Virus record (IMG/VR): IMGVR_UViG_3300031885_000059
Location: 1 to 36,528 of that record
DNA from: a virus
Direction: 5' to 3' (one strand)
Length of the DNA stretch: 36,528 bases
Shown: in pieces, positions 1 through 36,528 of the stretch
Position numbering within the stretch: the first letter of the stretch is position 1
How the letters are laid out: each line of letters starts with the position of its first letter
Position numbers and translations under genes: made by a program
Notes under the pieces: model-generated
What the model saw: the letters and a program-made list of their open reading frames with translations, nothing else
Database searches by the model: none
What the model was told of the DNA's origin: nothing

Positions 1-151
1 TGATGGGCATCAACTGGAGCAGCGGCTGTAGCCGCAACAGCTCCTCGACGAGGGCCGGCTCCAGGTCCTCGGGCTGGAGCGCCGTTCCCGACGCGCCTGC
101 CGCCGTAAGGGCCTTGGCCAGCTCACCCGTTGCCTTGACTAGCCGTTCCAT
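1..151 (-). CDS. Virion protein, N-terminal fragment (partial)
   Basis: Only the first 50 codons are in the window; the gene continues past base 1. The start MERLVKATGEL is preceded by an AGGAGG ribosome-binding site 7 nt upstream, so the start is well supported. The visible part is an alanine- and leucine-rich amphipathic helix. Its place directly after protease and scaffold-like genes makes a major capsid or decoration protein plausible, but nothing in the 50 residues proves it. Confidence 0.7.
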   Translation of the reverse strand, partial: MERLVKATGELAKALTAAGASGTALQPEDLEPALVEELLRLQPLLQLMPI

Positions 152-162
152 GGGTCTACCTC

Positions 163-273
163 CTGCATCCCCGGCAGGGCCGGGGGATTATCGTTTGGCC
201 GGTCGGAGCGCTACCTCCGCTGCTGCATCCCGGCGAGGCCGGGGGAATACGTGCCGCCGGGCCGGTCGGAGCG
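163..273. repeat. Two diverged direct copies at the scaffold gene 3' end
   Basis: Two copies of about 50 nt (163-210 and 223-273) share the ends CTGCATCC and CCGGTCGGAGCG. Each holds a GC-rich hairpin: CCCCGGC-AGG-GCCGGGG in the first, CCCGGC-GAG-GCCGGG in the second. The copy at 223-273 encodes the last residues of the scaffold-like protein; the other lies just past its TAG stop and ahead of the next gene's ribosome-binding site. This looks like a tandem duplication separated by the stop codon. Confidence 0.75.
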
Positions 274-1221
274 GGACTTCCTGTTGGACTTCTCCTTGGG
301 CTCCCGCGTGTCCTCCTCGTCCACGGCGATGCTCTTGTAGATGGGCCGCTTCGCTTTGGCGATGCCATCGCTGATCATCTTGGCCACCTCGGTGGCGGTG
401 AGCGGAGCGTCCTGCGCCTGGACGGCCTCTTCCTCGCCGTCCCTCTTCTCCGTAGGCTGCTCCATCCGCTCACTGAGCCTGGCCAGGTGGTCGGCAAGCA
501 TCCCCATGCCCGCAAGCATGGCGGCCTGGAACTCGTCTGCGACGACCTCGATCTCGACGTCGCCGATCTTCACCGTCCTGGGCTCGTCCGACTTCACGCC
601 GACGCCGCCCAGGATCTCGGTCAGCTTGGTACCGAAGGACTTCACGGTAGCGTCGATCAGGGACAGCTTGTTCTCGTCTTCGCTGTCCAGGACGGTCCAG
701 ACCACATCCATGAGGGCGTCGAAGCAGGCCCATACGTCGCCCGAGGCCGCCATGTTGCGGTAGGCCGTATCGAAGTCTGTCGTGGCCTCCATTTGCTTCT
801 GCCGCTCCAGGATGCCCACGGCGGCCTGGCCTGGACGCGAGAGCTCCGACTTGTGCTCCGCCAGGAAGCTGACGGCGGCCATGACGGTCAACGGCTCGAC
901 GGGTGCGGGCGGTTCAACTGCGGCGGGAGCTGCCTCGGGAGCTGCAGCGGCAGGCTTGGCCTCCGGCTCCTCGGCCTTGCTCACTGGTTCCGTGGCCTCC
1001 GGCTCCTTGGCCTCCGTCTCCTCGGGATGCTCCTCAGCCGTGGCTTCCGGCTCCGGGACCTCGGGGTCATGCTTCTCTTTGGCCACTGTGTCCTCCTCCT
1101 GGCGCTTCATAAGCAGGAACTCGCGCCCAATGGCAGGCGAATCCACCATGCTGACGATGGTTACCGTCAACTCTTCGAGGCGATAAGCCGCGGGGTCTTC
1201 GGTATTCGCTCTGCTCTTCAT
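211..1221 (-). CDS. Scaffold-like structural protein (XkdF C-terminal-like)
   Basis: 336 residues. The N-terminus holds VTIVSMVDSPAIGREFLL (residues 20-37), resembling the segment after XkdF-type prohead proteases. Residues 45-110 are an acidic Glu/Pro/Ala-rich stretch, followed by a helical region and a basic tail. Composition and position between protease and presumed capsid gene suggest an internal scaffold. The ATG at 1221 lies only 6 nt after a terminator U-tract and has no good ribosome-binding site. An in-frame GTG at 1086 (VAKEKHD) has AGGAGGAGG just upstream and may be an alternative or main start. Function is inferred from context. Confidence 0.75.
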   Translation of the reverse strand: MKSRANTEDPAAYRLEELTVTIVSMVDSPAIGREFLLMKRQEEDTVAKEKHDPEVPEPEATAEEHPEETEAKEPEATEPVSKAEEPEAKPAAAAPEAAPAAVEPPAPVEPLTVMAAVSFLAEHKSELSRPGQAAVGILERQKQMEATTDFDTAYRNMAASGDVWACFDALMDVVWTVLDSEDENKLSLIDATVKSFGTKLTEILGGVGVKSDEPRTVKIGDVEIEVVADEFQAAMLAGMGMLADHLARLSERMEQPTEKRDGEEEAVQAQDAPLTATEVAKMISDGIAKAKRPIYKSIAVDEEDTREPKEKSNRKSRSDRPGGTYSPGLAGMQQRR

Positions 1222-1227
1222 GACACC

Positions 1228-1256
1228 AAAAAAACGACTGCCCGTTTGGGCAGTCG
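1228..1256 (-). terminator. Rho-independent terminator between protease and scaffold genes
   Basis: A perfect 9-bp stem (1235-1243 with 1248-1256, CGACTGCCC/GGGCAGTCG), a 4-nt loop and seven U residues at the 3' side on the minus strand (1228-1234). This is a textbook intrinsic terminator for the genes upstream. A second small stem (CCTAG-ACG-CTAGG) lies at 1275-1287. Confidence 0.9.
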
Positions 1257-1317
1257 CGGCTGCGCTAAAGCGACCCTAGACGCTAGGCGGCGTCACATCC
1301 TATTGCACCGTGGCACA

Positions 1318-2442
1318 TCACTCAGGCGACGCGGGGGTGGGCAACACACGCTCGACACGCAGCTCAGCGAGCACCTCCACTCCTGCGGGAAGCTCCTTGA
1401 CAGGGATGCGCAGCCCCCGGCCCATGATCGAGAAGCCGCGCAGCTCGCCGCTCTCCACCTGCCGCCACACCTCCTCGTCCATGACCTTGACGGACATGAT
1501 CCAGTCGCCGGCACCCACAGGCTGGTCACCCAGCTCGAAGTCCACTGGCGCCTGGTAGCACTCCACAACGCGCAAGAGGGGATTGATCACTTCGTTGTGC
1601 ATCACGTCAAGCTGCTGGAAGGCAATCATGTACTTCTCCATCGCCTTCCAGATGTCGTCCGGTTCCACATAGTCGCTCTGGTGGTCGACCACGTTGGCGG
1701 CGAGTACGTGCCCCGTCACGACGCGCCGCTCGCTGTTTATCTTGAGGATCGGGGCGAAGACGGACCAGCGTCCGTCATCCTCGACCTTCAGGACAGGACG
1801 CATCTCTGGGGCGGAGCGCTTTTCCTGGACCACGCCGAGCTGGTCGAGAACGGAGCCCACCCGGGCAATGGCCTCCTCAGCCGCCTCCACGGCGCTCCGC
1901 AGAGCCTGCTCGTTCTTGGCCGAGAGCACCCGCCCTACCTTGCCCAGCTCGACTGCAGCCTCGGCTGGCCCAGCAGCCTTCGCCTGCTCCCAAGGCGGGG
2001 TCTTGTCAAACTGGCGGTAGTGCGTGGCAAGATGCCCCTTGACTCCGTCTATGTCGTCGTCGGGGATGTCCACGCCGCCTCTGGAACCCTGGCAGGCAGC
2101 GCCGGCGGCGGATACGCCGTTCCAGATCACCACGAACTCGCCGTCCACGATGTCGTGGTGGGGCAGCTTGTAGCTCCCCACCAGCTCGGGCTCCTCCTCG
2201 TCGTACCAGGCGAAGCCTGTCCGGTACTTACCGAAGTCAATCTTGTCATTGTCGCCGGAGCCGTCTGAGGACGCCCACTCAGCGAGCCTCTTCCGGGCCC
2301 CGTCGCCATCCCAGGCCGTGTCTTCAGGTGCCTTGGCTGGCTCGTGGCTGGCCACAGCACCCTTAGTCTGGATGCTGTCCAGGAGATCGAACAGGGGCTG
2401 GCAGGCGGCGCGGAAGGACTGCACCCAGGCTGGCTTAGTCAT
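1318..2442 (-). CDS. XkdF-like prohead protease
   Basis: 374 residues. The C-terminal half (about 220-374) matches the XkdF-type putative phage serine protease: VVTGHVLAANVVDHQSDYVE, the short motif VMHNEV and the glycine-rich SGELRGFSIMGRG. The N-terminal part (about 70-150) carries YKLPHHDIVDGE and GARGG-like/CQGSRGGVDIP text followed by HLATHYRQF, a segment known from other phage capsid-maturation proteases. The protein should cleave scaffold and capsid during head maturation. Its ATG overlaps the upstream stop (ATGACTAA), so the genes are translationally coupled. Confidence 0.85.
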   Translation of the reverse strand: MTKPAWVQSFRAACQPLFDLLDSIQTKGAVASHEPAKAPEDTAWDGDGARKRLAEWASSDGSGDNDKIDFGKYRTGFAWYDEEEPELVGSYKLPHHDIVDGEFVVIWNGVSAAGAACQGSRGGVDIPDDDIDGVKGHLATHYRQFDKTPPWEQAKAAGPAEAAVELGKVGRVLSAKNEQALRSAVEAAEEAIARVGSVLDQLGVVQEKRSAPEMRPVLKVEDDGRWSVFAPILKINSERRVVTGHVLAANVVDHQSDYVEPDDIWKAMEKYMIAFQQLDVMHNEVINPLLRVVECYQAPVDFELGDQPVGAGDWIMSVKVMDEEVWRQVESGELRGFSIMGRGLRIPVKELPAGVEVLAELRVERVLPTPASPE

Positions 2443-2653
2443 CGCTCAACATCTCCCGCAACTGGCGCCGCAGGAGCGGCGACAGGCCCGACTGCACGGC
2501 ACTCTCCATGATCTGGAGAATGCCGATCCGGTTCTCATGGTGCTCGCCGTGGTGCCTCGTACCCACCAGCACGCTGTCTCCCTCGATAATCAGCACTGGC
2601 GTCCGGCAGCGCGGCTGGCTACACAGGAGCGTCGTGCGCCGGCCGGCCGTCAA
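2435..2653 (-). CDS. Small Cys-containing phage protein, start uncertain
   Basis: About 72 residues. The text LLCSQPRCRTPVLIIEGDSV looks like a genuine small structural or zinc-binding protein, and the stop overlaps the protease start (ATGACTAA). No ATG lies in a sensible place. TTG at 2653 is the likeliest start, overlapping the upstream gene by 35 nt, but its ribosome-binding site is weak. Function is not recognised. Confidence 0.55.
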   Translation of the reverse strand: MTAGRRTTLLCSQPRCRTPVLIIEGDSVLVGTRHHGEHHENRIGILQIMESAVQSGLSPLLRRQLREMLSDD

Positions 2654-3014
2654 GACCAAAGGTCTGCTCCACCTCTTCCGGGAAGGCCCCACGCGATGCC
2701 TCGCGTGCCTCCTCCTGGCTGATCTCCGGATAGAGGCCACTCATGACACCGGGGTCGCGGCGGATAGCAGCGCGCAGCACCTTTAGGCGGTTGCGCGTCA
2801 TGCCCGGTATCGCCAGCAGCTCGGCGTCAGTCCGCTCGTCCAGCATCTGGGCAGTCACGGTCCGGAGGCCCCCACCAAGCTCCGCCATATACCATGGCCA
2901 TCCACGACGGATCACCTCGCGGAGGCTCTCCGGTACCTCGAGCTCCTCCAAATACATGCTGGGGTCGGGCCCCGGCTTCTGCACCGTCCGACTGACAACG
3001 GCCGGAAACGGCAT
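2619..3014 (-). CDS. Head-completion-region protein with helix-hairpin-helix-like segment
   Basis: 131 residues, start ATG preceded by GGAGG 6 nt upstream. ELLAIPGMTRNRLKVLRAAI (residues about 65-84) resembles a helix-hairpin-helix DNA-binding turn (IPGM...LKVL). The rest is helical and acidic. It lies between the AdoMet-decarboxylase-like gene and the protease in the head cluster. The hairpin reading is by eye and the role is unknown. Confidence 0.75.
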   Translation of the reverse strand: MPFPAVVSRTVQKPGPDPSMYLEELEVPESLREVIRRGWPWYMAELGGGLRTVTAQMLDERTDAELLAIPGMTRNRLKVLRAAIRRDPGVMSGLYPEISQEEAREASRGAFPEEVEQTFGLDGRPAHDAPV

Positions 3015-3051
3015 GATTCACCTCCATGCCCAGCCTAGAAAGGCCGGTCGC

Positions 3052-3453
3052 TCAGCACAAAGCCTCGCGTGGCAACTTCCTCGCCTTAGCCTCCTGAGAG
3101 CGCTCGGCGCTCCAGCGGCTCCGCCACGTGCCTCCGAAGCGCTGGCATAGGAGGGCCAGTACGATCGACGGTTCGAAGGCTCGACAGGAGAACACGATGC
3201 AGATAGCCTCGGACCCTTGCACCCAGATGTAGACGTGGCTCTCCGCGATGATCGCGATCGCCTGCCCGTGAGGCTCTGAGACCATGGGATTCGGCTGATC
3301 GTCGGTAGGCGGAATAAGCGTCATGCCGATGGCGGGCACCACCTCGTCCAGAAAATGCTTCAGGTCGCCGGGATGGCAGGTGACGCCGCTCCCGTCGACG
3401 CGGAGCTGGTAGCCGCGGATGGGCTGGCTTGGAATCTGACCCACCGTCTTCAT
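3052..3453 (-). CDS. S-adenosylmethionine decarboxylase-like protein
   Basis: 133 residues, the usual size of prokaryotic SpeD/SpeH chains. The core AIIAESHVYIW matches the self-cleavage site of AdoMet decarboxylases (ESH, Ser becoming the pyruvoyl group), and IVFSCRAF supplies the conserved Cys. The His five residues after the processing Ser (ESHxxIH in typical enzymes) is Trp here, which could impair processing. The family makes decarboxylated AdoMet for polyamine synthesis. The gene is embedded among head genes, 15 nt after the MuF-like gene, with a GGGAGA ribosome-binding site. Confidence 0.65.
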   Translation of the reverse strand: MKTVGQIPSQPIRGYQLRVDGSGVTCHPGDLKHFLDEVVPAIGMTLIPPTDDQPNPMVSEPHGQAIAIIAESHVYIWVQGSEAICIVFSCRAFEPSIVLALLCQRFGGTWRSRWSAERSQEAKARKLPREALC

Positions 3454-3468
3454 CCCCGGGGTCTCCCA

Positions 3469-5049
3469 TCACGCCGCTTCCTCCTCCAGGTCGCCGCCCA
3501 GCCAGGGCGACTCGGGCCGGTCGGCCTCGTCGTACTCGACCTCTAGCGAATGGACGCAATTGTGCACTATAATGCCCCCAGCTAGATAAGCACCTGAGAC
3601 CGTTTGGAGGTCATACACGTGAGCCACGTGGTGTTGCGGAAGCGTCTCAGCTATGACGACGTGGTCAAGGATTACCTCGCCGGCCAGTCCATGTGCGAGG
3701 TCGGAAGCCGCTACGGTATCTGCGCCAGTAGCGTCGGCAACATCCTGCGTCGACGTGGAATCACGGCTCGCCCCGCCGTTAGCGAGCGCACTTGGTCGGG
3801 CAGACGGGGCACGCGAGATAAGTTGTCCACCCTCCTGGCCCGCGCCAGGACCCGCCAGACAAGGCTGGTCGGCTCCAGCAAGCTGGAGGACAGATTCGCC
3901 ACCCTGCTCGATACACTGGGAGCCACCTACACGAGGCAGTTGGCCGTCTCCCGCTACAATCTCGATTTCGCCTTCAGCGAAGCCCCCGTCGCCGTGGAAA
4001 TCCGCGGCGGAAGCTATGACTTTGCGCGGCATTCGCAGTTGGCTGAGCGCACGAAATATCTCGTCGATGAGGGCTGGACCATTATCAGTCTCCATGCCCC
4101 CGGCATCCGCGTGCTCGCGCAGGCTGCGGAATACTGTGTCGCCTTGGCGAACAGACTTCGCTGGCAGCCACCCGCGGCCGGTCAACACCGGATGATTTGG
4201 GGTCAGCACCAACTCTGCGCCGCTCTCCGTGAGGAGTTTCCGGACCGGCCCTGCGTATGCCATCCGCGATGCCGCCAGGACGGCACCCAGTGGCACCACG
4301 GGCGTACCAGAGATCACGCAGTTGACGTGGAGAGGAACTGACCAGGTGTAGCCCTCCTCCAGCGGCACCCAGCCCTCGGCGACAAGGTCCTCGCAGTTGG
4401 GGCAGATCGCGCTCTGCGGGTCCACCCTGGCCCGCCCCGTGAGCTGGTTACGGTAGATGAAGTCCACCTGGGCGTAGTTGCGCGCCGTCCCCAGCTCAGT
4501 GACGCTAATGCTCGGCAGGTGCTTCTGCCAGCGCGCGGCGTCCCAGTCACTGAGCCTTTTGAGGTAGGTCCCCCGATTTGCCGTCGGCACGTCCTCGGCG
4601 ATGCGGGCGATCTGCCGGCGCATCTCGGCGTTGTAGGTGTCACTGATGCTGCTGGCCGCGAACTGGGCCCGATCGCGCAGGTCGCCGAGCACCATCGGGT
4701 CCGTCACCTTGAGGCTGCCAGCGAGGTCATAGCCCGCCACCCGCGCCTCCTGGAGGATGGCCGCCCCGAAGTCGCTCGTTGCCTGCCCGAACAGCTCGTC
4801 GGCCAGGAGGTCGGTGTACCTGGGACCAACGCTGAAGGCGTCGTACACCATCTCCTGGATGGCCGTGAGCTGCTGCTTGGACAGCGGGGCAGGGTAGGCG
4901 AGGGACAGGATCAGGCTCTTCTGCTTGCAGTACTCCTCGGTTGCATCCTTGAGGGCTGCGCAGTAGGCCGATGGATCGTCCTTGTCTTGGTTCGCCGCTA
5001 CACAATCGGCGAAGGAAGCGAATTCGCAGGAGCTTCCGAAAGGGGCCAT
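3469..5049 (-). CDS. MuF-like head morphogenesis protein with intein
   Basis: 526-residue precursor starting at MAPFGSS, whose ATG overlaps the upstream stop (TGATG). The extein (272 residues after splicing) has an N-terminal ASFADCVAANQDK segment and a C-terminal MuF/SPP1 gp7-like region ending in a zinc-type pattern: CPNCEDL, then SVPLHVN joined to CVHSLEVEY, equivalent to the HPNCRH motif of phage Mu F proteins. Residues 244-497 are an intein inserted exactly at that motif (the N|C junctions). The protein is a minor head protein near the portal, needed for assembly. Confidence 0.88.
   Translation of the reverse strand: MAPFGSSCEFASFADCVAANQDKDDPSAYCAALKDATEEYCKQKSLILSLAYPAPLSKQQLTAIQEMVYDAFSVGPRYTDLLADELFGQATSDFGAAILQEARVAGYDLAGSLKVTDPMVLGDLRDRAQFAASSISDTYNAEMRRQIARIAEDVPTANRGTYLKRLSDWDAARWQKHLPSISVTELGTARNYAQVDFIYRNQLTGRARVDPQSAICPNCEDLVAEGWVPLEEGYTWSVPLHVNCVISGTPVVPLGAVLAASRMAYAGPVRKLLTESGAELVLTPNHPVLTGRGWLPAKSVRQGDTVFRSLREHADAGGMETDNGPALIDEIFRALSQLRMPRKVIASAADFHGDGGFAEGEIEIVAGDGQLPRVGGSQCIEQGGESVLQLAGADQPCLAGPGAGQEGGQLISRAPSARPSALANGGASRDSTSTQDVADATGADTVAASDLAHGLAGEVILDHVVIAETLPQHHVAHVYDLQTVSGAYLAGGIIVHNCVHSLEVEYDEADRPESPWLGGDLEEEAA
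3559..4320 (-). other. Intein (Hint domain) in the head protein
   Basis: 254 residues. It begins CVISGTPV, has block B as TPNHPVLTGRGWLPA, and ends VYDLQTVSGAYLAGGIIVHN followed by Cys (+1), so all splicing residues are present: Cys1, TxxH, His-Asn and Cys+1. The roughly 130-residue linker has no LAGLIDADG or HNH motif. It contains DFHGDG...EIEIVAGDG and then an Ala/Ser/Gly-rich stretch. On the opposite strand the same DNA encodes a nuclease (3619-4341). Self-splicing is expected from the motifs. Confidence 0.9.
3568..3573 (+). promoter_or_regulatory. Candidate -10 box for the antisense nuclease
   Basis: A perfect TATAAT on the plus strand, 45 nt before the nuclease GTG. No convincing -35 is found 16-18 nt upstream, and the bases also encode the intein C-terminus (GIIVHN) on the other strand, so this is tentative. 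Confidence 0.35.
3619..4341 (+). CDS. HTH + DUF559/Vsr-like homing-type endonuclease, antisense to the intein
   Basis: 240 residues from GTG 3619, which has GGAGG at 3606-3610, 8 nt upstream; an in-frame TTG at 3604 precedes it. Residues about 10-50 are a helix-turn-helix (YDDVVKDYLAG, then SVGNILRRRGI). Residues about 90-160 match the DUF559/Vsr-like nuclease fold: KLEDRFATLL, YNLDFAF (Asp), VAVEIRGG (Glu) and ERTKYLVDEGW. The last 60 residues lie opposite intein block B and may be incidental. The ORF sits almost entirely inside the intein on the opposite strand, which suggests the homing nuclease of that intein. Confidence 0.8.
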   Translation: MSHVVLRKRLSYDDVVKDYLAGQSMCEVGSRYGICASSVGNILRRRGITARPAVSERTWSGRRGTRDKLSTLLARARTRQTRLVGSSKLEDRFATLLDTLGATYTRQLAVSRYNLDFAFSEAPVAVEIRGGSYDFARHSQLAERTKYLVDEGWTIISLHAPGIRVLAQAAEYCVALANRLRWQPPAAGQHRMIWGQHQLCAALREEFPDRPCVCHPRCRQDGTQWHHGRTRDHAVDVERN

Positions 5050-5249
5050 CACAGTTGCCTGCCGCAGTACCGGCAACTCGTCGGCCCATTCTGGTACCGC
5101 ATCTGCCCTCGCCCGCAGTGGCTGCACTTGACCGACCGGCCATAGCTTCCGCCCAGCGGCGACGCCGCCTCGGGCCCACAAGGTGCCACCGGCGGCTTGG
5201 TTCGGAGCGCCGTCCGGGAGGCTCTTCCCTCAACCCAGCGCTTGCCCAA
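5049..5249 (-). CDS. Small zinc-ribbon protein
   Basis: 66 residues. The C-terminal half holds CSHCGRG...CRYCGRQL, a CxxC-n-CxxC zinc ribbon. The stop overlaps the head-protein start (TGATG). The N-terminal 35 residues are of low complexity, so the true start may lie downstream of 5249. Function is unknown. Confidence 0.65.
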   Translation of the reverse strand: MGKRWVEGRASRTALRTKPPVAPCGPEAASPLGGSYGRSVKCSHCGRGQMRYQNGPTSCRYCGRQL

Positions 5250-5439
5250 CTTCGACCTCCTGCCGGGCGCACTCGGCCTCTATGTCAGCCGCTCCACCTT
5301 GAGCACCTACTACCACTCGGCTCATAGGGCCCAGGGGCCGAGCTGGCCGGCGATAGCCGCATTGGAGGCAGAAGTCCTCGTTCTCCACGTTGTCCAGGCC
5401 CATCTGTCCATTCAGGCAGCGCGGGCAAGGCATGTACAT
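5230..5439 (-). CDS. Small zinc-ribbon protein
   Basis: 69 residues with CPRCLNG...CLQCGYRRP, a two-CxxC zinc ribbon, near the N-terminus. The ATG overlaps the portal stop (TGATG). It lies between portal and MuF-like genes next to a second zinc-ribbon gene, so the two may act together in head or connector assembly. That is inference from position only. Confidence 0.75.
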   Translation of the reverse strand: MYMPCPRCLNGQMGLDNVENEDFCLQCGYRRPARPLGPMSRVVVGAQGGAADIEAECARQEVEVGQALG

Positions 5440-7088
5440 CAGAGCCCCGGTATTTCGGCCTCCCTCAAGGTGTCAAGGCGCTCCTCGCGCATCTTTGAGG
5501 TCAGCTTCGTCAGCCTCTTCAGCCTGTCCTTGTAGCGCTCGGCCGCCCAGGCGGGCAGCTTCTCTGCGAAGTCGGCTTTCTCGACGTTCAGGAGCCCATC
5601 GAAGAATGACCGCACGGCCTCGGGGTCGGGGCCCAACTCTGCGAGCCTGACGCCTATCGTCTCCAGGACGTCGGGGGGCAGGACTGCGGATCGGAACGGG
5701 CGTGGTGGAGCCTCCCCCTTTGCCACTCGCATCGCGAAGCGCTTCCAGCGCCGCAGCTCGTCCAGTTCGGCCTGCGAATTTTCGGGCACTCGAAGATCTC
5801 CGCGCTTCTCCGTCGCCTCGCCCACCACCTGAGAGCTCGACGGCATGTAGAAGCGGTCGCCGCCCTCATACCCCGGCTTGCCCTGCTTCGCCCGCTCCTC
5901 ATTGGGGTTGCTCAAGCCAAACTGCACACGGCGCGTCGAGTTCTGAGTCTCCGTCGTGTCATCGCCGAACGCAGGCCGGCGGAAGCGGAACAGCCAGTTG
6001 TGGATGCCCAGCCCCTTGAACCACAGGTTCAGCGTCTCCTCTACCGGCTCCTGGAGGGGGCGGGACTCCTGGCGGTATACGATCTCGATGAGCTGTTCGA
6101 GGGTACTCCTGTTAATGTCTTCGACGGCGCCAAGGACCCCGGCGGGCGTACCGATGATGCCCAGCATCTCATCGCGGTTGAACTTGCGACCTCTCAGATA
6201 CTCCTGGTCGCGGCCGAAGGCTTGGCCGAAGGACTTGTACTCGGTCAGGCCCTGGATCGCTGCGAACGCCTTATTCGCGTTCTCCACGCCGCCATAGAGG
6301 CCATCCAGGGTCTCGCGGTTCTCCCGCATCACGTCCTCACTCAAGTCCGCCCCAAAGACGAACGCGCCCGGCGGCGTGCGGTTGTTCTTGAAAGTGTTGC
6401 GGTTCCACACCTGCGCATAGAGGTCAGTCGTACTCGCCATTTCCAGCGACTCCAGATCAGAGACGCCTAGGCGCCCATCCACATCGGGGATCTCAAAGCG
6501 GATCACCTCGTCCTGCGCGAACGACTGGCGCCCACCAGCCATGACCTGGATGTAGGCCTCGTCGCGGTTCAGGAACTGGCCGAAGCGATCCACCCTGGGA
6601 AGCACGGTCCCGAACACCACCTGAAAGTCAATGATGTCATCGAAGCCGTTGCAGACAACCTCCCAATAGACCTCCGAGAGGAGCTTGAGGCGGGCAAAGG
6701 TGACGTAGAACTTCTGCTTGGGCAGGCTCCACTGCCTGATGTTGACGACGTCGGTGATCTCCGGCTCAAAGAGCGCCGTGAGAAATGCCAGCTCCTCGTC
6801 GGCGCTGGCGTCCTGCTCTTGCTCAGAGGGCACGAACTCCCAGCCCTCCGAGACGGCGATGTGGGCGATGCGGCGGATGCCGGCTCGGACCCAGGACTCG
6901 CGGCGCCAGAGGCCGAGCAACTCCTGGCGGCTGACGTAGGGGCTGCCGATGCCGGCCGCGCCAACCAGCCCGGTAAGGCCGGTCGTGCCCGGCAGCATAC
7001 CAGAGCGGATGCGCGGCTGGTCCTTCTCGCTCTTCTCGACAGTGGCTTGGTGGTGAGAGTCGGGAACCCAGATGGTAACTTCAGCCAC
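5439..7088 (-). CDS. Portal protein
   Basis: 549 residues, a usual portal length. It sits between large terminase and the MuF-like gene, the canonical place. Family-like features include an N-terminal region with SRQELLGLWRRESWVRAGIRR (first encounter of paired helices), FEIPDVDGRLGVSDLES and a long central helical region. The C-terminus is a coiled, charged tail. The start is GTG 7088 (MAEVTIW). The portal would form the dodecameric packaging vertex. Identification rests on context plus general resemblance to phage portals. Confidence 0.8.
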   Translation of the reverse strand: MAEVTIWVPDSHHQATVEKSEKDQPRIRSGMLPGTTGLTGLVGAAGIGSPYVSRQELLGLWRRESWVRAGIRRIAHIAVSEGWEFVPSEQEQDASADEELAFLTALFEPEITDVVNIRQWSLPKQKFYVTFARLKLLSEVYWEVVCNGFDDIIDFQVVFGTVLPRVDRFGQFLNRDEAYIQVMAGGRQSFAQDEVIRFEIPDVDGRLGVSDLESLEMASTTDLYAQVWNRNTFKNNRTPPGAFVFGADLSEDVMRENRETLDGLYGGVENANKAFAAIQGLTEYKSFGQAFGRDQEYLRGRKFNRDEMLGIIGTPAGVLGAVEDINRSTLEQLIEIVYRQESRPLQEPVEETLNLWFKGLGIHNWLFRFRRPAFGDDTTETQNSTRRVQFGLSNPNEERAKQGKPGYEGGDRFYMPSSSQVVGEATEKRGDLRVPENSQAELDELRRWKRFAMRVAKGEAPPRPFRSAVLPPDVLETIGVRLAELGPDPEAVRSFFDGLLNVEKADFAEKLPAWAAERYKDRLKRLTKLTSKMREERLDTLREAEIPGL

Positions 7089-7164
7089 GGCTACACCCAG
7101 AGCTTGCAGCGAGGACAGACAGTAGAGCGGGCAACGGACACGGTCGGAACCTCTAGCCGACAGC

Positions 7165-7458
7165 CTAGCGCGTGGTTTCGCCTGCCCCTACCCTATCCTG
7201 GCGCAGCCGTCTGATGATACTGCCCACGGTGTCGGCCTTGAGACCAAGGCAGCGGGCGATCTCCTGCCGGGAAAGGCCGGACCCGTGGAGACGCAGCACC
7301 TCGGCCCCACGCTCAGCCACACGCAGGGTGTAGGTGCCCTGGGGGAGATCGTAGCGGCAAGCCGGCAAGGGACAGTCCAGGCAGGAGCCGTGCTCTTCAC
7401 AGCCATCGTCGCGGCGGTCCAACCTCTCAGGACGTGCTACATTGTGCCGCTTGCCCAT
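7165..7458 (-). CDS. Zinc/HTH protein after large terminase
   Basis: 97 residues. Residues about 18-36 contain CEEHGSCLDCPLPACRYDLP, a compact cysteine cluster likely to bind zinc. Residues about 58-88 form a helix-turn-helix (GLSRQEIARCLGLKADTVGSIIRRL). It starts immediately after the terminase stop (no gap). It is probably a DNA-binding regulator or packaging accessory protein. The 76 nt to the portal gene show no clear signal. Confidence 0.8.
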   Translation of the reverse strand: MGKRHNVARPERLDRRDDGCEEHGSCLDCPLPACRYDLPQGTYTLRVAERGAEVLRLHGSGLSRQEIARCLGLKADTVGSIIRRLRQDRVGAGETTR

Positions 7459-9057
7459 CTATACCGCCTTTATGCGCTGGCCGCGGCTCTCCAGCCGGGA
7501 GGCGGCAAGTACCCGGAGGCAGTCGGCGCCGTCGTCAGGGTTACTCCGCCCCGTGTTCTCTGCCGGCTCCTCGGCATAGACACCCGAGGCGACCTGCCTG
7601 CGGTGATACTGGCCCATGTCCCGCCGCAGCCACCGGCAGCGAGGATGCACCAGCAGGCCCCGGTGCCCCTGGGCGTCCCGAATGAGGCGCCGGACCTCCT
7701 TGACTCCATCTACCACGCCGGTCTTCGTGGGCGCCTTCACGGGCACGCCGAGCTGCCGAATGTAGGACTGGAGCTGCTTGTCCGTCACCCCGGCGTAACA
7801 GACTTGCGGCTTCCGGTACGCTCTCACCTGCCCCGTGAGCTCCGCCTTGCGTCCCTCCTCCCAGGTCGTCTCCTGCCAGAACCAGATGCCGGTCTCGCGG
7901 TTGGCCGCGTCCAGCTCCCGCTTCTCGGAGAGCCAGCGCATGACCTCCTCATAGAGCGTCATGTTGGTGTAGAGCTCGTTCACCACATGAACGTCACCGT
8001 TTGGCATCTCCTGGCAGGCCAGGACGACGAGGGCGTCGGGGAGATATCCGTCATCGACTGCCCATGACACCGGCAACTCAGGGTTGTACTCCGCCTCCTC
8101 CGTCACGTTGGAGTCGGGGTCGCCAGGCGTGTCCAGCCAGTTCTCGTAGACCAGCCCCTTGTGCGACGCGCTGCGACAGAGGCTCTGGACGATCCAGGTT
8201 TCCTCATCTGACTGGAGTCGCCGGTTGATGGCGTCCGACTTCTTGAAGTGGCCGGTCGCGTTCCTCACCCGCCCCTGGCAGTCCTCCCACAGCAGGCAGT
8301 CAGGCGGCTTCAGCTCCACACCGCGCTTGACGCGCTCGGCATCCTCGCAGGTCGCGCAAGGCTCCATGACATCGAACAAACAGCCCGTGAAAACCTTGAT
8401 GCCCCGGCTCTCCGCCTCTGTCAGCAGCCGGTTCATGGGGCCGAAGGACGTCACCTCGGCCGATGCGTAGACGGTCTGGGATGGGTAGTCTCCCGTCGAC
8501 ATGGGCATCCCGACGAACTGCTGGTAGACATCCCAGGCCATGAGGTCGAACTCGTCCGCCACTGCCATGTTGGGGTGTGGGCCCGACGTGGCCCCGACAG
8601 TTCCCGGTAGCACTTCCAAACGGCTCCCGTTCTTCCAGCGGGTCTCGCTCATGATCGGCTCCTGCATGAGGGCCCGGCGGAAGTGGGGGTCGCGGAAGTA
8701 GCCCTTCACATAGCCGTAGTTCAGGTTGGCCTGGCGCTGAATGGCGCCTACGTGCGAGGTCTGAAAGGCATCGTGGTAGTGATGGTTCAGCAGGTGGAGT
8801 ATGGACAAGTCCCGGGTCTTGCCACTGCCCCTCGCCCCCTGGAGAGCGGCCGCCAACACCCGGCGGAAGTACACGTCGGCCATGAACTGGAAGGGCGCCA
8901 CGTGCTCGGGGCACACCGCCCGCCAGGCGATGTGGAAGCCCAGGATGTACCATATCCAGTACCAGAGCTGCTCGTCGTTCTTGGGGCCGAGCTCCTTGAG
9001 GCGGCGCAGGGACACGACCGCCCGCTCGCGCTGGTACTGCTCAAGAGCGGTGGTCAT
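7459..9057 (-). CDS. terL: Terminase large subunit
   Basis: 532 residues. Walker A is GARGSGKT at residues 74-81 and Walker B MAVADEFD at 164-171, as in packaging ATPases. The C-terminal half has the nuclease-like WAVDDGYLPDALVVLA strand (first acidic residues) and PDDGADCLR near the end (last acidic residue). Its ATG overlaps the upstream stop (ATGA 9054-9057). The enzyme powers genome packaging through the portal and cuts concatemers. It is separated from the small subunit by five small or accessory genes, two of them on other strands or very short. Confidence 0.92.
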   Translation of the reverse strand: MTTALEQYQRERAVVSLRRLKELGPKNDEQLWYWIWYILGFHIAWRAVCPEHVAPFQFMADVYFRRVLAAALQGARGSGKTRDLSILHLLNHHYHDAFQTSHVGAIQRQANLNYGYVKGYFRDPHFRRALMQEPIMSETRWKNGSRLEVLPGTVGATSGPHPNMAVADEFDLMAWDVYQQFVGMPMSTGDYPSQTVYASAEVTSFGPMNRLLTEAESRGIKVFTGCLFDVMEPCATCEDAERVKRGVELKPPDCLLWEDCQGRVRNATGHFKKSDAINRRLQSDEETWIVQSLCRSASHKGLVYENWLDTPGDPDSNVTEEAEYNPELPVSWAVDDGYLPDALVVLACQEMPNGDVHVVNELYTNMTLYEEVMRWLSEKRELDAANRETGIWFWQETTWEEGRKAELTGQVRAYRKPQVCYAGVTDKQLQSYIRQLGVPVKAPTKTGVVDGVKEVRRLIRDAQGHRGLLVHPRCRWLRRDMGQYHRRQVASGVYAEEPAENTGRSNPDDGADCLRVLAASRLESRGQRIKAV

Positions 9058-9335
9058 TGCTCGTCCTCAGCGCGCTTCAGCCCGCTCAGCCAGACGTCAG
9101 CCTCCTGAGCATCGAGGATTCGCAGCAGCCGGCCGTCCTGTAGATGTATCTGGCCTTCGGCCCGGCCATGCCCGCAGCAGGAGCCGCGCATGTCCACGCC
9201 GCCTCTCTGCAAGGCGTCTACCAGAGGAGCAATGCAGCGGTCTATCTGCATACGCTTCCAGTGCGCTCGACCGCTGCCACTCAGGTCCGCTGGGATCCTC
9301 ACCCTGACACGGACAGTGTCACTCCACTTGCACAT
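9054..9335 (-). CDS. Conserved small phage protein with CCGH motif
   Basis: 93 residues, start with AGGAGG ribosome-binding site. It reads IDRCIAPLVDALQRGGVDMRGSCCGH then GQIHLQDGR, a pattern seen in many phage hypothetical proteins; Cys and His suggest a metal site. It is translationally coupled to the large terminase. Function is unknown. Confidence 0.8.
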   Translation of the reverse strand: MCKWSDTVRVRVRIPADLSGSGRAHWKRMQIDRCIAPLVDALQRGGVDMRGSCCGHGRAEGQIHLQDGRLLRILDAQEADVWLSGLKRAEDEQ

Positions 9336-9389
9336 CGAGTGCCTCCTGGGACCTCCGTTTTCACGTTTTCCGGTAAGTGTGCAAATCCC

Positions 9390-9680
9390 TTATTCCCGCC
9401 GTACCGGGGTGCGCATGGGCATCGGCCGGCGCCTGGGGCCTCGACCTAAGGGCGCCTTCTGGATGCGTACCTCGCCCCTCATCGCCAGCGGCATCGCCAC
9501 CGAGCCGTTGTCGAAGAGCTGCAGGCGGCCGCCGCGCTCCATCAACCGGAGCAAGAGTGGCAATTCGACCTTCTCCGTCCTGGCCGCAACCGCCAGCGCC
9601 TCTCTTTCGCTCTCCGCTTCCACCAGTTGCTCGATCACCACGCGATGGCGTACTTGCCACTTCATCCTGACCTCCGTCAT
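9390..9680 (-). CDS. Hypothetical protein
   Basis: 96 residues. ATG 9680 overlaps the stop of the 49-residue gene upstream (ATGA). A second ATG at 9665 has GGAGG 5 nt upstream and could equally be the start. The N-terminal half is a predicted beta-alpha unit (KWQVRHRVVIEQLVEAES...) and the tail is very basic (Arg/Pro). Not recognised. Confidence 0.6.
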   Translation of the reverse strand: MTEVRMKWQVRHRVVIEQLVEAESEREALAVAARTEKVELPLLLRLMERGGRLQLFDNGSVAMPLAMRGEVRIQKAPLGRGPRRRPMPMRTPVRRE

Positions 9681-9826
9681 GCCCACTCCCTCGCGCACTC
9701 CACCAGCCACCGACTCATCCGCCGTCTCCAGCGCCGGTGCCGGAGACGTCTCCAGTAGCGGGCGATGCCCGGCCTCCTGTTGTGCGGGCCGCCCCAGCCC
9801 AGGAGCATCCGCTGCCGGCGGTTCAT
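9677..9826 (-). CDS. Very basic 49-residue protein
   Basis: Begins MNRRQRMLLGWGGPHN and is dominated by Arg and Trp (WRRLRHRRWRRR). The stop forms an ATGA overlap with the next gene, which supports it. With about 17 arginines it could bind nucleic acid, but chance reading frames in GC-rich DNA are also arginine-rich, so it is only moderately supported. Confidence 0.45.
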   Translation of the reverse strand: MNRRQRMLLGWGGPHNRRPGIARYWRRLRHRRWRRRMSRWLVECAREWA

Positions 9827-9862
9827 CGGTCGAGAACCTTGACCTCATCCCGCCGCCCGCTC

Positions 9863-9892
9863 TTGACACGCTGCGTTAACACCTGTTACGTT
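9863..9892 (+). promoter_or_regulatory. Plus-strand promoter of the zinc-ribbon gene
   Basis: TTGACA at 9863-9868, 18-nt spacer, and TACGTT at 9887-9892 preceded by TGT (extended -10). A start about 7 nt after the -10 falls at 9899, one base before the ATG, so the mRNA would be leaderless. Confidence 0.65.
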
Positions 9893-10042
9893 CCGTTACA
9901 TGAAGCCTGTCTGCCCCGAATGCGGCTGTAGGGATGGCAAGCACAGCCGATTCTGCCCACGCGGATACACCGGCGACCCGCCCAAGGTCGCCAGGGACCC
10001 ACCGAAACGCAGCGTTACAGAGCCTGTAACGGACAGTAACAG
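9883..10042. promoter_or_regulatory. GTTAC-repeat operators (inverted 17-mers)
   Basis: CTGTTACGTTCCGTTAC at 9883-9899 covers the -10 and start codon. Its near-perfect inverse (15 of 17 positions) lies at 10026-10042 inside the gene. A GTTAC-N7-GTAAC palindrome occurs just upstream of the second copy. This is the layout of a paired-operator autoregulation site. Confidence 0.6.
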
Positions 10043-10169
10043 CGTGCCCTGCGCCTGTGGATGCGGGAAGGTGGTCAAGGCACGGCCGGTGTACTTCAGC
10101 ACAGCCTGTCGGGTGCGGGCTGCGAGGAAGCGGAAGGCGAAGCAAGCGCCAGCAGCGATCCCCGGTTGA
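9900..10169 (+). CDS. Zinc-ribbon DNA-binding-type protein (plus strand)
   Basis: 89 residues. The N-terminal CPECGCRDGKHSRFCPRG is one cysteine cluster; the C-terminal CACGCGKVV...YFSTACRVRAARKRK is the zinc-finger motif common in small phage proteins, followed by a basic tail. It is transcribed against the surrounding genes from a leaderless-type promoter and converges on the gene ending at 10174 (4-nt gap). Repeated GTTAC elements at its promoter and within the gene suggest it regulates itself. DNA binding is inferred. Confidence 0.82.
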   Translation: MKPVCPECGCRDGKHSRFCPRGYTGDPPKVARDPPKRSVTEPVTDSNSVPCACGCGKVVKARPVYFSTACRVRAARKRKAKQAPAAIPG

Positions 10170-10173
10170 ACCT

Positions 10174-10836
10174 TCACTCCATCACCTTCGCCTCGACATC
10201 GATCACTGGCCCGAGCTGGGGCGGCTCCCGCCCCGTCCGCTTCTGGAAGACAGCCGCCACCACGGCGGTTATCTCGTCATCGGTCGGCTCACCGATGGCG
10301 GGCGTACCCACCGGGAGGAAGACGCCGAATTGGGCCGAAGGGCCTGAGCGAGGGTTCACGCCTATGTCCTGGCCGATCCGCCACATCATCTCGCCGACCC
10401 GCAGCAAGGTCTCGACGGCCCTGTCAACGCCGGGCATCGGGGCGGGCAGGCCTTCCTCCGTCTGTGTGGCGCGGGACAGCCGGTCTTCCGCCAGCCGGTA
10501 GACCTGCTGCAGCGACTTGAGCAGGTCAATCTTGGTGTCGAGTTGCTTGAGCTTCCGTTCCACCAGCCCCGGCGGCAGAATCTCGCCCGGAGGCATGTGC
10601 CGGTCCCGCCAGCGGGTGATAGTCCGGGCAGAGGGCAGGGGCGCCTTCTCCAACAAGTCGCCGTACTGCCAGCGGAGCATACCGACGATGGTCTCGCCGC
10701 TGAACCGATGGCACAGGAGGTCGTGGATTTCGCCGAAGAGCGGATGGGCTTCGACCGACTCGCCGAACCTGTCTTCAGTCCCAGCCGGGAGCCCTATCTT
10801 CTCAGCGTCAGGGACCTTCTTGTTGCGAGGGGGCAA
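10174..10836 (-). CDS. Terminase-adjacent protein with HTH-like N-terminus
   Basis: 220 residues. TTG start at 10836 with GAAGGTG upstream. The first 80 residues read like a DNA-binding module (HPLFGEIHDLLCHRFSGETIVGMLRWQYG, then PSARTITRWRDRHMP). The middle is a long helix (KLKQLDTKIDLLKSLQQVYRLAEDRL). It lies between small and large terminase and may take part in packaging recognition. The family is not named with confidence. Confidence 0.75.
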   Translation of the reverse strand: MPPRNKKVPDAEKIGLPAGTEDRFGESVEAHPLFGEIHDLLCHRFSGETIVGMLRWQYGDLLEKAPLPSARTITRWRDRHMPPGEILPPGLVERKLKQLDTKIDLLKSLQQVYRLAEDRLSRATQTEEGLPAPMPGVDRAVETLLRVGEMMWRIGQDIGVNPRSGPSAQFGVFLPVGTPAIGEPTDDEITAVVAAVFQKRTGREPPQLGPVIDVEAKVME

Positions 10837-10897
10837 GTGGCACCTTCTATGTCCTCAGATGGACACGGCCCATCTTCGCCCGCCCCGTCGGGCAGCT

Positions 10898-11365
10898 CTA
10901 AGACTGCTGTGGCAAGGGGCCCACAAAGGCAATGAGGGAATTAACGACTTGCGGCGCCAGGCCGAGGGCGAGAAGCTGCTGCTTCAGAATGGCGAGGCGC
11001 GGGTCAGGCTGTCCGACCCGAAGCTCACGGGGCGTCATGCCAAGTTCGGAAGCCAGCTTCATCATCTGGTCCATCGCCTTGCTGGCGATCTGGAAATAGG
11101 GGGATTGAACCAGGTATTGAGCCTTCGTTCTAATGACCGGGCCGTACTCAACGATCTTCTGTTGCGCATGGCGCCAACTTGACCAGGCTTCGCAATAAAG
11201 GGCGAGAGCGTTAACGTCGATGTCCCTTGCGCCCGCGTCAAGGAGTCGCTTGCCAGTCCGTTCCCATTCGCTCTTCGCCTCTGGGGTCAGCCAGTCGGGG
11301 GCGGGCGGAAGCGTCAGCGCGCCCTCGGCGTCAGCGGGTGGGACTGTCTGCTCGGCATCAGTCAA
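10898..11365 (-). CDS. terS: Terminase small subunit (P27 family-like)
   Basis: 155 residues from TTG 11365, whose TTGA overlaps the upstream stop and which has AGGGGGA ahead of it. LTPEAKSEWERTGKRLLDAG, then ALALYCEAWSSWRHAQ and KAMDQMMKLASELGMTPRELRVG follow the P27-type small-terminase pattern (WERTGKRL...LTPRERAK). It would recognise the packaging site and load the large terminase. Its position directly after the ParB-type gene is notable. Confidence 0.85.
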   Translation of the reverse strand: MTDAEQTVPPADAEGALTLPPAPDWLTPEAKSEWERTGKRLLDAGARDIDVNALALYCEAWSSWRHAQQKIVEYGPVIRTKAQYLVQSPYFQIASKAMDQMMKLASELGMTPRELRVGQPDPRLAILKQQLLALGLAPQVVNSLIAFVGPLPQQS

Positions 11366-12174
11366 GGGATGGTCCCCCTTTGTTTGGAGCGCCGGGATGG
11401 AATTGCACCACCCTCTCCCGCATGGATAGCGGGCACATCGCTGTCTATGCTTCCAGCGCCCAGGGCTTCCTCGATCATGTCCAGCAACAGCATCATCGCC
11501 GTCGCGCCATTGCGGACGTCGCGCTCTGCCATCTTCTCGGCTAGCGCGTTCAGGAGCCGGTCGTGCTCGGACCACCGCGCCAGGATGGTCGGAGTCTTGA
11601 TGTCGGCCGCGATCTTGTCGAGCATGGAACGCAGCCGCTCCACCTCCTCCGGCAGAAAGGCGAACGAGATGACGTGGTAGTCCAGGGGGATGTCGGTTAG
11701 GGCCTGGGGTTCGATAGAGGCCAGTTGCAGAAGAATCGCGTCGTCGAGGCCGGAGTATTCCTTGAGGACCACGTCGTCGATCTCGTTGAACAGCTCCCGC
11801 AGGATGACCGAGTCGTCTTCTCCCACGATGGCGTTGTGCGAGAGCTGCTTCGCCACCTCTTCGCCCCTGGTCATGTCATCGGTGATGACCAGCACAGCTA
11901 GGCGCTGGATGCCAGCCTGCTTAGCTGCCATGACGCGATGATTCCCTGAGATGACGCGGAGCTTGCCGTCCGGGAGTAGCCGGCAGAGTGGGACGCTTTC
12001 GACCCGGCCGTCATGCTTGAGATTGTCCACCAGGGCGCCGAAGGTGGCGGCGGACATCATGCGCGCGTTCTTCTCGAGCAGTTGCAGCTCGTCTATGCTG
12101 GCGTATCTGAGCGTCAGACCGTCCGGCAGGCGAAGACTCAGTTCGTCGATGTCCCGTGATTTTGTAGCCACCAC
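11362..12174 (-). CDS. ParB/Srx-fold nuclease-domain protein
   Basis: 270 residues from GTG 12174, which has GGAGGGG 7 nt upstream and overlaps the preceding gene by 37 nt. The N-terminal domain shows LLEKNARMMSAATFGALVDNL and the signature SGNHRVMAAKQAG (residues 76-88), then QLSHNAIVGEDD. This phage ParB-type family is commonly found next to terminase. The C-terminal half is helical. The likely role is in DNA binding, nicking or modification linked to packaging. It is the third ParB-type protein in the window and differs from the two partition-like ones. Confidence 0.85.
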   Translation of the reverse strand: MVATKSRDIDELSLRLPDGLTLRYASIDELQLLEKNARMMSAATFGALVDNLKHDGRVESVPLCRLLPDGKLRVISGNHRVMAAKQAGIQRLAVLVITDDMTRGEEVAKQLSHNAIVGEDDSVILRELFNEIDDVVLKEYSGLDDAILLQLASIEPQALTDIPLDYHVISFAFLPEEVERLRSMLDKIAADIKTPTILARWSEHDRLLNALAEKMAERDVRNGATAMMLLLDMIEEALGAGSIDSDVPAIHAGEGGAIPSRRSKQRGTIP

Positions 12175-13454
12175 TCTAGCCCCTCCTGGAGCGTCCATCG
12201 TCCCAGCTCGCCGACATAGTTTAGGTGCCCCTCCTTGCGAGAGTGCAGTTTGTAGATGCCGCGATACTTCATGCTAACAGGCTTCTCCGTGAAAGCCGTA
12301 GTCCCGATGGTCTTCGCCCTGGCGACCATCCCGCCATCCGATAGCGAGAGCCTAAGCTCCCGGGACAGACTCGCGGCCAGGACGAGCTTGCCCAGGCGTC
12401 GATAGCGATGGTGGGGCACGGCCACGTCACACATCATGTAGAGGTCGCAGAAGCCGGCGCCTGCAGAGCTACGGGAGAAGCCCAGGACCCCGACGAGGTA
12501 CTCGTCCATCATGACGGCGAACGTGAATTGTGGCTGCGCCGGGATGATGTTCTTGCCGAGCAGGCAGTCGCGAAGCCAGCGGAAGGCGGGCGCGTCCAGC
12601 TTCATCAGCCGAAGTTTGCAGGAGGGCGAGATCTCGGCGTCCTGGGGCAGTCTCTTCAGGTGGGGGTCACGGGTCTTCTCTCGTGTCCTGGCAAGGCGAG
12701 AGTGGCCCAGGCTCCCATAGCAGTAGACGGGGCGCTTTCGCAGAGATGGCACAGCGACGCCGACGAGGTGGCCGCGGAGGTCCTCGATAAGCCGATCGTT
12801 AAACAGCAGCCAGTGGGGTCGGATGGTGAGAATCGCTATGAGCTGGGCCATGCTTGACTCGTCGAACATGCGATAGGAGGGCCGGTCTCGCCAGTCGAAC
12901 ACCTTGTCCATGTTCTTGTAAAGCTGCTCGTATCCGCCCTTGTAGGTTGGCGGGGCGGTCATAATTCCGGCGCCGGCGGGAGCCGCGGAGAGGTGATCGA
13001 TCACGTCGCCGGCGTAGTATGAGGCGGCCTTCAGGCCGCCGAGGGCCTTCTCCGCCTTTGCCTTTGTCCCCTCGTGCAGATCATTGAAATGAACCCGGTA
13101 TGCCTCCACGCGGCGCGTCCAATATTCCGAGTCCTTGCCGTAGCCCCGCAGCATCGACGTACAAAGCAGCAGGGTGGCGACGGTATCGAGCGGAGTCTTC
13201 AGGTAGGACCCCAGCCAAGCATACTCCTGGTCCTTGATGGCAAGGCCCAGGGCAGCCCCCGTTAGGTAGGCGCCGATAGCGGAGCTGTAGAGGCTGACGT
13301 CGCTGGAGTGGCAGTTGACGGGGACAGATGCGAGGGCGCGTTCGAGGCCGAATTTGCCGGAGCAGCCCACATAGAGGTCGGAGACGGGCCAGTCTCGGAC
13401 GGCCTCAAGGGCCATCGACTTGAGAGGCTGGGGCAGGCCGCCGATGAAGGGCAT
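12138..13454 (-). CDS. Methyltransferase-like + Mom-like acyltransferase fusion
   Basis: 438 residues from MPFIGG (13454). The N-terminal domain has LYVGCSGKFGLERAL (27-41, like AdoMet motif I), HSSDVSLYS (49-57, acidic motif II) and APPTYKGGYEQLY (167-179, in place of the DPPY catalytic motif). It resembles phage proteins annotated as putative antirestriction adenine methyltransferases. The C-terminal domain (about 305-430) looks GNAT/Mom-like: DLYMMCDVAVP, RYRRLGKLVLAASLSREL, and KPVSMKYRGIYKLHSRKEG. Mu Mom modifies adenine in phage DNA to resist restriction. The gene lies between DUF488 and ParB-type genes, so a DNA-modification role is likely but inferred. Confidence 0.7.
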   Translation of the reverse strand: MPFIGGLPQPLKSMALEAVRDWPVSDLYVGCSGKFGLERALASVPVNCHSSDVSLYSSAIGAYLTGAALGLAIKDQEYAWLGSYLKTPLDTVATLLLCTSMLRGYGKDSEYWTRRVEAYRVHFNDLHEGTKAKAEKALGGLKAASYYAGDVIDHLSAAPAGAGIMTAPPTYKGGYEQLYKNMDKVFDWRDRPSYRMFDESSMAQLIAILTIRPHWLLFNDRLIEDLRGHLVGVAVPSLRKRPVYCYGSLGHSRLARTREKTRDPHLKRLPQDAEISPSCKLRLMKLDAPAFRWLRDCLLGKNIIPAQPQFTFAVMMDEYLVGVLGFSRSSAGAGFCDLYMMCDVAVPHHRYRRLGKLVLAASLSRELRLSLSDGGMVARAKTIGTTAFTEKPVSMKYRGIYKLHSRKEGHLNYVGELGRWTLQEGLEWWLQNHGTSTN

Positions 13455-13464
13455 TTCAGCGCTA

Positions 13465-13812
13465 TCATAAGGCCGGTGTCCACAAGCTCGGATTCTGCTC
13501 CGGCACCGATGTGCCGAGCTCCCGCTCCAGCCATTCCGCGACGAGGCGGCGGTGGCAGAACTCCCCGGGCTTCTCCCAGCAGAGAAGGATGGCATCCTCG
13601 CCGACTTCCTCTAGGATGGCCTTGGCGTCCAGACGCTCCAGCTGGAGCATGAACTTCTCGCGGAAGACGGCCTCGTCGGTCTCTTTCACCAGCGCCCAGG
13701 TCGCCGGTGCCAGAGGCAAGCACCTGCGACCCTTGAACCCTCTCGGTACCCCCCTGCTAATAGCGATGGCGTTGGGGTCCGTTCCTGAGAGTTTGAAGTT
13801 TGAGGTCTTCAT
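13465..13812 (-). CDS. DUF488-family protein
   Basis: 115 residues. ILLCWEKPGEFCHRRLVAEWLE (about 82-103) is the DUF488 signature. It begins at a TAATG overlap with the ParB stop. DUF488 has no settled biochemical role; in phages it recurs near DNA-modification genes. Its place between ParB and the Mom-like fusion suggests the same pathway. Confidence 0.8.
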   Translation of the reverse strand: MKTSNFKLSGTDPNAIAISRGVPRGFKGRRCLPLAPATWALVKETDEAVFREKFMLQLERLDAKAILEEVGEDAILLCWEKPGEFCHRRLVAEWLERELGTSVPEQNPSLWTPAL

Positions 13813-14672
13813 TAGATGATCCTCCCCGCGAGCGCCCGGCCCGTATGGGCCGTGAGAGCCCGGCGCATACCCGTTAGGCTCTTGATGAGCGTATCCAGAT
13901 AGGACATGGCCGTTTCCATCTCCGGGGCCAAGGCTTCGGCGATCTGGCTCTTGTCCAGGCCCGAGAGTTCCTGCGCCGCCTTAGCCGCCAGGACTAGCGC
14001 CCGATGGTAGGCCGCGACCGCCTGTCGGGCCCCATCGGACAGCTTGGTCTCCGGCATCATGTCCGCCTGGTTCTCCTCCATCCATATCTGGTCGCAGACG
14101 CCCCGAACCCCGTCGTCCCCTAGGCCCTTCTCCTGCCATATCCGCAGCACCCGGGCCTGACTGTTCAGGCTCAGCTTCGCCATGTAGTAGGCGATCCCCG
14201 GCTTCATCTGGCCGCGGCCGATTAGGTACTGGACGTCCTCGCGGAGATTCAGTAGGGCCACCCTCCACGTTATCTGGCTCGCCGGCAACCCCACGAGCGC
14301 CCCCACGTCCTGGAGGGACATCGGCCGCGCCAGGAGTTTGGCGAGCATCCTTGCCTCTTCCATCGGGTTGAGGTCTTCCCTGACCGCATTCTCCAGAACC
14401 GCCAGCTCATAGGCCTCATCGTCGGTGAGGTCCCGAACCAGAGCGGGGATGGTTTCCCAGCCGGCCAGTTGGGCCGCTCGGAAGCGCCGCTCGCCGGCCA
14501 CAACCTGGTAGTGGCTATTCACTGGCCGGACGGTGATCGGCTGGAGCAGCCCCTTGTCCTGAAGGCTCGTCGCCAAATCCTGGAGCTTCTCCTTGTCGAA
14601 CTCCTGCCGCGGCTGGCCCGGATCAGCCTGGATTGCCGCTATCGGCAGATTGCTCACGGTCTGCTCTTCCAT
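13812..14672 (-). CDS. parB: ParB-family partition/DNA-binding protein
   Basis: 286 residues. The ParB/Srx domain spans about 5-95, with the box-II signature GERRFRAAQLAG at 60-71 and ENAVREDLNPMEEARML after it. A helix-turn-helix follows at about 118-140 (MSLQDVGALVGLPASQITWRV). The C-terminal part is helical. No ParA is seen in the window, so plasmid-like partition is not established; CTP-dependent clamp or modification-linked roles are alternatives. It is the first gene after a strong promoter (14718-14746), with a leader of about 39 nt. Confidence 0.9.
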   Translation of the reverse strand: MEEQTVSNLPIAAIQADPGQPRQEFDKEKLQDLATSLQDKGLLQPITVRPVNSHYQVVAGERRFRAAQLAGWETIPALVRDLTDDEAYELAVLENAVREDLNPMEEARMLAKLLARPMSLQDVGALVGLPASQITWRVALLNLREDVQYLIGRGQMKPGIAYYMAKLSLNSQARVLRIWQEKGLGDDGVRGVCDQIWMEENQADMMPETKLSDGARQAVAAYHRALVLAAKAAQELSGLDKSQIAEALAPEMETAMSYLDTLIKSLTGMRRALTAHTGRALAGRII

Positions 14673-15072
14673 TTGTCCTACCTACTTCTCGCTTCCTGAT
14701 ACACCCAACCTATGATTAGTGTAGCACGCTAACGCCGTATTGTCAATAGATAAGGGGGAAGAGGGCAGAATATTTCTCAGGACACGAAGCAGGGCTGGGG
14801 GCGATATCCGTAGATCCGGGGATGGGGGATTGTATGGAGATCTCGTTTTGTAGGGCGTGGCGGGCATTGTGGGGCAACAGATAAGGGGGCTAGAGGGGCC
14901 TAGAATCGTGCCTGGCGGGCGTAGCGGAATTGGCTGTGGGGGAATAGGGCGTTTGAGGGGTGCATATCCGCAATAGTTAGAGGCTCTGGGGGAGCAAAAG
15001 CGTGAAATGGCCTAGGATTGGGCCTAGAGGCTCGATACCCCAAGCCCAATTTCGCGCGTAGCCGTAGCCTTG
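14673..15072. other. 400-nt noncoding segment
   Basis: The only gene-free stretch above 300 nt. It carries the ParB promoter at its left end, an 11-bp direct repeat AGATAAGGGGG (14748-14758 and 14879-14889) and GGGCCTAGA at 14896-14904 and 15020-15028. It is purine-rich on the plus strand. No ORF with a ribosome-binding site, tRNA or U-tract terminator was found. It could hold a packaging, origin or ParB-binding site, but no known site is recognised. Confidence 0.6.
14718..14746 (-). promoter_or_regulatory. Sigma70-type promoter, family A (ParB operon)
   Basis: TTGACA (14741-14746), 17-nt spacer and TACACT (14718-14723) with an extended TGC before the -10. The spacer GGCGTTAGCGTGC and the upstream CTA are shared with the promoter at 29948-29976. 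It is expected to drive the modification and packaging operon. Confidence 0.85.
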
Positions 15073-15318
15073 TCAGGCCGGCGCCACCTCCTCGGGGAAC
15101 ACCATCGTCATCTGCCCGTCACTCAGGCGCATCACGTCGATGCCGATGCCGCAGGTCAGGCAGCCGCAGTTGCAGACCTCAACGACGTCGCCTGACCTGA
15201 GGGGATAGGGGCCCGGTCCCCAGTTCTCGAACACCTCGTCAGGGTTGTAGCCCAGAAAGCGGAGCCGCTGGCCGGGGAGGTTCTTGAGGCTGCCGCACCC
15301 GCAGGAGCCGGTGCTCAA
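15073..15318 (-). CDS. Small Cys-rich protein
   Basis: 81 residues from TTG 15318, which overlaps the upstream stop (TTGA). Cysteines are grouped as CGCG near the N-terminus and CNCGCLTCG in the middle, suggesting a zinc or iron-sulfur site. A beta-rich SGDVVEV segment lies between. It is the last gene before the noncoding segment. Not recognised. Confidence 0.75.
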   Translation of the reverse strand: MSTGSCGCGSLKNLPGQRLRFLGYNPDEVFENWGPGPYPLRSGDVVEVCNCGCLTCGIGIDVMRLSDGQMTMVFPEEVAPA

Positions 15319-16016
15319 GCGGCCACCACGACGACCCGGCCGGCTCTGACCGTCCGCTTGAGGCCATAGCGCTCATAGTAGTCGCCGACGTCGGGCGGCA
15401 CAGTCTTGTAGCTCCGCGTCTTGGGTGCCCGCAGCAACGCCTCGACAGCCGGACGCCTGAGCTCCGCTGGGTCCACCCGCCAGCAGTTGCGCCGCTTGTC
15501 GAACTGCCCCCTCAGAGTGCCGGCGGCGAGGAGCAGCCGCACCCGATGGTACGGGCAGCGGTACTCCTTAGCGATCTCAGCCGCCGACAGGTAGCCCTGC
15601 ATCGTGCGGGCTTTCAGCCCCAGGCCCTTGCTACCCAGCTTTGACCGGACGGCGCTCACAGGCCGATGCAGATGATGCCCTATCGCCTTCAGCGTCTTGT
15701 TGCCAGCGTGCTCCAGGAGGTAGGCAACCTCGGTCTCGGTCCAGTCCAGGTTCCGCAAGCTCACACGGGACGGCTCGACGCCGGTCGCCAGCCAGGCGCG
15801 GGCCATACCGTGGAAATACTCCAGGACCCGGCTCGATGGTGGCCAATCCACGTGGCCCTTCTTCAGATGGCTGTAGGTCGCATCCCGACACGGCAGAGCG
15901 CCGGTTAGCTCGGCTGCCGCACGGCGAAGACCTTCCAGGACGGCCTCACGAGTCCAGTAGCGCCTGTTCCCAAAAGGCGATCCCTGCCAGCGCGGCGATC
16001 TCACGCCGTCAGTCAC
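15315..16016 (-). CDS. DNA-binding protein with several HTH segments
   Basis: 233 residues from GTG 16016 (GTGA overlap with the methyltransferase stop). WTETEVAYLLEHAGNKTLKAIGHHL (about 91-115) is Myb/HTH-like, followed by GYLSAAEIAKEYRCPYHRVRLLL (about 140-162), an excisionase/MerR-like HTH with RRNCWRVDPAEL wing text. The N-terminal part (YWTREAVLEGLRRAAAEL) resembles a DNA-end or nuclease-associated helical repeat. It is a sequence-specific DNA-binding protein by appearance; its target is unknown. Confidence 0.78.
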   Translation of the reverse strand: MTDGVRSPRWQGSPFGNRRYWTREAVLEGLRRAAAELTGALPCRDATYSHLKKGHVDWPPSSRVLEYFHGMARAWLATGVEPSRVSLRNLDWTETEVAYLLEHAGNKTLKAIGHHLHRPVSAVRSKLGSKGLGLKARTMQGYLSAAEIAKEYRCPYHRVRLLLAAGTLRGQFDKRRNCWRVDPAELRRPAVEALLRAPKTRSYKTVPPDVGDYYERYGLKRTVRAGRVVVVAA

Positions 16017-16783
16017 AGCATCGACTCCTGTGTCGCCCCCCCCCCAGCGAGCGGCAACACGGCCTGGCTGAGGCGCTGCACGGCCATCTCGCAGTACTGC
16101 TCCTCGAGCTCGATGCCAATGGCGCGACGGCCCAGGTCCTTGGCTGCGCGGAGGGTGGTACCGGAGCCGCTGAAGGGGTCAAGGACGATATCGTCCTGCA
16201 CTGTGAAGAAGCGGACGAGCTTCCGCATCAGGGCTTCCGGCTTCTGCGTCGGGTGGGGCACCGCCTCTTTCATGTGCGGGCAGATCCGCGAGCTGTCAAG
16301 GCAGTCAGGGAGGTAATCCCACTCGCCGACGCGCTTACTCTGGTCGTGCGCCAGCCAGAACCACGGCTCCCAACGGCGGGCGATCCCGTGGCCAGACACG
16401 CCGCTCCCGTTCGGCTTGTACCAAACGCCCACGTGCCGGATATCCAGTCCGGCCTCCCAGCAGGCGTCAACAAACTCCTGCATGCGCCACCATTCAGACG
16501 CCCAGAAGCAGACGGAGTAGCCCTTGGCCGGAGGACAGAGCGTGAGCCCATCGATGGCCAGGGTGACTGCCTCAGGAGAAGTCAGGGCGACTGCCCCCCG
16601 ATAGCGGCCGGCCGGCGCGTGAGGCGCCTGCCCTCTCTGCCGGCGCTTCCTGAAGTCAACTCCCACGCCGTAGTCCGGGTCTGTGATGATCACGTCCGCC
16701 TGCAAGGAGGACAGGATGTCACGACAATCGCCGTGATACAGCACAATCCGCCCGTCCTCAGAGGTCCAGTACGGCTCAGGCAC
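16013..16783 (-). CDS. Site-specific DNA methyltransferase (N4/N6 type)
   Basis: 256 residues from GTG 16783, with GGAGG 6 nt upstream and an 8-nt overlap with the preceding gene. The catalytic motif is TDPDYGVG (34-41), where most relatives have DPPY. HPTQKPEAL (177-185) and DPFSGSGTT (202-210) follow, the order of beta-group enzymes. It would methylate adenine or cytosine amino groups, likely protecting phage DNA. No restriction enzyme is nearby. A run of ten G residues (16036-16045) sits close to the 3' end. Confidence 0.9.
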   Translation of the reverse strand: MPEPYWTSEDGRIVLYHGDCRDILSSLQADVIITDPDYGVGVDFRKRRQRGQAPHAPAGRYRGAVALTSPEAVTLAIDGLTLCPPAKGYSVCFWASEWWRMQEFVDACWEAGLDIRHVGVWYKPNGSGVSGHGIARRWEPWFWLAHDQSKRVGEWDYLPDCLDSSRICPHMKEAVPHPTQKPEALMRKLVRFFTVQDDIVLDPFSGSGTTLRAAKDLGRRAIGIELEEQYCEMAVQRLSQAVLPLAGGGATQESML

Positions 16784-17504
16784 TCCTCGCCTCCAAACGC
16801 GCCAGCCGTCCGGCGCAAGAGCCAAGAGGCCGCCGCAGGCAGGCCGCTATCGCCGCCAGGGGTCTGCCCTCCTCCCTCAGAGAGAGGAGCTGACCGTCTT
16901 CCTGCGGAGAGAAGCGCACGGGCCGCTTTCCCTTCTTGCTCCACTGGTAGGGAGGTACAAAGCCGCGCAGGTCCGCCTCCCTCACGAGCCAGTTGCCGCG
17001 CCGGACCGCCGGTAGTAAGCCTCGATGAATCCAAGCGTTGACGGCTGAGTGCCCAACACACAATCGAGTCGCGACCTGGCCCGTCGTGAGGAAGCGTGCG
17101 CCGTTCCGTAGGTCTGCGACCCACGACCTGAGCGCCGGCTCGACTGCCGCTGGGCTCCACAGGTGCCAGTAGCGTTCGTCCTCCAGGAAGCAGACGAGCG
17201 CGTCCTCCGTCACGTACCACGTCCGGTTCGGGCCTGCTCGTTGGCCACGCCGCCCCTTCAGGTAGCCGGCCCCTATCCACCAGGCCACGGTCTTGCTGCA
17301 GCGGACGCCTAGCTTCCTCGCCACCGTGCGGGCTGTCAGCAGCAGCCTCCTCCGTGGCGCTATGTGGTGACGTTTCCTAACCACCTGGACGGCGACAGCG
17401 CTGCAGCCCAGGGACTCGCCGATCTTCCGGTCCGTCCAGCCGCGGGCGAGCAGCTCCTCCAGCCGCAGCAGGTCTTCGGCGCTCCACTTCCACCGGCTCC
17501 TCAT
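16776..17504 (-). CDS. Multi-HTH DNA-binding protein
   Basis: 242 residues. Successive helix-turn-helix segments: residues 5-47 (WSAEDLLRLEELLARG, then KIGESLGCSAVAV), 55-90 (LTARTVARKLGVRCSKTVAWWI), 138-175 (FLTTGQVATRLCVGHSAVNAWI) and 200-235 (RFSPQEDGQLLSLREEG). Alternating Myb/SANT-like and MerR/excisionase-like units suggest it reads a long DNA site. Its start overlaps the preceding stop (ATGA). It precedes the methyltransferase in one operon. Confidence 0.82.
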   Translation of the reverse strand: MRSRWKWSAEDLLRLEELLARGWTDRKIGESLGCSAVAVQVVRKRHHIAPRRRLLLTARTVARKLGVRCSKTVAWWIGAGYLKGRRGQRAGPNRTWYVTEDALVCFLEDERYWHLWSPAAVEPALRSWVADLRNGARFLTTGQVATRLCVGHSAVNAWIHRGLLPAVRRGNWLVREADLRGFVPPYQWSKKGKRPVRFSPQEDGQLLSLREEGRPLAAIAACLRRPLGSCAGRLARLEARSA

Positions 17505-17776
17505 GCCGACCTCTCCCCCCGCGTATTTCTCGCAAGCCGCCGCAGGAGCAGCGCGGCGTTCATCGGCCCCTCGGCACGCCTTTCCAACTCTCGAAGTCCG
17601 CGGCGCAGGAAGTCGTACAGCTCCTCATCAGTAAGGGTTCCGAGCGCCTTCTTCTGCCGGTAGGGCCCGGGCCACTGTTCCCAGACGATCTCGAGCGAGC
17701 CGCGCATCGCCGCAGGGATCGGGCGCAGCATCTCTTCCTCGAGGTCCCGCCAGTTAAGGCCGTCTTCGTCTCGCAT
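17501..17776 (-). CDS. Hypothetical helical protein
   Basis: 91 residues, starting MRDEDGLNWRDLEEE. Acidic and helical with PIPAAMRGSLEIVWEQWPGPYRQ and LTDEELYDFLRRGLRELE. It overlaps the upstream gene by 23 nt and the downstream gene by 4 nt. Not recognised. Confidence 0.7.
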   Translation of the reverse strand: MRDEDGLNWRDLEEEMLRPIPAAMRGSLEIVWEQWPGPYRQKKALGTLTDEELYDFLRRGLRELERRAEGPMNAALLLRRLARNTRGERSA

Positions 17777-18044
17777 ATCCGATCGCCGGCTCGCCAAGGT
17801 AGCCCTGCTCGCCACCTGTGGCAGCCAATCGCGCAAAGGCGTTCTGCCGCTCTGCCCGCCGTTCGGCAAGGGCAGATAGGTGAACACGGCGCAGCCAGGC
17901 GCCCCAGGCCCGGCTTCTACGCCTCGGACTTCGCTTCGGAGGTGGGTCATGACGCCGGGCCCAGGCTATCGCCGGGGCGTAGCCGTCTGGCGGCTCCGTG
18001 AAGAGGGAGCGGGGCTGGCCATACTCGGGCGGGTCCGAGGTCAC
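17754..18044 (-). CDS. Hypothetical basic protein
   Basis: 96 residues from GTG 18044, chosen because GGAGG lies 9 nt upstream and the gap to the previous stop is 4 nt. Arg- and Ala-rich, with HLSALAERRAERQNAFARLA forming a possible helix. The composition resembles a chance frame, so support is mainly the fit between neighbours. Confidence 0.5.
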   Translation of the reverse strand: MTSDPPEYGQPRSLFTEPPDGYAPAIAWARRHDPPPKRSPRRRSRAWGAWLRRVHLSALAERRAERQNAFARLAATGGEQGYLGEPAIGYARRRRP

Positions 18045-18048
18045 GGCG

Positions 18049-18348
18049 TCATTCCTCCGTCCATGAACGCCGGCGAATCGCCGCCAATTCTTCTTCCGTG
18101 TACTGTCGGCCCATGTCGGCCTCATCAGTCGCACAGAAGACGCAAGCCCCATCGCCCGCTATGACGCCCCGGCCACAGAGACAGGCCTTATCGCCTCCGT
18201 CCATGAGAATCCCCAGCGCCGTACGCGAGACGTGGTACTTAGCCTGCAGCCGCTCTTGCCAATCGGGATCTCGCCGCCGATAGAGGAGCGCGGCCTCGGC
18301 CTGCTCGTTCTCCGCCCTAGTCCTCACGCGGACCAGGGCCCAGATCAC
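18049..18348 (-). CDS. Zinc-finger protein downstream of the tRNA
   Basis: About 99 residues from GTG 18348, the first plausible start after the tRNA. The frame is open further upstream but there runs through the tRNA. CLCGRGVIAGDGACVFC gives two CxxC-type pairs. The text before it (WQERLQAKYHVSRTALGILM) is HTH-like. The C-terminus is YTEEELAAIRRRSW. Its ribosome-binding site is weak, so the start is uncertain. Confidence 0.6.
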   Translation of the reverse strand: MIWALVRVRTRAENEQAEAALLYRRRDPDWQERLQAKYHVSRTALGILMDGGDKACLCGRGVIAGDGACVFCATDEADMGRQYTEEELAAIRRRSWTEE

Positions 18349-18389
18349 AAGCGCCCTGGTGCTGAACTCCCACGTCGTCTCGCCATTAT

Positions 18390-18464
18390 TGGTAGCGGCG
18401 GGAGGAGTCGAACCTCCGACCTTCGGGTTATGAGCCCGACGAGCTGCCACTGCTCCACGCCGCG
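18390..18464 (-). tRNA. tRNA-Met(CAT), initiator type
   Basis: 75 nt including an encoded CCA. 5' arm CGCGGCG, D-stem GAGC/GCTC, anticodon arm TCGGG-CTCATAA-CCCGA, variable AGGTC, T-arm GGAGG-TTCGACT-CCTCC, 3' arm CGCCGCT, discriminator A. Three consecutive G-C pairs next to the anticodon loop and the unpaired C1-U72 are hallmarks of initiator tRNA, rather than elongator Met or the CAT-anticodon tRNA-Ile2. It should supply formyl-Met for translation initiation. Confidence 0.92.
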
Positions 18465-18475
18465 TCGCCGCTACC
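18391..18475. repeat. Perfect 10-bp inverted repeat around the tRNA
   Basis: GGTAGCGGCG (18391-18400, covering the tRNA 3' acceptor strand and CCA bases) is the exact reverse complement of CGCCGCTACC (18466-18475), one base outside the tRNA 5' end. In the transcript the 5' flank could pair with the acceptor 3' strand and compete with the 6-bp acceptor stem. Bases 18476-18584 upstream are otherwise without a recognised feature. Confidence 0.85.
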
Positions 18476-18584
18476 TTCTGTCCCAGGCTCCTTCTGCGCT
18501 CCCTGGCAGGTGTGGGCGGCGGAGGCGGCGGGGGGCGGCGGGCGCTCTCCGGAAATGGCTTCTCCCCACCTTTCACTATCCTGC

Positions 18585-19229
18585 TCATGGCTGGCACCCC
18601 GGCCACGGCTGCCACGTCTCGCCCGCGCGCTGAAAGATGATGTAGGCTGCCTGGTAGTCGATCGGGTCGTCTAGCACGAGCTGCTGCCAAGTCCAGCCCT
18701 CAGTCTCCATGAAGAATCCCTCCCATGTTTGGCGGTCGATTTGGAGCCGGCCTGCCTGGGCCCTGGTCAGGTCGTACGTGGCCGGGTCAGCCCCGTGGGT
18801 TGACTCGCACCCCTCTACAACCCAGAGGTTCGCCCACTCTTCAGGAGGCCAGTACCATTTGGCCGCCCAGTCCGCTGGGGGTCCGCCGAGCGAGACACTT
18901 CCTCCAAGGTCTTCCAGGCCAGCACCTGGGGAAGGGTCAGGCATCCCTTGTGAATCTCTCGGTTTAGCCTCCTGATCTGCAGGGGACTCCAATTTTCGAG
19001 CGCCCGGAGATTCGGGCCTCTCCGCCTGAGCGCTCGCATCTCCTGGCGGCTCAGGAGCCGGTGCCGGCGTGGCCTCCCATTGCGGAGCCGGCTCAACAGC
19101 CAGGACACCGCACACGAGAGAATCAACACACTCAAGCCGTACAGGATCGCCGTGGCTATCACCCCCTCTCAGGTACACCCCGGCCGCTACGACTAGCGCT
19201 AAGGCGGCCAGGGTTACTGCCCACCTCAA
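18585..19229 (-). CDS. Secreted/anchored lysozyme-like (SLT/Rpf-like) protein
   Basis: 214 residues from TTG 19229. Residues 4-20 form a signal peptide or membrane anchor (AVTLAALALVVAAGVYL). Residues 45-115 are a Pro/Ala/Glu-rich linker. Residues 120-214 resemble lytic transglycosylase or Rpf-type domains: VVEGCESTHG with presumed catalytic Glu142, GRLQI at 160-164 and a DYQAAYIIFQRAGETWQPWPGC ending typical of these folds (quoted in part). It likely cuts peptidoglycan at lysis or entry. The linker DNA encodes a second ORF in another frame. Confidence 0.8.
   Translation of the reverse strand: MRWAVTLAALALVVAAGVYLRGGDSHGDPVRLECVDSLVCGVLAVEPAPQWEATPAPAPEPPGDASAQAERPESPGARKLESPADQEAKPRDSQGMPDPSPGAGLEDLGGSVSLGGPPADWAAKWYWPPEEWANLWVVEGCESTHGADPATYDLTRAQAGRLQIDRQTWEGFFMETEGWTWQQLVLDDPIDYQAAYIIFQRAGETWQPWPGCQP
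18815..19162 (-). CDS. Nested membrane-protein ORF within the lysozyme gene
   Basis: 115 residues from GTG 19162, overlapping the upstream stop (GTGA). The N-terminus is a transmembrane helix (IATAILYGLSVLILSCAVSWLL) followed by basic residues and helical text (ALENWSPLQIRRLNREIHKGC). It lies wholly inside the lysozyme-like gene in a different frame, over that protein's low-complexity linker. A holin or spanin-like lysis partner is possible by position; no family is recognised. Confidence 0.5.
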   Translation of the reverse strand: MIATAILYGLSVLILSCAVSWLLSRLRNGRPRRHRLLSRQEMRALRRRGPNLRALENWSPLQIRRLNREIHKGCLTLPQVLAWKTLEEVSRSADPQRTGRPNGTGLLKSGRTSGL

Positions 19230-19482
19230 GCACCCTGCTTCCTACTGGACCCGCTCCGGCGGGGACCGATGATTGAGAGCATTGCAGCCTCCCTTCAGCT
19301 TTCGCGGCCCCAACGAGCCCTTCGGCCTTGAGGACAGCCTCAATGACCGCCCAGTGCCGCGCGCACAGCGAGGCAAGCTTCCTCTGGCTGTACGCACGAC
19401 GGTTCCGAATGTAGATGTCAACCACGACCTTGCCCTCGATGGGCGTGCCGCAGAGAACGCAGATGGAGACGGGCCGCGGCAT
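19159..19482 (-). CDS. Small zinc-binding-type protein
   Basis: 107 residues, start 1 nt after the DUF5131 stop. It begins PRPVSICVLCGTPIEGK and later LASLCARHW, so CxxC and CxxH form a plausible treble-clef zinc site. A helical segment follows (VIEAVLKAEGLVGAAKAEG), and the last 35 residues are low complexity and overlap the lysozyme gene by 71 nt. Not recognised. Confidence 0.65.
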   Translation of the reverse strand: MPRPVSICVLCGTPIEGKVVVDIYIRNRRAYSQRKLASLCARHWAVIEAVLKAEGLVGAAKAEGRLQCSQSSVPAGAGPVGSRVLEVGSNPGRLSASRSGRGVPERG

Positions 19483-19483
19483 G

Positions 19484-20434
19484 TCAGGCCCTCGCTTCCT
19501 GTGGTATTTCTCTTGGCCAATCACCCGGCGGCCACTCCGACGGGTCGCCGGCGCGGGTCCGTCGGCCCAGGTTGACCGTAGCCCAGGCCGTCCCAAACTG
19601 CTTAACGAACGCTGACACACGAGCCTCGCGACACTGGGCCACGGCTTCAGCGAGCCAGGCAGGGTCGCAAGGGCGGGCGCCGGCACCCGATTCACCGCCG
19701 GCAATCAACCAGCGCAGCCCTGGCCGACCGGCAGTGGAGATCTCGCCCGCTCCGCCACACTCCGGGCACGTGGTCTCACCGTCGCCGTGCATGCACTCGC
19801 CACATGCCTGGCAGATATCGTCGATGCAGGTGAGCAAGCTCCCGCTGCCGTCGCAGCGCAGGCAGGTGCCCGAGTCGTCTTCGGGCAGGGACCGCAGCCA
19901 GGGGGAGAAGTCGACGGCCTCCAGGGCAGGTTCGTAGGAAGCGAAGTGCAGCGCCGCCGGTATGCTCAACAGCTCGGGTAGGCGCTTGGCGGCCATCGCC
20001 TTGTTCTCGACGGTCACGCCCAGCCACGCATTGGGCAACGGGAAGCCGAGAGCTTGCCAGAGCGGCATCCGAAGGTCATGGCGATTCAGCGGGAGCGGAG
20101 GTCGCGGCTTCAGTAGCTCTTGGGGGCGCTTCGTCAACAGCAGGTAGGTATGCTGCGGAGTCTGTCTGATAACTGACACAACCTCCTCAAGAAATGAGAC
20201 GGGCACGCTCTCGTGGAACAGATCTCCCATCGGCGCCAGGAAGACGCGCTGCCGGCCGCGCCAGGTAAAAGGCTCGTTGAGCTTCTCCGGGTGAATCACG
20301 ACGACGTGAGGTTTCCGCCTCATCCGCCTGAGCATCGCCGCACCCCAGCAACGCTGGCAGCCAGCGCTCACCGGCGTGCAGCCAGAGACCACGCCGTACG
20401 TCCGGGTAGCCCACTCTATGCCGGTCTCAGGCAT
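19484..20434 (-). CDS. DUF5131 (phage Gp37/Gp68 family) protein
   Basis: 316 residues. It opens TGIEWATRTYGVVSGCTPVS, the family signature; its cysteines form CX6CX2C (residues 19, 26, 29), a spacing compatible with an iron-sulfur cluster. FLAPMGDLFHESVP, LLTKRPQ, WLGVTVEN and the C-terminal WLIAGGESGAGARPC are further family motifs. A zinc-ribbon-like insert with three CxxC pairs (CLRCDGSG, CQACGEC, CPECGGAG) lies at about 190-225. The family's reaction is unproven. The start overlaps the upstream stop by 8 nt (ATGCCTGA). Confidence 0.88.
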   Translation of the reverse strand: MPETGIEWATRTYGVVSGCTPVSAGCQRCWGAAMLRRMRRKPHVVVIHPEKLNEPFTWRGRQRVFLAPMGDLFHESVPVSFLEEVVSVIRQTPQHTYLLLTKRPQELLKPRPPLPLNRHDLRMPLWQALGFPLPNAWLGVTVENKAMAAKRLPELLSIPAALHFASYEPALEAVDFSPWLRSLPEDDSGTCLRCDGSGSLLTCIDDICQACGECMHGDGETTCPECGGAGEISTAGRPGLRWLIAGGESGAGARPCDPAWLAEAVAQCREARVSAFVKQFGTAWATVNLGRRTRAGDPSEWPPGDWPREIPQEARA

Positions 20435-20732
20435 GGCCAACAACTACCAGCTTGATTGGCACCACGCTAAGCAGCACGAAGCCCTGGGGAATACACTCAC
20501 ACCCAATATGGAGGATTTGGACCAGACAGGTTTCGCCGGTATAGCCAGGCTCATCCTCGCGGTAGTCTTTCGCCTCCTCGCCGTACTCAGCCACGGTCGG
20601 GACATACTCACGCAGGAGCAGTAGGTCTCCCACCTCGAAACCTCTGTCGTCCCGCCGGAACTCGGCCAGCTTGTCCGCGTCCTTCACCGCCTGGAATGAG
20701 ATTGGCCAACTCTTCACTTCATGTACTCTCAT
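20427..20732 (-). CDS. DUF3850/ASCH-like protein
   Basis: 101 residues. MRVHEVKSWPISFQAVKDADKLAEFRRDDR-type opening, then FEVGDLLLLREYVP, GYTGE and GFVLLSV match DUF3850, a PUA/ASCH-like RNA-binding fold (motif stretches shown in part). It overlaps its upstream neighbour by 14 nt. Such proteins are common phage accessories with unknown targets. Confidence 0.88.
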   Translation of the reverse strand: MRVHEVKSWPISFQAVKDADKLAEFRRDDRGFEVGDLLLLREYVPTVAEYGEEAKDYREDEPGYTGETCLVQILHIGCECIPQGFVLLSVVPIKLVVVGHA

Positions 20733-21042
20733 TGGGTCCTCCCGGCGCCGGCTCCGGTTGCGCTGCCGCCTCCAACGCCTCCAGAAACGGCACGCAGTCC
20801 ACGTGTTCCTCCGCCTTCCCGCCGCAGAAGTGGTGCAACGCCTCGCTGTACTTTGCGCTCGACGTCAGCCACCAGCTCGGCTGGCCGGTCGCGCGCTCGA
20901 TCTCAACGAGCGCGAAGTCCCGTCGGCCGTCGGACCGCCGAATCCAGCCGTACACGACAACGTGCTCCTCGCCCACCACGCCGCGATCCCACTCAACGCC
21001 GAGGGTCTCGGTAAGGAGCCGCAGCAGCGTCTCAGCATCCAT
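20719..21042 (-). CDS. Hypothetical protein
   Basis: 107 residues, 3 nt after the preceding stop. Alpha-beta text (TLGVEWDRGVV..., FALVEIERATGQPSWWLTSS) with a Pro-rich tail. Not recognised. Confidence 0.72.
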   Translation of the reverse strand: MDAETLLRLLTETLGVEWDRGVVGEEHVVVYGWIRRSDGRRDFALVEIERATGQPSWWLTSSAKYSEALHHFCGGKAEEHVDCVPFLEALEAAAQPEPAPGGPNEST

Positions 21043-21045
21043 CGC

Positions 21046-21411
21046 TCACCACTCTCTCCCGAATCGCAGGTCCCTCAGCCTCGCGACATCGTTCTCGCGC
21101 GACTCGAAGCGCACCAAACCGTGGCGCCAAAGCAGGCCGACGGTGCCCCACAGGAGCAGCCATCCACCATGGCCGACAACGTGAACCGCCCACAGAGGCA
21201 GCGGCCAGACAGCGCGCCACGCCCGCAGAGACGGGTCGTGGTAGACCGGCAGGTATCCGTGGTCGCCCCATCGGACCCTGTTGCGGAGCCGCCAAGAATC
21301 CGAGAGCCAGATCACCGCCGGCCCGTTGCCCAACCACAGCGGGAGCACCGGCAGCGTTGTCGCCACGCCCGGGTTCGTCAGCCTTCGCAGCCAGGCCCTG
21401 AGCTTTGTCAC
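21046..21411 (-). CDS. Hypothetical membrane-associated protein
   Basis: 121 residues from GTG 21411 (GTGA overlap). Tryptophan-rich, with hydrophobic segments TLPVLPLWLG...VIWL (about 19-36) and AVHVVGHGGWLLLWGTVGLL (about 74-93), the second long enough to span a membrane. Not recognised. Confidence 0.7.
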   Translation of the reverse strand: MTKLRAWLRRLTNPGVATTLPVLPLWLGNGPAVIWLSDSWRLRNRVRWGDHGYLPVYHDPSLRAWRAVWPLPLWAVHVVGHGGWLLLWGTVGLLWRHGLVRFESRENDVARLRDLRFGREW

Positions 21412-21809
21412 AGCACCCCCAGCTCGACAGCCACGAGCCTGCCGTCCTTGTAGATTAGGTCGAGCGCATGGCCGAGCTGGTCAAGGGCGTCAATGGGTAT
21501 CCCGTCGACGTCCACGACGTCGTAGGTCGGCGTCTCAAGACTGGCCGCGATACGGCGCGGGCTGCCGTGGCGGTAGCAGTACCAGCCGTCCCTCCGAAAC
21601 AACATGGGCGCTGGACGATGACCTACAGCGCAGTACGGTACCTGGGCGCCCCGTGCTATCTCACCAGGCGTGAAGGCCAACAACTCCGGATGCTTCCGCA
21701 GGAGCCACAGGACCATCGGGTTGCGGAGGCCGTAGGCACCAAGGAACGTGGCGACAGCATCGGGCTCCCAATTCCGCAACGGGTCCGTGCGGCTACCACG
21801 AATCGTCAT
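21408..21809 (-). CDS. Hypothetical protein
   Basis: 133 residues from ATG 21809 (ATGA overlap with the ASCH-like gene). It includes FLGAYGLRNPMVLWLLRKHPELLAF (partly helical), FTPGEIARGAQVPYC, which reads like a wHTH-type helix, and a C-terminal beta segment LIYKDGRLVAVELGVL. Not recognised. Confidence 0.72.
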   Translation of the reverse strand: MTIRGSRTDPLRNWEPDAVATFLGAYGLRNPMVLWLLRKHPELLAFTPGEIARGAQVPYCAVGHRPAPMLFRRDGWYCYRHGSPRRIAASLETPTYDVVDVDGIPIDALDQLGHALDLIYKDGRLVAVELGVL

Positions 21810-22102
21810 GACGCACACCTCGGACAGCGCTCCGCCGGCTCAAGCCAGAGCACGGCCAGCGGACCGCTGTATGAGTCCGGCACATCCCAGGACGGGTCGG
21901 CGCGCAGAGCGTCGGTGGTCGTCATCTCCATGCGGGTCACGCGCACGTGGCCGATGTGCGCCTGAAAGCGCCCCGGCTGGACCGGGTACAGGCCGCCCAC
22001 GCGATATGCCAGGCCGTGCCCATTCCTGTGCAGCAGCGGGCGGCAGGTCGCTTCAACCTCGCCACCGAGAACGGCTCGGGCAATGTCAGCGCCGAAGATC
22101 AT
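21806..22102 (-). CDS. ASCH-domain-like small protein
   Basis: 98 residues starting MIFGADIARAVLGGEVEATCRPLL. GLAYRVGGLYPVQPGRFQAH followed by IGHVRVTRMEM is the PUA/ASCH pattern (basic groove formed by xxRP and YRVG...VQPGR). A CPRC pair ends the chain. RNA or modified-nucleoside binding is typical of the fold. Confidence 0.78.
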   Translation of the reverse strand: MIFGADIARAVLGGEVEATCRPLLHRNGHGLAYRVGGLYPVQPGRFQAHIGHVRVTRMEMTTTDALRADPSWDVPDSYSGPLAVLWLEPAERCPRCAS

Positions 22103-22113
22103 CTGGCCACCCT

Positions 22114-22485
22114 CTAGACCTCGCGGGCTTCGCCGTCCCACCAGCCAGGATCGCTGCTTCTACTCTTCGGTAGGACTACCTGACAGCGACGCGAACAACG
22201 TGCGCGCACGTCCATGCACGACCAGGCCCTCGCCGGCCAAACCGTCAGCCGAAGTCCGCACCTCAACGTCAGCTCGAACAACTCTGCAATCGGTGGGACC
22301 TCGCCCCAGAAGGTCTTGAGACGCTCAGCCAGGCCCTCGCCGATGGCTGCCAATTTGACGACATCCACGACCTCGTGGAGTATGCCCTCGTGGACCTGGG
22401 TTCCGCCGAGCTCGCGCATTAGTAGCTCAGGTGTCCACTCGACCCCGCGAACGAACTCCGCGTCAACCAGTTGCCGGCGCTTCAT
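22114..22485 (-). CDS. Hypothetical protein
   Basis: 123 residues from MKRRQLVDAEF. The first 60 residues form likely helices (TPELLMRELGG, ILHEVVDVVKLAAIGEGLAERL). The C-terminus is less regular and Arg/Cys-rich. It overlaps the preceding gene by 23 nt. Not recognised. Confidence 0.68.
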   Translation of the reverse strand: MKRRQLVDAEFVRGVEWTPELLMRELGGTQVHEGILHEVVDVVKLAAIGEGLAERLKTFWGEVPPIAELFELTLRCGLRLTVWPARAWSCMDVRARCSRRCQVVLPKSRSSDPGWWDGEAREV

Positions 22486-22735
22486 CGTTCTGCGTTGCGG
22501 CTGGCTGCTCGCCAGCTTCCGGCGGCCGCCACTCAGGCGGGTCCCAGTGGTCCACCGTCTCAGGCCGGCCGAGCACGTACTTGATGCCCCGGCGGATGAA
22601 CGGGTTGCCACTCAGGCGTCCCGTGTCCTCTTCGCTTGTGCCCATGATGGCGAGAAGCCGGTAGCCATGCTCCAGGTACAGGTTGGCCTTGCTCCGCCGG
22701 CATTCGGCCACTTCCACGATGTCCCCTAGCTCCAT
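22463..22735 (-). CDS. Hypothetical small beta protein
   Basis: 90 residues. MELGDIVEVAECRRSKANLYLEHGYRLL looks like a short beta-barrel of the type seen in many small phage proteins with a GYRLL strand, followed by IKYVLGRPETVDHWDP and a Glu/Pro tail. Starts 2 nt after the upstream stop. Not recognised. Confidence 0.72.
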   Translation of the reverse strand: MELGDIVEVAECRRSKANLYLEHGYRLLAIMGTSEEDTGRLSGNPFIRRGIKYVLGRPETVDHWDPPEWRPPEAGEQPAATQNDEAPATG

Positions 22736-22737
22736 TG

Positions 22738-22956
22738 TTATCCGCCTCCCTCCGGCCCAGCAGTCGGGGCTGGCGGGCCCGCCTCTGCCTCAGCGATTAG
22801 CTCTAGGAGCACGTCAGCCGGAACACCTCTCGCCAAGTACTCCTTTGCCTTCGACAAGATGTGGTACGAACGAACTAGAGACTCGTGAAGCCCTTTATGT
22901 CCGTCCTGCATGCACTCCACACCTGTAGGCGTCGCCGCAATCTCCGACCATCGCAT
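22738..22956 (-). CDS. Hypothetical small helical protein
   Basis: 72 residues with an AAGGAGGG ribosome-binding site. HESLVRSYHILSKAKEYLARG and VLLELIAEAEAG suggest two helices, and the tail is Gly/Pro-rich. Not recognised. Confidence 0.7.
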   Translation of the reverse strand: MRWSEIAATPTGVECMQDGHKGLHESLVRSYHILSKAKEYLARGVPADVLLELIAEAEAGPPAPTAGPEGGG

Positions 22957-22974
22957 CGTCCCCTTGCCCTCCTT

Positions 22975-24762
22975 TCAGCTCAATCCTTCTGGCCACAGAA
23001 TGTCCGCCGCCTTCACCATCCCTCGTCCTGGGTACTCGATGGCGCCCAGGGTTCGCAGGCGGCCCAGGTTGTTAAAGTAGCCGCCGCTCGTGGGCGATAC
23101 GCCCAACTGGACGGCCAGATCGTCTTTCTGCACGGCCTCGGGGTACATCTCGATCAAGGCTCTGAGGATTGCGCTCTGCGCGCGTGGCAGGATTCGACAC
23201 CAGGACTCGTGGAGCTCGGCCACGCCGGTGATCGGCTCCACAGGCCCGGCCGCCTCACGACCGCCGGGGGTCAGGGAGACGTAGCTGGGCTGGGGGTAGT
23301 CGACCAGGCCAAGGCTGCGGAGCCGGCCGAGGTTATTGAAGTAGCCGCCGCTGGTCGGGGACGCGCAGGCGTGCACCGCCACCATGTTCTTGTGGACCTG
23401 GCTGATGCCGAGCGGCTCGAAGGCAGCCAGGACATCCAGGATGCGCTGCTGTGGCCGCGAGAGGGCATCCTCCTGATTCGTCGCAGGGAACGGAGCGGGT
23501 GCCGGCGACCCGGCCACCGATGGCTGCCGTGCCAGCGCTGCGGGCTTAGGGGGAGGGGGAGGAGGCGGCTGAGGTGTCGGAGGGGGAGCCTTCTCATTCC
23601 CTTTGACGACCCGCAACGGCGGTCCGTCCAACGCCCGGCGCCATGCCTCCGACGCCGCGCGGAAGGCCTCCAGGACAGCATCACCGGCCGAACGCAGGGC
23701 TTGAAAGCGACGTTCCCAGCCCGATACGCTGGACCGCAACAAAGCCAGCTCGCCCTCGTGACCGCACGAAGCGGGCTTCTGGCGCTGCAACCTGGCGATC
23801 TCCCGTTCGAGTTCGGATATCTGCTTCCTCAGGAGCCGCGGGTCTTCTCGCTGAGCCCGCTCCACCGCGCCCGCCAGTCGGGTTCGGAGCGCCTCCAGGT
23901 CTACAGGCGCCATCTGCTTGGGCGCGCGCCGGACCTCGCCGACCTTGGGAGTGGCCGACGAGTCGAAGGTCTTTCGACTCCTCACCCGTACTCGCTCGAA
24001 CACCTCCAGCCAGCCAGGCGACCAGAACCAGCCAGTCCCAATGGGCAAGGACGGCAGCGAGGTCATCATCACCTCGCGCTCTTCGGGGGTGCCATGCACC
24101 TTGACCCAGGCATCAACCGCGTCCCGGTCCTGGGGCGCGATGGTCCTCAGCGCCACCAGTACTTCGGCCTGCGTCAGGACATCCTTGTTTAGGACGGCAG
24201 AGCGCTGCGAAATCAGTGTGACGCCGATGCCCCTGGCCCTGCCGCGACGCACCAGGTCCTCGACCGCGCCGAGCATCCGCTCCTGGCCGTGCATAGGGCG
24301 CTGGGCCGCAAAGGCGTCGGCTTCGTCTAGGAACAGATGCAGGGGTTCTCTGTTGCGGTGATAGAGGCGCTCGCAGAAGTCGGTCATGAAGCGCGTCTGC
24401 TCGCCCTTCCTGAACAGCGACAGGTCCAGCACAAGGGACAGGCGCTCGTCCACGACCAGATCGGCCACCAGCTCGCCGCTGGCCAACTCCAGGGGAAGGT
24501 CGCCGTGACTCCCGCCGAGCACGATGATGGGCAAGCCCGGCCCCCGGCCATCAGCAGCGGCGCGAAGTCCCCACCAAACTCCGATTGGATCCGCAACTAC
24601 TACGTGGAGACCAGCGCCCAACATCTCTTCGGCCATGACGCTGGCGGCGTAGGTTTTACCGACCCCCCTCTTGGCGAGGATAGCGAAGGTCTGCGTGACC
24701 GCCTCCGTCGGCAAGGAGAAGGCGGCACCAGCCGCCGTAGTGCCGATCAGCAGACCAGACAC
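22975..24762 (-). CDS. HerA/FtsK-like ATPase with duplicated winged helix
   Basis: 595 residues from GTG 24762. Walker A AKRGVGKTY at 30-38, Walker B LHLFLDEAD at 141-149 and ISQRSAVLNKDVLTQAEVLVALRT after it place it in the HerA/DUF87 pumping-ATPase group. A coiled coil (about 280-335) and a poly-proline linker (about 390-410) lead to two winged-helix repeats, each with SPTSGGYFNNLGRLR and a following YP. It may translocate or resect DNA with a nuclease; no NurA is seen here, though the Mre11 gene is 8 kb upstream. It overlaps its upstream neighbour by 16 nt. Confidence 0.88.
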   Translation of the reverse strand: MSGLLIGTTAAGAAFSLPTEAVTQTFAILAKRGVGKTYAASVMAEEMLGAGLHVVVADPIGVWWGLRAAADGRGPGLPIIVLGGSHGDLPLELASGELVADLVVDERLSLVLDLSLFRKGEQTRFMTDFCERLYHRNREPLHLFLDEADAFAAQRPMHGQERMLGAVEDLVRRGRARGIGVTLISQRSAVLNKDVLTQAEVLVALRTIAPQDRDAVDAWVKVHGTPEEREVMMTSLPSLPIGTGWFWSPGWLEVFERVRVRSRKTFDSSATPKVGEVRRAPKQMAPVDLEALRTRLAGAVERAQREDPRLLRKQISELEREIARLQRQKPASCGHEGELALLRSSVSGWERRFQALRSAGDAVLEAFRAASEAWRRALDGPPLRVVKGNEKAPPPTPQPPPPPPPKPAALARQPSVAGSPAPAPFPATNQEDALSRPQQRILDVLAAFEPLGISQVHKNMVAVHACASPTSGGYFNNLGRLRSLGLVDYPQPSYVSLTPGGREAAGPVEPITGVAELHESWCRILPRAQSAILRALIEMYPEAVQKDDLAVQLGVSPTSGGYFNNLGRLRTLGAIEYPGRGMVKAADILWPEGLS

Positions 24763-24935
24763 GGGTCATCCTCCACCAAGTGGCGCTCCGTCCATTCGTC
24801 CCGCCAAGTCGGCGTCTCAGCCAGGAACGTTCTCTCCGCGCCGCAGTGACGGCACTGGCCGTGCAGCTCGCCATCCTTGGCCGGTGGCGATTCTATAATC
24901 CACCAGTGCACACAGACCGCGACCGCCGTCTCCAT
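24747..24935 (-). CDS. Small zinc-ribbon protein
   Basis: 62 residues starting METAVAVCVHWW with AGGAGGG upstream. CVHWWIIESPP, CRHCGAERTF and the terminal CLVC give a four-cysteine ribbon. An upstream in-frame ATG (24977) lies upstream of the mapped transcription start and is excluded. First gene after a family B promoter, followed by the HerA-like ATPase. Confidence 0.82.
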   Translation of the reverse strand: METAVAVCVHWWIIESPPAKDGELHGQCRHCGAERTFLAETPTWRDEWTERHLVEDDPCLVC

Positions 24936-24957
24936 CGGTTCCCTCCTGTCAGTGCGG

Positions 24958-24987
24958 ACTTTAGCATTTTGCTGCACAAAAGGTCAA
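24958..24987 (-). promoter_or_regulatory. Promoter, family B (HerA operon)
   Basis: TTGACC (24982-24987), 18-nt spacer and TAAAGT (24958-24963) preceded by TGC. The spacer contains TTGTGCAG (24972-24979), shared with two other promoters. Predicted start near 24951. Confidence 0.8.
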
Positions 24988-24992
24988 GGGAC

Positions 24993-25166
24993 TTAGTGGA
25001 CCGCCGGATAGTCGCTGCCAGGGTAGCCAGGCAGTGCTAGAAACGCGGCCACCTCACGGCAGCCCTCACAGCCCGCAGGGTCCAGGGGATGGTTCTTGTA
25101 CATCAGGTGGCGCAGAGCTTGCATCAGTGCCTCTTCCCTCCTTGAGTAGCCGGGGGTGCAACTCAC
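24993..25166 (-). CDS. Hypothetical small protein
   Basis: 57 residues from GTG 25166 (GTGA overlap, GGAGG 5 nt upstream). MQALRHLMYKNHPLDPAGCEGC carries a CxxC pair, followed by a hydrophobic VAAFLALPG. An internal ATG at 25124 is an alternative start. Not recognised. Confidence 0.6.
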   Translation of the reverse strand: MSCTPGYSRREEALMQALRHLMYKNHPLDPAGCEGCREVAAFLALPGYPGSDYPAVH

Positions 25167-25528
25167 CGGCACCTCCAGGCGCACAGCGGCGCGTACCAGT
25201 CGGGCCCCGTCACCGGCCGGCCGTAGGGGAAGCCGCTGCAAGCCGCGGGCCGCTCATCGTAGCGCGTGCAAGTCCCCGTACCGTCCGCCTCCCGCCGGAA
25301 GCGCCGACATCGGTAGACGTGCACCCCGTCGCGCTTCCCCAGGTATGTCAGGTCGAGGAACCAGACAAGCGTCAGCTCACTCACCCTAACGGCCTGCCCG
25401 TCCCACTTGCCCTCGCGCACCGCCAGCACGAGATCCAGCGGCCGCCGCAGGATGATTTGCTGGCAGCAGTCGCCGCAGCGATTACAGGTGATCCCCACCT
25501 GTGGGCTCTCGGAGGCGACGTCGATCAC
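25163..25528 (-). CDS. CxxCxxCC metal-chelating protein (YkgJ/UPF0153-like)
   Basis: 121 residues. CNRCGDCCQQIIL (15-27) is the signature; RCRRFRREADGTGTC, YDERPAACSGFPY and a final CAWRC supply further cysteines in the order of the family. Such proteins are presumed to bind zinc or an iron-sulfur cluster, and their role is unsettled. ATGA overlap with the upstream gene. Confidence 0.88.
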   Translation of the reverse strand: MIDVASESPQVGITCNRCGDCCQQIILRRPLDLVLAVREGKWDGQAVRVSELTLVWFLDLTYLGKRDGVHVYRCRRFRREADGTGTCTRYDERPAACSGFPYGRPVTGPDWYAPLCAWRCR

Positions 25529-25773
25529 AGTTGGTCCTCCAGCATCGGCACCTCACGCGCCAGGTCACGCTGCGCATCAAGCACAGCGCTCAGCGTCGGC
25601 ACCAGGTCCTCCGTCCAGGCATCGTAGATATCCTGCAGCACAGAGATCAACGTCTCCGCCCGCTCAGGCAAGTCGTCCATCTCCGGACCCCGGCCGCGCT
25701 CCACTCGGTTCCACTGGTCAAGCTGGTTGCGGGCCCGCTCCATCGCCGCTTTCATTCTTCCGCTTGGTGCCAT
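25525..25773 (-). CDS. Hypothetical helical protein
   Basis: 82 residues with GAGGAGGAG as ribosome-binding site. Helical and acidic: RAETLISVLQDIYDAW, VPTLSAVLDAQRDLA. Could be a small structural or assembly factor. Not recognised. Confidence 0.78.
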   Translation of the reverse strand: MAPSGRMKAAMERARNQLDQWNRVERGRGPEMDDLPERAETLISVLQDIYDAWTEDLVPTLSAVLDAQRDLAREVPMLEDQL

Positions 25774-25804
25774 GTCTCCTCCTCGGCCCGGCGGGCCTGC
25801 TCGA

Positions 25805-25969
25805 TCACGCGACCCTCCGGTCGGCGGCCAGTTGCAGTAGGTCGCCAGAGCGTAGACTGTCAGTGGCGCGCTTCGTCCTGCGGGCAGCCATCCTCGCTGC
25901 TCGACGGGCGCGCTGGTCTTTCTGGATCGCCGCTATCCTGCGCTGGTGCCCCTTATCGGGCTGTTTCAC
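25805..25969 (-). CDS. Very basic small protein
   Basis: 54 residues from GTG 25969 (GTGA overlap with the ribbon-helix-helix stop). Arg/Ala-rich: HQRRIAAIQKDQRARRAARM, ending LLQLAADRRVA. A continuous basic helix is likely, suggesting nucleic-acid binding. Supported chiefly by coupling to its neighbours. Confidence 0.55.
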   Translation of the reverse strand: MKQPDKGHQRRIAAIQKDQRARRAARMAARRTKRATDSLRSGDLLQLAADRRVA

Positions 25970-26190
25970 GACTGGCGTCCGTTCTCCAGGTCCTCTCCTG
26001 TGTCAACGGCAGCCGGGTCCAGCAGCTCGTTGCGCCTCGCCTGCGGGTCGTAGCGTCCCAGGGCCTCCTCCACGAGGCGGCGGAGGGCTTCCGTGCGGTT
26101 CGTCTCCCAATCGACGGCCAGGTAGTCGATCATCTTGACGAGCCTCGATGGGAGCCACACGTGGACGGCTTTGTCGCCTTTACGCGGCAC
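25966..26190 (-). CDS. Ribbon-helix-helix regulator
   Basis: 74 residues from GTG 26190 with GGAGG 6 nt upstream. DKAVHVWLPSRLVKMIDYLA, then NRTEALRRLVEEALG match an Arc/CopG ribbon-helix-helix: one DNA-contacting strand and two helices. No toxin partner is evident next to it, so it is more likely a transcription regulator. The tail is acidic. Confidence 0.8.
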   Translation of the reverse strand: MPRKGDKAVHVWLPSRLVKMIDYLAVDWETNRTEALRRLVEEALGRYDPQARRNELLDPAAVDTGEDLENGRQS

Positions 26191-26881
26191 TGGCCACCTC
26201 CATCTGCAGTAGGGAGTCGAAGGCCGAAAGGCGTTCTGTGAGCCGCTCGACCTCCTCCCTCTCACCAGCCAGGTCAAGCTCGAGCTTGCCTGCGCGCTCC
26301 CTGGAGTAGGTCAGGTTGGACTCCAGCCGCTCCCGTTCATCCTTCAGGTAGCGGAGCTTGTGCCCAAGACCGTCATTGGCGCACAGGAAGCAGGCAGGAG
26401 CCTCCGGCTCACGGACCGTCTCGCCGGCGAACGTGCGGACGAGGCCAGCGGTTATCCACGGGTTGCCCAGGACGAAGTGCGGACCCTGGCCGTTGGCGAC
26501 GTGGTATAGCTCGCAGCACTTGTCGATTGCGGCTCGGGAAGCCCGGATGTTCGGATGGCTTTGCGCGATGTGTCCGTTGAAAGGAACATGATTCCCTTCG
26601 CCCTCGGAGGGGTCGCGAACCTGAACGTGCCATGCGTCCACGCGGGCATCCTCGTCGACGACCCCAACCGCAGCCCGGGTCGCCGACAGGTCGCGCCACA
26701 CCCACTCGATGCCCTCGTGAGACGGGAGAGACAGCCCGAGGGCGATGGGCTGGTCCGCGTTGACGAAGGCGAGGTCGAACTCACCATCATCAGGCAGCCA
26801 CAAGCCATCGGCATAGCGCAGCCAGTGGCCAGAGCCCTCCAGCGGGCGGAAGAGGTAGGTCTGCCCGTAGTGTCCTGTCAC
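26180..26881 (-). CDS. Hypothetical protein with C-terminal coiled coil
   Basis: 233 residues, ATGA overlap upstream. The N-terminal part is alpha-beta (LFRPLEGSGHWLRYADGLWL). A CFLCANDG pair at about 165 is followed by a 60-residue coiled coil (KLRYLKDERERLESNL..., ELDLAGEREEVERLTERL). The CxxC plus coiled coil resembles zinc-linked dimerisation but no family is recognised. Confidence 0.75.
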   Translation of the reverse strand: MTGHYGQTYLFRPLEGSGHWLRYADGLWLPDDGEFDLAFVNADQPIALGLSLPSHEGIEWVWRDLSATRAAVGVVDEDARVDAWHVQVRDPSEGEGNHVPFNGHIAQSHPNIRASRAAIDKCCELYHVANGQGPHFVLGNPWITAGLVRTFAGETVREPEAPACFLCANDGLGHKLRYLKDERERLESNLTYSRERAGKLELDLAGEREEVERLTERLSAFDSLLQMEVASAA

Positions 26882-27132
26882 GATGCCCTCTCTTTCAGTT
26901 GCGTGACCTTCTTGGCGAGGTCAGCGCGCAACTTCTCCCAGGCGACACGGCCGTTCTCGAGCAGGCCGTCCATCTCCTCCTGAGTCGTTTCCGCCGTCAC
27001 GCCCGACATCGAGACGAAGGCGCCGGCGGAATTGTAATTTCCCAGATTGACCTTCATCTCCACCGAAAGGGACAGCGACGGCCCCTGCTTCGACTCCAAC
27101 ACCTCTCCTGGTAGCTCGTCTGTCCGTGCCAT
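26878..27132 (-). CDS. Conserved phage hypothetical protein
   Basis: 84 residues. KVNLGNYNSAGAFVSMSGV followed by TTQEEMDGLLENGRVAWEKL is a pattern that recurs in phage genomes near recombination genes, but no biochemical role is known to me. It precedes a RusA gene on the other side of a 30-nt gap in reading direction. Confidence 0.75.
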   Translation of the reverse strand: MARTDELPGEVLESKQGPSLSLSVEMKVNLGNYNSAGAFVSMSGVTAETTQEEMDGLLENGRVAWEKLRADLAKKVTQLKERAS

Positions 27133-27162
27133 TAGCTCACCTCCAAGAATTCCGAAGATTCA

Positions 27163-27615
27163 TCAGGCGCGCCGCGCCTCCACGGGGAAAAGGCTTGCTG
27201 CCTCCAGCGTCTCCACGGCTATTCCCACGCCAGCCCCGTCACCGTAGCGCTTGTCCATGATGACGCTGGCGATCTGTGCATCGTCTCGGTACACGATGCC
27301 AGTCAAGGCGTCGCCCACGAGGCGGAATAGCTTGTCGATATCGGGCTTTTTGTCCTTCCAGGCTGGCGGTCGGCGCTTCGGGGCCGAGCCCGGGAGCGGG
27401 AAGACGAAGACGAGCCAGAGCCGAACCGGACCTTCGAGCGGCGGCCCCTGCCACTCGTTCTGCACGACCCACTGGATCGCGCGCTCCCAGGTCCGCATCT
27501 TCGGAGCGTTCTGGTCGAAGATGAGCGGTCGTTGATGTGCCTTGCTCCAGATAGCACGCTTCGAGCCCTTCGGCTGGGGCAAGCCCTTCACCCATACGCT
27601 AAACGGCAGCGTCAT
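27163..27615 (-). CDS. rusA: RusA-like Holliday junction resolvase
   Basis: 150 residues from ATG 27615 (GGAGGG upstream; an earlier ATG 27627 is less likely). LPQPKGSKRAIW at the N-terminus, DIDKLFRLVGDALTG (92-106) and YRDDAQI (109-115) hold the conserved Asp and Lys residues that bind metal and cut junctions. It resolves branched recombination intermediates before packaging and would work downstream of the Mre11/Rad50-type proteins. Confidence 0.9.
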   Translation of the reverse strand: MTLPFSVWVKGLPQPKGSKRAIWSKAHQRPLIFDQNAPKMRTWERAIQWVVQNEWQGPPLEGPVRLWLVFVFPLPGSAPKRRPPAWKDKKPDIDKLFRLVGDALTGIVYRDDAQIASVIMDKRYGDGAGVGIAVETLEAASLFPVEARRA

Positions 27616-27814
27616 CCGACCCTCCACGTCGCCTTGGAGGACGCAGCGCCAGCGGCGCCGACTGGATGGGGTGTCCCGTATGCCAGCGCCGACACTGCCT
27701 GCAAAGATAGGCCGTCAGCCAGCCACGCTGGCCCTCTCGCATCAGCTGCCTCGCAGCACGTCTAGCCGCCTCCTGGCTCTCGTAGACCGTCCGCTGGCAC
27801 CCGTTCCGCTTCAT
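27599..27814 (-). CDS. Small zinc-finger protein (CxxC...WHxGH)
   Basis: 71 residues. YLCRQCRRWHTGHP gives Cys, Cys, His, His in the compact order common in small phage proteins; a basic helix precedes it (ESQEAARRAARQLMREG). ATGA overlap with the upstream small gene, 17-nt overlap with RusA. Confidence 0.8.
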   Translation of the reverse strand: MKRNGCQRTVYESQEAARRAARQLMREGQRGWLTAYLCRQCRRWHTGHPIQSAPLALRPPRRRGGSDDAAV

Positions 27815-27969
27815 GCCGCCTCTCTCAGGGTGACCATCAGCCTGAGGCCGCGCCTCGTGGAACGGTGCCTGCGCCGGTGGAGGAGGGCCTTCCAGAATGC
27901 GGCCCGGCCTGGCTTCCGGTTGTGGGGTTCTATCACGAGACCGCGCTCCCTCGCGTCGTGTGCTTTCAC
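27811..27969 (-). CDS. Small basic protein
   Basis: 52 residues from GTG 27969, 6 nt after the upstream stop, with its own stop in an ATGA overlap. Begins VKAHDARERGLVIEPHNRKP, contains many Arg. The overlap and the exact fit between two genes support it; its composition does not. Confidence 0.55.
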   Translation of the reverse strand: MKAHDARERGLVIEPHNRKPGRAAFWKALLHRRRHRSTRRGLRLMVTLREAA

Positions 27970-27975
27970 GGCGGC

Positions 27976-28488
27976 TCACGCTCGGTAGCCCCGCGGCGGA
28001 AGGCTGTCGTAGAAGAGAACGGCAGCCAGCGCCAATCCTCCAAGGAGGACGCCCAGGACGGCCTCGCCGATTAGCAAAGCGCCCACGGAGGCAAGCCCCA
28101 GCAGGCAGGCCGGCACCATGTCGGCTAAGCCGCCGCCAGCTAGGGGTACCCTGCCCGCTCCGTAGCAGGCCGGGCAGGGCTTCGTGCACTCCTCCGCAAC
28201 GTCGGCCAGCCCGACCTCGAACAGGGTCTCATCACCAATCCGGAAGCAGATCGTGCTGCCGTCCAGGATCGCGTCGGCCGCTTGTGCGGCCGTGATGGGA
28301 GCGAAGTCCGCACGCTCTCCCATCGCCGCGACGAGGCTGTCCAGGTTCAGGTCGTCCTCCGGCTGGAATCCGTAGTCGGCGAAGAAAGCCAATAACGCTG
28401 TTCTGGGGTCGTTCGCCTCGATGTCGTGGAGGATGTCGTGCCAACTGTCCTCACGGACGGACTGCTTGTAGCTCACGCTGAATTTCAT
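27976..28488 (-). CDS. Hypothetical protein with C-terminal membrane segments
   Basis: 170 residues, start in a TGATG overlap. The N-terminal domain (about 1-105) is soluble, CPACYGAGRVPLAGGG gives one CxxC motif, and two hydrophobic stretches follow (MVPACLLGLASVGALLIGEA and VLGVLLGGLALAAVLFY). It probably anchors a cytoplasmic domain in the membrane. Not recognised. Confidence 0.75.
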   Translation of the reverse strand: MKFSVSYKQSVREDSWHDILHDIEANDPRTALLAFFADYGFQPEDDLNLDSLVAAMGERADFAPITAAQAADAILDGSTICFRIGDETLFEVGLADVAEECTKPCPACYGAGRVPLAGGGLADMVPACLLGLASVGALLIGEAVLGVLLGGLALAAVLFYDSLPPRGYRA

Positions 28489-28586
28489 CAGAAGCCTCCC
28501 CTTCCCGCCCTGTGAACGATCAGGGCCAACATGACCAACTGCGCAGCGAACAGAGGGAGGATGACCGCCAACTCACGGGCAGACAT
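28488..28586 (-). CDS. 32-residue single-pass membrane peptide
   Basis: MSARELAVILPLFAAQLVML then ALIVHRAGRGGF: one transmembrane helix and a short basic tail. The stop overlaps the next start (TGATG) and the start lies inside the upstream gene. The small size and position next to another membrane protein are consistent with a real gene. Confidence 0.6.
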   Translation of the reverse strand: MSARELAVILPLFAAQLVMLALIVHRAGRGGF

Positions 28587-28812
28587 GGTCGGTTCCGTTC
28601 GACATAGCGACGCTGCGCCACAAAAGCCCCACGTGCTCGTTACAGCTCGCACCCGTCAAGTAGCCGATGTCGTAGGCCAGCCAGACGCTCGTCCGGTCGC
28701 ACCAGTCACAGGGTAGGCTGCTGCAGCCATCCTCCACGCGCTGCACGTTGATGAAGTTGCGCCTGCGGTTGCTCCTCTCGACGGAGGGGACCCCAACCAT
28801 GCCGAGGCTCAT
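28573..28812 (-). CDS. Small zinc-site protein
   Basis: 79 residues, ATGA overlap. CSSLPCDWCDRTSVWLAYD, then SCNEHVGL gives CxxxxCxxC and CxxH, a probable treble-clef zinc site, as in small phage proteins. Not recognised further. Confidence 0.75.
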   Translation of the reverse strand: MSLGMVGVPSVERSNRRRNFINVQRVEDGCSSLPCDWCDRTSVWLAYDIGYLTGASCNEHVGLLWRSVAMSNGTDHVCP

Positions 28813-29078
28813 GAGCGTTCCCTTTTGGCTGGCGCGAGCTTCACGCGGCAGACAGCGCAGCGGCCAGCCTTGCCCCGCTGGTGCTCCGGCTCAGGGATCG
28901 TATCCGGGCACCCGCGCTCGCTGTTCTGCCAGCAGCGCAGTTCGTGATCAACGGTGGCGTGGCTCGTCACCCGCTTGTAGTCATGGACGTGACCGCAGGG
29001 CCGGCAGCGCCCGGTTCCCCTGCAGCCAGGCCATACAGCGCGCACGTCGCCACGAAGCGCCTGGTCGTCATAGCTCAT
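28809..29078 (-). CDS. Small zinc-ribbon protein
   Basis: 89 residues starting MSYDDQALRG in an ATGA overlap. CRGTGRCRPCGHVHDY, ELRCWQNSERGC and CAVCRVKLAP give several Cys/His pairs. The fold is probably a zinc ribbon; role unknown. Confidence 0.78.
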   Translation of the reverse strand: MSYDDQALRGDVRAVWPGCRGTGRCRPCGHVHDYKRVTSHATVDHELRCWQNSERGCPDTIPEPEHQRGKAGRCAVCRVKLAPAKRERS

Positions 29079-29710
29079 GACCGTTCCTCCGGCCTGCGGT
29101 ACGCCAGCCCAAGCGCCGCGAAGATCTCCGTCTCCGTCCGCCACGCCAGCCGCTCTCCGCCCTTCATCACGCCGCTCTTCCGGAGCTCCAGCCCAAGCCG
29201 CTTCGCGCGCGACGCCATCTGCACGTTGTGACTCGCGCTCCCCGTCCGCCAGAGGAGAAGCATCGAGTACTGCCCCGGCTCGGCCAGGTACACCTCGACC
29301 TTGGCTCCCTGCCAGAGGAGAGTCACCGTCGCCGGCGCCGCATGCACCTCCTGTCCACCAGCGGCCTCCAAGACCTGCCCAAGCTCCTCGGGCGAGCACT
29401 CCGGCTGGATCACGATGTCGATATCCTTGACGAGCGGCTGCATCCGCCGGATGCTGCCGGCGATACTGGCCCACGCCACTTTGGGCTCAAGCACCGAGAG
29501 CACCTGCTCCGCCAGCCGCCGCGCTACGTCAAGCGCCAGCCTCTCGGGCTCCGGGGGGCGGTAAGTCTGCAGGTGCTTGCACGTCCTGGGGAATGTCCGG
29601 CAGTAGCGGAAGGCCGGGCAGGAGCACGTCAGGTTGCCCTGGGGCGTCCGGGTGATCTCATACGTCACGGTGGCCGTGGTCTGTGAAGGGATCGTCGCTA
29701 GGACCGGCAT
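29075..29710 (-). CDS. SWIM zinc finger + DNA polymerase X-like nucleotidyltransferase
   Basis: 211 residues from MPVLATIPSQ. Residues 29-46 are a SWIM finger (CSC...CKH). Residues 80-210 match the PolX palm and thumb: GSIRR at 85-89, KDIDIVI with metal-binding Asp96 and Asp98, VEV where the third carboxylate is Glu139 instead of Asp, TGSASHN (157-163) and EIFAALGLAYRRPEER at the end. The 8-kDa lyase domain and HhH motifs of full PolX are absent. It may fill or tail DNA gaps in repair, or add nucleotides to another substrate. Confidence 0.82.
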   Translation of the reverse strand: MPVLATIPSQTTATVTYEITRTPQGNLTCSCPAFRYCRTFPRTCKHLQTYRPPEPERLALDVARRLAEQVLSVLEPKVAWASIAGSIRRMQPLVKDIDIVIQPECSPEELGQVLEAAGGQEVHAAPATVTLLWQGAKVEVYLAEPGQYSMLLLWRTGSASHNVQMASRAKRLGLELRKSGVMKGGERLAWRTETEIFAALGLAYRRPEERS

Positions 29711-29913
29711 GGCTTCTGCTCCAGCAGGCAGCTCGCACCCAGCACCATCGTCTCGCGGTAGCGCCCGCCCCCAGCTCTCTTCCATAGGGCGATTCTGGCT
29801 ACAGGCTCACCGTAGAGTGCCAGCGTCTTCTCGTCCGCCTGAACTTCCTCCACCAACGCCCGGCTGCCCCTGAGCCTCGTGTAGACGATCTGCCCGACCT
29901 GCAGCCCCTCCAT
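29698..29913 (-). CDS. Small hypothetical protein, first gene of a promoter
   Basis: 71 residues starting MEGLQVGQIVYTRL with a GGAGACCAGGAG region upstream. An earlier in-frame ATG at 29949 overlaps the -10 box and so cannot be on the transcript. Beta-rich with a KTLALYGEPVARIALW segment. Not recognised. Confidence 0.75.
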   Translation of the reverse strand: MEGLQVGQIVYTRLRGSRALVEEVQADEKTLALYGEPVARIALWKRAGGGRYRETMVLGASCLLEQKPCRS

Positions 29914-29947
29914 CTCCTGGTCTCCTTCCTGTTTGGTTCCTATGTTC

Positions 29948-29976
29948 ATGGTAGCACCCTAACGCCTGTTTGTCAA
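29948..29976 (-). promoter_or_regulatory. Promoter, family A (PolX operon)
   Basis: TTGACA (29971-29976), 17-nt spacer and TACCAT (29948-29953) with TGC before it. Spacer text GGCGTTAGGGTGC matches the promoter at 14718-14746. Predicted start near 29941, leader about 28 nt. Confidence 0.82.
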
Positions 29977-30031
29977 TAGAACAGGGGTAGAACAGGAGGA
30001 ATTTGCCAAGGTTTTTTCGCCCGCGAACAGC

Positions 30032-30697
30032 CTAGGCGTTCGGCCAAACGCCCTCAGCGCCACCGCGCAGCCGCCGGAACTGGGTGGTACCGTCTCGCTT
30101 GGTGAAGTCGTAGACCACGTCGCCTGCCTCCACCAGTGCCTCTCGGCCTGTCTGAGCGATCACGATGAGCTGGAATCTGCCCTCTTCGCAGATACGCCTC
30201 AGCAGGACAGCGGCTTGGGGCAGGAAGTCGGCGCTCAAGTTCCCAAAGCTCTCATCTAGGATCAGGAGCCTTCCTAGCGACGGGCGGGCGGCCAGCAGGA
30301 CGATCGTGTGCAGCAGGAAAGAGGTCACATTGACTAGGCCGCCTCCGTCGGCCTCCATAAGCTCGGTCTTCAGGCCCGTGCTGTCCACGACGAAGAAGTG
30401 CGCCACGGGCAGGTCTCCCTGTATTCCCATCTCGACCACAAGCGTCAGCGGCTCACCGAACACACCGGTCAGACCAGGGCTTACGAGCTCGCTGACGGCG
30501 GCCTCGAAACCGCCTCGCCAGACCTCCTGGGCCGCAGCGAGGAGCGCGACCACCTGGTTTAGGACATCGGCGCGCTTCCTGTGCGTCTCGCCGTCGCACT
30601 CAAGGACCTCGGCCTGGCGCTGTAGCAGGGCACGGGCGCCGGCCCGTTCCTTCAGCCGGTCACCCAGGCACGCAAGATCCCTATCCAGCTCGTCCAC
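30032..30697 (-). CDS. Rad50/SbcC-like ATPase, C-terminal half
   Basis: 221 residues from GTG 30697. A short coiled coil (1-60) leads to the C-terminal ATPase lobe: EADGGGLVNV (115-124, replacing the LSGG signature), Walker B RLLILDES (143-150) and VIAQTG (179-184, switch position where His is common). There is no Walker A. The missing half is encoded at 33933-34877, so together they would make one ATP-binding head dimer. Confidence 0.85.
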   Translation of the reverse strand: MDELDRDLACLGDRLKERAGARALLQRQAEVLECDGETHRKRADVLNQVVALLAAAQEVWRGGFEAAVSELVSPGLTGVFGEPLTLVVEMGIQGDLPVAHFFVVDSTGLKTELMEADGGGLVNVTSFLLHTIVLLAARPSLGRLLILDESFGNLSADFLPQAAVLLRRICEEGRFQLIVIAQTGREALVEAGDVVYDFTKRDGTTQFRRLRGGAEGVWPNA

Positions 30698-30893
30698 CGA
30701 CGGTCTCCCTCGGAGTGCGCAGCGCGGCCCTGGCCACGAAGCCCACGCCCAGCTCGACGCACTCCCGATACGTGGCGAACAGACACCAGTCGACGAGAAA
30801 CAGGCCGCGATCGTTCAGGACATCGGCGTATTCCCGCCGCATTCCTATCAGGCGTCTCAGTCTGGCCAAGCGCTCAGCCGCCAGCTCCATCAC
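30681..30893 (-). CDS. Small protein between Rad50 pieces
   Basis: 70 residues, ATGA overlap upstream and 17-nt overlap with the Rad50 C-half. Helical first part (MELAAERLARLRRLIG), then FLVDWCLFATYRECVELG. It may be part of the same complex because of its position, but nothing identifies it. Confidence 0.72.
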   Translation of the reverse strand: MMELAAERLARLRRLIGMRREYADVLNDRGLFLVDWCLFATYRECVELGVGFVARAALRTPRETVGGRAG

Positions 30894-31141
30894 CGGGCCT
30901 CCGCCTGTAGGGACGCGAGGTCCCGCCGGATGGCCTCCTGCTCGGCCTGCACTTCGGCGGTGCGGGCTTGGAGCTGGCTCTCCAGGTCGCCATCAGCGGA
31001 GAAGCCCAGCGTCTCGATCTCGGCACGCAGCCGCCCCATCTCTTCGTCCCCCGCCGCCATCAGGGCCTCCAGGCGTGTCACGTCGGCGGAGGCGCGCTCG
31101 ACATCCGAGCGCAGCTTTAGGACTTCGTCGGCGGTTGGCAT
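30890..31141 (-). CDS. Coiled-coil protein next to the Rad50 C-half
   Basis: 83 residues, nearly all heptad-like: VLKLRSDVERASADVTRLEA, EMGRLRAEIETLG and LESQLQARTAEVQAEQEAI. AGGTGGTGGAAG precedes the ATG. It may supply the coiled-coil segment lost between the two Rad50 halves. That is inference; coiled coils are common. Confidence 0.8.
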   Translation of the reverse strand: MPTADEVLKLRSDVERASADVTRLEALMAAGDEEMGRLRAEIETLGFSADGDLESQLQARTAEVQAEQEAIRRDLASLQAEAR

Positions 31142-31455
31142 CTTCCACCACCTCCACGTTCGCCACGAGTCGCAGCCGCAGCAGCGAGGCTTGCCGCCAG
31201 CCGCTCGCGGGCCCAGCGCTCGACCTTCTCCTTAGCCCGCTGCACCTTCTGCTCCCAAGTCACGCCCCGCCAGCGCTCCCACCAGTTGGGCGGCCACACG
31301 TAGATCACGCAGGGCGTCGGGCCGCTGCAAGCCGTGACTATGACCTGCGCCTCCAGAGAAGACAGGGCAGGAGCCGACTCATCGAACAGAACCGCCTCCA
31401 CCTTCACCATGCCCTGCAGCGGCGTGACCTGGACTTCGTAGCGCTCGGCAGTCAT
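31117..31455 (-). CDS. Hypothetical protein
   Basis: 112 residues starting MTAERYEVQVTPLQG (ATGA overlap). A beta-sheet-like N-terminal half (MVKVEAVLFDESAP, QVIVTACSG) is followed by WPPNWWERWRGVTWEQKV and an Ala/Arg-rich helix. Not recognised. Confidence 0.75.
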   Translation of the reverse strand: MTAERYEVQVTPLQGMVKVEAVLFDESAPALSSLEAQVIVTACSGPTPCVIYVWPPNWWERWRGVTWEQKVQRAKEKVERWARERLAASLAAAAATRGERGGGGRCQPPTKS

Positions 31456-31670
31456 GCGTGGCTCCCATTCGAAGGCAATGCCCGGAGCGCCGCCATGAGC
31501 AGCGTGCGGATGGCATTCGTCTCCGCGTCCTTCGGAACGCACAGCACGAGGCTGTTCTCACCATGCTTCACGCCAAGGAGCAACACGGGCGTCGCCAGCT
31601 CGCCAGCCAGCTTATCGGCCCACGTGGCCAGACACTCCCGACAGATGGCCAGCGCCTCCGGCTTGTCCAT
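31452..31670 (-). CDS. Small hypothetical protein
   Basis: 72 residues, starting 1 nt after the preceding stop. CRECLATWADKLAGEL, LVLCVPKD and a helical C-terminus suggest a small alpha-beta fold with one CxxC. Not recognised. Confidence 0.72.
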   Translation of the reverse strand: MDKPEALAICRECLATWADKLAGELATPVLLLGVKHGENSLVLCVPKDAETNAIRTLLMAALRALPSNGSHA

Positions 31671-31671
31671 G

Positions 31672-31992
31672 CTAGGGGTCCTTTATCTTCGGGTGGGGCA
31701 GCGTCGCCTGGCCCCGAGAGAGGATCGCTCGGATGTCCTCCGGACCCAACTCGTCCGAGATGTCGACCAGCTCGCCGCCTTCCAACACGTAGGGGGTCAT
31801 GCAGCGGGCGCAGATCTTGATGGCTGACGGCTCGGCGTAGTTCTTCCAGCGCTCGAGCTCGCTGCCATCCAGCCCGGCGGTATTACCCGTGTGGAGCACC
31901 ACCAGGCCCCAGTCGTAGAACACGGCCGAGCCGCACTCACCGTTTTCTGCCCTCGCTGGGCACCTCTTGACCATCTTCAGTGGGCTGTCCAT
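31672..31992 (-). CDS. Small zinc-site protein, near-leaderless start
   Basis: 106 residues starting MDSPLKMVKR. CPARAENGEC...CARCMTPYVL gives a plausible four-Cys zinc site. An upstream in-frame ATG (32022) lies upstream of the predicted transcript start. The start codon is 2 nt after the predicted mRNA 5' end. Not recognised. Confidence 0.75.
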   Translation of the reverse strand: MDSPLKMVKRCPARAENGECGSAVFYDWGLVVLHTGNTAGLDGSELERWKNYAEPSAIKICARCMTPYVLEGGELVDISDELGPEDIRAILSRGQATLPHPKIKDP

Positions 31993-32000
31993 GCCGCCTC

Positions 32001-32030
32001 CTTTTAGCATTCTACTGCACAATTTGTCAA
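32001..32030 (-). promoter_or_regulatory. Promoter, family B (31992 gene)
   Basis: TTGACA (32025-32030), 18-nt spacer and TAAAAG (32001-32006) after TGC; TTGTGCAG lies in the spacer (32015-32022). The -35 overlaps the Mre11 stop codon. The predicted start at 31994 leaves a 2-nt leader. Confidence 0.75.
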
Positions 32031-33001
32031 ACAGAAGGAACGCCTGAGGCCCGCGCCAGATACTCGCGGGCCACCTTCACCACCTCGGGGTCCGCCCGCT
32101 CCTCCAGGCTCCGCAGGATCTCGTCCAGGGACAGGTGATCCAGGGAAAGGCCCGTCTCCAGGGCGGTCACGTAGCCGGCGAACAGTTCTGAATTTCCGAG
32201 CGCCCGGAGATTCTCAGACCAGGCGAACACCTCCTTCCCCGGCCGGGCCGAACGCAGGGGCACCTCCTCAAAGGCCGGCTCCTTGCCCTTCTCCAGCGTA
32301 ACGATAAGCACCGCCGGCTGGCGCTCCATTTCACCGGCGGAGCGGCTCGTGCGGGCCACAGAGCCGGGCCCCGCGAACCAGCAGCCATTCACCTTCTGCG
32401 GCTTCGTCCGCCAGTGGGTGTCGGCCTGTAGCAGCACGTCCATCCCCACCGTCGGGACCTGCTCCATGGCGATAGCAGGGAACGGATAGCCGCCCTCGCC
32501 GCGCAGGATCATGGCATGGGCAACCTTCACGGCGAAATCGGCCCGAGGGTCGCGGTCAAGGGCCAGCCACTCCGGATGCTCCTCTATGTTCGGGCACCAG
32601 TTGGCAGGCGAAAGCTGCACGCAGAGGCCGTCCCTCTGAATCAGGAGGTCCTGACTAAGCCAGTCCAGCGGGCCCTCGCGCAGCGCCTCAAAGACGACAC
32701 CGATGGGCTGACGGCCGATGCTGTCCGTTCCCTCGCTGCCGAGGTCATGCTGACCGACCAGGGTCCAAAGCTCGCCCGGCCAGTCCCGCAGGAACTCGAT
32801 AAGCCGGCGCACGAGACGGTGACTAGTTTCATTCGAGCGCGGCCAATGCAGAACATCCCCGCCACAGATGCTGATATCGGCACCGCGAGCTAGGTCGCGG
32901 ATCTCGCCGAGCTTGGCGAAAATGTCCTCGGGATAGGACGGCGCCCGCGCCAGGGGGGGGCGCTCGCCGATATGCGTGTCACTGAAGAAGAGGAGCCTCA
33001 T
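32027..33001 (-). CDS. Mre11/SbcD-like nuclease
   Basis: 324 residues from ATG 33001 (ATGA overlap). Metallophosphoesterase motifs: FSDTHIG (6-12), GGDVLH (47-52), GQHD (83-86, where most relatives have GNHD), HAMI (162-165) and QADTHW (192-197). Together with the Rad50-type halves it would process DNA ends, as gp47 does with gp46 in T4. Asn to Gln at the metal-binding position is seen in the sequence; its effect is not known. A run of eight G bases (near 32950) lies early in the gene. Confidence 0.88.
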   Translation of the reverse strand: MRLLFFSDTHIGERPPLARAPSYPEDIFAKLGEIRDLARGADISICGGDVLHWPRSNETSHRLVRRLIEFLRDWPGELWTLVGQHDLGSEGTDSIGRQPIGVVFEALREGPLDWLSQDLLIQRDGLCVQLSPANWCPNIEEHPEWLALDRDPRADFAVKVAHAMILRGEGGYPFPAIAMEQVPTVGMDVLLQADTHWRTKPQKVNGCWFAGPGSVARTSRSAGEMERQPAVLIVTLEKGKEPAFEEVPLRSARPGKEVFAWSENLRALGNSELFAGYVTALETGLSLDHLSLDEILRSLEERADPEVVKVAREYLARASGVPSV

Positions 33002-33276
33002 TGTTCCTCTCTCACCTCTACTTCGCCGGCGACCACCCACTTACCATCAGCGCGGCGCCAGTGCCTAGTCGGGACAACACGCGACAACAGGCGCTCGACC
33101 CGTCGTACCTCACGCCTGTTCGGGCAGACCGCGTACGCTATCCCTGACGCGCTCACCAGCCCTTGCTCCACGCCGAGTACCCGCCTCAGCGCGATGTTGC
33201 GGTCGCCACCCCAGTGCATGGCAAGCACACGCGCCAGCTTTTCCCTCTCGGACAGAGCCTTCTTAGCGGCTGGCAA
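32998..33276 (-). CDS. Small hypothetical protein (TTG start)
   Basis: 92 residues from TTG 33276 directly after GGAGGAGGAG; the nearby ATG (33293) runs into a stop after nine codons. KKALSEREKLARVLAMHWGG and CPNRREVRRVERLLSRVVP suggest a helical DNA-associated protein. ATGA overlap with Mre11. Not recognised. Confidence 0.75.
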   Translation of the reverse strand: MPAAKKALSEREKLARVLAMHWGGDRNIALRRVLGVEQGLVSASGIAYAVCPNRREVRRVERLLSRVVPTRHWRRADGKWVVAGEVEVREEQ

Positions 33277-33302
33277 CGATCTCCTCCTCCATCACACGGT
33301 CC

Positions 33303-33530
33303 TCACGGGCCGAGATCGCGCGGGTGCAGCACCGCGTAGTCATCAAAGTTACCATCGAACTCCCAGGTATTATGATGGCGGACCCAGGCGTACAGGAAGG
33401 AGATAGTAGCTTCTGCTAGGCCTGGCGGTCGTTCCGGATGCCAATGAGCCATCGCGGCCTCCGGCGTTTGGAACACGCCCCGCACGACGCGGTCCTCGCA
33501 AATGCCTGTTTCTAGAACGTAGACCTTCAT
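33303..33530 (-). CDS. Small hypothetical protein
   Basis: 75 residues starting MKVYVLETGICEDRVVRGVF, a beta-strand pair typical of small phage proteins, then PEAAMAHWHPERPP. ATGA overlap upstream. Not recognised. Confidence 0.75.
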   Translation of the reverse strand: MKVYVLETGICEDRVVRGVFQTPEAAMAHWHPERPPGLAEATISFLYAWVRHHNTWEFDGNFDDYAVLHPRDLGP

Positions 33531-33739
33531 CCAGCCACCGGCTCCAGCCTGAGCTCCACCTCGCGGTCACAGTTAGCGCAGAGGTGGGGCATGGCGAGCA
33601 GGTTCTCGTCCACCACGCAGGGGACCCGGCCAAACAGCACGTGCCACGGAGGTTTCGCCCGGCGCTTCTGCCCGTGCACCGGACACCTCACCTCGACCAA
33701 CACGATGGGCCTACGCACATGCCTGCTCACTCTTCGCAT
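33527..33739 (-). CDS. Small zinc-site protein
   Basis: 70 residues starting MRRVSRHVRR. CPVHGQKRRAK and HLCANCDREVEL give CxxH and CxxC, a probable zinc ribbon of treble-clef type. Overlaps the upstream gene by 13 nt. Confidence 0.72.
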   Translation of the reverse strand: MRRVSRHVRRPIVLVEVRCPVHGQKRRAKPPWHVLFGRVPCVVDENLLAMPHLCANCDREVELRLEPVAG

Positions 33740-33936
33740 CCGTGCACCTCGCGCAGATGACGTTGGCGCGCCAACTCGCAGGCCTCCGCCTCGCTGTTGG
33801 CCTGCACCCACGTGATGCTGTGCCTCCGTCCGCAGGAGCAGACCGGGCAGGCCAGGTAGACCTTATACTCGCCCAACCGAACATACAGACACGCCACGGC
33901 GACGATCGCCTCAGCGACCGCCTGGACGCCGGTCAT
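33727..33936 (-). CDS. Small hypothetical zinc-site protein
   Basis: 69 residues starting MTGVQAVAEA in an ATGA overlap with the Rad50 N-half stop. CPVCSCGRRHSITW gives a compact Cys/His site; the C-terminal half is a helix with SEAEACELARQRHLREVHG. Not recognised. Confidence 0.75.
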   Translation of the reverse strand: MTGVQAVAEAIVAVACLYVRLGEYKVYLACPVCSCGRRHSITWVQANSEAEACELARQRHLREVHGCEE

Positions 33937-34877
33937 CTCATGCTCCTCTGGCACACCGGGCACATCTCCAGGCTGTCCAGCACGGAGTGGAGCTGCTTCT
34001 CTGAGGCATCGAGGCGTTGGCGCGCCTGGGCAAGCTGCTGACGCATGCCCTCCTGTCTCGCAGCTACCCCAACCCGCGCTGCAATGACGCCAGCGGCCCT
34101 CACCAGGGCATCAGCACGCCCCGTGAGCGCGGTCATCCGGTCCGGGAGGGCAGCGTCTTTCCAGCCTGCCCTGAGCCCCAGGAGCCGCCGCAGCCGCCCC
34201 GACGCGACCCTCGCGGCGTCCAAGCCCTCCTCGGCCCGCTGCGCGGCCCTGCGACGTTCCTGGAGCGATTCCCAACGCGTCAGGAGCATGGGGTAGTCGG
34301 GCATCGCCTCCAGCTCGGTGTGCACCGTCTCCGCCCGCGATTCCGCGTCGCTAGCCAGGCGCTCGGTCCGGTCGCGGTCCCTCTTCGCCTCCACCTGGGC
34401 ACGAACGACGTCATCCATCTTGGAGACGTGGGCGAGGAGCTTCGCCGCCTGCCCACCAGTGCTGGCCAGGAGAAACGGCTCGTCATGCTGGCAGTCGAAG
34501 TTGGGGCGGATGCGTACCCCGTCCACCTGGAGCTCTCGTATGCCCGTCAGCTCGGCGACGTTCGGGGGCAGCTCCCGCCCCAGGCGCGTCAGCAGTTGCT
34601 CGCCTTCAGCCGTCCGCAGCCGGTAGCTGGCGCCGCCCTTGGCGGGCTTCTCCCAGGTAACGCTCGCCTCTTCGAAATCCAGCGTGACCTCACCGGAGGC
34701 CGCGCCGGCTCGGACAAAGCGGGGGCCCGGCGTCCAGTTGAATAGGCAAGCACGGAGCGCGCGGACCAGGGCGGACTTCCCACTGCGCGACGGCCCGACG
34801 ATGACCGTCACCTGGCCCAGCTCGAGATCCACGTCGGCCAGGCTCTGGATGTCTTTGACCCGAATACGTTTCAGCAT
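33933..34877 (-). CDS. Rad50/SbcC-like ATPase, N-terminal half ending at a zinc hook
   Basis: 314 residues. The N-terminal lobe has Walker A GPSRSGKSA (28-36) and a Q-loop-like FDCQHDEPFLL (127-137). A coiled coil runs from about 155 to 300 and ends in MCPVCQRSMR, a CxxC motif like the zinc hook at the tip of Rad50. The chain stops 5 residues after it, so the return coil and Walker B half are absent and found separately at 30032-30697. The predicted mRNA is leaderless (2-nt leader). Confidence 0.88.
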   Translation of the reverse strand: MLKRIRVKDIQSLADVDLELGQVTVIVGPSRSGKSALVRALRACLFNWTPGPRFVRAGAASGEVTLDFEEASVTWEKPAKGGASYRLRTAEGEQLLTRLGRELPPNVAELTGIRELQVDGVRIRPNFDCQHDEPFLLASTGGQAAKLLAHVSKMDDVVRAQVEAKRDRDRTERLASDAESRAETVHTELEAMPDYPMLLTRWESLQERRRAAQRAEEGLDAARVASGRLRRLLGLRAGWKDAALPDRMTALTGRADALVRAAGVIAARVGVAARQEGMRQQLAQARQRLDASEKQLHSVLDSLEMCPVCQRSMR

Positions 34878-34879
34878 CG

Positions 34880-34899
34880 TTGTGCAGTGTACCGCACAA
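34880..34899. promoter_or_regulatory. Palindromic operator over the Rad50-half promoter
   Basis: TTGTGCAGTGTACCGCACAA, 16 of 20 positions self-complementary with 6-bp perfect ends. It covers the -10 box and transcription start. The half-site TTGTGCAG recurs in two other promoters, so a common regulator is likely. Confidence 0.7.
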
Positions 34900-34914
34900 A
34901 TGGCGGCGCGTCAA
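34886..34914 (-). promoter_or_regulatory. Promoter, family B (Rad50-half operon)
   Basis: TTGACG (34909-34914), 17-nt spacer, TACACT (34886-34891). The predicted start at 34879 is 2 nt from the ATG at 34877. Confidence 0.8.
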
Positions 34915-35304
34915 TCACTTGCCATCGCATGCGGCGGCAGCCCGCCGGAGCAAGGAACGCAGATCCTTCATCGGCACGGCGTAGGGATTAAGCCTAACAA
35001 GACGCCGCATCTCCCGTATGACTTGCTCCACGCCCTCAGCAGGCGCGGCAGCGTCCCCAGCCGAGGTCTGGGCGAGGACCTGGATGCGAGCACGCTTCTG
35101 ACAGGCACCCTGGTTGTAGTGGCACAGGGCACAGGCGTCATCATGCGCCGCCAGCATCACCTCGCGGACGGCGGCCAGGTCTTGCTCGCATGTGTGCGGT
35201 GTTCCGGCTCGTGCTGCCATCACCGGAATTGGCCCATCTCCACACCGAGGACAATGGGCCCGCGCTACCCGCTTGGCTTCTGCAATCGCCTCCTGCACGT
35301 TCAT
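34915..35304 (-). CDS. Hypothetical Cys-rich protein
   Basis: 129 residues starting MNVQEAIAEA (ATGA overlap with the ParB stop). CPRCGDGPIPV...HTCEQD and CALCHYNQGACQKRA suggest one or two metal sites; the C-terminal part is helical. Followed by a promoter. Not recognised. Confidence 0.75.
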   Translation of the reverse strand: MNVQEAIAEAKRVARAHCPRCGDGPIPVMAARAGTPHTCEQDLAAVREVMLAAHDDACALCHYNQGACQKRARIQVLAQTSAGDAAAPAEGVEQVIREMRRLVRLNPYAVPMKDLRSLLRRAAAACDGK

Positions 35305-36528
35305 GGCTCCTCCTTCAGCTTCTCCTCGGCCTTCTCGCCCAGGAGCAGGCTCAGCGTCGCCGCCAGCCGGTTCGGGAGCCACCTGGTCTGGTAGCTCTCA
35401 TAGGCGCGGTCCAGGCTCCTCACAAGCCGCACCGAATGCACCAGCAGCAGCGTTTCCTCGCCCAGGGCCTCAAGGGCCCGCAGCACGGCGTCCGGCTGGC
35501 CACCGAAGGGAGGCAGGTTCACGCCCAGGAGCTCCAGTACTCGATCGACCTCGTGGTCCAGGCGGGCATCCTGCTTGAGGCCGTCGCGCCGGATCAGGCC
35601 TGCGGCGAGCAGCTTCGTCGGGTTCGCCGCCAGGAGCCGCGCCGACGCCAGAGCCCTCTCCTTCAGGCCATCCTGCGCCGCTACGACATGCCGCTCGCGC
35701 TCCTGTTCCCGGACCTCCTTCGCCGACTTGCCCTCCTCCATCTTCTTCTTGCGGCAGGCCAGGTTCATGCACAGGACCTGGACGCGGTCACGAGGGGCGC
35801 CATAGCCATACATGCTGCGCGATGGAGGGCAGACCAGGAGCGCACGGCCGGCACCTTTGCCTCCCCAGGCGGGGCAGGCGCGGCAGCCATCCTTGTCGGC
35901 AACGTGGGGCAGGAACACGCTCAGAGGCATGGCCTCGCCCCGTTCGGAGTACATGTGCTCGCACAGGCTCACGGGCAAGGCGGGCAGGCCATCGACATCG
36001 CCGATCTGCATCCCGTGGATCGGTGCCAGCGGCGACAGGTCGTAGTACACGGGCAACTCGTCTGCACCGTCCTTCTTACCCTTGCCCTCCAGGAATGCCT
36101 TGAGGACGCCCTGCATCTCCTCGCGGTGTACGGCGGCCACGGACGCCACGTAGTTGGCGGGGTTCGTGCATACCGGCTTGCCGTCCGGCGCAGTGCCGAG
36201 ACAGCCCTTGGCGGCGCACTCTTCCTTCCAGTCGAAGGGAGTCTCCTTGTCCAAGACGATGGCGCGCTGGTGGAACGTGCCCTCCACCATGTTGGCCAGC
36301 CGCTCCTCGGTAGCCCGCTCCGGCTGCTTCTGCACGGTCTCGATGCCCTCATCGAGCACGCCCAGTTGGTCCAGCGGTGCCAGAGCGCGGGCCTGAGCCG
36401 CTGTCACTACCCGCTCCTGCATAGCCTCCTGTAGCTTCTCAGGCAGCTCCAGCAGCGACAGCCGCTCCCGAACGTAGCTCGGCGACCGGCCTATGACTTC
36501 GGCCAGCTTCTTCTGATCCCAGCCCAGC
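35301..36528 (-). CDS. ParB-like protein with Cys-rich C-terminal domain (partial)
   Basis: 408 codons visible; the N-terminus lies outside the window. The first residues seen, LGWDQKKLAEVIGRSPSYVR then ERLSLLELPEKLQ, are the helix-turn-helix of ParB-family proteins. A second region with CAAKGCLGTAPDGKPVCTNP, CRACPAWGG and CMNLACRKKK shows several Cys pairs, unlike ordinary ParB. The last 150 residues are helical. It may pair with the other ParB genes or act in replication; the missing N-terminal domain prevents more. Confidence 0.85.
   Translation of the reverse strand, partial: LGWDQKKLAEVIGRSPSYVRERLSLLELPEKLQEAMQERVVTAAQARALAPLDQLGVLDEGIETVQKQPERATEERLANMVEGTFHQRAIVLDKETPFDWKEECAAKGCLGTAPDGKPVCTNPANYVASVAAVHREEMQGVLKAFLEGKGKKDGADELPVYYDLSPLAPIHGMQIGDVDGLPALPVSLCEHMYSERGEAMPLSVFLPHVADKDGCRACPAWGGKGAGRALLVCPPSRSMYGYGAPRDRVQVLCMNLACRKKKMEEGKSAKEVREQERERHVVAAQDGLKERALASARLLAANPTKLLAAGLIRRDGLKQDARLDHEVDRVLELLGVNLPPFGGQPDAVLRALEALGEETLLLVHSVRLVRSLDRAYESYQTRWLPNRLAATLSLLLGEKAEEKLKEEP

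Follow-up and report, generated by a model that had tools for sequence, protein, structure and literature searches.

Background

In the fractured genes that Dassa et al. reportedly described in 2009, a gene for a Vsr-like endonuclease separates the two halves of a split intein. The endonuclease of an intein has been portrayed as an in-frame domain that is nested at a single conserved site of insertion (PMC6801210), and the EDxHD (Vsr-like) enzyme I-Bth0305I has been reviewed among the enzymes of group I introns (PMC3943268), its structure, 3r3p, having been deposited as that of a "mobile intron protein". Homing endonuclease genes that lie in antisense are known as well, from the group I introns of nuclear rDNA (PMC9548176). 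In the open-access literature, antisense homing genes were found in group I introns and none inside a continuous intein, the absence of a precedent remaining unproven.

The locus described here lies in a window (the whole stretch of viral DNA that was analysed) of 36,528 nucleotides with a GC content of 65%, in which a MuF-like head gene on the minus strand contains an intein and the plus strand of the same DNA carries a gene for a nuclease of homing type (Table 1). In our judgement, the locus is very probably a mobile intein in which the homing endonuclease, instead of being an in-frame domain, has a gene of its own that is overprinted codon by codon on the antisense strand of the linker, with the expression and cleavage activity of the nuclease and the splicing of the intein all being inferred.

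Table 1. Features of the MuF locus in the window
Feature	Position	Strand	Evidence or remark
MuF-like minor head protein gene (host gene, with intein)	3469..5049	-	continuous ORF and phrog_15127
Intein, 254 aa, Cys1-Asn254, then Cys+1	3559..4320	-	motifs, PF14890, Hint fold
Intein block A (CVISGTPV)	4297..4320	-	C1 invariant in 29 inteins
Intein block B (LTPNHPVLTGRGWL)	4165..4206	-	motif; H43 invariant in 29 inteins
Intein block F (HVYDLQTV)	3598..3621	-	antisense carries nuclease SD and start codon
Intein block G (AGGIIVHN)	3559..3582	-	antisense carries TATAAT
Antisense homing-type nuclease gene, 240 aa, GTG start	3619..4341	+	DUF559 match; antisense conservation; purifying selection in relatives
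Helix-turn-helix domain of nuclease, residues 8-48	3640..3762	+	pLDDT >90 over most; HTH structural matches
Vsr/EDxHD-like nuclease domain, residues 85-182	3871..4164	+	3r3p, Vsr, DUF559 structures; E90, D116, E127 invariant
Nuclease C-tail over intein blocks B to A and 21 nt of N-extein	4165..4341	+	both frames constrained in relatives
Shine-Dalgarno GGAGG of nuclease	3606..3610	+	same position in relatives
TATAAT, candidate -10 element of nuclease promoter	3568..3573	+	-51 from start in window and many relatives

The Intein and Its Host Gene

The minus-strand frame of the MuF gene is unbroken from 5181 to 3469, right through the intein, with an ATG at 5049 and a stop at 3469, and its product matches the head protein family phrog_15127 (E = 6.5e-31). 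The original prediction, which had been made from the sequence alone, had placed in this gene a 254-residue intein with all of its splicing residues, and these were all present (C1, T40-N42-H43 forming the TxxH of block B, H253-N254 and Cys+1, within the motifs TPNHPV, HVYDLQ and VHN), with C1, H43 and N254 invariant across 29 inteins. Of the range quoted for the observation as a whole, 3559-4341, the end 4341 is that of the nuclease stop codon and lies in the extein; the intein is bounded at 4320. Pfam matched the minus frame to Intein_splicing (PF14890) at E = 3.4e-7 with 30.6 bits, under the 35.8-bit gathering score. The AlphaFold2 model of the minus product had a Hint fold, confident over residues 1-70 and 210-254, for which the best Foldseek matches were the inteins 2imz, 1am2 and 2lqm, and a linker that was disordered over residues 126-203 and of moderate confidence over 80-110. 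As judged from motifs and predicted fold, the MuF gene holds a complete Hint-type intein, and its splicing activity is inferred from these same features.

Several other genes of the window deserve mention. The interval between portal and MuF has two tiny zinc-ribbon-like ORFs with CxxC pairs (5049-5249 and 5230-5439, both minus), the first of which runs into the start of MuF (overlap TGATG) and is conserved among relatives that have no intein. A protein resembling HerA/DUF87-type ATPases (22975-24762, minus) also matches a terminase large-subunit family, and the large ORF at the place expected of a terminase (7459-9057) had no PHROG or Pfam family match. At 12138-13595 (minus) an adenine-methylase-like domain (DAM-like-phage1) is fused to a phage GNAT-like domain.

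A Nuclease Gene on the Opposite Strand

The plus strand had been predicted to encode a helix-turn-helix (HTH) and a DUF559/Vsr-like nuclease with its own GGAGG ribosome-binding site and GTG start, the nuclease core falling between intein blocks F and B, and in each of these respects the prediction was borne out. The frame runs from the GTG to a TGA at 4339-4341, the stop being situated in the extein, 21 nt beyond the intein end. The product is coded on the opposite strand and is not translated within the intein polypeptide. Separate family searches of the two frames had been proposed as a check, and along with the intein match to the minus frame, the plus frame gave a match to DUF559 (E = 5e-6) that was over the gathering score. 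In AlphaFold2, the plus product had a confident HTH and a confident alpha/beta Vsr-like domain, followed by a C-tail that was mostly disordered past residue 205 (these structure predictions were made on proteins from contig loci).

The best PDB match of a profile of the nuclease family was the catalytic domain of I-Bth0305I, 3r3p (hmmsearch E = 2.3e-7); with a profile built from a larger family, 3r3p was matched at 2.5e-6, near the DUF559 structure 3hrl and below an HTH match, and HTH families were matched in many nuclease members. Foldseek also placed 3r3p first for the nuclease fold (E = 5e-4, probability 1.00), and comparisons with 3hrl, Vsr and 3r3p all gave Z scores of ~10, that of 3r3p being 9.9 over 95 residues. 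Among 43 nucleases, E90, D116 and E127 were invariant and R144 and G152 nearly so, and no invariant HxD pair was identified in these 43 in the absence of a residue-level superposition on 3r3p. The three invariant residues alone do not establish the HxD half of the EDxHD signature.

Codon Register and Constraint on the Two Frames

The codons of the plus frame are the exact reverse complements of those of the minus frame, so that positions 1 and 3 of a plus codon pair with positions 3 and 1, respectively, of the minus codon and the middle base belongs to both. In this phase just TTA, CTA and TCA on one strand give a stop on the other, and in the nuclease frames of 64 non-redundant embedded loci, where ~452 of these codons were expected based on the codon usage of the host genes, 1 was observed. 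The freestanding nuclease of Acinetobacter phage P1068 (see below) had 13 versus 20.5 expected. The cost of the arrangement is that TTA, CTA and TCA are barred from the nuclease.

The strand that selection follows could be read from the codon positions (minus 1/2/3) at which ten Guernseyvirinae differ. Differences per codon were.22/.14/.52 for the N-extein and, for blocks F-G,.01/.01/.21, both ordinary minus coding;.31/.06/.13 for the linker, which is the pattern of plus coding; and.14/.06/.20 for blocks A-B, which the nuclease tail also covers and where the pattern is that of both frames. A comparison of dN/dS in the two frames had been put forward as a second check, and in-register estimates of this type in the linkers of three phage groups gave an omega_plus of.20/.39/.40 versus an omega_minus of.45/.70/.57, the relation being reversed in blocks F-G (the Gordonia group was left outside these estimates and compared by identity only). 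Constraint was measured in relatives only, and not on the window's own nuclease, because the latter is without a close relative bearing the intein; when viral contigs were searched using only the nuclease of the window, no relative emerged. The prediction would have been refuted by linkers conserved only in the minus frame or by plus-strand stops in close relatives, and the outcome was the opposite, the plus frame staying open in relatives and the linker being conserved mainly in it.

A minus-strand linker motif, DFHGDG..GEIEIV, is conserved across the inteins, and together with the omega_minus values below 1 (.45-.70) and the moderate model confidence of residues 80-110 it could be taken to mean that the linker is a functional domain of the intein and that both strands are equally functional throughout. 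However, the motif lies opposite the catalytic YNLDFA..VAVEI of the nuclease, just as the nuclease C-terminal YRVIRG lies opposite TPNHPI of block B (block B of the window has TPNHPV, and the nuclease motif also occurs as HRMIWG), and its variation in the ten Guernseyvirinae is at the plus wobble position (.118/.022/.022 at minus positions 1/2/3). With linker residues 126-203 disordered and omega_plus below omega_minus in all three groups, a functional minus-strand domain seems unlikely to us. Because the pattern of substitutions switches strand at the linker, DFHGDG..GEIEIV is better read as being largely the shadow of the nuclease catalytic core, and the AlphaFold2 models, with confident nuclease domains and a disordered linker, fit such a reading. 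The original claim of dual coding holds in that both genes are real, and requires narrowing in its extent: from the substitution patterns, strict dual coding is confined to the nuclease C-tail where it overlaps intein blocks A-B and is constrained in both frames, and in the remainder of the linker the minus frame would for the most part evolve as the nuclease's shadow, remaining open and under modest extra constraint.

Putative Expression Signals inside the Splicing Motifs

Block F opens with the His of HVY[ND]L, and the nuclease start codon lies across from it: an ATG or GTG was found there in 49 of the 58 loci with a recognised block F, with a Shine-Dalgarno sequence of the GAGG/GGAG/AGGT/AAGG type just upstream, opposite the Leu-Asp/Asn codons, in 44 of the 58. 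Further upstream, a perfect TATAAT lies opposite the Ile-Ile of block G in 25 of 52 loci, mostly 51 nt before the start, versus 4.8 expected based on synonymous redraws with host codon usage. This excess is reflected in the isoleucine codons themselves, the second Ile being ATA in 21 of 34 cases (6.9 expected) and the first being ATT in 24 of 31 (9.4 expected), and the window keeps its TATAAT though its MuF exteins use no ATA. Wobble sites at the -10, Shine-Dalgarno and start were 80-100% conserved in 15 related loci, versus ~50% in the flank further upstream. A promoter for the nuclease in the antisense of block G is likely, and is not proven because a simple promoter scan of the window detected no two-box promoter and no evident -35 element, several groups of loci have no TATAAT, and the loci are not independent.

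Recurrence in Other Phages

Searches of phage genomes by tblastn with either product matched the same places on opposite strands, in Salmonella and Escherichia Guernseyvirinae, in phages of Pantoea, Pseudomonas, Gordonia, Klebsiella, Edwardsiella, Haemophilus and Vibrio and in a Helicobacter prophage, and also in plasmid records of Promineifilum (Chloroflexota) and Streptomyces. Both frames were open and in the same register in 17 of the first 18 loci, including those of 36-43% GC, and in all the antisense pair recurs in ~64 non-redundant phage and prophage loci whose GC content ranges from 33 to 70%. That the pairing is more than chance was supported by 94 further viral loci that were retrieved by nuclease sequences alone and had the same arrangement with almost no exceptions, and by a scan of bacterial genomes that produced 3 loci, all with the antisense arrangement; a profile made from 17 diverse nucleases was too divergent for contig scans. 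From these searches, the same mirror-image arrangement occurs in no fewer than 60 diverse lineages of phages and prophages, which are related by descent, so that the counts of loci are not independent.

The insertion was at the same MuF site in every locus checked, and the interrupted gene matched Phage_Mu_F of Pfam in 10 of 10 diverse hosts (1-2 of them under the gathering score, one at E = 0.009) and head proteins in PHROGs. In the window and its intact relatives the minus ORF continues through the intein and is not split into two ORFs.

Acinetobacter phage P1068 (OQ689089, L014) has a freestanding homologue of the nuclease at 1300-2199, immediately downstream of the MuF gene and antisense to it. 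This MuF gene is uninterrupted, with its insertion site, MCKC, intact, and the C-terminal motif of the nuclease no longer mirrors block B of the intein. A second locus of the P1068 type (L082) likewise has a freestanding nuclease adjoining an uninterrupted MuF. The freestanding form may be a precursor, i.e., a nuclease residing by its target gene that later merged with an intein, or it may be an escapee, and the data do not decide between these.

The nuclease gene is unannotated in most of the annotated records examined. In LC507823 (L019), a "hypothetical protein" deposited as ORF43 (1694-2095, plus) is in the intein region on the nuclease strand and in a frame that differs from that of the nuclease (CDS phase 1694, match phase 1501); with the minus-strand ORF42 it exemplifies the trouble that gene callers have at this locus.

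Apparent Footprints of Mobility

Intein-free MuF genes with 78-87% DNA identity to that of the window occur in three relatives of its phage (L020, L021 and L022), in which the coding sequence is seamless at HVN^C or its equivalent, and among jerseyviruses with ~92-96% identical exteins the intein is present in some and absent in others. The intein and nuclease of Klebsiella phages RCIP0054 (L012) and KpTDp1 (L121) are 98.8% identical next to N-exteins of 71-94% identity, which fall to 71-83% over the adjoining 300 nt, making a recent transfer possible. Two Gordonia phages with N-exteins of 76% identity have nucleases of 33%, and between Vivi2 (L007) and ViaConlectus (L010) N-exteins of ~76-82% identity adjoin inteins that differ strongly at the same site (nucleases ~32% identical), which suggests that one site has been occupied repeatedly; Vivi2 and Angelicage have exteins of 98-99% identity and inteins of 78%. 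The reverse also occurs, with nucleases of 51-68% identity in exteins that are merely 22-33% identical. Empty alleles and this incongruence between exteins and nucleases fit the traces that an element would leave as it moves among alleles of a single site.

These footprints bear on what the nuclease is for. It could be a real antisense gene with a job other than homing (e.g., the exclusion of co-infecting phages or DNA restriction) for which the intein is a safe haven, since domains like those of Vsr and DUF559 are found outside homing elements too, 3hrl and Vsr fit the fold equally well, and a freestanding member exists. We give this little credence in view of the single insertion site in MuF, the intein-free alleles, the horizontal footprints and a nearest characterised relative that is a homing enzyme, yet the two jobs are compatible.

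Three relatives show signs of decay, one with a stop in the nuclease and an open intein (L060), one with a stop close to the nuclease end (L050) and one with both frames broken (L025), and decayed nucleases with open inteins are what a homing cycle predicts. From such relatives, and from its GTG start and lack of a clear -35, the window nuclease might itself be supposed to be a decayed or silent relic of a formerly mobile element, but the ORF is full-length with E90, D116 and E127 intact, its Shine-Dalgarno and TATAAT are intact and the fold is confident, making a relic quite improbable. There is next to no chance that the plus ORF is a functionless shadow left open by high GC and the in-register phase, even with 65% GC in the window and only three codons to avoid, since the frame is open in AT-rich relatives (33-43% GC), has nuclease family and fold matches, is the one that linker substitutions follow and has 1 stop-making codon where 452 were expected, and this reading was rejected on the codon-position pattern, omega estimates and antisense-stop counts.

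A Proposed Mechanism

The mobile intein with an overprinted antisense endonuclease rests on a gene pair, a codon register, constraint, sequence signals, empty sites and incongruence that were observed directly, and it would operate as follows. The promoter element opposite block G and the ribosome-binding site and start opposite block F, signals that are seen in the DNA, would have the nuclease expressed opposite the head operon, possibly at a time apart from it. The HTH would bind, and the Vsr/EDxHD-like domain cut, an intein-free MuF allele at the sequence coding for the conserved HxN^C site, with cutting inferred because of the family of the nuclease, the single insertion site and the existence of empty alleles. 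Repair of the break off an intein-bearing genome would copy the intein and nuclease together, as is inferred from footprints that fit such copying. MuF itself would be translated through the linker, which is for the most part the complement of the nuclease code and presumably a passenger during splicing of the precursor, and the Hint domain, for which there are motifs and a fold, would then splice out. More broadly, we lean towards this being a widespread class of mobile intein at one MuF site, with an antisense-overprinted homing endonuclease and splicing motifs that double as its expression signals (block G as the -10, block F as the Shine-Dalgarno and start).

In at least 60 lineages, then, the slot of the in-frame intein endonuclease would be occupied from the opposite strand, a natural and repeated instance of antisense overprinting, and antisense transcription, if it occurs, would give the nuclease a timing of expression distinct from that of the head operon. 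With the freestanding homologue by the intact MuF gene of P1068 available as a control or a possible intermediate, direct tests of how a nuclease comes to join an intein become feasible. There is also a family of candidate homing enzymes targeting a conserved phage head gene, and a warning that conserved motifs in intein linkers can be shadows of an opposite-strand gene of the kind that gene callers miss.

Comparison with Known Systems

The fractured genes attributed to Dassa et al. (2009) are similar in being phage loci that join intein parts and a Vsr-like homing nuclease, and differ in that their intein is said to be split by the nuclease gene, whereas in MuF the intein is continuous and the nuclease overlaps it in antisense. 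The inteins of Escherichia phage Snoke (MK931441) and of Jerseyvirus (PMC8425127) are of the same family and at the same MuF site; in the Snoke record the intein is annotated and there is no CDS for the antisense nuclease. I-Bth0305I is the best profile and top fold match and shares a DNA-binding region plus a Vsr-like catalytic domain, but it is intron-linked, whereas the MuF nuclease gene is antisense within an intein and its HxD pair is not established. In the rDNA group I introns (PMC9548176) a homing gene is likewise opposite both its host gene and its splicing element; however, that element is RNA and the insert need not stay an open frame, whereas in the MuF intein translation has to pass through both strands and codon use is therefore constrained. 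Lastly, the canonical mobile inteins (PI-SceI, PI-PfuI; PMC6801210) have the same Hint domain, the same placement of the endonuclease code in the linker between blocks B and F, and a conserved site in the host gene, but their endonuclease is of the LAGLIDADG type and in frame, whereas that of the MuF intein is Vsr-like and a separate antisense gene, never a part of the intein polypeptide.

Follow-up and report, generated by a model that had tools for sequence, protein, structure and literature searches.

The DNA modification enzyme Mom of phage Mu, whose solved structure is titled 'Methylcarbamoylase mom', belongs to the GNAT enzymes, which normally use CoA, and its known product is modified DNA carrying a carbamoylmethyl (glycinamide-type) adenine. 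The RapZ-C/DUF488/DUF4326 clade of the rhodanese-phosphatase superfamily is reportedly predicted in phage nucleic-acid-modifying systems, which are not known to include a tRNA component. In staphylococcal peptidoglycan synthesis, a non-proteinogenic tRNA-Gly is used by the Fem enzymes. To our knowledge, aminoacyl-tRNA is not the group donor of any DNA modification, and we know of no phage DNA-modification system with its own non-decoding tRNA. Searches of openly accessible literature, which includes few subscription papers and preprints, listed no paper that links tRNA-Gly to such DNA modification.

Here we analysed a viral DNA stretch of 36,528 nucleotides (the window). It encodes a protein whose whole architecture is identical to that of PF22555 plus PF22559 (phrog_7858), which are named families without a function; their descriptions mention neither a tRNA-Gly-like RNA nor a partnership with the ParB-like gene described below.

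Organization of the gene cluster

The gene order given in the original prediction was borne out: ParB1, a DUF488 protein, a Dam-like and GNAT fusion and a second ParB-like gene (ParB2) share one orientation and are directly followed by a small terminase gene (Table 1). The strong promoter proposed in front of the cluster exists as a site, but one that falls within chance (1 found versus 1.0 expected in shuffles).

Table 1. Features of the cluster and its surroundings, in window coordinates.
Feature	Position	Strand	Description
Sigma-70-like promoter match before ParB1	14718-14746	-	TTGACA-17-TACACT, with TG
ParB1	13812-14672	-	PF02195 116 bits, PF17762 (HTH_ParB) 38 bits; first gene of the cluster
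DUF488-N3a protein	13465-13812	-	PF22751 28.0 bits (above the cut-off of 27); C...CHR motif
Dam-like + GNAT (Mom-like) fusion	12138-13454 (preferred reading)	-	438 aa
ParB-like gene 2 (ParB2, phrog_7405)	11362-12198	-	phrog_7405 E 1.1e-58
tRNA-Gly-like RNA gene	11385-11459	-	75 nt including encoded CCA; overlap with the ParB2 reading frame at its 3' end
Small terminase (P27 type)	10898-11365	-	PF05119 E 1.8e-21; TTG start at 11365; outside the module

A relative of the small terminase was found in just 8 fusion loci, always within 2.5 kb of the fusion, which makes it a neighbour mostly particular to this phage group and leaves the suggested link to packaging unsupported. DUF488 relatives were detected in 115 loci, in 71 of them immediately upstream of the fusion, and all eight relatives sampled (8/8) matched PF22751 in Pfam; this family match is what the window shares with the RapZ-C/DUF488/DUF4326 clade. 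Both ParB genes had been assigned to the module. ParB2, rather than ParB1, is the conserved partner of the fusion, which it adjoins in 149 of the 160 loci with 1 kb of downstream sequence and in 51/52 representatives, and the place of ParB1 in the core is weakened. The ParB2 protein scores 12.9 bits against Pfam PF02195 ParB_N (cut-off 26.3) and matches several ParB PHROGs, with E values down to 4e-13.

Domains of the fusion protein

Structure prediction and profile searches assigned a Dam-type fold to the N-terminal part of the fusion (approximately residues 3-264) and a Mom-like GNAT fold to the C-terminal part (approximately residues 280-433). The corresponding matches were PF22555 DAM-like-phage1 (E 8.6e-74, 248.7 bits, cut-off 27) and PF22559 GNAT-phage-like (E 3.8e-41, 141.1 bits, cut-off 27), and the AF2 model of the protein has a pLDDT of 93.1. 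Residues 1-250 have their fold in common with E. coli Dam (2g1p, Z 15.1) and T4 Dam (1yf3, Z 14.2). Unlike the Dam/D12-class adenine methyltransferases, which have the catalytic Asp of DPPY, the fusion carries the predicted APPTY at residues 167-171, and the Asp is missing in 159/159 relatives, where F, Y, H, A or W occupies the position (the locus L132 was excluded from the tree, prediction alignments and residue counts because of an insertion). An active methyltransferase is accordingly disfavoured.

The claim that the C-terminal domain resembles Mom also held. Mu Mom (8bv8) was its best solved match in VIA and the first of 999 chains (Z 11.0, rmsd 3.2, 134 aligned residues; Z 10.8 in a further comparison), a narrow lead of 11.0 over the 10.4 and 10.2 of plain acetyltransferases, with CoA-using GNATs making up the remaining list. 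Mu Mom was likewise among the top Foldseek matches, and a profile-profile comparison of the domain with the Mom profile gave 86% (E 4.7e-6) over the first half only. With hmmscan up to E 1, the fusion did not match PF25680 Mom, but PF22559 instead; a PDB sequence search with the fusion profile returned only noise. The Mom motifs ELxR and SFAD...GHxGxIYQA (S-[FY]-AD...G-x-x-G...Y-x-A) are absent from the fusion, whose alignment reads TTAF..PVSMKYRG. The fused Dam-like domain is a further difference from Mom.

A tRNA-Gly-like RNA within the cluster

The original prediction overlooked an RNA gene inside the interval that it described (10898-14672), and the presence of this tRNA-Gly-like gene changes the proposed mechanism. 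A covariance model (R1), built from 33 other loci with the window and its nearest kin L005-L007 excluded, matched positions 11387-11459 with 61.3 bits (E 4.6e-10). ARAGORN misses this RNA, as does the Rfam tRNA model at E up to 10. Its MFE structure is a cloverleaf, the folding energy of which is unremarkable (z -0.96), and compensatory changes occur in the D-stem in L005/L007. The identity set of tRNA-Gly comprises G1-C72, C2-G71, G3-C70, U73 and C35 C36; all of these are present in the cloverleaf, together with CCA. The anticodon loop UAUCCAU has A in place of U33, the T-loop UGCAAUU is non-canonical, and the D-loop contains no GG. No tRNA was found by ARAGORN, Rfam or R1 in the 400-bp gap before ParB1. 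The sole ARAGORN tRNA in the window is an initiator-like tRNA-Met at 18390-18464, 5 kb away.

Distribution and sequence of the RNA across fusion loci

An RNA of this kind was detected with R1 at 89 of 164 fusion loci, representing 32 of 44 clusters at 50% identity; the 164 exclude two copies of the window (L001, L008) and a partial gene (L007). At the R1 cut-off of E <=0.05, 108 rows yielded the 89 loci counted, which include weak matches in L076, L082, L156, L160 and L153, after L007 and 18 other matches were set aside (16 ARAGORN tRNAs of other isotypes, plus L147:1-47 and L102:3848-3917 without an isotype). Among the 89, 68 RNAs share the strand of the fusion and lie no more than 600 bp upstream of it, 11 lie 696-4268 bp upstream, and 8 are downstream, close to ParB2 or beyond it. 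R1 gave no match in a 33-locus Streptomyces group, nor in six of its loci that were sampled with filters off. In the tree, the RNA is present in 51/85 representatives, a distribution that forces at least 13 changes. ARAGORN alone, within 600 bp upstream, identified 43 Gly tRNAs on the same strand, 2 Gly on the opposite strand, 2 without an isotype and 1 Ser; elsewhere it found 7 Gly and 21 others.

The pairs within the RNA covary, with double changes observed at 19 of 22. After identical RNAs were merged and 6 non-Gly matches were dropped from the fusion set, the Gly-identity bases proved to be retained (GCG/CGC in 72/74, U73 in 74/74, C35C36 in 70/74), whereas the features used in decoding have decayed: U33 is kept in 40/70 and lost in 30/70, the T-loop is canonical in 41/74 and the D-loop GG is present in 32/74. 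The anticodon ACC occurs in 18/70 and GCC in 0/70. In host tRNA-Gly controls, U33 was found in 18/18 parsable loops and ACC in none; 7 loci with prophage RNAs were removed from this control, which still includes the odd L471 and the misparsed L459:1132. L471, from a Streptomyces genome, is a non-canonical tRNA-Gly with no recognised neighbour of the fusion or Mom type, so these modules are not the only setting for odd tRNA-Gly genes.

Since tRNAs are common in phages, and cloverleaf fold and Gly identity are both retained here, the RNA could be an ordinary phage tRNA that aids translation of glycine codons in an incidental neighbourhood. We regard this as quite improbable. The tRNAs beside the fusion gene are nearly all Gly, the RNA accompanies two diverged families of enzymes, lying before or after their genes, and the loss of decoding features relative to the host controls disfavours a translational role.

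An attachment-site scar, left by phage integration into host tRNA-Gly genes, is a highly improbable origin. Such genes serve as attB for several actinobacteriophages (PMC10865867), and the attB cores of the tRNA-Gly examples in a table of that source measure 42-51 bp. The longest exact matches of the RNAs to 17 host tRNA-Gly genes, however, are mostly 6-11 bases, with maxima of 17 (fusion set) and 18 (Mom set); the host genes share 12-45 bases among themselves. The attachment site was rejected on the shortness of these matches; the RNAs are, moreover, full length and covarying.

The RNA beside mom genes

True mom genes of the Appa/Shade type carry the same RNA at their 3' end in 56 of 82 loci, a figure that does not fairly represent mom genes at large, since Appa was among the queries for this set (A4). 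A ParB-like neighbour is present in 43/82 of these loci. In cultured phage Appa, an annotated tRNA-Gly lies at the mom 3' end, beside a ParB-like gene. Among 85 loci with Mu-like mom genes, a single one has the RNA, so a host tRNA would have to serve in this group. Mom relatives were searched with three narrow alignments, and loci were kept without redundancy reduction; one comparison used 51 chosen loci from the Mom set.

These loci bear on two further explanations. TacT-type GNAT toxins acetylate Gly-tRNA, and the closest folds besides Mom are GNATs that use acetyl-CoA, so the GNAT domain might act on glycyl-tRNA itself, with the phage RNA as substrate, decoy or antidote and the DNA unmodified. 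This appears unlikely, given the fusion of the GNAT domain with a Dam-like one, the ParB-like partner gene, and the presence of the same RNA beside genes of the Mom family, whose product is modified DNA. Alternatively, a Mom-like or other base modification could draw on another donor (acyl-CoA, AdoMet or a free metabolite), the link to tRNA-Gly having some other cause. The usual CoA dependence of GNATs and the 75 of 164 fusion loci in which the RNA went undetected agree with this, and Mom is described as a user of acyl-CoA such as glycyl-CoA in PMC7824862. The repeated pairing of tRNA-Gly with two enzyme families would then be left unexplained, and we consider such a donor unlikely.

Proposed mechanism

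The cluster is best read as serving DNA modification. This part of the earlier interpretation stands, as do the Mom-like GNAT domain and the Dam-type fold, whereas the packaging link was rejected and the case for ParB1 as a core component is weakened. We propose that glycyl-tRNA is probably the donor from which the module makes a DNA base modification of the glycine type. Host glycyl-tRNA synthetase would load glycine onto the tRNA-Gly-like RNA after its excision from the transcript, and the decay of the decoding features is proposed to let the charged RNA escape translation. The Dam-like domain, devoid of the Asp for methyl transfer, would bind DNA and present a base, most likely adenine, onto which the Mom-like GNAT domain would move glycine from the tRNA. 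ParB2, with a fold of the CTPase/DNA-clamp type, may position the enzyme on phage DNA or load it there, and the DUF488 protein would be an accessory. Glycine on the phage DNA could hide it from bacterial defences. The diversion of glycyl-tRNA from translation, with weakened decoding/EF-Tu features, resembles the staphylococcal tRNA-Gly, which donates to a cell-wall peptide, whereas the proposed acceptor here is DNA.

Glycyl-tRNA is perhaps the donor for Mom, too. N6-glycyl adenine and the carbamoylmethyl product of Mom are equal in mass, as both groups add C2H3NO, and the glycyl form could be converted into the carbamoylmethyl form if its amine attacked C6 intramolecularly (Smiles-type). Such a route, if true, would explain the origin of the carbon as well as the amide nitrogen of the Mom product without a further donor. 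The argument is evenly balanced on whether the whole class of Mom-type GNAT phage enzymes, Mu Mom included, moves glycine from glycyl-tRNA to DNA adenine, many phages bringing a dedicated non-decoding tRNA-Gly and Mu using that of its host.

The cultured phages Jeon (Mycobacterium), Jollymon and Clawz (Gordonia), Shade (Arthrobacter) and Appa (Microbacterium) are available for testing. An odd tRNA-Gly next to an unknown gene may serve as a marker for finding further modification systems. If true, the mechanism would link the translation machinery to DNA modification and suggest an answer to the long-standing question of which donor Mom uses.

The fusion protein combines a diverged Dam-like domain with a GNAT domain

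The fusion protein matched PF22555 (DAM-like-phage1) and PF22559 (GNAT-phage-like), Pfam families without assigned function; the Mom family itself was not matched in the Pfam search. The AlphaFold2 model, built from a 54-sequence alignment (mean pLDDT 93.1), bore out both folds named in the original prediction, as residues 1-250, the AdoMet-type domain, matched the Dam enzymes of E. coli (Z 15.1) and T4 (Z 14.2), and in the whole model the C-terminal domain matched Mu Mom (PDB 8bv8, Z 10.8) as expected of a Mom/GNAT-like domain. Modelled alone (pLDDT 93.5), the GNAT domain matched 8bv8 at Z 11.0. Two plain acetyltransferases lay less than 1 Z below Mom (Z 10.4 and 10.2), and the fold alone is thus no proof of Mom kinship. 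When the profile of the domain was aligned with one of 139 Mom sequences, its first half matched with a probability of 86% (E 4.7e-6); three control profiles reached 0.28% at most.

The Asp of the Dam DPPY motif was absent in all 159 aligned relatives (F 132, Y 21, H 3, A 2, W 1), indicating that the Dam-like half has probably lost the usual methylation route. Invariant positions in these relatives were G33, D52, D150, P169, D343, K356, T385, S394, K396, Y397, R398, and G399; judged from the alignment, the GNAT half retains a strict active-site-like signature, PVSMKYRG. In the relative locus L132, a long intein-like insertion lies exactly at the degenerate FPPTY motif, a position that suggests continued importance of this site for function. 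The GNAT domain (window 12138-12650) was also matched by the C-terminal part of phrog_2443, "amidoligase enzyme" (E 8.9e-9); phage proteins of this amidoligase and GNAT type may perform the same chemistry as the fusion.

A tRNA-Gly-like RNA accompanies the module

The four genes grouped as a DNA hypermodification module in the original prediction were recovered in a common orientation with the small terminase, within a virus record of 36,528 bases. The listing was incomplete, as it lacked a tRNA-Gly-like RNA that lies ahead of the terminase start and overlaps the ParB2 frame at its end. The strong promoter placed before ParB1 does exist as a single match, which is not above chance (shuffles give 1.0).

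Elements of the module and neighbouring features in the window
Element	Coordinates	Strand	Remarks
ParB1	13812-14672	minus	
DUF488-N3a protein	13465-13812	minus	
Dam-like + GNAT fusion	12138-13454	minus	
ParB2, second ParB-like gene (phrog_7405)	11362-12198	minus	
tRNA-Gly-like RNA	11387-11459 by R1, CCA reaching 11385	minus	E 4.6e-10
Small terminase		minus	after ParB2
N6_N4-type DNA methyltransferase (PF01555)	16013-16825	minus	upstream of the module; E 3.9e-27
Initiator-like tRNA-Met (CAT)	18390-18464	minus	Rfam tRNA, 63.5 bits

ParB2 was a constant partner of the fusion (51/52 representatives), adjoining it in 149 of the 160 loci having 1 kb downstream. DUF488 was a frequent one (25/52 representatives; 115 loci overall), its identity being confirmed in 8/8 sampled proteins, four at the Pfam-A cut-off. 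Relatives of the PF01555 methyltransferase occurred in only four fusion loci, none close to the fusion. ARAGORN also placed tRNA-Met(cat) genes in the fusion loci L021, L024, and L037.

Because Mycobacterium phage Jeon carries an annotated tRNA-Gly immediately before its fusion gene, we scanned 164 fusion-carrying loci, annotated phages and the window included. Within 600 bp upstream of the fusion, ARAGORN found 43 tRNA-Gly that share its strand, two tRNA-Gly on the opposite strand, two tRNAs without assigned isotype, and one Ser; the rest of the loci held seven Gly and 21 other isotypes. The window RNA was detected by neither ARAGORN nor Rfam. A covariance model, R1, built from 33 fusion-locus RNAs with the window and its close relatives L005-L007 excluded, showed double changes in 19/22 pairs and found the RNA in 89/164 loci (E up to 0.05), representing 32/44 clusters at 50% identity. 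L005, L006, and L007 all carry the RNA, with compensatory D-stem changes. The minimum-energy fold of the window RNA is a cloverleaf of not unusual stability.

On the tree of fusion representatives, the RNA was present in 51/85, a distribution that takes at least 20 changes to explain, with well-supported branches forcing 13; among the carriers are genomes of Actinomycetota, Bacillota, Chloroflexota, Planctomycetota, and Pseudomonadota. No RNA was detected in 75 fusion loci, including an entire Streptomyces group. Versions of 67 nt upstream of the fusion (L071, L074, L077, L083, L127, L130, and relatives, some in Deltaproteobacteria-type genomes) have a shortened D-arm region with the acceptor and T-arm intact.

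The RNA retains glycine identity and loses decoding features

Among 74 distinct fusion-linked RNAs, the GCG/CGC ends (72/74), U73 (74/74), and C35C36 (70/74) were kept, which are the glycine-identity bases for GlyRS. U33 was found in only 40/70, a canonical T-loop in 41/74, and the D-loop GG in 32/74, while the anticodons were TCC (40), ACC (18), and CCC (12), never GCC. The tRNA-Gly genes of 11 carrier genomes served as a host control (19 RNAs, one odd and one misparsed); here U33 occurred in 18/18 parsable loops, with three GCC and no ACC anticodons. An ordinary decoding tRNA was set aside on these losses relative to the host. Since identity bases persist where decoding features decay, selection seems to keep glycine charging of the RNA, not decoding.

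We also rejected a copy of an attachment site: exact matches of the RNAs to host tRNA-Gly extend over no more than 17-18 bases, and integration cores in tRNA-Gly genes span 42-51 bp in the table of PMC10865867.

A non-canonical tRNA-Gly with the T-loop TGCAAGG occurs in a Streptomyces genome (L471:1501-1571, minus strand); its inspected neighbourhood held no recognised modification-module gene.

The same RNA occurs at mom genes

In Microbacterium phage Appa, an annotated tRNA-Gly and a ParB-like gene flank the mom gene that tblastn from Mu Mom located. Across the Appa/Shade subfamily, which is not a fair sample as Appa was in the search query, the RNA lay at the mom 3' end in 56/82 loci (54 same strand, two opposite), mostly overlapping the mom end as the window RNA does with ParB2, and a ParB-like gene lay within 1 kb in 43/82. 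In a second subfamily, R1 found 12 RNAs in 80 loci searched; the RNA overlapped or lay within 300 bp of the called mom frame in 10/85 loci. The Mu-like subfamily had an RNA that close in only 1/85, with one more nearby (L365, L357); this set doubles as the R1 background control, with two matches in 361 kb. On the 2.3-kb contig L226, identical tRNA-Gly-like RNAs at 19-90 and 2175-2246 flank mom at the contig ends, perhaps as an end repeat.

Glycyl-tRNA as a candidate donor

Two diverged GNAT enzymes, each connected with DNA modification through its fold or its family, repeatedly accompany this tRNA, which seems to be maintained for glycine charging and not for decoding. Most simply, glycyl-tRNA would serve as the donor for both the fusion and Mom enzymes. 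The group added by Mom is of glycinamide type, identical in mass to a glycyl group, which fits such a donor. No link of tRNA-Gly to Mom or phage DNA modification was found in titles and abstract openings of the open literature.

The older literature names a glycyl-CoA-like compound as the Mom donor (PMC7824862). The CoA enzymes that fill the list of fold matches to the GNAT domain also speak against glycyl-tRNA, as do the 75 fusion loci lacking a detected RNA, an entire Streptomyces group among them, and the Streptomyces tRNA-Gly standing apart from any recognised module gene. With glycyl-tRNA as donor, these 75 loci and Mu would require a host tRNA. Elsewhere, the RNA of the locus would be charged with glycine, which would then be passed to a DNA base; the target base, and a rearrangement of the glycyl group, would be further suppositions of the glycyl-tRNA account.

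Follow-up and report, generated by a model that had tools for sequence, protein, structure and literature searches.

The window, as the whole stretch of 36,528 nucleotides of viral DNA analysed here is called, carries on its minus strand an initiator tRNA gene placed within a small open reading frame, ORF Y (Table 1). The frame runs through both the leader and the tRNA, and the ATG of ORF Y overlaps the stop of the upstream gene X.

Table 1. Coordinates of the features at the tRNA locus of the window
Feature	Positions	Strand	Remarks
Initiator tRNA-Met (CAT) gene, CCA encoded	18390..18464	-	ARAGORN; Rfam RF00005; Chloroflexota comparison
5' leader arm, complementary to the tRNA 3' end	18466..18475	-	
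tRNA arm, acceptor 66-72 plus A73 C74 C75	18391..18400	-	
Single spacer A(-1), leader arm to C1	18465..18465	-	
ORF Y, in frame through leader and tRNA	18049..18588	-	ATG at 18588
Upstream gene X, ending at the start of ORF Y	18585..19229	-	no PHROG, Pfam or NCBIfam match
Block common to the tRNA-less relative L260, including the last 16 nt of the tRNA	18332..18405	-	93.2% identity
Segment absent from L260 (leader, most of the tRNA, proline-rich coding sequence)	18406..18562	-	net 150 nt

Judged by its sequence, the tRNA is a standard, canonical bacterial initiator. ARAGORN called a tRNA-Met(CAT) on the minus strand and Rfam RF00005 scored it at 63.5 bits (gathering score 29), which places the CAT anticodon in a cloverleaf above the cut-off of the tRNA model. 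A mismatch at position 1-72 and an A11-U24 pair in the D stem are hallmarks of bacterial initiator tRNAs. The gene has both, as C1xU72 and as the A11-U24 pair of its GAGC/GCTC D stem, and the anticodon arm (TCGGG-CTCATAA-CCCGA) contains the three consecutive G-C pairs, G29-G31/C39-C41. The T loop is intact. The mismatch and the three G-C pairs, which the original prediction had put forward as initiator hallmarks, can both be read in the sequence.

The leader arm GGTAGCGGCG is the exact reverse complement, over 10 bp, of CGCCGCTACC in the tRNA, so that one arm of the repeat lies outside the tRNA and the other is the tRNA's own 3' end. The perfect complement that had been claimed between the 5' flank and the acceptor 3' strand with its CC end is confirmed by the sequence. 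T(-9), G(-10) and G(-11) stand opposite A73, C74 and C75, and hence at least two leader bases can pair with the RCCA end. The 10-mer of the leader arm occurs at just two places in the window, which are the two arms, and GCGGCG is tandemly repeated over the junction between leader and tRNA (GCGGCGA next to CGCGGCG).

Host counterparts of the tRNA

The host search set consisted of 400 genomes from the phylum of the Chloroflexi genome G011 (reached via L129, FW602_bin.22), and 377 of them gave a match to the window tRNA. The best Chloroflexota initiators are identical to it at 72 of 75 positions. As the three differences are one swapped T-stem pair, in which the pairing is kept, and one T-loop base, the folding of the tRNA is preserved. 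Most of the chromosomal Chloroflexota tRNA-fMet genes compared (G098, G210, G250, G064 and others; L401-L430) reach this identity, and they likewise have the GCGGCG acceptor, C1xU72 and an encoded CCA. It follows from this near-identity that the GCGGCG acceptor belongs to the host group itself. The sequence of the tRNA marks Chloroflexota as the probable hosts of this phage group. The terminase of the group had one weak match among 50,697 phage records, and prophage relatives sought with the terminase in the class of the host-like genome G098 gave only weak partial matches (2 of 158 genomes).

Unlike the window gene, many of the nearest Chloroflexota tRNA-fMet genes have their own -35/-10-like sequences (TTGACA/TATAGT-like, recognized by eye in the 45 or so bases upstream), and the leaders of these genes bear no relation to that of the window. 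A consensus scan of window positions 18300-18800 revealed no promoter, and no terminator hairpin was found near the tRNA. Among 43 unique host-type initiator loci the longest leader complement to the tRNA was six bases and none had seven or more, which speaks against a flank conserved in the hosts. Two of the host leaders (L401 and L402) end in GGCGA, as does the window leader, so only about GGTAG needs to be coincidental; the comparison of leaders suggests that GGCGA may have been inherited and that only GGTAG may be specific to the phage.

The tRNA site in phage relatives

A search with the terminase led to six viral loci, of which L260 is the sole one covering the tRNA site. Its DNA is mostly 80-93% identical to the window in the matched blocks. 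Beyond the block that contains the end of the tRNA (Table 1) the match resumes at window positions 18563-18643 with 88.9% identity, and between these blocks there are 157 bases in the window against 7 in L260. The net difference of 150 bases is a multiple of three and the frame is kept. The homologue of ORF Y in L260 is a 61-aa ORF beginning MSRTDKGGDRSPPAATNNGETTWEFSTRALVIWGL, in which the last 16 or so tRNA bases (the CCCGCCGCTACCA region) are coding sequence. No tRNA was found in the whole record of L260 (62,690 bases), the only record checked in full with both ARAGORN, run on four overlapping pieces, and Rfam. As for other relatives, L002 has neighbouring genes in common with the window, but differently ordered, and L003 ceases to match shortly ahead of the tRNA site.

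From the sequences compared, either a gain of the tRNA in the window or its loss in L260 would fit, and the flank is unconserved either way. Poor conservation of the flank in relatives, which the original prediction had named as evidence against it, is thus largely what was found, L260 having neither tRNA nor flank. Pairing that is conserved or covarying in relatives, as for a regulated precursor switch, was seen neither in L260 nor in the 43 host-type loci. A conserved leader element was rejected on the same ground, the leader match being absent from L260 and from the host leaders.

The first codons of the tRNA-less ORF Y in L260 contain a perfect 9-bp hairpin, GGGTGGTGA-TAGG-TCACCACCC (L260:3050-3071). 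It lies where the window has leader and tRNA, and might be a structure that replaced them or a scar of their deletion.

The ORF that is open through the tRNA, the difference to L260 by a multiple of three and the missing promoter could all be explained if the tRNA were a passenger without function as a tRNA, its sequence serving solely to encode protein in ORF Y. The codon statistics do not agree with this: the part of ORF Y shared with L260 is coding-like (0.313 per codon, GC3 0.89), and the tRNA part is not (-0.309, GC3 0.50, compared with 0.81 in 16 reference genes). With the high Rfam score, the pair-preserving change in the T stem and the retention of CCA also counting against it, a passenger is considered extremely improbable.

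The history of the site might also account for the repeat itself, as a recombination scar left by insertion of the tRNA gene into ORF Y or by its removal from there; the acceptor 5' strand might, for instance, have been duplicated locally, or recombination might have taken place at the tRNA 3' end. L260 keeps only the last 16 or so nucleotides of the tRNA inside an in-frame coding region, GCGGCG stands in tandem over the junction, and phage integrases are present in the records of two relatives, one of them adjoining a tRNA-Arg. However, direct duplication gives GCGGCG and not the upstream GGTA that pairs with U72-A73-C74-C75. Moreover, no target duplication was seen at the empty site of L260, which is not a precise one, no integrase was matched in the record of the window or of L260, and no serine recombinase was matched in any of five records. 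We regard such an origin as decidedly unlikely.

Several other candidates were rejected. A transposon-like inverted repeat does not agree with the empty site of L260, which differs by about 157 bases and extends past the leader arm. An attachment site for an integrase or serine recombinase of this phage was dismissed since the window record has no match to such a gene. A 17-mer spanning the tRNA end and trailer was found in five contigs, four of which have no similarity to the window and were taken as chance matches; one of these four, L267, looks like the 3' end of another phage tRNA.

Some features of the window and its relatives deserve mention in their own right. In G008, a relative of the window, a tRNA-Arg(TCG) (L391:3647-3721), missed by the Rfam tRNA search and found by ARAGORN, lies just upstream of a tyrosine integrase gene (4588-5028), a layout like that of an attachment site. 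In the window, the gene adjoining the portal gene (ORF 3469-5181, minus strand) contains an intein at 3553-4317, recognized by Pfam Intein_splicing with an E value of 4e-7, below its curated cut-off. This stretch of about 765 bp is absent from the relatives L260, L261 and L259. The opposite strand has an ORF at 3604-4341 (plus strand, 245 aa) with a DUF559 match above the Pfam cut-off; in a tblastn search it matched 87 phage records, several of the listed rows falling in annotated head morphogenesis genes. From these matches the ORF is possibly an antisense homing endonuclease inside the intein, an arrangement found in no paper title in a limited literature search. The window also encodes at 12138-13595 (minus strand) a phage protein in which DAM-like and GNAT-like parts (Pfam) are fused, with nearly full-length homologues, 33-35% identical, in Mycobacterium and Gordonia phages.

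The leader match and the precursor fold

In the viral initiator set the match was measured as the longest run of Watson-Crick pairs possible between the last 11 tRNA bases and a 25-nt leader. The set was fetched by an anticodon-arm pattern, and in the sample formed by the 113 other viral initiator tRNAs among the matches listed the longest complement was 5. Among a sample of 363 unique tRNAs with full leaders, nearly all of them viral, the complement is 10 in the window and 7 in three others, and lengths of 8 or 9 do not occur. L243 and L247, two of the three with 7, had been preselected by a pattern that required a second GCGGCG at most 8 bases upstream. Five further viral initiators with a GCGGCG acceptor, fetched without this preselection (L077, L083, L309, L320 and L383), had complements of at most 4. 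Under a third-order Markov model of the phage the chance per 25-nt leader is 6.4e-5 for a 10-nt complement and 1.1% for a 7-nt one. Outside the tRNA region no 25-nt stretch reached 10 on either strand of the window or on one strand each of L260 and L261. A 10-nt match is rare for one leader, but some would be expected if very many tRNAs were scanned, and its significance is limited by the number of tRNAs in a genome-wide scan and by the GCG-rich context.

The competing 10-bp helix that had been proposed is indeed predicted. With the other three arms kept, and with tertiary contacts and modified bases ignored, the leader form was calculated at -40.9 kcal/mol and the cloverleaf at -31.2 kcal/mol; the former is favoured by about 9.7 kcal/mol and in this model dominates rather than balances the cloverleaf. 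With a 25-nt leader and a 15-nt trailer the mean leader-tail pairing was 0.99, and the pairing probability of the native acceptor was 0.0006 with the leader and 0.998 without it. Folding with and without the flank, as had been proposed, thus predicts a loss of the native acceptor. It fails to set this leader apart, since random and host leaders often have the same effect: in the model 23.5% of 1486 leaders picked at random from genomic sequence abolished the native acceptor stem, and among 46 real precursors of host initiators the share was 67%, which makes the folding argument weak. The total interaction energy of the leader was -4.2, and 596 of 2980 random leaders were as low or lower. Leader-tail pairing of at least 0.9 was obtained for about 0.2% of the 1486 random leaders and for none of the 46 host precursors (maximum 0.70). 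What is unusual in the model is specifically the leader-tail pairing, the total interaction energy being unremarkable.

This pairing could act as a lock on the precursor, if evolution has shaped the leader to base-pair with CCA and the 3' strand of the acceptor. The tRNA would then stay uncut, and the mRNA containing it would be kept too, until RNase P, a helicase or ribosomes translating ORF Y opened the helix. The perfect helix, its calculated advantage over the cloverleaf and its nearly complete predicted pairing speak for such a lock, and the tRNA lies in sense and in frame within an ORF, so that cutting would destroy the mRNA. Pairing between leader and RCCA is also described, in PMC9433436, as inhibiting formation of the catalytic RNase P complex.

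A shorter version of the pairing exists in a distant phage, in L247, which is a stretch of a 42-kb viral record; the record comes from the metagenome that also yielded L002. There AGCGGCGA directly precedes an initiator-like tRNA with the acceptor strand of the window, giving 7 bp. This tRNA (12562-12634, TGCGGCG...CGCCGCTA) has U1xU72, no encoded CCA, C33 instead of U33 and two of the three G-C pairs in the anticodon stem. Its leader pairs with positions 66-72 and not beyond, and is without GGU. It lies about 350 bases upstream of a gene for a ParB-like protein that is 38% identical to that of the window. L247 leaves room for a functional reading without establishing one: the pattern that led to L247 preselects tandem GCGGCG, the alternative fold gains only 1.6 kcal/mol over the cloverleaf, and with the natural 25-nt leader the predicted minimum free energy structure is without the leader helix. 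As the pairing is also unconserved in hosts and in the one close phage relative at the site (L260), and the interaction energy of the window leader is ordinary, a lock of this kind appears unlikely.

Another initiator-like phage tRNA, in L243 (at 4707), is preceded at 4693-4699 by a leader GGCGGCG that could pair with CGCCGCC (66-72). This leader lies six bases further upstream than that of the window and was preselected by the search pattern.

A more elaborate form, in which the strand-exchanged precursor holds the tRNA embedded in sense and its opening or processing trades ORF Y mRNA for initiator tRNA, is highly doubtful. If it were true, the leader would serve as a perfect 5' acceptor strand, with A opposite U72 followed by UGG opposite ACC; the initiator mismatch and the CCA end would be hidden, and the transcript would stay an mRNA until the helix opened. 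L247 would then be an independent, shorter case. The block of aminoacylation until processing that had been suggested for the repeat would hold for any unprocessed precursor and needs no repeat.

A probably captured initiator tRNA and known systems

The explanation that we favour, as a reasonably probable one, is that the initiator tRNA was captured from Chloroflexota and that its match with the leader is incidental. The phage, whose hosts are probably Chloroflexota, would have taken up an intact copy of a host initiator tRNA gene, now situated in the first part of ORF Y within a block of leftward genes. Lacking its own promoter, the gene would be transcribed within the mRNA, from which host RNase P and 3' trimming would free it, and the freed tRNA would add to or replace the host tRNA-fMet in translation initiation. 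The 10-nt complement would have arisen locally in GCG-rich coding sequence, presumably without selection on the leader. In a precursor folded as predicted, the 5' acceptor strand would be displaced by the leader and ACC would be hidden, which should slow cleavage by RNase P rather than act as a dedicated switch. With ten pairs to exchange, slow processing is a fair prediction, provided that the leader is transcribed and is not opened by translation or proteins.

No conservation of the pairing was found in comparable loci. Because no relative has it in full, the leader-tail pairing is more likely a local coincidence than a regulatory device. Against an incidental match stand the rarity of a perfect 10-nt match for a single leader, the rarity of leader-tail pairing as strong as 0.9 among random leaders and its absence from the host precursors, and the presence of AGCGGCGA in L247, where GGU is absent and CCA unencoded, as functional pairing would predict.

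Phage-borne initiator tRNAs are already known, and with the tRNA of the window the capture of a host tRNA by a phage can be put to the test. It resembles the tRNA-fMet genes of Caulobacter phage CcrColossus, Erwinia phage phiEa21-4 and Gordonia phage GodonK in being a bacterial-type initiator in a phage genome. In the phage tRNA-fMet matches (117 records), none of the 60 places listed aligns across the window leader arm, and the furthest-reaching of them covers its last five bases. A limited literature search brought up no phage initiator tRNA whose leader forms ten pairs in this manner. Phage tRNAs in general have been argued to offset host nucleases that cut tRNA, and phages generally to avoid tRNA-fMet where a host nuclease targets its anticodon (both in PMC10264068). 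Phage initiator tRNAs may offset tRNA-cutting host nucleases.

The closest comparison for the leader is with the pre-tRNAs of E. coli. According to Zhu et al. 2022 (PMC9433436), pairing between leader and RCCA is a routine load for E. coli RNase P, with G-2U-1 in 18 of 87 leaders and G-2G-1 in 5. It slows the enzyme because the pairs hinder formation of the catalytic complex, and two pairs lower kcat/Km 13-fold. The leader repeat of the window is a natural substrate for asking how far RNase P unwinds leader pairing, although nothing so far shows that the phage makes use of it. As in the E. coli pre-tRNAs, leader bases of the window are predicted to pair with the 3' RCCA. In E. coli, according to PMC9433436, the acceptor stem stays intact and is lengthened by one or two pairs, whereas in the window a strand exchange over ten pairs would put the leader in place of the entire 5' acceptor strand.

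Follow-up and report, generated by a model that had tools for sequence, protein, structure and literature searches.

The stretch of DNA analysed, called the window below, is the viral record IMGVR_UViG_3300031885_000059 with a length of 36,528 nucleotides. Between positions 30032 and 34877 it contains a group of genes, all on the minus strand, that specify a Rad50/SbcC protein in pieces together with an Mre11-type nuclease. The gene at 33933-34877 encodes the Rad50 N-half, a protein of 314 amino acids recognised from its sequence, from profiles and from a predicted model, and consisting of the N-lobe, a rising helical arm and a terminal zinc hook. Its Walker A motif GPSRSGKS (G28-S35, that is residues 28-35; positions 34773-34796) is evident from the sequence, and in an alignment of 47 N-half relatives G, S, G and K are invariant and the final residue is S or T. 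Q130 represents the Q-loop. A helix from residue 246 to 302 precedes the hook motif CPVC (C306-P-V-C309; 33951-33962), after which only five residues follow up to the end of the protein at residue 314. The C-half, 221 amino acids assigned by profiles and a model, is encoded at 30032-30697 and comprises the last stretch of the descending arm and the C-lobe. The signature GGG (residues 118-120; 30338-30346) is present in 62-63 of 63 relatives, the Walker B motif LLILDE (30251-30268) ends at D148-E149, two residues shared by 63 of 63 relatives, and S155 marks the D-loop.

The stop of the N-half gene and the start of the C-half gene are 3.2 kb apart, and this interval contains the Mre11 gene, a gene for a coiled-coil protein and several further small ORFs. 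The Mre11/SbcD-like nuclease, a metallophosphoesterase of the Metallophos type, has 324 amino acids if read from the ATG at 33001 (32027-33001), the ORF being open from 33040. The small coiled-coil protein (30890-31141; 83 amino acids) is a conserved third piece, probably placed in the descending arm. An ORF of 70 codons (30681-30893) overlaps both the coil gene and the C-half; it is retained in the relative L002 (91% identity, dN/dS 0.17), and its membership in the complex is uncertain. The original prediction had proposed an N-half with Walker A, Q-loop and CPVC that ends just past the hook, a C-half with GGG and Walker B 3.2 kb downstream, and Mre11 and a free coiled-coil gene between them; coordinates and residues of this arrangement were confirmed.

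Database searches placed the N-half in Pfam AAA_23 (5.6e-9) and phrog_16465 (1e-25), the C-half in phrog_15167 (1e-20) and the nuclease in Pfam Metallophos (2e-5). A profile of the N-half relatives matched the Rad50 structure 5f3w (6e-16) and, at its hook end, the zinc-hook structure 1l8d (7e-4) as well as the hook structure 6zff. With the profile of the C-half relatives, Rad50 chains 3qkr_B (2e-15) and 1ii8_B (1.5e-14) were detected. The predicted models resembled Rad50 1f2u_C for the N-half (Z 12.3, 2.6 A over 129 residues) and Rad50 1f2u_B for the C-half (Z 13.7, 2.6 A over 143 residues); the best structural matches of the two models are thus different chains of the same PDB entry. Walker A and Q-loop occur in all aligned N-halves and GGG and Walker B in all C-halves (47 and 63 relatives, respectively). 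Since the N-half provides only the former and the C-half only the latter, neither contains a complete ATP site.

Residue counts and structure matches therefore describe the bipartite ABC head of a Rad50 protein, with G in place of the H-switch in the window. The CxxC motif and the profile matches to 1l8d and 6zff indicate that the helical arm ends in a hook, for which zinc binding is predicted, and an Mre11-type gene is found in 73 of 85 windows with an N-half. What is missing is the single continuous chain from N-lobe through hook to C-lobe, separate ORFs being present in the window and in 45 of 45 virus records with the N-half. Other assignments were considered. An SMC chromosome protein was rejected, because the N-half ends with a hook motif where SMC proteins have a globular hinge. 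Lamassu LmuB was rejected as well, the PADLOC matches of the window N-half being mainly confined to the short N-lobe (LmuB residues 2-46); at 0.01, PADLOC returned no match for the coil protein, the C-half or Mre11 of the window. Little similarity beyond the N-lobe also led to rejection of a defence system of the Lamassu, PtuA or GajA kind. The H-switch histidine is found in 58 of 63 C-half relatives and is replaced by G184 in the window copy. Its Mre11 shows two changes at the metal site, common to about one quarter of the relatives. Judged from these residues, activity of the window copy of the complex appears uncertain.

A gene broken by a frameshift, by misassembly or by decay could give a similar picture, and the only point in favour of such an artefact is that the window record is a metagenomic fragment. 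The relatives already refute it. L002 has the identical set and order of genes, its proteins being 74-96% identical to those of the window, and comparison of the two independent contigs yielded dN/dS values of 0.14 for the N-half, 0.26 for Mre11, 0.32 for the coil protein and 0.28 for the C-half without internal stops. Every part is under purifying selection in both, which excludes a sequencing error or a pseudogene. Furthermore, the break is at the same position in 98 of 107 distinct N-half proteins, including those of cultured isolates (e.g. Tissierella praeacuta DSM 18095): these 98 have CxxC within the last 25 residues, and CPxC is found in 93. Among other ORFs of similar length, CxxC near the end was detected in 39 of 1277 (3%) and CPxC in 4 of 1277. 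Both hook cysteines are kept in 45 of 47 aligned N-half relatives; a few relatives are without a hook. Neither a full-length Rad50, which would have spoken against the split, nor a second N-half was found elsewhere in the window or on the L002 contig of 62.7 kb, both records being possibly fragments.

The original prediction had also suggested looking for the same split in related phages, and there it recurs. All 45 virus records with this N-half contain a distinct ORF for the C-half, and 43 of 47 virus records containing a C-half have the N-half. Among 249 sampled bacterial genomes, 42 showed an N-half match and all 42 a C-half, 41 in split form and one as a single-chain relative. Overall, the split Rad50 was found in about 100 virus contigs and about one sixth of the sampled genomes of the phylum of Tissierella. 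In the 59 loci with all four genes inside the fetched window, the order is invariably N-half, coil, C-half on one strand, and Mre11 is variable in position (first in 14, second in 15, last in 30). Coil and C-half genes are often directly adjacent or share 4 bases. Nothing lies between the Rad50 pieces in many prophages; an AP2-domain gene is located between N-half and coil in Bacillus phage vB_BboS-125, and other phages have cargo genes of differing kinds between the pieces. Cultured hosts with prophage modules include Tissierella praeacuta DSM 18095 (L170) and Brevibacillus fulvus DSM 25523 (L163), and a coil gene is also present in the cultured phage Tunturi_5. In some phages, N-half and C-half genes are tens of kilobases apart.

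Several relatives combine parts in one chain. In L119, a single ORF of 771 amino acids comprises Mre11, the N-half with its hook and a stretch similar to the coil family (1.5e-6), and the C-half is separate. A chromosomal clade joins N- and C-lobes without an arm, either as standalone proteins of 373-406 amino acids or fused to Mre11 (684-783 amino acids). Mre11 and Rad50 parts in one chain were seen only in the relatives L119, L191 and L207-L210; the window genes are separate. By their composition, Mre11-N-coil and armless Mre11-N-C, these fusions link the separate parts of the split Rad50.

Because a conserved coil family lies between N-half and C-half in every complete module, the Rad50 machine probably consists of three chains, with the coil protein as a third Rad50 piece in the descending arm. 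An alternative, possible but on balance somewhat unlikely, is a Rad50 of two chains with the coil protein as accessory subunit, regulator or adaptor comparable to Nbs1 or a kleisin. In archaeal Rad50, the descending arm contains an LGF motif. In database searches, the coil family matched Rad50 no better than generic coiled coils, so that its identification as descending arm from sequence alone was rejected; its helix-turn-helix layout would be compatible with a free hairpin, and no coil was found in some loci with N-half and C-half, e.g. L131, L133 and L139. Against an accessory role stand the placement in 59 of 59 complete loci, the coil-family match following the hook in the same chain in L119, and the length in the window, where the 83 residues of the coil protein plus the C-half helix equal the arm of the N-half. 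Two forms of the N-half occur, short and long, with hooks near 310 and 490, respectively, and the coil protein (about 80 amino acids) and the C-half (about 215) remain constant; a simple arm of equal lengths therefore fits the short form only.

From these analyses it appears probable that the genes encode a phage Mre11-Rad50 complex with a multi-chain Rad50, in which N-half and C-half build one ABC ATPase head. Assembly of this head is well supported; the geometry of arm and hook we infer. It had been proposed that two chains meet through heads or hook: the head contact is upheld by half-sites, co-occurrence and single-chain relatives, and the number of chains is to be corrected, probably to three. 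That the halves act separately, for instance the N-half as a zinc-linked DNA tether and the C-half as an unrelated ATPase, could be imagined from the distance between their genes in some phages. It is very improbable, since each half is without essential parts of the ATP site and yet keeps those it has, their co-occurrence is near-perfect, and single-chain relatives contain both.

In the multi-chain complex, the N-half would contribute Walker A, Q-loop, rising arm and zinc hook, and the C-half signature, Walker B, D-loop and the last stretch of the descending arm, the two presumably co-folding into a single head. As in cellular Mre11-Rad50, two such heads would come together around ATP, and their closure would drive the nuclease. 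At the tip, one zinc ion may join two N-half chains. For isolated hook peptides (4 to 45 residues), zinc-dependent dimerisation has been measured with logK12 values of 14.9 to 20.7 (PMC5093744), so that a terminal CPxC could suffice for dimerisation. Most likely, the coil protein forms the section of the descending arm next to the hook; non-covalent pairing, in place of an unbroken chain, would then close the arm. A probable role of the complex is the processing and tethering of DNA ends in phage recombination.

Head folds, Walker A and B, Q-loop, signature glycines, CPxC hook and a nearby Mre11/SbcD gene are shared with cellular Mre11-Rad50 and SbcCD. The usual Rad50 signature is SGGE/Q, whereas the phage version has xGGG and consists of two halves and a probable middle piece, the chain being broken just past the hook. 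T4 gp46/gp47 and the SbcC-like phrog_77 also represent phage Mre11-Rad50 pairs with a likely role in recombination, but gp46-type proteins are single chains, and PHROGs lists the split pieces outside phrog_77 as 16465 'exonuclease', 15167 'ATPase' and 18563 unknown. In crystals of the Rad50 catalytic domain (1f2t, 1f2u, 1ii8, 3qkr), N- and C-parts are likewise separate polypeptides in one head; these are man-made constructs with truncated arm and without hook or coil protein. Mre11/Rad50 fusions (PMC3175470) resemble L119 and some chromosomal relatives in having both parts in one chain, but their Rad50 part is in one piece, while the window genes are separate and the chromosomal relatives found here have no arm. 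For a different enzyme, the PolIII alpha core of jumbo phages, a cellular single-chain protein is likewise encoded by separate, sometimes distant genes (two in this case; PMC7824862); the passages of that survey consulted treat phage SbcC as an ortholog and mention no split. An account of a split Rad50/SbcC was not found in the searchable literature, outside of which most subscription papers and preprints lie, and the recurrent split in phages seems undescribed so far.

How the break arose is a separate matter. A neutral history, in which the ancestral gene was disrupted by gene shuffling or by a mobile element, for instance a homing endonuclease, and the pieces stayed functional, has not quite an even chance; it concerns origin and is compatible with a multi-chain Rad50. 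The AP2-domain gene in vB_BboS-125 and the varied cargo genes in other phages fit such a history, and the fused L119 shows that the break can be partly closed. On the other hand, many prophages have nothing between the pieces and no inserted element common to the loci was detected, and retention of the break in about 100 distinct proteins suggests that rejoining brings, at the least, no strong benefit. That the break itself is functional is an unlikely, tentative idea: with separate chains in the descending arm, opening of the Mre11-Rad50 ring would no longer be confined to the heads but could also occur along the arm or at the tip, and the coil protein would be exchangeable. Assembly control or an unusual geometry, as suggested in the original prediction, would be conceivable; alternatively, the pieces may do no more than restore the usual shape of Rad50.

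Three protein families, listed apart and mostly without function in databases, are now joined. The continuous arm and hook of Rad50 are thought to be central to tethering and processing of DNA breaks by Mre11-Rad50. The reported replacement of the Rad50 hook by an SMC hinge (PMC6969161) agrees with the idea that dimerisation is all the tip has to provide, an idea that the split proteins would put to the test. The split group, with head and hook kept, and the armless group are natural experiments on arm function. If the break is functional, Rad50 tethering would be achieved without a covalently closed arm, and phages would gate loading onto and release from DNA.

The coordinates of the open reading frames confirmed the original prediction that Rad50/SbcC is specified by two genes with Mre11 and a coiled-coil gene between them. 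All genes of the module are located on the minus strand of the window. In the direction of transcription, the N-half (34877-33933; 314 aa), matching AAA_23 and phrog_16465 'exonuclease', is followed by a few small ORFs, the Mre11-like gene (33001-32027; matching Metallophos), further small ORFs, the gene for a free coiled-coil protein of 83 aa, here called coil (31141-30890), a 70-aa ORF (30893-30681), and the C-half (30697-30032; 221 aa). The C-half matches phrog_15167 'ATPase', and no match was obtained in a Pfam search at 0.1. The window, a 36.5-kb virus record from IMG/VR and possibly a fragment, is by its gene content a tailed-phage contig, since portal, XkdF-type protease, head-protein, ParB-like, and RusA-like genes are present. 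A head-protein-like ORF (3469-5181; phrog_15127, 8e-31) also shows a sub-threshold match to the intein-splicing entry PF14890 (4e-7), and DAM-like methylase and GNAT-like phage domains (PF22555, PF22559) are combined in a single ORF at 12138-13595.

A search for the same split in related phages was successful. In the closest relative, locus L002 of a 62.7-kb virus contig, gene set and order of the module are identical to those in the window, internal stops are absent, and dN/dS values range from 0.14 to 0.32 across N, Mre11, coil, and C. Three deposited phages carry the pieces under unrelated names: Bacillus phage vB_BboS-125 (gp32 exonuclease, gp33 AP2, gp34 coil, gp35 ATPase), Tunturiibacter phage Tunturi_5 (gp181 N, gp180 coil, gp177 SbcD, with the C-half, gp14, elsewhere), and Microbacterium phage Magritte, in which the split pieces, genes 155 and 2, are far apart. 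Scans of viral contigs yielded 92 relatives of the C-half, 80 of which were kept, and 65 of the N-half. When whole records were searched, the C-half was present as another ORF in all 45 N records, and N in 43 of 47 C records. The phylum of Tissierella was sampled with 249 genomes; an N match was obtained in 42, all of which also contained C. The open frames of these N matches comprise 350 to 578 aa with a single exception of 702 aa, which is a single-chain relative; therefore, 41 of the 42 N-matching genomes are split. The N-half of the window matched only five of 50,697 phage records; as a single sequence was used for this search, the count is a lower bound, but rarity among cultured phages may be the reason why the split stayed unnoticed.

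Among the N proteins whose length was suitable (107 distinct sequences), a CxxC motif is located within 25 residues of the C-terminus in 98, and CPxC in 93. For comparison, 1277 other ORFs of like length were inspected, revealing CxxC near the end in 39 and CPxC in four. CxxC is absent from 87 distinct coil proteins and, in 112 distinct C proteins, from the N-terminal 110 residues. A profile search with N gave a match between its hook end and the zinc-hook structure 1l8d. The exceptions include an ORF truncated by a contig end, the N protein of locus L165 with a hook slightly further from the end, and three hook-less N-halves (L109:8989-10074; L150:9001-10062; Magritte gp155, L004:6001-7053). 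The N-lobe tree, from which Magritte gp155 was left out, places those of L109 and L150 between hook-bearing N-halves in a region of weak support, suggesting that these two have lost the hook. Since hook peptides of 4 to 45 residues dimerise on zinc even in isolation (PMC5093744), the terminal CPxC could in principle link two N chains.

The coil protein belongs to a family consisting of a helix, a short LGV or FGV turn, and a second helix, and an iterated profile yielded a member in most loci. In 85 regions around N genes, some cut by contig ends, Mre11 was detected in 73, C in 66, and coil in 62. All four genes are present on the same strand in 59 regions, which include related contigs and are not 59 independent events. 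The order N-coil-C was found in all 59 and is kept across three different arrangements, with Mre11 preceding N in 14, lying between N and coil in 15, and standing behind C in 30. In many prophages, the module genes directly adjoin each other or share four bases. In contig L192 (IMGVR_UViG_3300035152_000033), the N-half gene (3084-5291, minus strand), followed by Mre11 and coil genes, reads through as a single ORF of 735 aa, in which Walker A is interrupted by an intein-like stretch of about 320 aa (GESG/CVDCDTEFF...FITGN/SGKSALIRA).

Confident AlphaFold models were obtained, with a mean pLDDT of 88.7 for N and 91.8 for C, and among the solved structures closest to them are Rad50 heads with N and C segments as separate chains. 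The N model contains helices at 155-191, 195-239, and 246-302, followed by the hook; with a pTM of 0.55, the positions of the helices relative to each other are uncertain, and they may form a straight arm or fold back. In the C model, a single helix (2-80) leads into the lobe. In the window, coil (83 residues) and the portion of the C helix above the head (about 65) together reach the length of the rising arm, about 148 residues. In a long N form, the rising arm is roughly 180 residues longer; because coil and C are unchanged in size, the extra part must, judging from these lengths, fold back or protrude.

Fused forms were also detected. A 771-aa ORF (L119:8059-10374) joins Mre11 to the N-half with its hook and continues for another 142 residues, in which a match to the coil family was obtained; the C-half is a separate overlapping gene. 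In the bacterial order reached from genome G127, chromosomal genes specify N-lobe and C-lobe in a single chain with almost no coiled-coil arm or hook, either beside Mre11 (L212:2477-3697, L213:3194-4315, L214:2361-3488; 373-406 aa) or fused to it (L191:4152-6254, L207:2264-4318, L208:3083-5170, L209:2859-4919, L210:2353-4704; 684-783 aa). L191 adjoins an AddB-like gene. Such fusions are an argument for a common head in the case of the separate N and C pieces as well. In the N-lobe tree, which was rooted at midpoint without outgroup and gives no order of split versus single-chain origin, the single-chain forms constitute a clade with a support of 0.90; the window groups with L089, from the contig that also carries L002.

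To form an ATP site, ABC enzymes combine the signature of one head with Walker A, Q-loop, and Walker B contributed by its partner. N carries Walker A and Q-loop and C the remaining elements, all of them conserved; with the site divided in this way, N and C would have to associate for the usual activity. Of 63 relatives of the C-half, 58, the nearest among them, retain the H-switch histidine; in the window, it is replaced by glycine (30146-30148) beside a two-residue insertion. The metal ligands of Mre11 are conserved overall among the relatives. A linked pair of changes at the metal site, N to Q and H to D, was seen in about 25 of 104 relatives, the window (32027-33001) among them; the two positions correspond to N84 and H206 of P. 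furiosus Mre11, and the joint change represents a coherent variant of the nuclease site. Based on the protein family and on published views on phage SbcCD (PMC7824862), the complex may process DNA ends for recombination.

Mre11-Rad50 fusions have been published (PMC3175470), as have split phage polymerase genes (PMC7824862), and no account of a split Rad50 or SbcC was found among the papers covered by a literature search. The activity of the split Rad50 is expected to be ordinary; it is the position of the break and its commonness that, we think, would surprise a specialist.
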